Shown: piece by piece, positions 1 to 38,668 of the stretch
Numbering within the stretch: position 1 is the first letter of the stretch
Layout: each line of letters begins with the position of its first letter
Assembly (NCBI GenBank): GCA_021298595.1
Contig: JAJTHL010000011.1
Coordinates: 1 to 38,668, forward strand
Length of the DNA stretch: 38,668 bases
Origin: Alphaproteobacteria bacterium
GTDB taxonomy: Bacteria; Pseudomonadota; Alphaproteobacteria; Caedimonadales; UBA1908
Direction: 5' to 3'
Program-made: the position numbers and the translations under genes
Notes under the pieces: generated by a model
Seen by the model: only the letters and a program-made list of their open reading frames with translations
Databases searched by the model: none
What the model was told of the DNA's origin: nothing

Positions 1-1560
1 CGGGCCATCGAACACGCTGACGTGCATTCTGATGACATGTTCAAAGGCCTGTCCCACGATATCACAGTCTTTCTTTTAAAAGAGGAGGTCACGCGTCCAG
101 ACGGCGGCCCTGTGGCTTGTCCTTTGGGCGACCTTGACTATGATCAGGCCCTGCCCTCGCCTGATCAGCCGCTTTTTGCCCATACCCTCAGTCAGTCCCC
201 CTTCATCCGGCTGGGAAATTTTCACCAAACATATAGCAATACTGATTTTTCATCGCTCTACGGCAAAGTCAGACTGTCTAACTATTACTTTACACCGAAG
301 CCAACAGGTGAAAACTGGGAAGAAAATTTTGATTTTAATTATGGCTCTGCCGCACTTAGGGTCACCCACGATTATCATAACCCAGACCCCACGTTAATGC
401 TGCCAATTGGCGGGGATAGCGGATCAGCTTGTTACGTCCGTCTTAAAAGCGGCGGGTACGCCCTAATTGGTGCCATGGCCAGGACAGATGATTCTGATAC
501 TAATCCCATGGGTGGTGGAGGGCATTACAGCCCCACGGCGAAGAATATCCCCTGGCTGCGGGACATTGAAGACAAACTAATTGCCGAAGGACAACTTGAT
601 GCGTGGCACCGATTTGAGGTCGCGACCCAAGACCAGTGGGAGTTTGGAGATCACACACCGGTTGACCTTATCCCTGCCCCAAGACGCACCACGCCCATGG
701 GGTATCTTGCTTTGAATCCAGACCTGATGGCTTTGTGGGCAAATCTGCCCTTTCAAGAGGCTCTGGCTAAAGCCGAGTGGCACCTAAGTAACTTTGCCGT
801 GGGAGACTCAAGGCGCGTGTACCTTAGTCAAGGCGACGGTGACCTTTCCCTTGGCACTGAAGACACTTTAAATGCCGCCGTTTATTTGGCCTTTAACAAC
901 GATTTGCAAGACGTTTTCGGAAGAGAGTCGACACTAAAAGGGGCCCTTGACGCCGCCGCAAGACATTTTGAGACCAGCGGCAGGAAGGAGAAACGCACGT
1001 TTATGATCAGCAATACGAAACACCGACCTGATATCGTCACGTTGCCCGATATGTTCTTTCCGCAAACTTATCTGCACCTCAATCCAGATGTTCAAGAGGC
1101 AGCAGACCGTCAAGGCATCGATGCCCATACGTTTGCAAAATGGCACTATCGTTACTTTGGTTTCAAAGAAGAAGGAAGACGCTACATTCTTGAGACGCCT
1201 GGTGACTTTTGGAGCAATCTGTTGATGTATGTGGCGCTTCACCGCGACCTAAAAGAGCATATGGCTAGGAAAGACTACCTAGCAACAAGACGTGAAGCTC
1301 GGCTGCATTACTTGACGAGGGGGTTTATGGAAAAACGCCCCTACAGTTACAACGGCGTTGAAAAGATTGCCCCGACGGGCTTCCCCTTTGTCGTGCCAGA
1401 AGATTTTGACGCCGCCCTTTATCTTGCCCTCCACCCTGATATCGCTGAGCAATTTGACGAAGAAAGCGGGGGAACCATGGATTACGAGACGCTGGTAAAA
1501 AAAGCAGAAGAACACTATCGCACTTGGGGCGGTCCAGTGGAGGGGCGGCGCTACCGATAA
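1..1560 (+). CDS. Trypsin-like serine protease with five C-terminal tandem repeats (5' end outside window)
   Basis: The frame is open from base 1, so the N terminus lies outside the window; a GTG at 22 is in frame but is probably internal. Numbering from that GTG, SHDITVFLL at about 11-19 resembles the S1-family catalytic-Asp segment (Asp13), and GGDSGSA places the nucleophile at Ser133. The catalytic His would be upstream and cannot be seen. From about residue 226 to the end there are five degenerate repeats of 43-49 residues, near 226-268, 284-328, 347-389, 401-443 and 464-512. Each has the pattern YLaLnPDl...(A)..HY...G..EgRRY. Similar 'NPDV...HY...G..EGR' units occur in secreted alphaproteobacterial proteins; that comparison is from memory. 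The protein is probably secreted, with the repeats serving for binding or anchoring, which is inference. The protease call is fairly firm; the substrate is unknown. Confidence 0.75.
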   Translation, partial: RAIEHADVHSDDMFKGLSHDITVFLLKEEVTRPDGGPVACPLGDLDYDQALPSPDQPLFAHTLSQSPFIRLGNFHQTYSNTDFSSLYGKVRLSNYYFTPKPTGENWEENFDFNYGSAALRVTHDYHNPDPTLMLPIGGDSGSACYVRLKSGGYALIGAMARTDDSDTNPMGGGGHYSPTAKNIPWLRDIEDKLIAEGQLDAWHRFEVATQDQWEFGDHTPVDLIPAPRRTTPMGYLALNPDLMALWANLPFQEALAKAEWHLSNFAVGDSRRVYLSQGDGDLSLGTEDTLNAAVYLAFNNDLQDVFGRESTLKGALDAAARHFETSGRKEKRTFMISNTKHRPDIVTLPDMFFPQTYLHLNPDVQEAADRQGIDAHTFAKWHYRYFGFKEEGRRYILETPGDFWSNLLMYVALHRDLKEHMARKDYLATRREARLHYLTRGFMEKRPYSYNGVEKIAPTGFPFVVPEDFDAALYLALHPDIAEQFDEESGGTMDYETLVKKAEEHYRTWGGPVEGRRYR

Positions 1561-1575
1561 ATGAGGCATCTCACA

Positions 1576-1601
1576 GCGTGGAGGCCGTAAGGCATCCACG
1601 C
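1576..1601. terminator. Hairpin between convergent genes, likely terminator
   Basis: GCGTGGA at 1576-1582 pairs with TCCACGC at 1595-1601. An inner GCC/GGC stem closes a GTAA tetraloop, with one G·A mismatch between the two stems. The hairpin lies in the 56-nt gap between the convergent protease gene and the DUF1467 gene, and a moderately T-rich stretch follows on the + strand. It probably terminates the protease transcript and possibly the long complex I transcript from the other side. Confidence 0.55.
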
Positions 1602-1616
1602 CTATGCTTATTTTAG

Positions 1617-1841
1617 TCACCCATAGACGTAATGGGTCATTATCACATGGGTGATGGCCCACAGGACTATTGCGATGATGGTGGTCATCATAAATTTAAA
1701 CGCAAGGCGCGGTTGAAGGGGGGCGCTTCTTGCGTGGCCCACTTCTGGGTTCGGATCCGCCTCAGCGCCCCAAGGAAGCACCGCAAAAAGCACAATCCAC
1801 CACAAACAAAAAAACACCACAATATCGGATAATAGTGACAT
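1617..1841 (-). CDS. DUF1467 family small membrane protein
   Basis: This 74-residue protein has two hydrophobic segments (about 5-23 and 50-70). The N-terminal pattern, an aromatic-rich helix with WWIVLFAVLPWG followed by a short hydrophilic linker and PRL..K, matches the DUF1467 family found next to rnj and proS in many alphaproteobacteria. Its function is unknown. The ATG at 1841 is preceded by AAGGA at a good distance (AAGGATAAAGAT-ATG). It lies 14 nt after the lysophospholipase-like gene and is the last gene of the complex I transcription unit before the hairpin at 1576-1601. The family call rests on motif recall and gene order. Confidence 0.7.
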   Translation of the reverse strand: MSLLSDIVVFFCLWWIVLFAVLPWGAEADPNPEVGHARSAPLQPRLAFKFMMTTIIAIVLWAITHVIMTHYVYG

Positions 1842-1855
1842 ATCTTTATCCTTTT

Positions 1856-2857
1856 TTAGGAAAGCCCTTCTTCCACTGATTTCGCAAAAGTATCCACGTG
1901 GGCCAAAAAGAGATCTCTGATTTCGTCAGTCTCTAAGGGGATATTATGAAAAGCCTTGGGGTAAAGTTTATATCGACAGTGGGGAATCAGTGCACAAGTT
2001 TCGCGGTCGCGCTGGGTGTCCACCACACGATCAAGACCGGCCGAAATAAAAAGCATAGGCTCTTTAATGGTTGCAAGATATGCCGGGTTATTTGTTTTAT
2101 CCATAGACTCGTATGCTGCGTAGACCCATCCAAAGGTGGGCCCCCCCGTTACAAAGTGGGGATGAGCCCTCATGGTTTGTTGCATTTGGTCGAATCTCTT
2201 GGGATCTTGAGTTTCCTTGTTGAGGGTAAAGACAGCTTTTTTAGGATCATAGTCCCCGTACCCAAAAGCGTACATTTTCCCAGCCCCCATATAATGGGCA
2301 AAAGCGCTTAAGAATCTTGCCACAACCTTAGGATAGGGCTTTGTCACGACATCGATCATGGGGGATACCAAAATAACGCCGTCCACCATACCAGGGTGTT
2401 CTTTCACATAACGAAGAGCCAAATGCCCGCCCATTGAAACGCCTAAAAGAACCACTTTTGAGGAGGCCCTGGGCTTGACATGGCGCTGCATATACTCGTG
2501 GAAGCTTGTTAGATACGTATAAAAATCATCTATATAACCCTTTTGAGAATTGGCGATGAGACGCGTGGAGCCGCCTTGACCAATCCAGTCAAAAGTTTCG
2601 ACATCAAAGCCAAGCTTTGCAAGGCTTTCCATGACTTCCTTGTTTTTTTCCACAAAGGACGCCCTGCCCTGCATAAAGACGATGGTCGTTTGACGATGTT
2701 TGAGGGGAGCCCCTTTCCAGCTGGCGATCCGAAGTTTAGCGCCGCTTTCAAGGGTCATATGGGCAAAGTAAGGGGGAAGCACGTCGGCGTGCCCGGCCCC
2801 TAGCCCCAGCATGCACGCCAGAACCAAAAGCCCCCCTCTTTGCCACCTTTTTTTCAT
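1856..2857 (-). CDS. Secreted alpha/beta hydrolase, lysophospholipase (PldB)-like
   Basis: The 333-residue protein starts with a signal peptide (MKKRWQRGG, then a hydrophobic core to about residue 24, AGHA). It shows the serine-hydrolase elbow GVSMGG with the nucleophile at Ser141. Candidate catalytic Asp and His lie in AGLDRVVDT and KAFHNI near the C terminus. FDWIGQGGS is typical of the S33/monoglyceride-lipase type of alpha/beta hydrolase, which includes PldB lysophospholipases. It probably hydrolyses lysophospholipids or monoacylglycerols in the periplasm; the exact substrate cannot be read from the sequence. It sits 29 nt after rnj and 14 nt before the DUF1467 gene, so it is probably cotranscribed with both. 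Confidence 0.75.
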   Translation of the reverse strand: MKKRWQRGGLLVLACMLGLGAGHADVLPPYFAHMTLESGAKLRIASWKGAPLKHRQTTIVFMQGRASFVEKNKEVMESLAKLGFDVETFDWIGQGGSTRLIANSQKGYIDDFYTYLTSFHEYMQRHVKPRASSKVVLLGVSMGGHLALRYVKEHPGMVDGVILVSPMIDVVTKPYPKVVARFLSAFAHYMGAGKMYAFGYGDYDPKKAVFTLNKETQDPKRFDQMQQTMRAHPHFVTGGPTFGWVYAAYESMDKTNNPAYLATIKEPMLFISAGLDRVVDTQRDRETCALIPHCRYKLYPKAFHNIPLETDEIRDLFLAHVDTFAKSVEEGLS

Positions 2858-2886
2858 CTCTTATGCTCCGTTGTATTTTTCCTCTA

Positions 2887-4545
2887 TTATGAAAAAAATA
2901 TATGAGACATTACAAGTGGTTTCTTACCCTTAAAGGCTTGAAGAGCCCGGCGCACCGTCACACTAATGAGCTCTTTCAGGGTGGCCTCGTTGGTAAGCTT
3001 CTCAGTGGGTGTGACATCCACAAGCATCTCTAAGTTATCAAGAATTTCTTGCCTTACGCGCGCTTCGACCTCTCGCTCCACAACACCTAAAAGGCTTATT
3101 TGAGGAGGCTCTTTAAGGCGTCCTTTCACAAGGCGCACACTGATACTGACAACGCCCGCACTTGCAAGTTTTTGACGCTCTTTCACCATGGGACCTGTGT
3201 TGGGCACAAGTTCCATCCCGTCAAGGGCAAGGCGACCCCAGGTCACTTCGTCTACAACGCCCGCACGCTCGGCGTTTACTGCCAAAATATCACCGTTTCG
3301 TGGCACAAGGGCTTGGGGAATCCCACATTTTAGACCAAATTTGGCTTGCTCGCGCATGTGAGTATTTTCGCCATGCACAGGAATCAAAATTTGGGGACGC
3401 ACCCAGGTGTACATGTCTTTCAAATCGCCGCGAGACGGATGTCCTGACACGTGAATGTGTGCATCCCTATCGGTTATCAAAATAATATCCCGCTGGGTCA
3501 AGGCTTCTTGGACACTTTTTATTTGCCCTTCGTTACCAGGAATACGCCTTGAGGAAAAAATAACCGTATCTCCTTCTTCCAATTTTACGTGAGGGTGTTG
3601 ACGCGCTGCGATGCGTGCAAGAGCTGCTCTTGGCTCTCCCTGGGACCCTGTACATACTAAAAGGAGCTCATCGCGCGGAATGCTTTTCACCTCTTCTTCT
3701 TTTAGAAGAAGGTCCGTTTTGATGTAACCACACGCGCGCGCCGCCTCTAGCATGCGGTGCAAAGATCTGCCCACAAGAGCCACGCGGCGCCCTGTTTGGG
3801 CGGCCGCCTCAAAGGCGGTGGCAAGGCGCGCCACGTTGCTGGCAAAACACGCCACAACCACACGGCCTTTTTGCTTTTTAATCAGAGGGATCATATGCTT
3901 GCGTACTTCGGCTTCGGATCCTGTATGCCCTTTTTCAAAGACGTTGGTTGAATCGCACACAAGGGCCAGCACCCCTTCATCGCCAAGCTTTTGAAGGGCA
4001 GCAACGTCTGTCCTTTGCCCTATCAAAGGATCTTCGTCGATCTTCCAATCACCTGTGTGCACAACAACACCCGCTCCCGTCTTAATCACAAGGGCGTTGG
4101 GCTCGGGGATCGAATGGGTTAAGGAAATATATTGGAGGGAAAAAGGACCCAGCTCAAAAGAGCCGCCTAAGGGAATTTCGTGCAGGGTGACCTCTTTTAA
4201 AATACCAGCCTCTTTGAGTTTTGCGCGTACAAGGGCGGCTGTAAAAGGGGTTGCATAGATCGGACATCTTAGGCGGGTCCATAAGTACGGCACTGCCCCA
4301 ATGTGATCCTCGTGGGCATGGGTCAGGACAAGACCCACCAAATCCTTTTTATTTTCGACGATAAAGGCCGGATCAGGCATCAAGACTTCAAGGCCTAAAT
4401 CTTGGGTAAACGTCACGCCCAAATCGACCATGAGCCATTTACCACCATAGCCGTAAAGATTGAGATTCATCCCAATCTCGCCAGCCCCCCCTAAGGGTAA
4501 AAAGAGTAACTCTTCGGGGTTATACTGCTTTGTATTGTTCCTCAT
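2887..4545 (-). CDS. rnj: Ribonuclease J
   Basis: The 552-residue protein is a metallo-beta-lactamase/beta-CASP ribonuclease. The N terminus LFLPLGGAGEIGMNLNLYG is characteristic of RNase J. The zinc-binding HAHEDH motif is at 76-81, and later motifs include VVHTGDWKID, CTGSQGEP and HVSGH. The enzyme degrades and matures RNA by 5'-to-3' exonuclease and endonuclease activity in the cytoplasm, and is the usual alphaproteobacterial counterpart to 5' RNA-decay factors. Its start lies inside coaX: the ATG at 4545 is 26 nt upstream of the coaX stop, which suggests translational coupling. No strong Shine-Dalgarno sequence precedes it. Length is normal for the family. Confidence 0.95.
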   Translation of the reverse strand: MRNNTKQYNPEELLFLPLGGAGEIGMNLNLYGYGGKWLMVDLGVTFTQDLGLEVLMPDPAFIVENKKDLVGLVLTHAHEDHIGAVPYLWTRLRCPIYATPFTAALVRAKLKEAGILKEVTLHEIPLGGSFELGPFSLQYISLTHSIPEPNALVIKTGAGVVVHTGDWKIDEDPLIGQRTDVAALQKLGDEGVLALVCDSTNVFEKGHTGSEAEVRKHMIPLIKKQKGRVVVACFASNVARLATAFEAAAQTGRRVALVGRSLHRMLEAARACGYIKTDLLLKEEEVKSIPRDELLLVCTGSQGEPRAALARIAARQHPHVKLEEGDTVIFSSRRIPGNEGQIKSVQEALTQRDIILITDRDAHIHVSGHPSRGDLKDMYTWVRPQILIPVHGENTHMREQAKFGLKCGIPQALVPRNGDILAVNAERAGVVDEVTWGRLALDGMELVPNTGPMVKERQKLASAGVVSISVRLVKGRLKEPPQISLLGVVEREVEARVRQEILDNLEMLVDVTPTEKLTNEATLKELISVTVRRALQAFKGKKPLVMSHIFFS

Positions 4546-5341
4546 AAAACTTAATTAATCCTTTCTCGCATAGATAAGCGTAAATCACTTTTAATCCCTT
4601 CAACGTCAAATCGGGATCATACATCTCAATCATGGGAATTTCATGGGCAAACAGGTGTCCCATTCCGCCTGTTGCGATAACTTTGACAGGGCGCTGGAAT
4701 CCTGATTCGCGTTGAGCGCGGGTGAGAAGTCCTTCCACAAGGCTGACATAGCCCCAAAAGAGTCCTGAGCGAACGGAATCAACGGTATTTGTCCCCACAA
4801 CCTTGGTTGGTTTTTTAAGGGATAAACGAGGAAGACCCGCCGCCGCTTTGAAAAGGGCGTCTGCGGACAAATTCATTCCTGGTGCAATGGCAACACCGCA
4901 AAAATTTCCTTGGTCATCAACCTTTGTCACGGTGGTTGCCGTCCCAAAATCCACGACAAAAACTGGGCCCGGTCCGTAAAGCGTATGGGCGGCGTAAGCA
5001 TTGACCATCAGATCAGCGCCCTCTTCACCCGGATGATCAATAAGCGCCTTGTTGGGAAAGGGAGAGGCTCCTGTGCCCAACATCAAAAAGCGGTCTTTGA
5101 AATTGCGTTCACCTACGCACGTAAAGGCTTCGGATATTTCTGGGACGACGGAGCAAACCACAAAGGCTTCTAAACGCTCGAAGGATTGTCCAATGGCTTG
5201 AAGGGCTTGGGATAATAAGAGCTGCCATTCATCGGCAGGGCGTTGGCGCAGGCTTGCAAAACGCCACACATGAAGGAGCGCGTTCTTTTCAAAAAGCGCC
5301 ACACAGACATTGGTATTTCCAATATCAGCAACCAAAATCAT
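4520..5341 (-). CDS. coaX: Type III pantothenate kinase
   Basis: CoaX phosphorylates pantothenate in the first step of coenzyme A synthesis. The 273-residue ASKHA-fold protein has the phosphate-binding ADIGNTNV near residue 6, DFGTATT at 131-137, and the family segments APGM and ATGGMGHL. It overlaps birA by 4 nt (ATGA) upstream and rnj by 26 nt downstream, so it sits within a coupled gene set. One oddity: the usual GADR motif reads GADL here (about 108-111), so the Arg next to the conserved Asp is Leu. The other motifs are intact, so I take the gene to be functional. Confidence 0.93.
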   Translation of the reverse strand: MILVADIGNTNVCVALFEKNALLHVWRFASLRQRPADEWQLLLSQALQAIGQSFERLEAFVVCSVVPEISEAFTCVGERNFKDRFLMLGTGASPFPNKALIDHPGEEGADLMVNAYAAHTLYGPGPVFVVDFGTATTVTKVDDQGNFCGVAIAPGMNLSADALFKAAAGLPRLSLKKPTKVVGTNTVDSVRSGLFWGYVSLVEGLLTRAQRESGFQRPVKVIATGGMGHLFAHEIPMIEMYDPDLTLKGLKVIYAYLCEKGLIKFYEEQYKAV

Positions 5342-6084
5342 GGTGTTTCTCCTTTTGGTTCTAAAAAGACGTCTGCTGCTGTCATAATAAGATCCGTTCC
5401 ATCCCTCTTCTTTAGCAAGAGCCTGCCCTGAAGATCAAGGTCCACAAACGATCCATATATCTCTTCAGTTCCTTGCCTAACCACAAGGGGGGTTCCAGGA
5501 GGGTGCGCAAGGGAAAGCCACTGGGGACGCAGCGCTGAAAAGCCTTTTTGAACCCATACATCGTAAGTCTCACTCAAATTAACAAGAAATGTGTCACGAA
5601 GATCCGCAAGAGACGGACACGGATCTAAAATATCCGCAAGACAAACCGTTTTGGTTTCTAAAAAAGTTGGTCTTGCTTCTACATTCAGGCCGACGCCTGC
5701 AATAGCCCACATCTGGTCTGTACGCGGATCTGTATAGCTTTCCACCAAAAGTCCCGCCAGTTTTTGACCATTATAGAGGAGATCGTTGGGCCATTTTAGA
5801 TGACAAAGGTCTGAGGGAAGATAGAGTTTCAGGGTGCGCGTCAAAGCAATCCCCACGCCAAAAGCCCACTCGGGTAGGTGAGCTATGAGTCTCTCTGGCA
5901 CCCTACATCCTGGCGAGAGATAGAGGTTTCCATCTTCCGATTCCCAAACGCGCCCTCTGCGCCCTCTTCCTTGAGTTTGTATGTGAGCTTGCAAAGCAAT
6001 AAAATTATGATCTCCAAGAAGCGGTTTGATCTCATCCATGGTCGAGGTGACAACCTCTTTTTCCACGACGTACCACCGGGACAT
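5338..6084 (-). CDS. birA: Biotin--[acetyl-CoA-carboxylase] ligase, short form
   Basis: This 248-residue protein joins biotin to biotin carboxyl carrier protein. It shows the biotinyl-AMP loop as GRGRRGR near residue 40, and the KWPNDLL and KLAGLLVE segments of the catalytic domain. A C-terminal SH3-like part follows (GTEEIYGSFVDLDLQGRL). The N-terminal helix-turn-helix of the E. coli repressor is absent, so it should be an enzyme only and not a transcription repressor. The ATG is 10 nt after the nuoN stop, and its own stop overlaps coaX as ATGA. The nuoN-birA-coaX-rnj order is common in alphaproteobacteria. Confidence 0.93.
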   Translation of the reverse strand: MSRWYVVEKEVVTSTMDEIKPLLGDHNFIALQAHIQTQGRGRRGRVWESEDGNLYLSPGCRVPERLIAHLPEWAFGVGIALTRTLKLYLPSDLCHLKWPNDLLYNGQKLAGLLVESYTDPRTDQMWAIAGVGLNVEARPTFLETKTVCLADILDPCPSLADLRDTFLVNLSETYDVWVQKGFSALRPQWLSLAHPPGTPLVVRQGTEEIYGSFVDLDLQGRLLLKKRDGTDLIMTAADVFLEPKGETP

Positions 6085-6094
6085 GGGCGCTCTC

Positions 6095-7561
6095 TTAAGT
6101 CCGATAAAAGAGCGCCTGCGCCGCGCGGTGGGCAGGTTCCATCAGGACGTCAGGATAAAACAGATACGTGACCATCAAAAGAAGCGCTGTCACCATGATC
6201 AGGGTTGTGGGTTTACTTTGCCTTGGATCAAGGGTCATTCCGTCCTGGGCGTGGGGCGATGGATCAAAGTACATGACCTTGATAACCTTAAGGTAATAGG
6301 CAGCCGTGATGACACTTGCAACCACACCCACCACGGCTAAAAGATAAAATCCGGCTTCCACCACAGACAGAAAAACACTCAGTTTTGCCATAAAGCCTGC
6401 AAGGGGCGGAATGCCGGCCATGGAAAAAAGGCTGACCGTAAAAGCACCCGCCACAAGGGGCATCTCTTTGGAAAGGCCTGCCAAGTCATCAGTTTTCTCA
6501 ATGAGTTTCCCGTGACGACGAAGCGATAGAACGCACGCAAACGCGCCAATGACCATCACAAGGTAAATGGCTGCGTACACAAAAATGCTCTTGACGCCGC
6601 CAAAGGTCCCGCTCACAAGTCCCAAGGTAATAAAGCCCATGTGGGCAATGGAGCTGTAGGCCAAAAGGCGCTTGATATCCGTTTGATAAAGGGCCCCGAA
6701 CGCCCCAAACAGCATGGACAGAACACTGAGCCCCATCAAAAGGGCTTGCCACACGGCCATCTGATCCGAGAAAATCTCGTGAAGGACGCGCACCAAAAGA
6801 AAAACAGCGGCGGCTTTGGGGGCGGCGGCCAGAAACGCTGTCACCGGGGTCGGGCTTCCTTGATAGACGTCGGGCGTCCACATGTGAAGGGGGGCCAGGG
6901 ACATTTTAAAGGCAAGACCAAGTCCTAAGAATACAAGTCCCACATAAAGAAACGGCGCGACGACCTCTTCTTGGGTGGACAACGCTTGGGCAAGGCTTGC
7001 ATACTGGGTTGTGCCCGTATAGCCGTACACAAGACTTGATCCATAAAGAATAAATGCGGTCGCAAGGCTTCCGAGGATAAAGTACTTAAGGGAGGCTTCG
7101 CTTGCCAAGGGGCGGTCCTTTTGCATGGCAATCATGACGTAAAGGGGTAAGCTTTGAAGCTCAAGCCCCACAAAAAGGGCAATGAGATCATTGGCCGACA
7201 CCATGACCATCATGCCAAGGGCCGAAAACAGCATCAAAAGACCGTATTCATAGTCGGTCACATCTTCTTTGTGAAGCTGACCATAGCTCATGAGGAACAC
7301 AGAAAAGCAGGCCCCCAAAAGCAATAGTTTGGCAAACTGCGTATAACCGCTACTTAGAAACAGGCCGTAAAATGCCATTTGCTCTTGGTCGGTCGGCAGG
7401 CACAAAATAAGTAACATGGTCAGCAAAAAAGCACCCATAACAGCTTCGGGCATGTGCTTTGCCGCCTTGGGTGCAAAGACCCCCCAAAGCAACAGCACAA
7501 GCCCCGCAAACGCCAAGAAAATTTCCGGTAGCCCCGGTATGAAATCACCCAATAATGTCAT
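6095..7561 (-). CDS. nuoN: NADH-quinone oxidoreductase subunit N
   Basis: The 488-residue membrane protein is one of the three antiporter-like, proton-translocating subunits of complex I. About 14 hydrophobic segments are evident. The conserved core includes VGLELQSLPLYVM, with a Glu in TM5, and the lysine helices around SLKYFILGS and DIKRLLAYSSIAHMGF. Length is normal. The ATG at 7561 lies 17 nt inside nuoM and follows GAGG four nt upstream, as expected for a coupled operon. It is the last nuo gene; birA follows after 10 nt. Confidence 0.96.
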   Translation of the reverse strand: MTLLGDFIPGLPEIFLAFAGLVLLLWGVFAPKAAKHMPEAVMGAFLLTMLLILCLPTDQEQMAFYGLFLSSGYTQFAKLLLLGACFSVFLMSYGQLHKEDVTDYEYGLLMLFSALGMMVMVSANDLIALFVGLELQSLPLYVMIAMQKDRPLASEASLKYFILGSLATAFILYGSSLVYGYTGTTQYASLAQALSTQEEVVAPFLYVGLVFLGLGLAFKMSLAPLHMWTPDVYQGSPTPVTAFLAAAPKAAAVFLLVRVLHEIFSDQMAVWQALLMGLSVLSMLFGAFGALYQTDIKRLLAYSSIAHMGFITLGLVSGTFGGVKSIFVYAAIYLVMVIGAFACVLSLRRHGKLIEKTDDLAGLSKEMPLVAGAFTVSLFSMAGIPPLAGFMAKLSVFLSVVEAGFYLLAVVGVVASVITAAYYLKVIKVMYFDPSPHAQDGMTLDPRQSKPTTLIMVTALLLMVTYLFYPDVLMEPAHRAAQALFYRT

Positions 7562-9086
7562 GTGTCCTCATCGGTACCGCAAGTGTGTGCGGCGCTTGTT
7601 CGTGTGCATGTCCTTGTACGTAGGGGGCCAGCATCTCTTTGATGGCACCCTCACTCATTTTCAAGAGGGGGGTGGGATACACACCGAAAAAGAGGGTTAG
7701 TACCACCAAAGGATAAAGAGCGGCCTTTTCAACCCAGGTCAAATCAAGAAGCTTTTTAAGAGACTCCTTTTCCAGAGGACCAAGGACCACGCGCCCATAA
7801 AGCCACAAGCCGTAGGCAGCGCCCAAGATCACGCCAAGACCCATCCCAAAGGCCAGAAGGCCTTTGACCTGGAAGGCCGCGACCAACACCAAGACCTCTC
7901 CCACGAAGCCGCTAGTTCCTGGAAGGCCAACGCTGCCCAGGGTAAAAATGAGGAAAACCGTCGCATACAGGGGCATGAGCTTTGCAATGCCCCCGTAGGC
8001 ACCGATATCACGAGTATGAAGACGGTCATAAAGCACACCCACACACAGGAACAGGGCGGCGGACACAAAGCCGTGACTGATGACTTGATAGTACGCGCCC
8101 TGCGCGCCTTCTAAGGAAAAAGTAAAAAGGCCGCACGTGACAAATCCCATGTGGGCCACAGAAGAATACGCGATGAGTTTTTTCATGTCTTTTTGCACAA
8201 GGGCCGTCAAAGACGTGTAGACGACGGCGATGACGCTGAGGGCAAAAACGGCCGGCGCAAAATAGGTGGACGCCTGGGGAAACAGGGGCAGTGAAAAACG
8301 CATAAACCCGTACGCACCCATCTTTAGCATGACGCCAGCCAAAAGCACAGAACCCGCTGTCGGGGCTTCGACATGGGCGTCAGGAAGCCACGTATGCACA
8401 GGCCACATGGGCATCTTCACGGCAAAGGACGCAAAGAACGCAAGCCACAGCCAAAGCTGCGCGTCCCGTGCAAAGCGGTACGCCTCAACCTGCTGCAATT
8501 CTGTGGCCCCCACCTGACGATAGATGTAGATGATCGCAACCAGCATCAAGACGGACCCAAGGAGCGTGTAAAGGAAAAACTTAAGCGCTGCGTAAACACG
8601 TCTATCCCCCCCCCAAATGCCCACAATCAGGAACATGGGGATAAGAACCCCTTCAAAGAAAATATAGAAAAGGAGCAAATCAAGGGCGCAAAAGGACCCA
8701 AGCATCATGGTCTCCAGAAGGAGAAACGCGATAACGTAGGTTCTGACTTTCTTTTTAATGCTGGCCCAACTGACAAGGAGCGCTATGGGCACCAAGAGGG
8801 TTGTGAGCAACACAAGGGGCAAGGAAATACCGTCAAGACCCACTTGATAGTAGATGCCAAGACCTGGAAGCCACGCATAGCTTTCCAGCAGTTGATAGGT
8901 CGTGACCTTGTGATCAAAGTGCGCAAGCAGCACAAGACTTAAGATAAAGGTTGCCCCGCTTGATAAAAGTCCCACCGCCCACGCGTTGCGGGACATGATG
9001 TCTTCGGGCCCCCTGATGAGCAGCACCACAAGCGCCCCTACAAGGGGCAGGAAAATAACAAGGGATAATAAGGGAAGGTCGCCCAC
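7545..9086 (-). CDS. nuoM: NADH-quinone oxidoreductase subunit M
   Basis: NuoM is an antiporter-like proton channel of the membrane arm of complex I. Typical segments are FYIFFEGVLIPMFLIVG, HTWLPDAHVEAPTAGSV and DMKKLIAYSSVAHMGF. I place the start at the GTG at 9086, because an excellent AAGGAGG (9092-9098) precedes it by 5 nt and it lies immediately after the nuoL stop. An in-frame ATG at 9119 would add 11 residues and overlap nuoL, but it lacks a comparable ribosome site. This gives a 513-residue protein beginning VGDLPLLSLVIFLPLVGAL, which fits the family. Confidence 0.95.
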   Translation of the reverse strand: MGDLPLLSLVIFLPLVGALVVLLIRGPEDIMSRNAWAVGLLSSGATFILSLVLLAHFDHKVTTYQLLESYAWLPGLGIYYQVGLDGISLPLVLLTTLLVPIALLVSWASIKKKVRTYVIAFLLLETMMLGSFCALDLLLFYIFFEGVLIPMFLIVGIWGGDRRVYAALKFFLYTLLGSVLMLVAIIYIYRQVGATELQQVEAYRFARDAQLWLWLAFFASFAVKMPMWPVHTWLPDAHVEAPTAGSVLLAGVMLKMGAYGFMRFSLPLFPQASTYFAPAVFALSVIAVVYTSLTALVQKDMKKLIAYSSVAHMGFVTCGLFTFSLEGAQGAYYQVISHGFVSAALFLCVGVLYDRLHTRDIGAYGGIAKLMPLYATVFLIFTLGSVGLPGTSGFVGEVLVLVAAFQVKGLLAFGMGLGVILGAAYGLWLYGRVVLGPLEKESLKKLLDLTWVEKAALYPLVVLTLFFGVYPTPLLKMSEGAIKEMLAPYVQGHAHEQAPHTLAVPMRTHDIIG

Positions 9087-9087
9087 A

Positions 9088-10989
9088 CTAGCCTCCTTGC
9101 CAGAAAAGAAGCGCACCAACCGTGATTCCCACAGCCAGCAACATCACAAAAACATAGTGGGTAAGATAACCCGTTTGAAACTCACTGGCGCGCGCGGCGA
9201 CCGCAAGGGACCACCTGGCAATCCCATCGGGGCCATAACCATCAATGGTTTTTTGATCGCCTTTTTGCCAAAAGAAAAGACCAAGGGCTTTGGCACTTTT
9301 GACAAAAACAATCTCGTACAATTCGTCAAAGTACCATTTGTTAAGAAGAAATTGATAAAGCCCTTGGAACCGCTGGGCAATATGATCAATGACCCCTTGG
9401 GCTTTGAGATAGAAATAGGTCGCAAGCACAATACCGCTTCCCCCCGCCAAGGTCGGCAAATAATGAAGAAGCCCCGGCAGATGTCCCTCTTCTGTCACGA
9501 CAAGGGCGCCTGACCAAAAGGCCTTATCACCCACAAACGGATTCCCAAGATACCCTGAAAATAGCGCGCCGATACTAAGGAGCAAGAGCGGGATCAGCAT
9601 GGTAAATCCAGGCTCATGGAGATGCCCCATGACCTTTTCATCCGCGCGAGGTTTTCCGGCGAAGGCAAGGTACAAAAGACGCCATGAATAAAACGCCGTC
9701 AAAAAGGCGGCGCCAATGCCCATCCAAAAGGCATAGTGACCGGCCGCACTGTCCGCATGCCAGGCAGCCGCTAAAATAGCGTCCTTGGAATAATAACCCG
9801 CAAAGAAAGGAATCCCGGCAAGGGCAAGGCTGCCAATCCACATCATGGTGCAGCTGACAGGGACGGCGCGCCAAATGCCGCCCATTTTACGCAAGTCTTG
9901 CTCGTCCGAAAGCGCGTGGATCACGGCTCCGGCGCCCAAGAACAACAAGGCTTTGAAAAAGGCGTGGGTCACAAGGTGAAAGATCGACACACCGTACGCC
10001 GACACGCCGGCCGCAAAAAACATGTACCCCAGTTGACTGCACGTTGAGTACGCAATGACGCGTTTGATGTCGTTTTGGGTTAGCGCCACGGTGCCTGCAA
10101 AAAAGGCGGTGGTGGCCCCCACCACCGTCACAAGGGTACGTGCATGGGGCGCAAGCTCGTACAAAGGCGACAGCCGCGCGAGCAAAAAGACACCCGCCGT
10201 GACCATGGTCGCCGCGTGAATAAGAGCTGACACAGGGGTGGGTCCTTCCATGGCGTCAGGCAGCCAAGTGTGAAGCCCCAACTGCGCTGATTTTCCCATG
10301 GCGCCCACAAACAGAAGAATTGCCGCAACCTCAAGGGCATTTACGGACATCCCTGCAAAGGAAAGGGTGTCATGGGGATACTGGGTGCACAAAGACAAAA
10401 GAGTTTTAATATCTAAGGTGCCGTAAAGGCCGTACAAAAGACCAATTCCAAGCACAAGCCCCAAGTCCCCCACACGGTTAACAACAAAGGCCTTGATGGC
10501 GGCGGCACTGGCAGACGGCTTGTGATACCAAAACCCAATCAAAAGGTAGGACGCAAGCCCCACCCCTTCCCAACCAAAAAATACCTGTATCAGGTTTTGT
10601 GATGTCACAAGCATGAGCATCATAAAGGTAAACAGGCTTAGGTATGACATAAAGCGCGCAAGGCCCTTGTCATGCTCCATATACCCGATGGAATAAAGGT
10701 GCACGATGGAAGAAACCGTCGTCACAACACAGACCATCACAAGACACAGCGTATCAAGATAGATCCCCCAGTTCACTTGAAAGGACCCCACATCAATCCA
10801 ACGCAGCAGCGTAATGTCATGGATCTGGCTTTCAAAGGCAACCCCAGGAAACAAAAGCCACGCGCATACACACGCCGTCCCCGTAAGGGCGGTTGTCAGA
10901 ATCGCGCTTGTCTTATCCCCCAAATACCTACCAAAGAAGCTCACAAGCAGAAAGCCGATCAGGGGGGCAAAAACCGCAACAAGGGCCAT
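9088..10989 (-). CDS. nuoL: NADH-quinone oxidoreductase subunit L
   Basis: The 633-residue protein is the most distal antiporter-like subunit of complex I. It carries FFGWEGVGLASYLLIGFWY with the conserved Glu, HTWLPDAMEGPTPVSALIHAATMV, and the lysine-containing TQNDIKRVIAYSTCSQLGYMF. The C terminus has the long lateral amphipathic helix region (about 545-600) and a last membrane anchor. The ATG at 10989 follows AGGA by 7 nt; nuoK ends 4 nt upstream and the nuoM start lies just past its stop. Confidence 0.96.
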   Translation of the reverse strand: MALVAVFAPLIGFLLVSFFGRYLGDKTSAILTTALTGTACVCAWLLFPGVAFESQIHDITLLRWIDVGSFQVNWGIYLDTLCLVMVCVVTTVSSIVHLYSIGYMEHDKGLARFMSYLSLFTFMMLMLVTSQNLIQVFFGWEGVGLASYLLIGFWYHKPSASAAAIKAFVVNRVGDLGLVLGIGLLYGLYGTLDIKTLLSLCTQYPHDTLSFAGMSVNALEVAAILLFVGAMGKSAQLGLHTWLPDAMEGPTPVSALIHAATMVTAGVFLLARLSPLYELAPHARTLVTVVGATTAFFAGTVALTQNDIKRVIAYSTCSQLGYMFFAAGVSAYGVSIFHLVTHAFFKALLFLGAGAVIHALSDEQDLRKMGGIWRAVPVSCTMMWIGSLALAGIPFFAGYYSKDAILAAAWHADSAAGHYAFWMGIGAAFLTAFYSWRLLYLAFAGKPRADEKVMGHLHEPGFTMLIPLLLLSIGALFSGYLGNPFVGDKAFWSGALVVTEEGHLPGLLHYLPTLAGGSGIVLATYFYLKAQGVIDHIAQRFQGLYQFLLNKWYFDELYEIVFVKSAKALGLFFWQKGDQKTIDGYGPDGIARWSLAVAARASEFQTGYLTHYVFVMLLAVGITVGALLFWQGG

Positions 10990-10993
10990 GGGG

Positions 10994-11305
10994 TTATCCT
11001 TTCATCCGGCTGACGTCATCCACATCGATGGTCTGACGTTGACGTTGATAGACCACCAAAATGGCAAGCCCAATGGCCGCCTCGGCCGCAGCAATGGTCA
11101 AAATAAACAGCGTAAAGAGCTGCCCCACGAGATCCTTCAAATAAGCAGAAAAGGCCACCATGTTAATGTTGACGCCCAGTAGCATAAGCTCGATGGACAT
11201 AAGAAGGGCAATCAGGTTGCGCCGCCCCACAAGAAGACCCGCACCCCCTATGCTAAAGACAAGGGCTGCCACAATTAAATAATGGTTCAGGGTGATCTCA
11301 AACAT
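10994..11305 (-). CDS. nuoK: NADH-quinone oxidoreductase subunit K
   Basis: This is a three-helix membrane subunit of complex I. The conserved Glu-containing helices are seen in [16 protein letters not shown] and [16 protein letters not shown], the two acidic residues of the proton path. I start it at the ATG at 11305 ([10 protein letters not shown]), preceded by AAGGGG, giving 103 residues, the usual family length. A longer frame to 11347 would add 14 residues unlike the family. The start overlaps the nuoJ end by 8 nt, and nuoL follows after 4 nt. Confidence 0.95.
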
Positions 11306-12218
11306 CTTTAACCCCTTCTCCCACTGGGATGGTGACAAGTGTGACACAGTCTTTGGGGTTGCGCGTGACTTGCTCGAGGATATTTTGCCGGCGCAGGGTC
11401 GTTTTCTTGCGCAAAGTCAAAACAATGGCCCCCATCATGGCAACCAACAGCACAAGACCACACGCTTGGAACACGTAAACATAATAGCGGTATAAAAGAG
11501 AGGCCAGCGCCTGAGTATTGCCCACAAGATCTGTCGGGGGAAGAGGAGCATTCACACTTTGCGCCGCAAAACTTGACGAATACCAAGCACCCGAGAAGAA
11601 AAGAAGTTCGCCTACTATAAGAAGTCCCACCATCCATGAAAGGGGTAAATATTCTAGAAGCTCGATAAAAGCCGCGACTCCAGAAACCCCGCTCCAACGC
11701 CGGGCAAGGGGGGCTGCCAAAAGAAGGCAAACCACCAAAAGCGCGCCTGAGGCTGTCAAAGCAAGGGAAGATACGTCTCCTTTGTGAAGGATAAACGTGC
11801 CCACAAGGGGCAATCCTTCTTGCCACAAGGACCAATCAGGGGACAGAAGACTTGGCACCCAGGAAATGAGCGCGTAACTGCCGAGCCACAAAGGCACAAA
11901 AACGGCCAGATAATAACCGAGAGCCCCCACCCCGCGCATGATGTGCTTTGCCCTGCCCGCCACGCGCTTGGGCTTGCCGGGCTCGATATCAAGCATCATC
12001 ACCACGAAAAGGAAAAGAACAGCGACCGCCCCCACGTAAACAATCACAAGGAGCATGGCTAAAAATTCCGCGCCCAAAAGGACAAAGAGAGCGGCCGCAT
12101 TAAAAAAGGCGACAATCAAAGAAAGCACCCCATGCACTGGGTTGCGCGCAAGGATCACGCCGAGGCTTGCCAGGAGCAAAAGCGTTGCAAAGAGATAAAA
12201 CGCGAGCCCTAAAATCAT
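11298..12218 (-). CDS. nuoJ: NADH-quinone oxidoreductase subunit J, enlarged
   Basis: The N-terminal three helices (1-78), including [23 protein letters not shown] with the TM3 coupling region, are typical of NuoJ. So is the C-terminal part (about 189-306), with [32 protein letters not shown] and a cytoplasmic tail. Between them, about residues 93-188 (bases ~11655-11942) are extra. This segment has two further hydrophobic stretches (about 96-119 and 151-171) separated by a Trp-containing loop. The protein is 306 residues, against about 180-205 for the family. The reading frame is continuous and conserved segments flank the extra part, so it looks like a real insertion and not a frameshift artefact. 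A 63-nt gap separates it from nuoI. Confidence 0.93.
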
Positions 12219-12281
12219 TGGCTAAATTTTACTAAAAAGCTGAACATACTATACCAGTCCCCTTGTGTTCATACCATCCTT

Positions 12282-12770
12282 TTAACGAAAGGATTGGTCT
12301 GTTTGAATATTTTCCGCCAAGATCGGCTCCCACCTGTCGCCGTTATCCAACAGCTTTTCCTTGTCATAGAAAAGCTCTTCCCTTGTAAAGGTCGAGTATT
12401 CAAAGTTTGGTCCCTCCACAATGGCGTCCACGGGGCACGCCTCTTGGCACAGACCACAATAGATACACTTCGTCATATCAATATCATACTGCACCGTACG
12501 CCTGCTGCTGTCACTGCGCACGCCCCCTTCGATGGTAATGGCCTGGGCAGGGCACACCGCCTCACATAGCTTGCACGAAATGCAGCGTTCTTCGCCGCTG
12601 GCATAGCGGCGCAGCGCATGCTCACCCCGAAATCGGGGACTCAGTGGTCCCTTTTCATAGGGATAGTTCAAAGTAATCTTAGGCTTGAAGAAGTACTTTA
12701 AGGTTAGGGCAAGGCCCGACAAAATTTCCTTAAGGCCAAAGGCGGATAAATGAAGCCAAAGTTTTTGCAT
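12282..12770 (-). CDS. nuoI: NADH-quinone oxidoreductase subunit I
   Basis: This 162-residue ferredoxin-like subunit of complex I carries clusters N6a and N6b. Two 4Fe-4S motifs are visible: [12 protein letters not shown] (Cys63, 66, 69 and 73) and [12 protein letters not shown] (Cys102, 105, 108 and 112), with the typical [10 protein letters not shown] lead-in. Electrons pass through it towards NuoB and quinone. Length and motif spacing are normal. It lies 11 nt after nuoH. Confidence 0.97.
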
Positions 12771-12781
12771 AAATCTCTCCC

Positions 12782-13789
12782 CTACGGCGCCAAGTCAAAA
12801 AACACTAATACCGCCGCCGTTAGCACAACCCAACCCAAGGAAAAGGGCAAAAAGACCTTCCAGCCAAGGCGCATGAGTTGGTCATAGCGGTAACGCGGCA
12901 AGGTTGCACGCACCCACAAAAACAAGAACAGCACAAAAGCAATTTTAAGAGCAAACCATACAAAGCCAGGAATCAAGGTAAAGGGCTTGACGGCAAGGGG
13001 GGGAAGCCATCCTCCTAAAAAGAGGATTGTCGTCATGGCGCTCATCAAAATCATGTTGGCGTATTCACCCAAAAAGAATAGGGCAAAGGGCATAGATGAG
13101 TATTCGACGTTATAACCCGATACAAGCTCGGCTTCGGCCTCGGGCAAGTCAAAGGGAGAGCGGTTGGTCTCAGCAAGGGCCGAGATAAAAAACACCACAA
13201 ACATGGGGAATAAGGGGACGGCAAACCAAACGGTTTTTTGCGCGTTCACGATATCCGACAGATTTAAGGATCCCGCACACATGAGCACCGTCACGATGAC
13301 AAAACCGATGGAAACCTCGTAGGACACCATTTGCGCCGCCGACCGGAGCCCACCTAAAAACGCATATTTCGAGTTACTGGCCCACCCAGCAATGATAATA
13401 CCGTAGACCCCCAGGGACGAAATCGCAAAAAGGTATAAAATGCCCACATTGATGTTGGCAAGGACCATGCCTTCGCTAAAGGGAATAACTGCCCACGCCA
13501 TCAGGCTAAGGGCAAAGGTCAAAAGGGGTGCCGTTAAGAAAAGAAGAGGACTTGCCTGGGTCGGGATAATCACTTCTTTATGAAGAAGCTTGAGGGCGTC
13601 AGCAATGGGCTGCAACAAACCAAAGGGCCCCACAACGTTAGGCCCTTTACGCAGCTGCATGTACCCAATGACCTTACGCTCAGCAAAGGTCAGGTACGCA
13701 ACGGACAACACAAGAGGCAGAATGATGAGGATCATATACGCCAAAAGCTTGAGAAGGGGCAAGGCGTAGGAAAGCAGTTCATCAACCAT
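12782..13789 (-). CDS. nuoH: NADH-quinone oxidoreductase subunit H
   Basis: The 335-residue membrane subunit lines the quinone chamber of complex I. Conserved segments include [55 protein letters not shown] (acidic loop) and [19 protein letters not shown]. Eight or so membrane helices fit the family. Its ATG overlaps the 3' end of nuoG by 8 nt, and nuoI follows after 11 nt. Confidence 0.97.
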
Positions 13790-15866
13790 GGGCGCAGCCT
13801 CCTTTTCCTGTGCACGGCGTCTTGAGGGCTGCCATGACTGCCGCCATGGTCTCGGACGCTCGGGTTACGGGATTTGATAAATACGAGGGCGTCTCGTCAC
13901 AAACAAAGGCGTCTTTGTCCAAAGGTGCTTGCTCATCTCCAAAGGCACCCCACGGCTGAGGTCCCAGATCATGCCCCTTTACAAAGGCTGGGTTTGCTCG
14001 CACTAACCGCTCGTGTAGCTCTTTGGCGTTTTCATACCCAAGGGGAATGTCCATGCGCTTTGCAAGATCCGCAACAATGCGCCAATCTTCGCGCGCCTCA
14101 CCGGGTCCTTTGAGGGCGAGTTGCGTTTTTTGCACGCGCCCTTCGGTGTTCACAAAGTGGGCGTCTTTTTCGGTATAGGCAAGGCCCGGCAAAACGACAT
14201 CGGCCACATGGGCGCTTTTGTCCCCATGATGCCCTTGATAAATAACAAAGGTATTTTGAAGGGCGCTTGTTTCAATTTCATCGGCGCCAAGCAGATAAAC
14301 AACGTCCAGCTCTTTTCGGGCGGCAGCCTCTAAAATCTCCTTGGTCGTACGGCCTTCTTTACCCGGCACAAACCCCACATCCAGTCCGCCAACCCGTCCA
14401 GCCGCTTTATGCAGCACATTAAAACCGTTCCAGTCTTCTGTCACTAGATCACATCGCTCGGCAAGGCGGCGCGCGCGCCCCAGAATCGCCCCGCCGTCAC
14501 GGCGGATCAGCGCGTCTTGTCCCACAATGATCATGGCGCGTTCGGCCTTTTTAAGGCGTTCAAAAAGCGGATGCTTGCCGCCCAAAAGCATGTCCAAGAA
14601 AGCGGGATCATCCCCAAGGCGCTCAACGGGAAAGGTAAAATCGCGGTGCGTCGGCAGAGGGGCACCAAGATACGACACCCGAAGCTCGCCCGTGCCGTAG
14701 CGCTTGCGAAGGCGGGCCGCCAAAAGGGGCGCGTCTTCACGCACGTTTGCGCCAATAATCAAACACTCGGTCGCGGCGTCCACACCCGCCAGGGTCGAGT
14801 TAAAAATGTAGCCCGCGCGGTAGCGTGGATCAAGGGCCGCGCCGTCCTGCCGACAATCGGTATGAGCAACGCCAATCCCACGCATGAGATCGAGAAGCGC
14901 GACCTGGGCGTCCACTTCCACAAGATCTCCTGCCAGGGCGGCTATTTTTTTAGCAGGCGTTGTTTTGAGGCGCGATGCCACAAGCTCAAGGGCGTCATCC
15001 CAAGAGGCTGGTTGAAGGCGCCCCTGTGCGCCCCGAATATAAGGCGTATCAAGACGCTGGACCTTCAGCCCGTCACAGGCATGGCGTGATTTGTCAGACA
15101 GCCATTCCTCGTTAATGTCTTCATTCAGACGCGGCAAAATACGCTGAACGGCGCCGTAAGCGCAGTCCACGCGAATGGCGCTCCCCAGGGCGTCCATGAC
15201 GTCGATGGATTCGGTTTTAGTTAGCTCCCACGGGCGCCCTTTAAAGGCATAGGGCCGTGAGGTCAGCGCCCCCACAGGACACAAATCCACAATATTGCCC
15301 GAAAGCTCGGACGTCAGGGCCTGATCTAGATAGCTTTGAATTTCGGCGTTTTCGCCTCTTCCCGCCACGCCAAGCTCGGGCACGCCCGCAACGTCCTCCA
15401 GAAAACGCACGCACCGGGTACAATGAATGCAGCGGTTCATCTCGGTTTTCACAAGAGGACCTAGATGCTTTGGGGGCACCGCGCGCTTGTCTTCTTCAAA
15501 GCGGCTTGTCCCGCAACCATAGCCCATGGTGATGTCTTGGAGATCACACTCGCCGCCTTGGTCGCAGATGGGACAATCCAAAGGGTGGTTTGCCAAAAGA
15601 AATTCAAGAACACCTTTGCGGGCTTTGTCCACCATGGGGGTCTTTGTGCGGATGATCATCCCGTCATTCACAGGCATGGCGCAGCTGGCGATGGGCTTGG
15701 GCGCCCCTTGCATCTCCACAAGGCACATGCGGCAGTTACCAGCAATCTCAAGGCGCTCGTGATAGCAAAAAACAGGAATCTCGACGTCGGCCAGACGCGC
15801 TGCCTGCAACACCGTCATGCCAGCCGGGACATCGATCTCTTGATCATCAAAAGTAATTTTGACCAT
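13782..15866 (-). CDS. nuoG: NADH-quinone oxidoreductase subunit G
   Basis: The 694-residue iron-sulfur subunit belongs to the peripheral arm. The N-terminal 2Fe-2S site uses Cys34, 45, 48 and 62. The His-ligated N5 site is [14 protein letters not shown] (His94, Cys98, 101 and 107), and the N4 site is CIHCTRC with a later CPVGAL. A reduced molybdopterin-oxidoreductase-like domain follows without the extra N7 cysteine motif, as in mitochondrial and alphaproteobacterial forms. The last residues carry two Cys and a His ([10 protein letters not shown]), a small tail feature whose role I cannot assign. It starts 18 nt after the end of nuoF on the coding strand and overlaps nuoH by 8 nt. Confidence 0.96.
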
Positions 15867-15884
15867 GGTTTTCCCTTTTTCCCC

Positions 15885-17147
15885 CTAGGCCGCCTTTTTC
15901 ACGCGGCGCACAAGCTCGTGACGGAAGTGCCGTAAAAGCCCTTGCACGGGCCAGGCCGCCGCATCTCCCAGGGCGCAAATGGTACGCCCTTCAATTTGGT
16001 AAGAAATATCTTCAAGCTTATCAATGTCCGCAAGGGTCCCCTCTCCCTTGGCAAGGCGCATCAAAAGACGCCACATCCACCCCGTCCCTTCCCGGCACGG
16101 TGTACATTGGCCGCAACTTTCGTGCATATAAAACTTTGAAAGGCGCGCAATGGCATAGACAATGTCCGTCGACTTATCCATCACAATCACAGCCGCAGTA
16201 CCAAGACCGCTTTTCACAGCGCTCAGACTCGTAAAGTCCATGGTGACGGTGTCGCAAATCTCTTTGGGTAAAAGGGGCACAGACGATCCGCCAGGAATAA
16301 TGGCCAAAAGATTATCCCAGCCGCCTCTCACGCCGCCCGCATGGGTTTCAATGAGGGTTTTCAAAGGAATGCCAAGTTCTTCTTCCACGTTGCACGGTTT
16401 GTTCACGTGGCCCGAAATACAAAAGACTTTGGTGCCGGCCGAATCTTTCACGCCAAGCCCTGCAAACCAGGCGGCCCCGCGCCTCAGGATGGTCGGAACC
16501 ACAGCAAGACTTTCCACGTTGTTAATAATGGTAGGGCATCCATAAAGACCGGAAATGGCGGGAAAAGGTGGCTTCAAGCGAGGAAGCCCTTTTCCGCCCT
16601 CAATGCTTGAGAGCTGCGCCGTTTCTTCGCCGCAAATATACGCGCCTGCCCCGCGGTGCACATAAAGATCAAAATCCCATCCAGAACCGGCAGCGTTTTT
16701 CCCTAAAAGGCCTTTGACATAGGCTTCTTTGATGGCCTCTTCTAGGTGAAGGGCTTCTTGATAAAACTCGCCACGAATATAAATGTACCCCGTATGGGCA
16801 TGGATCGCGAATCCGGCAATAAGAGCGCCTTCAATGAGCTTATGGGGTTCGAAACGAAGAATGTCCCGGTCCTTACAGGTACCAGGCTCGCTTTCGTCGG
16901 CGTTCACGACCAAATAATGGGGAAATTTGCCGGGCTTTGGCATAAAGGACCATTTGCGTCCCGTGGGAAACCCTGCCCCTCCGCGTCCCCGAAGACCCGA
17001 ATCCATCATTTCCTGGATGACCTGTTCGCGCCCTCTTTCAATAAGATCCTTAGTACCAGCCCAATCACCCCGGGCAAGCGCACCGTCAAGACGCCAAGAT
17101 TTGTCCCCATAAAGGTTTGTAAAAATGCGGTCTTGATCTTTAAGCAT
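15885..17147 (-). CDS. nuoF: NADH-quinone oxidoreductase subunit F (NADH- and FMN-binding)
   Basis: NuoF oxidises NADH and passes electrons through FMN and cluster N3. It shows the Gly-rich [14 protein letters not shown] nucleotide/FMN loop, [27 protein letters not shown] and the N3 motif [13 protein letters not shown] start it at the ATG at 17147 ([14 protein letters not shown]), which has GGAGG five nt upstream and overlaps nuoE by 8 nt. A longer frame to 17174 would add nine lysine-rich residues that lie inside nuoE. The result is 420 residues, normal for the family. Confidence 0.96.
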
Positions 17148-17724
17148 GATCCCCTCCCGCTTTTTCACCTTCATATCCTTGGGGAGCTGACCCGCAGCGC
17201 CCCGTCATGGAGCCGGCCTTTACGCTTTTTCCTGCCGCAAGTTGGTCAAGAAGTGTGGCCGTCGTCTCGCCCGTCAAGTCCTCGTAAAAATCGTTATTGA
17301 TTTGAACGAGGGGGGCGTTCACACATCCCCCCAGGCATTCCACTTCCGTAACGCTAAAGACACTGGCGCCGTGCGCCTTAGCCTTGGCGTGACAGGCCTT
17401 TAACACCTCATCACTGCCGCGAAGCCAACACGGCGTTGTGGTACAAACCTGCAAGTGATAGGTCCCTTTGGGCTCAAGGTTATACATGGTGTAAAAACTT
17501 GCGACTTCCCACACACGAAGGGCCGGCATCTCCAGGCGCGCCGCAATGGTATCGACGACTTCTTCACTGATCCAGCCTTGCTGCTCTTGGGCAAGGTGAA
17601 GACCCGCCATCACCGCGCTTTTTTGTCGGCCTTCGGGATAACGCTTGATCGCCTCCTCAAAGGACGCTTGTTTGTCCGGCGCAAACACAAAGGCCGCACC
17701 CGATGATCTAAGATGACGCTTCAT
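17140..17724 (-). CDS. nuoE: NADH-quinone oxidoreductase subunit E
   Basis: The 194-residue thioredoxin-like subunit holds the 2Fe-2S cluster N1a. Its ligands are recognisable in [10 protein letters not shown] and in [12 protein letters not shown]. The helical N-terminal part ([23 protein letters not shown]) is also typical. A C-terminal tail after residue about 165 is longer than in E. coli, as is common in alphaproteobacteria. It starts at an ATGA overlap with nuoD and ends inside the nuoF start. Confidence 0.95.
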
Positions 17725-18899
17725 CGATCTATCTCTCCAAAAACAATATCCATGGATCCAATCAAGGCAGGAATATCGGCAAGCATGTGCTTCTTTGCCA
17801 TAAAGTCTAGCCCTTGAAGGAACGCAAAACCGGGTGCGCGTATTTTACAGCGATAAGGCTTGTTGGTGCCATCAGACACAAGATACACGCCGAACTCGCC
17901 CTTAGGTGCTTCGACGGCTGTATAGGTTTCGCCTGCCGGCACGTGATAGCCTTCCGTATACAATTTGAAATGGTGAATCAGTGCTTCCATGGAGTGCTTC
18001 ATATCCGAACGCGATGGAGGGGCAACCTTTGGATTTTCCGTCATGACGGGCCCTTGGGGCATCTTTTCCAAACACTGCTCGATGAGGCGCACCGATTGGC
18101 GGAGCTCTTCTACGCGCACAAGATACCGGTCATAACAGTCCCCGTTTTTACCAATGGGCACTTGGAAATCAAGGTCCGCGTAAACGTCATAGGGTTGATT
18201 GCGCCGCAAGTCCCAAGCAATGCCGGACGCGCGCAGCATGGGACCCGAAAAGCCCCATTCCAACGCTTGATCTTTACTCACAACCCCGATATCCACCGTA
18301 CGCTGCTTAAAGATGCGGTTGTCAGTCAAAAGCCCTTCCATGTCATCAATGGCCTTGGGATATTCTTGGATAAAACGCGCGATATCCTCCAGTAGACCGT
18401 CCGGTACGTCCTGGGACACGCCGCCCGGGCGGAAGTAGTTGGCATGAAGACGCGCCCCGCACGCACGCTCGCAAAAGACCATGATTTTTTCCCGGTCCTC
18501 GAACCCCCACAAAAGCGGCGTCATGGCGCCTACGTCCAGGGCGTAGGTCGTCAGGTTCAAGATATGGTTCATGATGCGCGAAAGCTCGGCAAACAGAACG
18601 CGCAAATATTGCCCGCGCAAGGGCACATCAAGGCCTAAAAGCTTTTCGACGGCAAGGGCAAAGGCATGCTCTTGGCACATAGGCGCCACATAGTCGAGGC
18701 GGTCAAAATAGGGAAGTGCTTGAAGATAGGTTTTTTCCTCAATCAGCTTTTCAGTGCCGCGGTGCAAAAGGCCAATATGGGGGTCGGCGCGCTCGACTAC
18801 CTCGCCGTCAAGGTCAAGGACAAGACGCAAGACCCCGTGGGCAGCCGGGTGCTGGGGACCAAAGTTAATGGTGTGAAGATTGGATGAGGACTTCGCCAT
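17721..18899 (-). CDS. nuoD: NADH-quinone oxidoreductase subunit D
   Basis: The 392-residue '49-kDa' subunit forms the quinone-binding pocket with NuoB. Conserved elements are [22 protein letters not shown], the [11 protein letters not shown] loop, [19 protein letters not shown] and the C-terminal DIVFGEIDR. It is a separate protein, not fused to NuoC as in E. coli. It starts 2 nt after the nuoC stop and shares an ATGA overlap with nuoE. Confidence 0.97.
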
Positions 18900-18901
18900 G
18901 G

Positions 18902-19522
18902 CTAGAGCTCCCTCGTTGCTTTTTCATCACCCGGAAGCACAGGAGCCGCAGGTGTCATGCCGTCCCAAGGGCTGAGGAAGTCAAAGGACCGATACGCCTG
19001 GGGCAAATCCACAGGTCCGTACACAACGCGCCCTTCGACAACGTCATAGCGAAGCTCGCTGTAACCCATGACCGGAAAATCTTTACGAAGGGGATGCCCT
19101 TCAAACCCGTAATCCGTCAGAATGCGGCGCATATCAGGATGCCCTTCAAAAGGAATACCCACGAGATCCCACGCCTCACGCTCGAACCAGTTAGCCGCCT
19201 TGAAAACGGTACACACCGACGGGACGCACTCTTGCTCGCCGACCTCTACCTTGACGCGCACGCGCTTGTTATGACGGTGACTGAGAAGATGATACACAAC
19301 CTCAAAGCGCTTTTCACGGCCCGGATAATCAACGCCGCACAGATCAATAAGCTGGCGAAAGGCAAGGGATGATTGGTCTCGCAGGTATAAAAGCACCTCG
19401 ACAATGTCGCTTGCGTTCACGCGCAAGCAAAGCTCGCCCAAATGGATATCGCTTTGGATAAGAGAACCCCTAATCCCGAGACGAATGGTGGACTCAAAAT
19501 CGTGAAGTGTTTTCGTCTTCAT
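18902..19522 (-). CDS. nuoC: NADH-quinone oxidoreductase subunit C
   Basis: The 206-residue '30-kDa' subunit stabilises the junction of the peripheral arm. The signature [36 protein letters not shown] appears as [18 protein letters not shown] followed by a typical C-terminal half. Length and position between nuoB and nuoD are normal. The ATG at 19522 is 3 nt after the nuoB stop on the coding strand and is preceded by a modest GGA-type ribosome site. Confidence 0.96.
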
Positions 19523-19525
19523 AGG

Positions 19526-20095
19526 TTATCCAATCACAAAGTGTTTTGGCTGGCGGATTTTGCGTTGCAATTGCGTGATGCCGTACAAAAGTGCCTCTGC
19601 TGTGGGCGGACATCCTGGCACGTACACATCCACCGGCACAATACGGTCACACCCACGCACAACGGAATAGGAATAGTGATAATAGCCGCCCCCATTGGCG
19701 CAGGAACCCATGGACAAGACCCATCTAGGCTCTGCCATTTGATCGTAAACTTTGCGAAGGGCTCCTGCCATTTTATTGGTCAAGGTACCCGCCACAATCA
19801 TGAGGTCCGACTGACGAGGGCTTGGCCTGAAGACGACACCAACCCGGTCAAGGTCATACCGACTGGCGGCGGTGTGCATCATCTCAACGGCGCAGCACGC
19901 AAGACCAAAGGTCATGGGCCACAGTGATCCGCTCCTAGCCCAAGCGACCACCTGATCCACCTGACCCAGCAAATAGCCCCGATTTTCGGCCCCCTCGTAC
20001 ATGGACTTGGCCAAATCGTCTTCGCTAAACCCCGTGGGCAGCGTCGTTTGACGCGCAAGTTCCTCTATTCCCAATCTAAGGCCCCCTTCTTCCAT
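19526..20095 (-). CDS. nuoB: NADH-quinone oxidoreductase subunit B
   Basis: The 189-residue subunit holds cluster N2, the last Fe-S centre before quinone. The tandem cysteines of LACCAVEM, the Cys of MGSCANGGG and the Cys of [14 protein letters not shown] are all present. The start codon lies 31 nt inside nuoA, with no clear Shine-Dalgarno sequence, suggesting translation coupled to nuoA. The N terminus before about residue 45 is variable, so a start slightly further in is possible. Confidence 0.96.
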
Positions 20096-20442
20096 TCATA
20101 GATAAAGCCCACGGTCAGGATGCCCAAAAACACCATCACGGACCAAAAACCAAAGACCCCGACCTCGGACAGCGATACCGACCAAGGAAAAAGAAAAGCG
20201 ACTTCAAGATCGAAAATAATAAAGAGAATCGCCACCAAGTAAAAACGCACGTCAAAGCGGCGGCGCGGCGCTTCAAAGGGCTCGAACCCGCATTCGTAAG
20301 GAGAAAGTTTTTCAGGATCAGGCTTTTTAGGGCCCCTGAACCAGCCTAAAAAGATAAGAAGGGCCGAAAACGCAATGGCCACGAAAATAAAAATAAAGAT
20401 AGGCAGGTATTCCTGCAGAAGACCTTCATCCAATCCGTGCAC
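20065..20442 (-). CDS. nuoA: NADH-quinone oxidoreductase subunit A
   Basis: The 125-residue, three-helix membrane subunit is the first gene of the complex I operon. [12 protein letters not shown] carries the conserved Cys-containing loop near the quinone site, followed by [25 protein letters not shown], which is diagnostic. The start is a GTG at 20442 with AAGGGA upstream at 5 nt spacing; no ATG fits. It overlaps nuoB by 31 nt. A 140-nt gap upstream holds the likely operon promoter. Confidence 0.96.
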
Positions 20443-20467
20443 GTGTGTCCCTTAATGGTTTACCTAA

Positions 20468-20508
20468 AATACGCTGACGTATTCTACTCTCATTTGAAAG
20501 AAAACAAC
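20468..20508 (-). promoter_or_regulatory. Candidate nuo operon promoter with overlapping palindrome
   Basis: On the minus strand a good -10 box, TAGAAT, lies at 20486-20481. A poor -35 (GTTGTT or TTGTTT, 20508-20502) sits 15-16 nt upstream. The palindrome AATACG-CTGA-CGTATT at 20468-20483 overlaps the -10 and the expected transcription start, as a repressor site might. The assignment is by eye. The -35 is weak, so an activator or read-through from rnd is possible. Confidence 0.4.
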
Positions 20509-20583
20509 AGACCTCTTGCGTAAAAACCCCTCAAGAACAATGTGCTAGCTTGAAATAATTTTACTTTTTGACACAAACTATAC

Positions 20584-21201
20584 CTAATGCGCAAGGACTT
20601 TAAGTTCTTCATATCCCAAAAGATCGATGTCCGCGCAGTAGGGGATAAAGTCCCAGCAGGCCTTTGCAAGTTCTGTTCGCCCTTCCCGTGCAAGCAGCGC
20701 GTCAAGTTTTTCTTTAAGCGCGTGCAGGTGCAAAACGTCGGTGGCGGCGTAAAGCTTTTGCTCGGGCGTGTAGACTTCTGCCCCCCAGTCAGAGCTTTGC
20801 TGGGTCTTAGAGATATCCACACCCAAAAGGTCGCGGCAGAGATCCTTTAGGCCATGCCGGTCGATGAAAGTGCGTACAAGTTTAGAGGCAATCTTTGTGC
20901 AATAAATGGGGGCACAGCGCAGATTAAAGGTGTGCTGAAGAATCGCCACATCAAATCTTGCAAAATGAAAGAGTTTTAAAATGTTGGCATCTTTCAAAAG
21001 GGCCTCTAAGCGCGGCGCTCTTTTCTGTCCAGGTTTAATCTTGACTAAATGACATATGCCGTCCCCTTGGGAGAGCTGCACAAGACAAAGTCGGTCGCGG
21101 TGGGGATTAAGCCCCATGGCTTCGGTATCAATGGCCACGATGGGGCCCAGCACCAAATCTTTTGGCAAATCTTCGTCGTGTAAGTGAATCTCAGGCGACA
21201 T
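20584..21201 (-). CDS. rnd: Ribonuclease D, short form (3'-5' exonuclease domain only)
   Basis: This 205-residue DEDD exonuclease trims the 3' ends of structured RNAs such as tRNA precursors. It has AIDTEAMGL (Exo I Asp and Glu), LFHFARFDVAIL (Exo II) and YAATDVLHLHAL (Exo III Tyr and Asp). The HRDC domains of E. coli RNase D are missing, as is usual for the short alphaproteobacterial form. I start it at the ATG at 21201, with GGAGG at 6 nt spacing. The open frame continues further upstream, but those residues come from reading through the tRNA-Leu gene and are not protein. It is probably cotranscribed with that tRNA. Confidence 0.92.
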   Translation of the reverse strand: MSPEIHLHDEDLPKDLVLGPIVAIDTEAMGLNPHRDRLCLVQLSQGDGICHLVKIKPGQKRAPRLEALLKDANILKLFHFARFDVAILQHTFNLRCAPIYCTKIASKLVRTFIDRHGLKDLCRDLLGVDISKTQQSSDWGAEVYTPEQKLYAATDVLHLHALKEKLDALLAREGRTELAKACWDFIPYCADIDLLGYEELKVLAH

Positions 21202-21228
21202 AGTCGACCTCCCTAATTTTTGGCGTGT

Positions 21229-21315
21229 TGGTGCCCAAGAGAAGACTCGAACTTCCACGAGCCGAAGCTCACTAGGACCTGAACCTAGCGCGTCTACCAA
21301 TTCCGCCACCTGGGC
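21229..21315 (-). tRNA. tRNA-Leu (anticodon CAG)
   Basis: The reverse strand folds as an 87-nt class II tRNA. The acceptor GCCCAGG pairs with CTTGGGC, followed by discriminator A and an encoded CCA. The D-arm contains GGCGGAATTGGTAGACGC, and the anticodon stem CTAGG/CCTAG holds loop TTCAGGT (anticodon CAG, reading CUG). A long variable arm (GTGAGCTTCGGCTCGT) and a T-loop TTCGAGT follow. The rnd gene starts 27 nt downstream. Confidence 0.97.
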
Positions 21316-21326
21316 AACACCTATCT

Positions 21327-21355
21327 TGTCTAGAGAATACCTTCTTTGAAGTCAA
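21327..21355 (-). promoter_or_regulatory. Promoter of tRNA-Leu (and probably rnd)
   Basis: Read on the minus strand, TTGACT (21355-21350) and TAGACA (21332-21327) are separated by exactly 17 nt. The -10 ends 11 nt before the first base of the tRNA. This fits a sigma-70-type promoter. No other promoter is seen before rnd, so rnd is probably expressed from here. Confidence 0.6.
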
Positions 21356-21462
21356 GGCCATTTAACGCTAAAAGACCCTAGTGTGATTAAGATTTTTTTT
21401 ACACAAAAATTACTTTTTTATAGAAAAATGTCACCATGTAATCCCTCTCAAAGGAAACACTC

Positions 21463-21759
21463 ATGTTAAAATTAAAGTTCTTTCGCGTTAGCGAAGAAAA
21501 ACATCTTCAAAAGGCTCATGCTTTGGTCAATGATGAAAAACCGCATTGTCCCAAATGCCCCCAAAGCCCCATGGACGTTGGCTATGTGCCTGATGTCGGA
21601 CAAGCACCCATGCCACAAAGATGGTTCAAAGGGCGCGCCAAGGCAGGACTTTTTGGCCTTTCTCTCATTAACAAAGAGTATCTGTGTGTCATCACGTGTC
21701 GGTGCCCCCGGTGTGGGTTTCTTGAGCAGTACGCGCCGTACATGTTTGATGGAAAGTAA
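21463..21759 (+). CDS. Small zinc-ribbon protein of unknown function
   Basis: The 98-residue protein has two Cys pairs placed as in a zinc ribbon: CPKC (Cys29 and 32) and CPRC (Cys81 and 84), with further Cys at 75 and 79. Between them is a hydrophobic beta-rich stretch. This layout resembles small single-ribbon proteins of the DUF6487 type, an uncertain match made from memory. AAGGAA lies 7 nt before the ATG. The gene stands alone: it is divergent from tRNA-Leu and rnd and convergent with icd, and it ends before a strong terminator. I cannot assign a function. Confidence 0.75.
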   Translation: MLKLKFFRVSEEKHLQKAHALVNDEKPHCPKCPQSPMDVGYVPDVGQAPMPQRWFKGRAKAGLFGLSLINKEYLCVITCRCPRCGFLEQYAPYMFDGK

Positions 21760-21793
21760 GCGATCTTTTTCTTCGTTCAGCTTTTCACGCACA

Positions 21794-21822
21794 AAAAAGG
21801 CGCCAACTTGTGGCGCCTTTTT
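21794..21822. terminator. Bidirectional intrinsic terminator (zinc-ribbon gene / icd)
   Basis: AAAAAGGCGCCA (21794-21805) and TGGCGCCTTTTT (21811-21822) form a perfect 12-bp stem around ACTTG. The A and T runs make it work on both strands. It sits between the zinc-ribbon gene and the convergent end of icd. Confidence 0.92.
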
Positions 21823-21839
21823 AGACATAAGGATAAAGC

Positions 21840-23309
21840 TTAGGCGTTTACAGCCGCCTTTTGGGGTGCTGCTGTTTGGTTTTCTCCTTGGGCCTTGGAA
21901 AAGGCTTCTTTACCATCAAAGATTTGAAGGAGCTCAAGGTTCACCCAGCGGTGTTCTTTTTCAAGGGTTGCCAAAAGCGTGCGCACCTCTTCATGGGACA
22001 CGTTTCCTGAACGTCCCACAAAGCGGCAAGACCACAAATCCACAACGTCAGGAGACGTACCGGCAGACGGATAAATCTGCACGCCGCGGTTGGAAATCAT
22101 CTTAAGCTCAAAGGGGGACTTTTCCACAAGGCGCGTAAGGGACCGGCCAAGGTCTTCCCCAAAAAGCGGTGAGTCAAGGAACACATCCACACCCACGACG
22201 TTCATTTCTTTGCAAGGCACAAGGTCAGGCCTTTTGTCAACTTTTGGCATCTTAATGGAGCGGTAATCACGCTCTTTCCAGGCGCGGGAGGTTTTACCGA
22301 AGTTTTTCAAGATGGCTTCTGTAAAGCCTGTGGTAGACGCCGCCGCGCGGTCACCCGCAATATCTTGGGGCATCACGCCAGACTCAAGGGTCGCCAACAC
22401 CGCTTGTTCGATGGTGCGCGCCGCCTCAAATTCGCCCAGATGACGCAGCATCATCACACCCGAAAACAAAACGGCAGCAGGGTTAATGGTGTTTTGACCT
22501 GCATACTTGGGGGCAGAGCCGTGTACTGCCTCGAAAATCGCAATGCCGTCGCCGATGTTGGCCCCAGGTGCCAGCCCAAGCCCCCCAATTAGGCCGGATC
22601 CAAGATCACTGAGGATATCCCCGTTCATGTTGGTCGTGACAATGGCCTCGAACTTCTCAGGAAAACGCACAAGCTGGTGGGCACAGTTGTCAACAATAAT
22701 GTGATGGGCCTCGATGTCTGGGTATTCAGGGGCGATTTCTTCGAAGGTTTTCTTGAGCATTCCTTCGGAAAATTTCATGATGTTCGCTTTGGTGGCGCAG
22801 TGAAGGGATTTACGCCCTTCGGAACGCACAAACTCAAAGGCAAGGCGCACGATTTTCTCGCATCCTTTGCGCGAAATGAGTTTCAAACACTTGGCCACAC
22901 CCGGCGTTGAAAGATATTCGATCCCGGCATAGAGATCCTCGACGTTTTCACGGATGATCACAAAGTCGATGCCTTTACCCCGGTAAGGCGTATCCACATT
23001 GGGAAACTCTTTAATGGGCCGAATATTGGCATAGGTCTCAAAAAGTTTACGCAGGGTCACGTTCGCGCTTTTTTCACCAAACCCCACGGGCGTCTCGAGG
23101 GGGCCCTTTAAGACAAGACGCGTGCGCTTAATGGACTCAATGGTTTCTTGGGGAACGCCCGAGGTGATCCCTTTTTTAAAGACCTCTTTTCCTGCCTCAC
23201 ACACCTCCCAATCGATCTTAACGCCCGTCGCGTCAATGAGGGTCCGCGTCGCGCCAACGACTTCAGGCCCAATACCGTCACCTGAAATCAATGTGATGTG
23301 GTGGCTCAT
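21840..23309 (-). CDS. icd: Isocitrate dehydrogenase, large (Rickettsia/Thermus-type) form
   Basis: The enzyme oxidises isocitrate to 2-oxoglutarate in the TCA cycle. The 489-residue protein shows ISGDGIGPEV, the substrate loop ENVEDLYAGIEY, NMNGDILSDLGSGLIGGLG and the coenzyme loop HGSAPKYAGQNTINP. Lys268-Tyr269 of that loop match the NADP-type pair of E. coli IDH (Lys344-Tyr345), so NADP is the more likely coenzyme. An additional C-terminal domain of about 150 residues (after about 335) is typical of the Thermus/Rickettsia-type enzyme and absent in E. coli. GGGAG precedes the ATG by 7 nt. It follows coq7 by 60 nt and ends at a terminator. Confidence 0.93.
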   Translation of the reverse strand: MSHHITLISGDGIGPEVVGATRTLIDATGVKIDWEVCEAGKEVFKKGITSGVPQETIESIKRTRLVLKGPLETPVGFGEKSANVTLRKLFETYANIRPIKEFPNVDTPYRGKGIDFVIIRENVEDLYAGIEYLSTPGVAKCLKLISRKGCEKIVRLAFEFVRSEGRKSLHCATKANIMKFSEGMLKKTFEEIAPEYPDIEAHHIIVDNCAHQLVRFPEKFEAIVTTNMNGDILSDLGSGLIGGLGLAPGANIGDGIAIFEAVHGSAPKYAGQNTINPAAVLFSGVMMLRHLGEFEAARTIEQAVLATLESGVMPQDIAGDRAAASTTGFTEAILKNFGKTSRAWKERDYRSIKMPKVDKRPDLVPCKEMNVVGVDVFLDSPLFGEDLGRSLTRLVEKSPFELKMISNRGVQIYPSAGTSPDVVDLWSCRFVGRSGNVSHEEVRTLLATLEKEHRWVNLELLQIFDGKEAFSKAQGENQTAAPQKAAVNA

Positions 23310-23369
23310 TATTATTCTCCCTTTTTATATTATCTTAAAGAATATCTCTTTTATGGCAGTATAACCATC

Positions 23370-23918
23370 TTAGAGTCTAGAAGAAAGCCAAATAGCAGCC
23401 CGTGAAGCATTTTTAATCGCTCCATAAACAAGACGATAGCCGGGTGTTTGCTCGGCTCCGTGGGTGAGACCAATCTCTTTATGTTCTTGTTCTTCTATTC
23501 TGAACTGCGTGATTTTTTCTTTTAACTCAGACTCTTGTGGGACTCCTTCAAGCATTTCTTCTTGGGCGCGGTAATGGTCGTCAATGGCGTCTTCCACCGC
23601 AACGGTGCAGGCCATGGCGGCCTTTTCTCCAAGGCGGGCCGTCAGCGCCCCCAAGGCAAAACCAAGACCATGCCATAGGGGAGACAGAAGTGTGGGGCGC
23701 ACACGCCTTTTTTTCATTTCGTCGTCAAAATAAGTAAAATGAACCTTTTCTTGAGCGAGCATTTCTTGCAAAATCGCTTCGCAAGAGGTGCCTTTCAGGA
23801 CGGCCAACTGACCCGCGTAAATGCGCAGCGCCCCGTACTCTCCCGCGTGGTTCACGCGAATGAGGCGCTCGAGTTTTTCTTCGATACTAAGGTCGCCCGG
23901 TAAGGGAAGTATGTCCAT
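23370..23918 (-). CDS. coq7: 3-demethoxyubiquinol 3-hydroxylase (COQ7 family)
   Basis: This 182-residue di-iron monooxygenase performs the penultimate hydroxylation in ubiquinone synthesis. The ferritin-like ligand motifs are present: HAGEYGA (Glu27), QEKVH (Glu57 and His60), VEDAIDDHY (Glu109) and EEQEH (an ExxH near 143-146). It overlaps the end of dsbB by 32 nt and lies 60 nt before icd. The dsbB-coq7 neighbourhood is familiar in alphaproteobacteria. Ubiquinone made here is the electron acceptor of the complex I encoded in the same window. Confidence 0.95.
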   Translation of the reverse strand: MDILPLPGDLSIEEKLERLIRVNHAGEYGALRIYAGQLAVLKGTSCEAILQEMLAQEKVHFTYFDDEMKKRRVRPTLLSPLWHGLGFALGALTARLGEKAAMACTVAVEDAIDDHYRAQEEMLEGVPQESELKEKITQFRIEEQEHKEIGLTHGAEQTPGYRLVYGAIKNASRAAIWLSSRL

Positions 23919-24408
23919 TAAAGCTCCTTGAACGAGTCAGATAAAGGCCAAATCCAGTATACCCCCCAAGGCCCAAATAAAAAAAGAGACTATAGACGGC
24001 CATGGTCAGCCCCAAAAAGGTTCCTTGGGGTTGATCGCAGGGCACCGCCACTTGTTGGGACTGGGCCAGAAAATCCTCAATGGTTTTGGGTTTTGACTTA
24101 AGACGGCAGACTTTTGGGGCTTCAACAATTTTTTGCTCCACAAGCACTTGGTAGCATGCAATGCTACTATTGAATACCATAAGACCCAAAATGGCCCAAA
24201 GACCCATTCTTTTCAAAAGCGCTGTGTCTGGCAGCACGAGAAACAGCAGGCACACAGCCCCCCCCAACATCAAGACGTAGCGCTGATAAAGGCACAAGGC
24301 ACAGGGGCGCAAGGCAAAAAAATGCTCCGCGCCGTACGCAAAAATAAGGGCGGCCCCTATGGCAAGCAGGAGCAAATAAAAAGGTGTTCTGTCCTTGAAG
24401 AGAAACAT
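23887..24408 (-). CDS. dsbB: Disulfide bond formation protein B
   Basis: The 173-residue inner-membrane protein reoxidises DsbA and passes electrons to quinone. It has four hydrophobic helices, the first periplasmic Cys pair in CALC (Cys36 and 39), and the second pair at Cys101 and Cys124 in the second periplasmic loop. The PCALCLYQRY motif is diagnostic. It lies 50 nt after yqaA and overlaps coq7 by 32 nt. The secreted proteins encoded at 31420-33559, with four Cys each, are plausible clients of a disulfide system; that is inference. Confidence 0.92.
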   Translation of the reverse strand: MFLFKDRTPFYLLLLAIGAALIFAYGAEHFFALRPCALCLYQRYVLMLGGAVCLLFLVLPDTALLKRMGLWAILGLMVFNSSIACYQVLVEQKIVEAPKVCRLKSKPKTIEDFLAQSQQVAVPCDQPQGTFLGLTMAVYSLFFYLGLGGYTGFGLYLTRSRSFNGHTSLTGRP

Positions 24409-24425
24409 TTTTCAGCCTTTTCGTC

Positions 24426-24445
24426 GCGTCATAGTCCTTTGACGC
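24426..24445. repeat. Short inverted repeat in the yqaA-dsbB gap
   Basis: GCGTCA at 24426-24431 and TGACGC at 24440-24445 flank an 8-nt loop. No T-run follows on the minus strand, so it is a poor terminator for yqaA. It may be an mRNA processing or attenuation hairpin before dsbB, or chance. Confidence 0.35.
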
Positions 24446-24458
24446 TATCACGCTTTTT

Positions 24459-25070
24459 TTAAAAGAGGGAGGAGAAAAATGTCCCTATCTGCGTCATATA
24501 CTTGAAAATGACAAATCCTAAAGCCAAGGCAACAAGGCCTGTTATGGTTATGATCCCGAGGTTTTTATCAAGCTGGGCTCTGATATCATCTCCGAAATGA
24601 TACATAAGGGCCCCGAGGGAGAAAAATCTAAAGCCTCTGGCCAAAATTGAGGCCGTGATAAAGGTGCTCATGTCAAGTCTTGCAACACCACTGGCGATGG
24701 TCACAAGCTTGTAAGGAATGGGGGTAAGGCCCTTAAGGGCGATGAGCCAAAACCCCCATCTTTTGAAATCATTTTGAAATTTCACGAAGGCATCTTCCAT
24801 GCCGTAAGTTTCTATGATCCACCCGCCAACACCTTCGAATAAAGCGTACCCGATATAATAACCTAAAACCCCTCCCACAACAGAAGAAACCGTGCATAAG
24901 ATCGCAAGACGCCACACGGATTTACGGTCAGCCACCAGCATAGCAATATACAGGGGATCAGGAGGTAAGGGAAAAAACGAGCTTTCAGCAAAGGACACCG
25001 CCGCCAAAACCCAAGGAGCGCTGGGCCTGCCGGCAAATTGCATGATCCAGTTATATAATCGTCGTAGCAT
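24459..25070 (-). CDS. yqaA: DedA-superfamily membrane protein, YqaA-like
   Basis: The 203-residue polytopic protein belongs to the VTT/SNARE-associated (DedA) superfamily. FAESSFFPLPPDPLYIAMLVADR near the N terminus and WGFWLIALKGLTPIPYKLVTIASG are typical of the YqaA branch. About five hydrophobic segments are visible. Family members are linked to lipid (undecaprenyl-phosphate or phospholipid) translocation and membrane homeostasis; the exact role here is unknown. AAGG precedes the ATG by 5 nt. It is the first gene of the yqaA-dsbB-coq7-icd run. Confidence 0.87.
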   Translation of the reverse strand: MLRRLYNWIMQFAGRPSAPWVLAAVSFAESSFFPLPPDPLYIAMLVADRKSVWRLAILCTVSSVVGGVLGYYIGYALFEGVGGWIIETYGMEDAFVKFQNDFKRWGFWLIALKGLTPIPYKLVTIASGVARLDMSTFITASILARGFRFFSLGALMYHFGDDIRAQLDKNLGIITITGLVALALGFVIFKYMTQIGTFFSSLF

Positions 25071-25115
25071 GGAGGCCTTTACACAAAAACATCTCCCCTT
25101 GACATGCCTGTGTTT

Positions 25116-25150
25116 GTCTCAAAACTCAAGGTTTTTTTGAGAAAAGAGAC
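25116..25150. repeat. Symmetric interrupted palindrome upstream of yqaA
   Basis: GTCTC (25116-25120), AAAA, CTCAA (25125-25129), a 7-nt centre, TTGAG (25137-25141), AAAA and GAGAC (25146-25150) form a nested inverted repeat with a symmetric A4/A4 internal loop. It lies in the 192-nt divergent gap between yqaA and the leader ORF. The rest of that gap holds the promoter at 25194-25222. The palindrome may be an operator or a 5'UTR hairpin of yqaA mRNA. Confidence 0.5.
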
Positions 25151-25193
25151 CTCTTCGCCTTTCAGCAACACGAATCTATCCTTTCAAATCTCC

Positions 25194-25222
25194 TTGACTT
25201 TCACAAGGTACCCCAACATATT
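25194..25222 (+). promoter_or_regulatory. Promoter of the Trp-rich leader / binding-protein unit
   Basis: TTGACT at 25194-25199 and CATATT at 25217-25222 are separated by 17 nt, matching 5/6 and 4/6 of the sigma-70 consensus. The transcript would start near 25229, about 34 nt before the GTG of the leader ORF. Confidence 0.55.
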
Positions 25223-25262
25223 AAGGAAGTGTTTCAAGTGACAAAAGGAAAGGAGAGCCACG

Positions 25263-25421
25263 GTGCACACAAATTCACATACGCCCTTGGTGACCTCTTA
25301 TTCCTTTGCAGCTCCTTATGAACAAATCGGTCGATGGTGGCGATGGCGTCTTTCTTTCCAGATCCCCTTTTTGTACCGTTTTTTTAATAAGGAGTTATGC
25401 CGTGTTTTTTCGAACCTTTAA
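25263..25421 (+). CDS. Trp-rich 52-residue leader ORF (candidate attenuator peptide)
   Basis: A GTG at 25263 follows a near-ideal AAAGGAGAG (25249-25257), and the promoter above lies at the right distance. The frame runs 52 codons to TAA at 25419-25421, ending 20 nt inside the downstream gene's start. Residues 24-29 read RWWRWR, giving three Trp codons in four positions (25335-25346). The rest is rich in aromatic and basic residues and matches no family I know. Its position before a gene of the family that includes the TrpX tryptophan-binding protein suggests a regulatory leader. It could instead be a small expressed protein. Confidence 0.55.
   Translation: MHTNSHTPLVTSYSFAAPYEQIGRWWRWRLSFQIPFLYRFFNKELCRVFSNL
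25328..25385 (+). promoter_or_regulatory. Imperfect hairpin with T-run overlapping the Trp codons (candidate attenuator)
   Basis: CGGT (25328-25331) can pair with ACCG (25375-25378), directly followed by seven T (25379-25385). Inside, GATGG (25342-25346) can pair with CCA..TC (25358-25364) with a bulge, around a pyrimidine loop. The helix is weak and long. The Trp codons lie in its 5' arm, so a ribosome stalled there would disrupt it. The fold is by eye and tentative. Confidence 0.3.
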
Positions 25422-26388
25422 AAAGTTTCTCACCCCCCTATCTATTGGGACTCTGTGTGCTTTAACGCCCGCCAACGCGACCCCCCAGCCCCTTGTGGCG
25501 TTGACCCAAATCGTCCAGCACCCCTCCCTTGATGCCATTCGCCAAGGTATTGTGGACGAACTGGCGGCCGCTGGTTACACGGACAAAGAAAGTGTGTCCC
25601 TGGTCTATGATAACGCCCAAGGAAATCCCGCCCTTGCCACGCAAATTGCCCAAAAGTTCGTCGCCCTTGCCCCCACGGTGATCGTCGCAATCTCAACGCC
25701 TTCTGCCCAGACGGCCCTCACAGCCTCTAGGGACGCCGGGATTCCCATTGTCTTCGGCGCCGTCACAGATCCTGTGTCCGCAAAGCTTGTCCAGTCCCTT
25801 GAAACCACAGGGGGCAATATCACTGGCACCACGGATCTGCCGCCTTGCGCGCGCCAGCTTGCCCTGATTAAAGACGTCGTGCCAGATGTCAAGGCGGTCG
25901 GCACGGTTTACAATCCAGGCGAGGCCAACAACGTGTTTCAGCTAGGCCTTCTTAAAAAAGAGGCCGCCAAACTTGGCCTTGAGATCGTCGAGAAAACCAT
26001 TTCCCGCTCGTCCGATGTAACAAGTGCGACCAAAGCACTCATGGGCAAAGTGCAAGCCATTCTTTTGATGAACGATAATACGGTCATATCAGCTCTTGAG
26101 TCTGTACTTGTTACCAGTAACACCTACGATGTACCTGTTTTTACAAGTGACCCTGATTCGGTGAAGCGGGGTGCCCTTGCTGCCCTTGCCAATGATCAAT
26201 ATGATGTGGGGCGTGCCACCGGAAAACTTGTGGTTCGCCTTCTTCGGGGAGAAAAAGCCTCAACCATTCCCGTGAAAGAAGTGCAGGCCGAGCGGCTATA
26301 TGTTAATATCAAGGCAGCTAAGCGTCTGCGGCTCACCTTGCCCGATGGTATTGACGTTTTTGCTACTCCCCCCACTAAAACCCCATAA
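25402..26388 (+). CDS. ABC transporter substrate-binding protein (PF04392/TrpX-like)
   Basis: I start the gene at the GTG at 25402, which has AAGGAG 7 nt upstream and yields a clean signal peptide (VFFRTFKKF, a hydrophobic core, then ANA, cleaved before TPQP). The open frame extends to 25306, but those residues spoil the signal peptide. The mature part has two periplasmic-binding lobes: VALTQIVQHPSLDAIRQG, ATQIAQKFVALAPTVIVAISTPSAQ, GIPIVFGAVTDPVSAKLV and GTVYNPGEANN are typical of PF04392. The family includes TrpX of tryptophan importers. No permease or ATPase gene lies beside it, so the partners must be elsewhere or the gene is an orphan. The ligand is not determined. Confidence 0.87.
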   Translation: MFFRTFKKFLTPLSIGTLCALTPANATPQPLVALTQIVQHPSLDAIRQGIVDELAAAGYTDKESVSLVYDNAQGNPALATQIAQKFVALAPTVIVAISTPSAQTALTASRDAGIPIVFGAVTDPVSAKLVQSLETTGGNITGTTDLPPCARQLALIKDVVPDVKAVGTVYNPGEANNVFQLGLLKKEAAKLGLEIVEKTISRSSDVTSATKALMGKVQAILLMNDNTVISALESVLVTSNTYDVPVFTSDPDSVKRGALAALANDQYDVGRATGKLVVRLLRGEKASTIPVKEVQAERLYVNIKAAKRLRLTLPDGIDVFATPPTKTP

Positions 26389-26401
26389 AAGAGCCTTGTC
26401 A

Positions 26402-26453
26402 GGCCCCACCTAAACCTCTTATAACCTTAAGCAGGTTTAGGTCGCTTGGGGCC
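26402..26453 (+). repeat. Strong inverted repeat before dedA
   Basis: CCTAAACCT (26409-26417) and AGGTTTAGG (26433-26441) form a perfect 9-bp stem with a 15-nt loop. Outer arms GGCCCC (26402-26407) and GGGGCC (26448-26453) can extend it across an asymmetric internal loop. No T-run follows. The outer arm covers the GGGG that would serve as ribosome site for a TTG start at 26458. It may end the upstream transcript or limit dedA translation. Confidence 0.55.
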
Positions 26454-27093
26454 ATCGTTGGAAGACTTTCTTTTCGGGCTTGATCCGTTCTATGCATATC
26501 TCATTCTTTTTTTGGGATCGTTAGTTGAGGGCGAGTCCGTCGTTCTATCGGCCGGTTTTCTTTCATACACGGGCATGCTGTCGTTTCCCTTAATCGTTGC
26601 CATTTCCTTCACTGCCAGTGTTTGCGCAGACCAAATATTCTTTTTCATTGGTCGTCGTTATGGCACAAGTATCATTGACAGATTTCCCAGTCTGCATAAG
26701 CCTTCACAAAAAGCCTTTAGGCTTTTGCATAAGTACAATGTGCTGTTCATCATGGGATTTAGATTTGTCTATGGTGTGCGCACCATCAGTCCGCTCATCA
26801 TCGGGGCGAGCGGCATTGGGGTGAGACGTTTTGTCATTCTCAACATAATCTCGGGTTTTTTTTGGGCTGTTGTAAGCTGCGGCGCTGGATACATGCTGGG
26901 GTACTTTTTTGCCGATACCATTAAAGAAGCCTTCGCCAAACTACACCACTACCAAGTAGTCTTTTTCAGCTGCCTGGCTGGTCTGATCGTCCTTGTTCTA
27001 ACGATGAAGTATTTCCGTTATAAAAAAGAAAAAGCTATGGCTGAGGCGTTGCATCCACCGGACGCAAGTAAAAAGGATGCAGAGCCGTCTTAA
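26446..27093 (+). CDS. DedA family membrane protein
   Basis: This polytopic protein of about 215 residues has the DedA pattern FLGSLVEGESVVLSAGFLSY, then FFIGRRYG, GFRFVYGVRTISPLIIGASG and a later hydrophobic pair. The conserved acidic and arginine residues linked to proton-coupled lipid translocation in DedA proteins (Glu in VEGES; Arg in RFVYGVR) are present. The start is uncertain: TTG at 26446 is the longest frame, while TTG at 26458 has GGGG six nt upstream and gives MEDFLFGLD. Both lie in or next to the inverted repeat. Its 3' end overlaps tsaB on the other strand by 59 bp. Confidence 0.85.
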   Translation: MGPSLEDFLFGLDPFYAYLILFLGSLVEGESVVLSAGFLSYTGMLSFPLIVAISFTASVCADQIFFFIGRRYGTSIIDRFPSLHKPSQKAFRLLHKYNVLFIMGFRFVYGVRTISPLIIGASGIGVRRFVILNIISGFFWAVVSCGAGYMLGYFFADTIKEAFAKLHHYQVVFFSCLAGLIVLVLTMKYFRYKKEKAMAEALHPPDASKKDAEPS

Positions 27094-27667
27094 GGGGCCT
27101 TAGGATAAGCCCAAGATCACGGGCATGTGGTTGCCAAACGCCTTCATAGACCTGCCAGTCTTGTTCTTTGAGCGCGGCTCTTTCTTGACCGACAATAAGA
27201 CACCCTTGGAGCGCGTACGTCCCAAGGGCTTGAGGTAAAAGACTTATTGGATCTTTAAGGGCCTTCCCCTCATTGTCAAATAGCTGAAAAAACAAATCAG
27301 AACGCCCCGTGGTAAGCGTCACTAAAATAGGCCGATCTGTCTTTGGATGCGCGCGCACAAAGCCGCGGGCGATCCAATCAAAGGACGTCACCCCTAAAAC
27401 GCGCATGCCGCCCGCAACCTCAAGGGTTCTTGCAATGGAAAGCCCCACGCGCTGCCCTGTAAAGGATCCAGGCCCAGTGGTCGTGATCACTTCTTCCACG
27501 TCCTTGAAGGTGTATCCTGCTTCTTCAACCAACGCTTTTAAGGCTGGTACGAGGAAACTTGCTTGCCCATAGATCTCTGTCCAGGTTTTCTCGGCAAGAA
27601 TATGTTTATCTTTGATTAGGGCACCTGACGCACCGAAATTTGCGGTTTCAAAAGCTAAGGTCAGCAT
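27035..27667 (-). CDS. tsaB: tRNA threonylcarbamoyladenosine biosynthesis protein TsaB
   Basis: TsaB is the partner of TsaD and TsaE in making t6A37 on ANN-decoding tRNAs. The 210-residue ASKHA-fold protein starts LTLAFETANFGASGAL and has ITTTGPGSFTGQRVGLSIARTL, the TsaB signature. I start it at the ATG at 27667; a longer frame to 27733 would run across the divergent promoter and into ddpX. The ribosome site is weak. It is divergent from ddpX and overlaps dedA tail to tail. tsaD and tsaE are not in the window. Confidence 0.92.
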   Translation of the reverse strand: MLTLAFETANFGASGALIKDKHILAEKTWTEIYGQASFLVPALKALVEEAGYTFKDVEEVITTTGPGSFTGQRVGLSIARTLEVAGGMRVLGVTSFDWIARGFVRAHPKTDRPILVTLTTGRSDLFFQLFDNEGKALKDPISLLPQALGTYALQGCLIVGQERAALKEQDWQVYEGVWQPHARDLGLILRPLKTALHPFYLRPVDATPQP

Positions 27668-27674
27668 GAAAGTC

Positions 27675-27725
27675 TTGTTTGTGGCTCCTATGGGGTCTAT
27701 AGATGAAAGGGTGGGTTTTTGTAAA
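27675..27725. promoter_or_regulatory. Divergent promoters sharing one palindromic -10 (tsaB / ddpX)
   Basis: On the + strand TTGTTT (27675-27680) and TATAGA (27698-27703) are 17 nt apart and face ddpX. On the - strand TTTACA (27725-27720) and TATAGA (27701-27696) are 18 nt apart and face tsaB. The two -10 boxes are the same TCTATAGA palindrome at 27696-27703, so only one promoter could be occupied at a time. Confidence 0.55.
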
Positions 27726-27735
27726 GGAAACAATC

Positions 27736-28311
27736 ATGTCACTTGTTGAAATTCTTCCCCAAGACGCCTTAAAGATCTCTCTTGCCTATGCAACCTTCGA
27801 TAACTTCATGGGAGCACCCGTCTATGAAAATGCCTATTGCTATTTGCACGACGAAGCGGCTGAAAAGCTTCAAAAGGCTTTGACCATCGCCAAGCGTCAC
27901 GGATACGGCTTTCACCTGTTTGATGCCTTCCGCCCCAGCGAGGCCCAGTGGCTGTTGTGGGAGCGGGTGCCCGATCCCCGGTATGTGGGCGATCCCCGCA
28001 AAGGCTCCCCCCACGGGCGCGGCGTTGCCATTGACCTAACACTTTATGACCTGAAATCAGGGCAAGACCTTGAGATGGGAACACCTTTTGATGACTTTAC
28101 AGAACTGTCCCATCACGGAGCCACGGGCTTGACGCCTGAGGCCGAACGTAACCGGTTTATGCTTCTTGCCATCATGAGCACTGCTGGATGGGACTTTTAC
28201 TTTAATGAGTGGTGGCATTATCAGCTTTTTAACAGCAAAGATTATCCCCTACTGTCGGACAAAGATGCTCCAAAATCCATCATGGGATCGCTCTTAACCC
28301 AGGTGGCTTAA
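27736..28311 (+). CDS. ddpX: D-alanyl-D-alanine dipeptidase (VanX/DdpX family)
   Basis: This 191-residue zinc dipeptidase cleaves free D-Ala-D-Ala. The zinc-binding SPHGRGVAID gives His93 and Asp100, and EWWHYQ gives the catalytic Glu158 and His161. DAFRPSEAQ supplies the conserved Arg66. I start at the ATG at 27736 with AAGGA before it; a longer frame to 27703 lacks this site and would begin in the promoter. No signal peptide is seen, so the enzyme is probably cytoplasmic. With no vanA or vanH genes around it, recycling of peptidoglycan D-Ala-D-Ala is likelier than glycopeptide resistance. Confidence 0.92.
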   Translation: MSLVEILPQDALKISLAYATFDNFMGAPVYENAYCYLHDEAAEKLQKALTIAKRHGYGFHLFDAFRPSEAQWLLWERVPDPRYVGDPRKGSPHGRGVAIDLTLYDLKSGQDLEMGTPFDDFTELSHHGATGLTPEAERNRFMLLAIMSTAGWDFYFNEWWHYQLFNSKDYPLLSDKDAPKSIMGSLLTQVA

Positions 28312-28318
28312 GAGCTCG

Positions 28319-28342
28319 AAAGGGGCCATTTTAGGCCCCTTT
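28319..28342. terminator. Bidirectional intrinsic terminator after ddpX
   Basis: AAAGGGGCC (28319-28327) and GGCCCCTTT (28334-28342) form a 9-bp stem around ATTTTA, with T on the + side extending to 28344. It lies between convergent ddpX and the GT-B-like gene, whose stop is at 28343. Confidence 0.9.
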
Positions 28343-29560
28343 TTAGGATGATGGATCAAGAATCCCGGGAGTTTGCCACGGAAGCCCTTGAAGGGAGGAT
28401 GCGTGAAGACGATCCCTTAGACGCTCTTTTATACGAAGGGCGATGGTGCGCGCGGCTCCCAACGGCCAATTCATTTTTTGACTTAGCGCTTCAGGGGTAT
28501 AACGGGGATGGGCGTAGGTTTCATCCATAAACTTATGAAGATCTTGCTGGGTTTGCAAATGAGGAACAATGCCCTTGTCAATTAAAGGGTTTTGATAGAC
28601 ATACAAATTCGTATCATAATACCCCACAGCAAGCCCTGCAAAAGCCGCCTGAATACCTGTGTTGGAGCGATGACACAAAATACGGTCCGCAAGATAGACC
28701 GCCTCTTCCACAGGCACCTCTTTAGGAAGAGCAATGAAATTGCTTACACCATACATCTGAATCAGCGACATCTCTCTTTTTCCATTGTCCCCCGGATAGG
28801 GCGAGTAAATGGCGAGTAGTTCTGGTTTTTGTTTCACAAATTTTACAAGTTCTTCAAAGGAGTCGTTATAGTCCCGTCCATATCCCCCCAAGTAAAACAA
28901 AATTTTACGTCCAACAAAACCTGGGGGAATCATTTTTCTTTGAAGATTTACTTTGTTGACGCGCTTTCTTGCAATAAGCCATGTTTCGTTATTGGGCCTA
29001 CCTGTAACATGGGTTTGGATATGCGGAAAGATCTTTTGAAAGAAAGGTAAAAGTTGCGGCGTTGGCAGCAAAATTTCATGGGATCTTGGAAGGGCACTTT
29101 TCACCATGATTTGAGGAGTATCTCTATAAAAATCATCATAAAAGGAAATGACATAACTTCCTTTTTTACGAAAAATCGAGGCGATTTGAGCTTGAACCCG
29201 GGCATAGGTGCCAAGCATTGTCACATGGGGATCAAGGCATCCCGAAAGCTTTAAAAGATCACCCTCTGGCAGGCGCTGTTTTGACGGCCACTCTGGACGG
29301 TGAACAGGTGCCCTAAGCCCACATTTAACCTTTAGGGAAAGGGCGTGGGGGTGATCTTTAAGAATTGCGTGGGCCACTCCCAAACCCACAACAGAGTGGG
29401 GAACGTTAATGCGCTCAAGCTCTTTTGACACGCTTTCAAAGGACTTTGCTTCGCTGGCGGTGAAAGCTAAAAGCAAAACCGAATCCTCACCGGCCCTCAC
29501 CGATATACCCCAAGTGAGCGTTAACATGATCGCGGTGACGGCGCTTTTTTTCATGGCCAC
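28343..29560 (-). CDS. Secreted protein of unknown function with GT-B-like C-terminal half
   Basis: The 405-residue protein begins with a clear signal peptide (MKKSAV, hydrophobic core, SVRA at about residue 23). The frame starts at a GTG at 29560; the ATG at 29554 (MKKSAV) is the other candidate. Residues about 215-360 look like the sugar-nucleotide half of a GT-B enzyme: KILFYLGGYGRDY, LLAIYSPYPGD, NFIALPKEVPVEEAVYLADR and HRSNTGIQAAFAGLAVGYYD. The last resembles the nucleotide-binding loop of WecB/MurG-type proteins. A GT-B fold behind an export signal is odd, since nucleotide sugars are cytoplasmic. I do not recognise the family. It lies 13 nt after coq9. Confidence 0.7.
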   Translation of the reverse strand: MAMKKSAVTAIMLTLTWGISVRAGEDSVLLLAFTASEAKSFESVSKELERINVPHSVVGLGVAHAILKDHPHALSLKVKCGLRAPVHRPEWPSKQRLPEGDLLKLSGCLDPHVTMLGTYARVQAQIASIFRKKGSYVISFYDDFYRDTPQIMVKSALPRSHEILLPTPQLLPFFQKIFPHIQTHVTGRPNNETWLIARKRVNKVNLQRKMIPPGFVGRKILFYLGGYGRDYNDSFEELVKFVKQKPELLAIYSPYPGDNGKREMSLIQMYGVSNFIALPKEVPVEEAVYLADRILCHRSNTGIQAAFAGLAVGYYDTNLYVYQNPLIDKGIVPHLQTQQDLHKFMDETYAHPRYTPEALSQKMNWPLGAARTIALRIKERLRDRLHASSLQGLPWQTPGILDPSS

Positions 29561-29573
29561 TCGTTTCCAGGTT

Positions 29574-30197
29574 TTACCTAAACAAACTGCTCAGTTTTCC
29601 TGAGACTTGCTTTAGTTTTTCTTTTACTTTAGGAATTTGCATGGCCTGATCAAGCCGGGTTTCCAAAAAGTCGTGGGTCGCTTCATGCTGGGGTGACGTA
29701 TCACGCAGCCAAAACCGTAGGGTCGTCATATAAACGCCCATCAAAAGAGCCCGCTTTGTATAATAATTAAAGTCTGTGGCATTGTCTCCTGCCGCGTACC
29801 AAATTTCACTCACCGTGCGCGCGACAAAAGATAACCCTTCACGAAGGCGTGTGGGGTGGGATAGAAAGACCAAAGCACGGTCAACGGCAATCTTATGGGG
29901 CTCTAAAAGATCAAGGCGCAATTTAATCCCTAGAGCCACCCGGTCCCTGACTCTCATTTGGGATAAGTCATGTTGATCCAAAGCCAGAAGCATTTTACGG
30001 TCCATCATCAAAAAAAAGGCTTCCAGCAAACCCATGGGCGTTGCCCCAAAAAGCCAGTTGGCGCGTTCTTTTGGATATCCAAGACTCTCACACCCTTTCC
30101 GGAGCGCCTCCATGGTCCACCCCTCAAAGGGCACATGGGCAAGGGTAGCCCAAAGGATCTCTTCTTGCTCTTGCCCAGGCGAGTGTTCCACCGTCAT
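29574..30197 (-). CDS. coq9: COQ9 family ubiquinone biosynthesis protein
   Basis: COQ9 is a lipid-binding, TetR-like-fold helper that presents the ubiquinone intermediate to COQ7. The 207-residue protein has an N-terminal HTH-like part (VPFEGWTMEALRKGCESLG), ATPMGLLEAFF, and the signature GDNATDFNYYTKRALLMGVYMTTLRFWL. Together with coq7 at 23370 it marks aerobic ubiquinone synthesis of the mitochondrial/alphaproteobacterial kind. It is divergent from rpsU and leads a two-gene unit with the GT-B-like gene. Confidence 0.92.
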   Translation of the reverse strand: MTVEHSPGQEQEEILWATLAHVPFEGWTMEALRKGCESLGYPKERANWLFGATPMGLLEAFFLMMDRKMLLALDQHDLSQMRVRDRVALGIKLRLDLLEPHKIAVDRALVFLSHPTRLREGLSFVARTVSEIWYAAGDNATDFNYYTKRALLMGVYMTTLRFWLRDTSPQHEATHDFLETRLDQAMQIPKVKEKLKQVSGKLSSLFR

Positions 30198-30278
30198 GAT
30201 TTACTTCCCTCATCTACTGTTATCATGCTATAGTTTTTTGCTTGGCCTTTCTTGGTGAGAGGCCACTTCATAAGCTAG

Positions 30279-30301
30279 AAAGGAGAGTGACATCTCTCGT
30301 G
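30279..30301 (+). promoter_or_regulatory. rpsU ribosome site with overlapping hairpin
   Basis: AAAGGAG (30279-30285) is the only strong Shine-Dalgarno sequence before rpsU, but it lies about 13 nt from the GTG start. GAGAG (30283-30287) pairs with CTCTC (30294-30298) around TGACAT. The 5-bp hairpin would both mask part of the ribosome site and shorten the effective distance to the start codon. Confidence 0.4.
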
Positions 30302-30502
30302 TTAGTCTATGTACGAGATAATAACGTAGAACAGGCCATGCGACTTTTGAAGAAAAAACTTCAAAGGGAGGGCGTTTTTCGTGAAATGAAGCTTCGTCGG
30401 GACTTTGAAAAGCCCTGCGAACGCCGCAAACGCGAAGGCGCCGAAGCGGTCAGACGCATGCGTAAGCTTTTGCGCAAACGTTTTGAGCGTGACGGTTACT
30501 AG
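30299..30502 (+). CDS. rpsU: 30S ribosomal protein S21
   Basis: The 67-residue basic protein reads [20 protein letters not shown] followed by [18 protein letters not shown], diagnostic of S21. S21 acts in initiation on the 30S platform near the anti-Shine-Dalgarno sequence. I start at the GTG at 30299 because family members begin with M-V-x-V; the open frame upstream to 30242 has no family similarity. The C-terminal part ([24 protein letters not shown]) is typical of alphaproteobacteria. It is a single gene with its own terminator. Confidence 0.95.
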
Positions 30503-30516
30503 GTCTACGTGATGTC

Positions 30517-30551
30517 AAAAAAAGCCCGGCATGTGTCATGTCGGGTTTTTT
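30517..30551. terminator. Intrinsic terminator between rpsU and rlmJ
   Basis: CCCGGCATG (30525-30533) and CATGTCGGG (30537-30545) pair around TGT with one G·U. Seven A precede the stem and six T follow it, so it can work in both directions for these convergent genes. Confidence 0.9.
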
Positions 30552-30569
30552 AACATGTTTTGATTGTAT

Positions 30570-31412
30570 TTAGAAAAAAAATTCATCCATTTTCACACGC
30601 TCCTCAGCCGCTATAGCAGCGGTTTTTTTCATCCACGCCACCAAAAGCGCGTCTGTTTTTTGAAGGGCGTCCTCGGCCCCGTAAGGCATATTGAGAATGA
30701 ATAGACCACTTCCCAAAAGACCATATCCCACCAGATTTTGGGGAAACAAAATCTCCCATACGCTGACTTGGGTTTGGAGCTGTGAAAGAGCGTTGGCGAG
30801 TTTTTCTTGATGGCCTGCCTTTAAAAGAGGATACCATACGCAAATAACCGCCTCTTTCCATTTGTCATGGAGGGCCTTAGTAAAGGCCACAACCTGCTCG
30901 TATTCATGTTTGTTTTCATAGGTGGGATCAATGAAAACAAGACCCCGCCTTGCCTCTGGCGGACTCAGGGCCAGCACCCCTTCATACCCATCGCGCTCAT
31001 GAATATGCACATTGGGTTTATTCATATTCTTTTTTAGATGCAAAATCTCTTGAGGGTGACACTCCATGAGATAAAGCTGGTCTTGCGCGCGCAAAAGAGA
31101 GCGCGCAATCCAAGGAGATCCTGGATAACTTGCCCCCCCAAATGTCTCTTGATGCGCGCCAACAGCGCGCCAATAGGGATGATCCTTTGGCATGCCTTGT
31201 TCTGACACCAGGCGCAAGATCCCGTTTTTCGCCTCTCCCGTTTTGAGGGATTCAGGAGACGACACATCGTATTGCCCGCGCCCACTATGGGTTTCAAGAT
31301 AGCTAACGGGGCGGTCCTTTTGTGTCATACTTTCCACAAGCACCGCCAAAAATGCGTGCTTGTGGATGTCTGCAAGGGACCCTGCATGATAGACATGTTG
31401 ATAGGAAAACAT
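30570..31412 (-). CDS. rlmJ: 23S rRNA (adenine(2030)-N6)-methyltransferase
   Basis: RlmJ methylates A2030 of 23S rRNA using SAM. The 280-residue protein has the family start FSYQHVYHAGSLADIHKHAFL, the motif YLETHSGRGQYD, and the catalytic region FIDPTYENKHEYEQV. The usual N6-adenine methyltransferase motif is (D/N)PP(Y/F); here the second Pro is Thr (DPTY, residues 162-165), a local deviation. It is downstream of two secreted-protein genes with a gap of only 7 nt, an unusual pairing that suggests it shares their transcript. It ends at the bidirectional terminator. Confidence 0.9.
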   Translation of the reverse strand: MFSYQHVYHAGSLADIHKHAFLAVLVESMTQKDRPVSYLETHSGRGQYDVSSPESLKTGEAKNGILRLVSEQGMPKDHPYWRAVGAHQETFGGASYPGSPWIARSLLRAQDQLYLMECHPQEILHLKKNMNKPNVHIHERDGYEGVLALSPPEARRGLVFIDPTYENKHEYEQVVAFTKALHDKWKEAVICVWYPLLKAGHQEKLANALSQLQTQVSVWEILFPQNLVGYGLLGSGLFILNMPYGAEDALQKTDALLVAWMKKTAAIAAEERVKMDEFFF

Positions 31413-31419
31413 TAGTGCC

Positions 31420-32703
31420 CTAAGTCCTTGTGGGAAGGTGTTTAAAAGTTTTTAACTTCTCCCACGCTTCTTCTGGGATTTCAAGAGGAAAGGTGCCTTC
31501 TTGAAAACACTCTGGTGTCACTTCACGCCAGGCGGTATAAGCCAGCATAAACCCTTCTTTTGGAAAGGTTCCTTGTAGAGCTCTTTGATGAAATTCCACG
31601 GCAAACCACCCAAGATAGTATTGAAGTGTCGTAAAATAAAGCGTATGACGTAGATCCTGCGTGACAAAAATTTCTTGAAATTCGGGAAAAACCTTTTGCA
31701 GCTCCCCTAATCGATTTTTGTCCTGCTCCCACACCGAAAGACACTCCTCCCAGGTTGTTTTTGTGTACCTTTGAGAAATCGTGTCCATACCATCGGTAAA
31801 GGCGCGCCAATTCGCCTTTTGGGTATGGGTTTGAAGGGCCGCAAGAAAACCACTGCATGCCGCAAAATTAAAGTCGTTAGGCGTCTGGGTATAGTGCTTC
31901 AAGTAAAGCTGCACAAGGGGATCATGGAGCAAAATCTCGTCTTCCATAACCACGGGAAGCGCTGGCGAGAACATCAGGGGCAGAAGACGCGACCACCCAA
32001 CGGCAATGGTTAGATTTTTTCTTAAGTCAGGCTTAATTTCAACGCCACTCAAAATCTCAGCCGTTGTTTGCTCAAGGAGCGCAAGGGCGGCATACTGGCG
32101 CAAAAACTGAAGCTCTTTAAGTTCCTTGAAATAAGCAAGCAAGGCCACCACATCACGACTTTTAGAGGCAATGGCAAGGACTGAGGCCGGCGTCTCTGTA
32201 TTTTCCATGAAGGCTTGAACTTGTGCGGGCGCTTGCTCTGTGAGCTCTTGCAACACACTTTTGCGCGGCGCGAAGACTTGCCCGCCGTGGCAGTTTTCAG
32301 TAACAGCTGGCGACGTATCATCGATTTTCTTGAGGAATTCCCCTGACGCGGCGAGCCCAGCTGACCGGAATTCCTCAAGGGTTTTGCGGGTCTGTTCTGC
32401 GTACGCAGGCCATGCGTCCACCTCGTCCACAAGGGCTTTTAAAAGAAGCTGATAGACGGCCTTGGTCGCCACAAACTCATGACGAAGCACGTCCTGGTCA
32501 AAAAAGTCGATTTGCCCATTTAAATAGGCTTGAAGCTCAAGACCGTTGGGCAAACGACTTACATGGGTATACATGGTATCGTAGGTCAAAACTGCGGTCG
32601 TGGTCCCCCTAGGCTTTTCCTTTTCTTGCTCATCTTCGGCCGTACCGAAAGCAGGCCCTGCCAAAAGGCTCGCGCCTAAAACCCATCCATATAATTTTTT
32701 CAT
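31420..32703 (-). CDS. Secreted protein of unknown function, paralog A (full length)
   Basis: The 427-residue protein starts at the ATG at 32703 (GGGAG six nt upstream) with a signal peptide (MKKLYGWVLGASLLAGPAFG, then TAEDE). The mature part looks mainly helical and has four Cys. It is clearly related to the next gene upstream. Shared blocks include YLNGQIDFF / YLSAQLEFF, TKAVYQLLLKAL / TKALYQFLLTAL, and ASVLAIASKSRD / ASLAILSKNRD with FLRQYAALAL / FLRQHASLAL. The C-terminal half (after about residue 255) has no counterpart in the neighbour. I recognise no domain. It is probably periplasmic or exported. The frame shown by the longest ORF (to 32730) adds nine residues before the signal peptide and is less likely. 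Confidence 0.75.
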   Translation of the reverse strand: MKKLYGWVLGASLLAGPAFGTAEDEQEKEKPRGTTTAVLTYDTMYTHVSRLPNGLELQAYLNGQIDFFDQDVLRHEFVATKAVYQLLLKALVDEVDAWPAYAEQTRKTLEEFRSAGLAASGEFLKKIDDTSPAVTENCHGGQVFAPRKSVLQELTEQAPAQVQAFMENTETPASVLAIASKSRDVVALLAYFKELKELQFLRQYAALALLEQTTAEILSGVEIKPDLRKNLTIAVGWSRLLPLMFSPALPVVMEDEILLHDPLVQLYLKHYTQTPNDFNFAACSGFLAALQTHTQKANWRAFTDGMDTISQRYTKTTWEECLSVWEQDKNRLGELQKVFPEFQEIFVTQDLRHTLYFTTLQYYLGWFAVEFHQRALQGTFPKEGFMLAYTAWREVTPECFQEGTFPLEIPEEAWEKLKTFKHLPTRT

Positions 32704-32756
32704 TTCTGACTCCCTGTTATGATTAGTCACCTATAATGAGTAGAAAATTTTTACCT

Positions 32757-32792
32757 TCAAGACAAGGGTGAATAAAGGGCTTCATTTTCCAT
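32757..32792 (-). pseudogene. Possible out-of-frame remnant of paralog B's lost C terminus
   Basis: Just after the stop of paralog B, another frame reads MENEALYSPLS and then stops. Paralog A at the matching place reads MEDEILLHDPLV. The match is short and the two frames are separated by a stop, so it is only suggestive that B once continued like A. Confidence 0.25.
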
Positions 32793-32794
32793 TC

Positions 32795-33559
32795 TTAATC
32801 AGAGATCTTTTCTTTTATTGGCATCACCAGACGGGACAGACTTACGTCCCAGGCCACATCGATGTCAAGATGCTGCCGCAGTTCAGGATTACAAACGGCC
32901 TTTCTAACAATCTGTTCCAAGCCTTTTTCATGAAGCGCAAGGGAGGCGTGCTGCCGTAAGAAAGTCCATTCATTTTTGTCTTTAAGAAAAGAGAGCATCT
33001 CTAAACAGTCCCGATTCTTAGAAAGAATGGCAAGGGAGGCAGCACTACTAAATGTCATGACTCTACATGACTGCACTTGCGGTCCTTCTTTCGCGATCAA
33101 GGCATCTAGACAGGTTTTGATGCTCAGTGCTTTTTGTGATCCGCGAGCAACCTCAAACGGTACGGGGAGCTCAGCATCCACACTACGCAGAAAGCTATTC
33201 AGTTTCTCTAAATTTTCCGGTGTAAATGCTGCCATTTCTTGTCGCAACGCTTCTGTAGACACATGAACCGCCTCTTTCTCGCTCTCTAACGCTGTGAGGA
33301 GAAATTGATAAAGGGCTTTGGTGGTCTTAAAAGCTGGCTGCAGACTTTCTTGGCCAAAAAATTCAAGCTGTGCGCTTAAATACGTCTTCAAGGAGACCCC
33401 TTGAGGAGTTTTGTTGGACCCGTCGTGAGCATCCTCGTCCTCGTACATCTGGGCAGAATATCTTGTCCGCGCGTCCCTTCCTCCTTCATCTTCGGCCGTT
33501 GCAAATAGGGGTGTGGCTAAAAAACCAAAACACACAAACCACCGCAATACATGTCTCAT
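32795..33559 (-). CDS. Secreted protein of unknown function, paralog B (short)
   Basis: I start it at the ATG at 33559 (MRHVLRWF), preceded by AAGGGG; eight residues of the longer frame come before the signal peptide. The 254-residue protein has a signal peptide ending near FATAEDE, like its neighbour, and aligns with it over the mature N-terminal 230 residues or so. It stops where paralog A continues for about 170 more residues, so it is either a naturally short version or truncated. Four mature Cys are present. It is the first gene of a unit with paralog A and rlmJ; 91 nt separate B from A. Confidence 0.72.
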   Translation of the reverse strand: MRHVLRWFVCFGFLATPLFATAEDEGGRDARTRYSAQMYEDEDAHDGSNKTPQGVSLKTYLSAQLEFFGQESLQPAFKTTKALYQFLLTALESEKEAVHVSTEALRQEMAAFTPENLEKLNSFLRSVDAELPVPFEVARGSQKALSIKTCLDALIAKEGPQVQSCRVMTFSSAASLAILSKNRDCLEMLSFLKDKNEWTFLRQHASLALHEKGLEQIVRKAVCNPELRQHLDIDVAWDVSLSRLVMPIKEKISD

Positions 33560-33647
33560 CCTTGTTACCCCTTCTGTTATCATCTTGTTTTTTCTCGAAC
33601 ACCCTAAGCGTTTTTAAAGGCTACCGCGCTTCCTTCAAGAACCCTCA

Positions 33648-33676
33648 TTGGGAGTTGCGTCATTTTATGATAGATA
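33648..33676 (+). promoter_or_regulatory. Promoter of the rlmB-plsY-dprA-topA run
   Basis: TTGGGA (33648-33653) and TAGATA (33671-33676) are 17 nt apart; the transcript would start about 27 nt before the TTG of rlmB. Matches are moderate, and the call is by eye. The rest of the 150-nt gap to paralog B shows no other clear element. Confidence 0.45.
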
Positions 33677-33709
33677 AGAGAGAAATGACACACACAACGA
33701 GGTTTTTCT

Positions 33710-34438
33710 TTGAGTCAAAAAACCCTTTGGATTTACGGCGACCATGCGGTCATGCACGCCCTGTCCAACCCCCAACGGCGCCTTGTGCGCGCCCTCACCC
33801 TCACACCTGAGAATACGCAAAAAATTAAAGCCGCGCGCCCAAGCCTTGCGTGCCAGCAAGTGGATAAACGCGTCTTTTTAGATCTGTTTGGCCCCCAAGC
33901 CGTCCACCAAGGCATCTGCGTTGAAGCCCTTCCCTTGCCGGACGTTGCCCTTGAGACCTTTTGTGAAATGAAAAAGCCCCAGCTCCTCCTGGCCTTGGAT
34001 CAGGTGACAGACCCCCATAATGTGGGCGCCATTGTGCGCTCGGCCGCGGCCTTTGGCGTCACAGCCATCATTATGCAAGACCGTCACAGCCCTGATCAAC
34101 TGCCCCTTCTTGCCAAGACTGCTTCTGGCGCCCTGGAGCATGTGCAGCTGATCTGCGTGGTTAATCTTTCAAGGGCCCTTGATTACCTAAAAGAACAAGG
34201 CTACTGGATTGCGGGCCTTGACGAGCGCGGTGATCCCCTTGGAAAAAAAACACCTCCCTTCCCCTTGGTGCTTGTCCTTGGTGCCGAAGGCAAGGGCCTG
34301 CGACCCCTTGTGAAAAAAACCTGTGATCTTCATTTGCGCCTGCCAACGTCAGAAACTTTTTCAACCTTGAACGTGTCCAATGCAGCGGCCGTGGCCCTTT
34401 ACGCCTGCCGCGCGGCCCTCCCCCAAGAAAGCGCGTAA
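33710..34438 (+). CDS. rlmB: 23S rRNA (guanosine(2251)-2'-O)-methyltransferase (TrmH/SpoU family)
   Basis: The 242-residue SPOUT methyltransferase shows the three SpoU motifs: LDQVTDPHNVGAIVRSAAAFG, LVLGAEGKGLRPLV and LNVSNAAAVALY, after an N-terminal substrate-binding part (WIYGDHAVMHAL...NPQRR). RlmB 2'-O-methylates G2251 of 23S rRNA; other TrmH-family targets cannot be fully excluded. The start is a TTG at 33710 with GAGG at 7 nt spacing. The plsY ATG follows its stop after 2 nt. Confidence 0.88.
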   Translation: MSQKTLWIYGDHAVMHALSNPQRRLVRALTLTPENTQKIKAARPSLACQQVDKRVFLDLFGPQAVHQGICVEALPLPDVALETFCEMKKPQLLLALDQVTDPHNVGAIVRSAAAFGVTAIIMQDRHSPDQLPLLAKTASGALEHVQLICVVNLSRALDYLKEQGYWIAGLDERGDPLGKKTPPFPLVLVLGAEGKGLRPLVKKTCDLHLRLPTSETFSTLNVSNAAAVALYACRAALPQESA

Positions 34439-34440
34439 CC

Positions 34441-35157
34441 ATGACGTCTTTACTTTTAAAAGGATCACTTTTTTTGGTAAGCGCCACTCTTTTATTGTGG
34501 GGCGGATCTCACACGCCTTACTTTGGGCCCTACGGCCTTGGATTTTTATCGGTGCTGGCGGCGGGTGCGTATCTTTTAGGATCGGTTCCTTATGGCCTCA
34601 TCTTAACAAAGCTTTTTGGCGGCGAGGATCTACGCACTGTGGGTTCTGGCAACATTGGGGCGACCAACGTCCTGCGCACGGGTCGCAAAGCGCTTGCGTT
34701 TTTCACGCTTCTTCTTGACGCCTTAAAGGCCGCCCTTGCCATTTACGCTGCAAAGCAGCTGACACCCCTCTCCCTGGACCCCTATCCCGTTATGCTGGTG
34801 GCCGCAACTTTTGCAATCTTAGGCCATCTTTTTCCCGTCTGGCTTTCTTTTAAAGGGGGTAAAGGGATTGCCAGCTGCGCGGGATCCCTCTTTATGCTGT
34901 CGTGGCCCGTGGGGCTGATCACCCTTGGCACCTGGGTCCTTGTTTTTGCCGTGACTAAAATTTCGTCCTTGGCGGCCTTTATCGCGATCTTAAGTGTGCC
35001 TGTCTCGTGCTACCTACTGGGCACGCGCGTCAGCCTTGTGATATGGTTTTCTTTGATCGCCCTTCTCGTGCTTGCGAAGCACAAGGATAATCTAAAGCGC
35101 CTGACACAAGGCAAAGAGGCAAAAATTGACCTATCTGGTTCGAGAAAGCAACCCTGA
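34441..35157 (+). CDS. plsY: Glycerol-3-phosphate acyltransferase PlsY
   Basis: PlsY transfers acyl groups from acyl-phosphate to glycerol-3-phosphate in the inner membrane, starting phospholipid synthesis. Motifs are GSVPYGLI, GSGNIGATNVLR, GHLFPVWLSFKGGKGIA and a C-terminal HKDNLKRL. The 238-residue product has about 35 extra N-terminal residues with an additional hydrophobic segment (5-20). A GTG at 34552 would give the usual length but has only a weak ribosome site, as does the ATG at 34441. It overlaps dprA by 32 nt. Confidence 0.92.
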   Translation: MTSLLLKGSLFLVSATLLLWGGSHTPYFGPYGLGFLSVLAAGAYLLGSVPYGLILTKLFGGEDLRTVGSGNIGATNVLRTGRKALAFFTLLLDALKAALAIYAAKQLTPLSLDPYPVMLVAATFAILGHLFPVWLSFKGGKGIASCAGSLFMLSWPVGLITLGTWVLVFAVTKISSLAAFIAILSVPVSCYLLGTRVSLVIWFSLIALLVLAKHKDNLKRLTQGKEAKIDLSGSRKQP

Positions 35158-36295
35158 CCCAGCAGCGCAAGCCCCCTCCCTAACGCCTGAAAAAGCGTCC
35201 ATTCTGCTCCTAATTCGCACCGAACATGTGGGGCCTGCCACCTTTTTTGAATTAATCCGGCGATACGGCTCGGCCGAAAAAGCCCTTCGCGCCGTCGCGG
35301 GGCACGCACAGCAAGGCGGGCTAAAGCGCCCTCTTGCTCTTGCAAGCGACGCCAGCGTCAGGGACGAATACCAAAAGACTCTTAAGGCGGGCGCTGGCTT
35401 TCTTTTCTTTGATGATCCTCTTTACCCACGTCTTCTGCGCGCCATTCATGATCCCCCACCCGTTTTAATTTACCAAGGAAACGTGGCCCTTGCAAAGCGC
35501 CCCTGCCTTGGTATTGTCGGCGCCAGGAACGCTTCTTTGAACGCCAAAAAGTTTGCAAAAATTCTGGGCGCAGAGCTCAGCGCTGAAGGGTACACGATTG
35601 TCTCAGGACTTGCCCGCGGCATTGACACAGCCGCCCATGAAGGCGCCCTTGAGCGGGCCACCATTGCTTGTGTTGCGGGCGGTATCGATAAAATTTACCC
35701 TCCTGAGAATAAAGATTTACATGGGGCCATCGCCAAAAAAGGGCTTATCCTGACGGAATCTCCCCTGGGCACCGAGCCACAAGGCGGCCTTTTTCCCAGG
35801 CGCAACCGCCTTATTTCAGGCCTTTCAAGCGGCGTCATTGTGGTGGAGGCAGCCCTTCGCTCGGGCTCGCTCATTACCGCAAAGTTTGCCCTGGATCAGG
35901 GACGAGAGGTGTTTGCAGTGCCGGGCTTTCCTCTCGATCCGCGGGCAGGCGGGACCAACCAGCTGATCCAGCGCGGGGCCCATTTGCTGCAGCGTGCGGG
36001 CGACGTTGCCGACGTGCTTGGCAGCGTTCCTTTTCAACTTCCTTTACCTAACACCCCTCAGGGCCCTCAAGGCGTTGAAGAAAGCACCTCTCTTTCCCCG
36101 GATGACCGGGTCCTTATGCAAGAGAAAATCTTGTCATTTTTAAGCGCCACGCCGATTTGTATTGACGAATTAAGACGAGAGTGTCACATCTCAAGTTCGA
36201 GCTTTAGCTTGCTGCTGCTTGAATTGGAATTAGCAGGTCGTTTGATCCGCGTGCCGGGAAACCAAGTGTGTTTACGCCTAGAAGACGCCCTCTAA
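35126..36295 (+). CDS. dprA: DNA-processing protein DprA
   Basis: DprA binds incoming single-stranded DNA and loads RecA during natural transformation. The 389-residue protein has an N-terminal SAM-like part, the Rossmann-like core (GIVGARNASLN, YTIVSGLARGIDTAAHEGAL, PRRNRLISGLSSGVIVVEAA, SGSLITAKFALDQGREVFAVPG) and a C-terminal winged-helix domain (SATPICIDELRRECHIS). All are intact. The start is a TTG at 35126 with GAGG upstream, inside plsY. The plsY-dprA-topA order is common in alphaproteobacteria; a kept gene does not by itself prove competence. Confidence 0.94.
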   Translation: MTYLVRESNPDPAAQAPSLTPEKASILLLIRTEHVGPATFFELIRRYGSAEKALRAVAGHAQQGGLKRPLALASDASVRDEYQKTLKAGAGFLFFDDPLYPRLLRAIHDPPPVLIYQGNVALAKRPCLGIVGARNASLNAKKFAKILGAELSAEGYTIVSGLARGIDTAAHEGALERATIACVAGGIDKIYPPENKDLHGAIAKKGLILTESPLGTEPQGGLFPRRNRLISGLSSGVIVVEAALRSGSLITAKFALDQGREVFAVPGFPLDPRAGGTNQLIQRGAHLLQRAGDVADVLGSVPFQLPLPNTPQGPQGVEESTSLSPDDRVLMQEKILSFLSATPICIDELRRECHISSSSFSLLLLELELAGRLIRVPGNQVCLRLEDAL

Positions 36296-36330
36296 CGACC
36301 TATGAGAAAAAGAAACGGTAGGACCCGTCC

Positions 36331-38668
36331 ATGAAAGTTGTTGTTGTTGAATCGCCCTCTAAGGCTAAAACCATAAATAAGTACTTAGGGGATGAGTATA
36401 AAGTCTTGGCAAGCTTTGGCCACGTGCGCGACCTGCCTTCAAAGGAAGGCTCTGTGCTGCCAAACGAGCACTTTGCCATGACCTGGGAAATCTCAAAGGA
36501 TTCAACGCGCCACATCAAAGACATTGCCCAAGCGCTAAAAGGGGCAGACGCCTTGTACCTCGCAACCGACCCTGACCGCGAGGGAGAAGCCATTTCTTGG
36601 CACATTAGGGAAGTACTCGAAGAACAAAAAGCCCTGAAAGGCATTCCCGTTCAACGCATCGTCTTCAACGAAATTACCCAGCGCGCCATTAAAGAGGCCA
36701 TTCAAAAGCCCCGTGATCTTGACCAGAACCTTATTGATGCATACCTCGCAAGGCGCGCCCTTGATTACCTTGTGGGCTTTACCCTTTCGCCCGTTTTATG
36801 GCGGCGCCTTCCCGGCAGCAAGTCCGCAGGGCGCGTCCAGTCGGTAGCCCTTCGCCTTGTCTCCGACCGCGAAGCCGAAATCGAGGCCTTTAGAACCCAG
36901 GAGTACTGGAGCATCACAGGCACCTTTGAGACGGGCGAGCGCAAAAAAGTGCCCGCACGCCTGATCCATGTGGACGGCAAGAAACTGGACAAGTTTGATA
37001 TCAGCAAGGCTGATGACGCCCACCGCATCCGGGACGAGGCCGCCGGCGAGACCTATCACGTCGACAGTGTTGAGAAAAAACAAGTCAAGCGCCACCCAGC
37101 TGCGCCCTTTATTACCTCGACTTTGCAGCAAGAGGCGTCTCGTAAGCTGCGTTTTGGCGCGAAAAAAACCATGCAGATTGCCCAGCGCCTTTATGAGGGT
37201 ATTGCCCTTGGCGGGGAAACGGTGGGTCTGATTACCTATATGCGTACGGACAGCGTGCACGTTGCCGGCGAAGCCCTCCAAGGCGTCAGGGCGTTCATCG
37301 AGAAAAATTATGATGAGCGGTATTTGCCCAAAGCCCCGCGCGCCTACAAAACAAAATCTAAAAATGCCCAAGAAGCCCACGAAGCGATTCGCCCCACCGA
37401 CGTGCGCCGCACGCCCCAGTCCCTATCTTCTTATTTGGACAAGGATCAGCTGGCTCTTTACGAACTGGTTTGGAAGCGGTTTGTTGCCTCTCAAATGGAA
37501 AGCGCTCTTTTGGATCAGGTCAGTGTGGATATTGCCTCAAAAACCAAAAAGTTCCTCTTCCGCGCGACGGGCTCAACCTTGGCCTTTGACGGCTTTTTGA
37601 CCCTTTATGCCGAAGGGCGCGATGACGAGGATGACGGCGAGGACGGCGATAGGTTGCTGCCTCCTCTCTCTCCACTAGACGCGCTGCGCGTCCTAGAAAT
37701 GCTGGCAAACCAACATTTTACACAGCCCCCTGCCCGGTATTCCGAGGCAAGCCTTGTGAAAAAACTTGAAGAGCTTGGGATCGGCAGACCGTCGACCTAT
37801 GCCTCGATCCTGTCGACCTTACTTGATCGTCACTATGTGCGCCTTGAGAAAAAATACTTAGTGCCTGAATCATTGGGTCGGCTTCTGACGGCCTTTTTGA
37901 CCGAGTACTTCAGAACCTATGTTGAATATGACTTTACAGCCGATCTTGAAGAAAAACTTGATGATATTGCAGAACACACAAGGCCTTGGATGGGCGTGCT
38001 TGAGGACTTTTGGAAGGACTTTGACGCCGCCATTGAAGAAGCCAAAAAACTGCGCATCACAGATGTTCTCGAGATGCTTGAAAAGGTACTAGCTCCCTAC
38101 ATCTTCCCCGAGCGCGCCGACGGAAGCGACCCCCGGTCTTGCCCGTCTTGTAAAGACGGCCATCTGTCTTTACGTCTTGGGAAATTTGGGGGTTTTGTGG
38201 GATGCTCTAATTATCCGACTTGCTCGTACAGCTCGCCGCTAATGGGCGGAGGTGCGGACGGTGAGGACGGGGAAAGCTCCCCCCAAGACGCCGCCTTTGA
38301 GACAAAAGTCCTTGGCGTTGATCCCAAAGATAATCTGACGGTCACCCTACGCAAGGGGCCATACGGTTTTTATTATCAGTGGGGCGAGGCCGAAGGAAAA
38401 ACCAAGCCAAAGCGCATGTCCCTGCCTAAAGGGGTCACACCCGATCAAGCAAGCCTTGAAGGCGCTTTGTCTTTGGGCGCGCTTCCGCGCACCATTGGCC
38501 CTGATCCCGCCTCAGGCGAGATGATTACGGCCGCCATTGGACGCTTTGGGCCCTATGTGAAGCGAGGATCCACCTTTGCGTCTCTTACCAAAGAAGATGA
38601 CGTCTTTGCGGTTACCCTCGAGCGTGCCCTTGAGCTTTTTGTGATCTCGGCCGAAAAAAAGCGTTTGA
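36331..38668 (+). CDS. topA: DNA topoisomerase I (3' end outside window)
   Basis: The type IA topoisomerase relaxes negative supercoils. The frame opens at the ATG at 36331 with AGGA seven nt upstream, 35 nt after dprA, and is still open at the last base, so 779 residues are visible. The Toprim domain has VVVVESPSKAKTINKYLG and DPDREGEAISWH (Asp80, Asp82). The active-site Tyr303 is in LITYMRTDS. An acidic insertion (DDEDDGEDGD) lies near residue 430. One Cys4 zinc finger (CPSC...CSNYPTC) is at about 603-630, and two alphaproteobacterial-type C-terminal repeats (RKGPYGFYYQWGE and GRFGPYVKRG) follow. Confidence 0.96.
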   Translation, partial: MKVVVVESPSKAKTINKYLGDEYKVLASFGHVRDLPSKEGSVLPNEHFAMTWEISKDSTRHIKDIAQALKGADALYLATDPDREGEAISWHIREVLEEQKALKGIPVQRIVFNEITQRAIKEAIQKPRDLDQNLIDAYLARRALDYLVGFTLSPVLWRRLPGSKSAGRVQSVALRLVSDREAEIEAFRTQEYWSITGTFETGERKKVPARLIHVDGKKLDKFDISKADDAHRIRDEAAGETYHVDSVEKKQVKRHPAAPFITSTLQQEASRKLRFGAKKTMQIAQRLYEGIALGGETVGLITYMRTDSVHVAGEALQGVRAFIEKNYDERYLPKAPRAYKTKSKNAQEAHEAIRPTDVRRTPQSLSSYLDKDQLALYELVWKRFVASQMESALLDQVSVDIASKTKKFLFRATGSTLAFDGFLTLYAEGRDDEDDGEDGDRLLPPLSPLDALRVLEMLANQHFTQPPARYSEASLVKKLEELGIGRPSTYASILSTLLDRHYVRLEKKYLVPESLGRLLTAFLTEYFRTYVEYDFTADLEEKLDDIAEHTRPWMGVLEDFWKDFDAAIEEAKKLRITDVLEMLEKVLAPYIFPERADGSDPRSCPSCKDGHLSLRLGKFGGFVGCSNYPTCSYSSPLMGGGADGEDGESSPQDAAFETKVLGVDPKDNLTVTLRKGPYGFYYQWGEAEGKTKPKRMSLPKGVTPDQASLEGALSLGALPRTIGPDPASGEMITAAIGRFGPYVKRGSTFASLTKEDDVFAVTLERALELFVISAEKKRL

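Follow-up and report, generated by a model that had tools for sequence, protein, structure and literature searches.

The gene for an orphan substrate-binding protein (SBP) of the PF04392 family, encoded within a 38,668-nt stretch of contig JAJTHL010000011.1 (the whole of which is referred to here as the window), is probably controlled by a Trp-responsive translational attenuator. The leader ORF upstream of this gene, its conserved Trp codons, a fold predicted to bury the SBP Shine-Dalgarno (SD) sequence and to release it upon a stall, the overlap of the leader with the SBP start, and the clade formed by such SBPs are all supported, by sequence, folding, and comparison with relatives, and from these we infer the ribosome stall itself and a switch in vivo. 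The genome of the window (G000; 1.72 Mb in 43 contigs) shares its GTDB order with Caedibacter and Caedimonas genomes. The features of the locus, with the basis of each, are as follows.

25194–25222, + strand: promoter-like TTGACT-N17-CATATT (consensus scan, 9/12, weak)
25250–25255, + strand: leader SD, AAGGAG (sequence)
25263–25421, + strand: leader ORF of 52 codons with a GTG start at 25263 (sequence; homologous leaders in relatives; frame stop-free past the sensor)
25308–25319, + strand: 5′ arm GCAGCTCCTTAT, anti-SD, pairing with 25387–25400 (minimum-energy fold)
25320–25386, + strand: upper, imperfect part of the hairpin including T7, the terminator proposed earlier (chance-level fold)
25335–25346, + strand: sensor codons Trp-Trp-Arg-Trp, TGG TGG CGA TGG (sequence; Trp codons in the leaders of relatives)
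25379–25385, + strand: T7 run (sequence)
25387–25400, + strand: 3′ arm ATAAGGAGTTATGC, containing the SBP SD (opening cost against shuffles)
25389–25394, + strand: SBP SD, AAGGAG, ahead of the SBP GTG start at 25402 (sequence)
25402–26388, + strand: orphan PF04392 SBP, TrpX-like, GTG start (Pfam, NCBIfam, structure match)
25419–25421, + strand: leader stop codon, TAA (sequence)

A preliminary description of this DNA had reported the leader ORF with its good ribosome site and the Trp-Trp-Arg-Trp codons, and the coordinates of these were confirmed on the sequence. As a short ORF that has its own ribosome site and contains tandem Trp codons, the leader resembles those of the trpL type, and three Trp residues within four are expected ~6e-4 times in a 52-residue frame at the Trp frequency of the window. 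The leader passes through the SBP ribosome site, overlapping the SBP start by 20 nt, a feature absent from the preliminary description. The promoter described at the same time is present, but is graded weak because the region contains three such sites where shuffled sequences would give 1.0. A search of the window with Rfam 15 at gathering thresholds returned tRNA only, with no RNA leader family matched.

Comparable leaders were sought in ~300 nt upstream of SBP relatives from this and neighbouring orders, as a ribosome site followed by a short ORF in which codons for one residue cluster. The scan rules were drawn up once the first examples were known, the Phe and Leu rules being fitted to the motifs found and those for Trp, His, and Tyr being general clusters. 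Such leaders occur in 64 of 105 upstream regions, compared with 0.4 expected from dinucleotide shuffles, the effective sample size being smaller than 105 because many of the regions come from close relatives; among control SBPs outside the group they occur in 2 of 87 (1.7 expected). Trp leaders are found in G008 (WRWWWV), G003 (WRWWEV), and G004 (WRW followed by a stop), in 16 genomes of the order of G014, mostly as SPYWRWW, in G150 in another form (RWWRWRA), and, on looser inspection, in G022, G155, and G259. The Trp leader of G006, WLVWRRW, lacks a clear ribosome site and precedes a doubtful SBP start; this Caedimonas MAG leader (L011, contig C45, ~1222–1340) has a promoter-like hexamer, TATCCT, a few bases upstream of its ATG, and may itself be leaderless. 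No such leader was found for the third SBP of G000 (L002) or for those of G007 and G009, and a DNA-pattern search of 17 genomes for additional His and Trp leaders returned known SBP leaders and a noise-like remainder. Among the matches in G001, a genome of the same genus, there is no ortholog of the window SBP, so this genome is neutral as evidence. The comparison of leaders that had been suggested as a check comes out in favour, with the ORF and its Trp codons present in related genomes, giving comparative backing to the proposal of a Trp-sensing leader ahead of a TrpX-like SBP.

Folding of the whole region yields, as its minimum-energy structure, a longer hairpin than that first described, with the pairing of GCAGCTCCTTAT and ATAAGGAGTTATGC at its base burying the SBP ribosome site. 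Opening the SBP SD in this predicted fold costs 12.3 kcal/mol, compared with 4.4 ± 1.9 kcal/mol when the upstream part is shuffled (0/60 shuffles), as expected of the SD-sequestering stem of a translational attenuator. Masking a ribosome footprint at the first Trp codon, assumed to extend 18 nt upstream and 13 nt downstream of the first A-site codon base, changes this cost by −6.5 kcal/mol (shuffles 0.2 ± 1.0, 0/60), such that a stall frees the SD in the folding simulation, partially in the window (from 12.3 to 5.8 kcal/mol) and near-optimally in Caedibacter. For the window leader, the first Trp codon ranks 12th of 38 stall positions and later Trp codons release less, with the best position lying ~8 codons upstream of the first, a gap that a queued ribosome may bridge. 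The Caedibacter leaders share the same hairpin layout (z −2.9, −3.2, and −2.2), with stall release equalled by 0/60 shuffles in each and the first Trp codon ranking first or second among 40 stall positions. Both comparison and folding, the latter run with and without the stalled ribosome as had been suggested, support two parts of the original proposal: that the Trp codons lie in the 5′ arm of a hairpin, and that a stalled ribosome releases this structure.

The preliminary description had favoured classical transcription attenuation, in which the upper hairpin and T7 form an intrinsic terminator that is broken by a stall at the Trp codons. CGGU..ACCG does close the upper hairpin immediately 5′ of T7, and a T-run follows the upper hairpin in the Caedibacter leaders (AATTTTTA), with a run of T4–T5 at the corresponding place in the f9 Trp leaders. 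However, a scan for terminator-like sites found none in the window region, against 1.5 expected, and none in L010 or L006, and the hairpin at 25320–25390, rightly described as weak, folds at −11 kcal/mol (z +0.52), with 137 of 200 shuffles folding at least as well; the strong signal is instead the burial of the SD. This weak “terminator” forms the top of the longer hairpin, with the T-run partly paired in the stem (AAA:UUU). Transcription attenuation is consequently unlikely here, and translational attenuation is the likelier mode because the longer hairpin sequestering the SBP SD is the better structure; of the attenuation layout first put forward, Trp sensing and release by a stall are retained, whilst termination is not.

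The window SBP (328 residues) matches the PF04392 profile with 290.1 bits (gathering cut-off 25.9), and its assignment to this family in the preliminary description was correct. It scores 269.9 bits against the NCBIfam TrpX equivalog NF041285, and is not filed as TrpX because the cut-off of 390 is missed; sister SBPs of other leader classes have about equal TrpX scores, such that this model does not separate the classes. The predicted structure (pLDDT 90.9) matches 6hnj, 3lkv, 6hni, and 3lft with Z of 35–38, 3lft being pneumococcal TrpX solved with L-Trp. Eleven positions are conserved among SBPs with Trp leaders and differ in at least two other leader classes, and three of these, S42, I46, and Q266 in the numbering of the window SBP, are identical in the L-Trp-bound TrpX 3lft, with VC1101 and CD0873 carrying A, T, and Y at these positions. 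These residues offer an indirect hint that Trp may be the ligand of the window SBP. Depletion of Trp from the protein was considered as a further clue to the ligand and rejected: all 22 SBPs with Trp leaders lack Trp, but six outside controls likewise lack it, so the property does not discriminate.

Both the window SBP and several of its sisters are orphan genes. No permease or ATPase gene adjoins the window SBP, with a VTT-domain protein encoded 3′ of it and a DedA-like protein, judged by eye, encoded on the opposite strand 5′ of it. A BPD_transp_2 permease gene followed by an ATPase gene lies on contig C25 of G000, and a single such permease is present per genome among nine tested, with the exception of G002, which has two; PF02653 is the family concerned, PF06541 having been tried as the permease family with no matches. 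Furthermore, no credible trpB was found in the nine genomes tested, which fits dependence on uptake whilst falling short of proof, and the bacterium is a likely Trp auxotroph.

In the proposed mechanism, transcription would start just upstream of the leader ORF. With Trp-tRNA in ample supply, ribosomes would move past the sensor, leaving the SBP ribosome site hidden in the hairpin that GCAGCTCCTTAT:ATAAGGAG..ATGC closes, with CTCCTTAT pairing with ATAAGGAG in this SD-burying structure; since the leader ORF overlaps the SBP start, run-through ribosomes would additionally cross it, and may occlude SBP initiation whenever the amino acid is plentiful. When charged tRNA-Trp is scarce, a ribosome would stall on WWRW, melting the hairpin and freeing the SBP SD, and the Trp-binding protein then made would feed the permease and ATPase encoded elsewhere in the genome. 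Run-through ribosomes would hence set the target gene to off, and a stalled ribosome to on, in such overlapping leaders.

The overlap is shared by most of these leaders. Between the sensor and the SBP start, the leader frame contains 7 stops in 1203 codons, compared with 103 in 1201 and 101 in 1177 for the other two frames, and most leaders therefore end inside the SBP gene, generally 17–41 nt past its start codon, with L010, L182, L226, L238, and L091 stopping before the SBP start. SBP starts were picked by a scoring rule, with those of L014, L031, L050, L074, and L011 uncertain and that of L188 corrected by hand. Leader ORFs that remain open through the SBP start and end shortly inside the gene would also suit a positive coupling, whereby the leader ribosome melts the hairpin when Trp is ample and ends inside the SBP gene, such that SBP translation rises with Trp, a response opposite in sign to that of the attenuation model. 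This is improbable: a likely Trp auxotroph would need the opposite response, a ribosome terminating on the leader would have to step back to reach the SBP start, and in the Caedibacter leaders a stall at the first Trp codon is the most or second most effective in freeing the SD.

Translational attenuation by amino acid supply probably extends, with other codon runs, to several sister SBPs. In G000 itself, L033 on contig C26 (SBP match at 15124–16029, minus strand) has a His leader, MRHHYHPHHRL, which is conserved as MRHHHHPHHRL at L015 (G001:C1:581267) in a genome of the same genus. Most genomes in the order of G014 encode separate SBPs bearing Trp, Leu, Phe-like, and His leaders, with the sequences MINLLRLRLTS for Leu, MAYFRFRSGN for the Phe-like class, and MHHHHHYKN and MRHHHHHHHIHK for His, and the leaders of G002 contain runs of Tyr (FYYYGRY), Phe (FFRFSSRF), and Leu (LRLRLRL). 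Phe is the weakest of these class assignments, some members of the Phe-like class having a single Phe codon. In a maximum-likelihood tree of 78 SBPs, which omits SBPs represented by an upstream region only, leader type requires 10 changes, compared with 37.5 when the labels are shuffled. Every one of the 22 Trp-leader SBPs that could be placed lies within a single clade of 27 rows (95/76), which covers several families of Caedibacter-like Alphaproteobacteria. The five remaining rows scored “none”; closer inspection shows Trp-rich frames upstream of two of them, L007 and L067. As sister SBPs carry runs for other amino acids, the leader codons may reveal the ligand of each SBP.

That the leaders are translated or conserved for some other reason, for example as a functional RNA or small peptide that does not sense Trp, is very improbable given the excess of amino-acid-specific runs over the number expected by chance and their match to SBP subfamily on the tree, even though CGATTTAGAAGCGGG of the f9 Phe-like leaders is nearly invariant, including third codon positions, in L203, L205, L209, L219, L223, L224, L080, and L083, which hints at an additional RNA constraint beyond codon sensing. 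For the group as a whole, we lean slightly towards an arrangement in which one importer is served by several orphan SBPs, many of them gated by overlapping leaders that name the ligand, with leader and specificity having diverged together after duplication; in Caedibacter-like Alphaproteobacteria the ligand-naming runs would be those of Trp, His, Leu, Phe, and Tyr.

Several known systems share parts of this arrangement. In Mycobacterium, short polycysteine ORFs sense Cys supply through ribosome speed on a run of Cys codons, and thereby control how downstream genes are translated (Canestrari et al. 2020, described in PMC9031893). The leaders presented here are alike in having a short upstream ORF with a run of codons for a single residue that would control downstream translation; however, the mycobacterial ORFs are leaderless, are restricted to Cys, and precede many operons, whereas those described here are mostly SD-led, name several amino acids, precede paralogs of one SBP family, and overlap the start of the target. 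The polycysteine attenuators reportedly act by unmasking a buried ribosome site. The trp and his leader attenuators of Proteobacteria likewise have tandem codons for the regulated amino acid and turn genes on through a starvation stall, but control biosynthetic operons, whilst here the target is an orphan transporter SBP, no terminator was found, the leader is long and overlaps its target, and no Rfam leader family matches. The anti-TRAP leader rtpLP of B. subtilis contains Trp codons, and completion of its translation represses the next gene; it lies under a T-box, ends before the SD, and has an unrelated target. Like rtpLP, the window leader is a Trp-codon leader that would act on translation of the next gene, with the predicted SD-burying hairpin of the window having no known counterpart in rtpLP.

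With respect to the target, the HisXYZ importers of Gram-positive bacteria respond to amino acid supply via T-box RNA or via HisR (PMC9413887). The TrpXYZ and HisXYZ ABC importers resemble the present system in the predicted uptake of amino acids by an SBP, a permease, and an ATPase, and differ from it in the orphan state of the SBPs, the single permease gene per genome tested (two in G002), and the codon-run leaders found here. HisX belongs to PF04392. In some leader-peptide attenuators an RBS-sequestering structure replaces the terminator (PMC9413887), and both such attenuators and codon-run sensors are already known (PMC9413887, PMC9031893); the novel elements are that paralogous orphan SBPs are marked by distinct codon runs, and that leader and target overlap. 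A search covering part of the literature found no paper on leader attenuation of substrate-binding proteins in Alphaproteobacteria, Holosporales, or Rickettsiales. If correct, this reading would make leader codons a readable ligand label for otherwise unassignable SBPs of hard-to-culture bacteria, would indicate that gene duplication can alter the ligand of a protein and its sensor together, and would show how host-dependent bacteria may balance their intake of several amino acids when a single importer serves them all.

Burial of the SD varies among the other leader classes. In the f9 Phe-like leaders, an analogous pairing of CCTATTTT with AAAATAGG covers the SD, with support varying between members, and in L209 both arms of this pairing appear changed (CCTTTT with AAAAGG, judged by eye on the alignment). 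For the His and Leu classes of family f9, as for several of its Trp leaders, the shuffle test shows no significant burial of the SD, so that control there would depend on some other step or on run-through alone; RNAalifold returned no convincing structure for the f9 His leaders. For L033 of G000, a His stall is predicted to release the SD more than in any of 60 shuffles. In the Leu leaders L198, L200–L202, L206, L217, L218, and L239, the sensor ACTTACGA is complementary to TCGTAAGT, which surrounds the stop codon of the leader itself, inside the SBP gene. An Arg codon recurs between the sensor codons of all classes (WRW, LRLRL, FRF, HRH, and GRY), a pattern resembling descent from one ancestral leader with replacement of the sensed residue. 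Additionally, the leader HSWRWRHHHSC, conserved across two species in L091 (G029:C2) and L090 (G259:C2), mixes Trp and His codons, with L091 having the largest predicted SD release among the leaders tested, at 9.3 kcal/mol.
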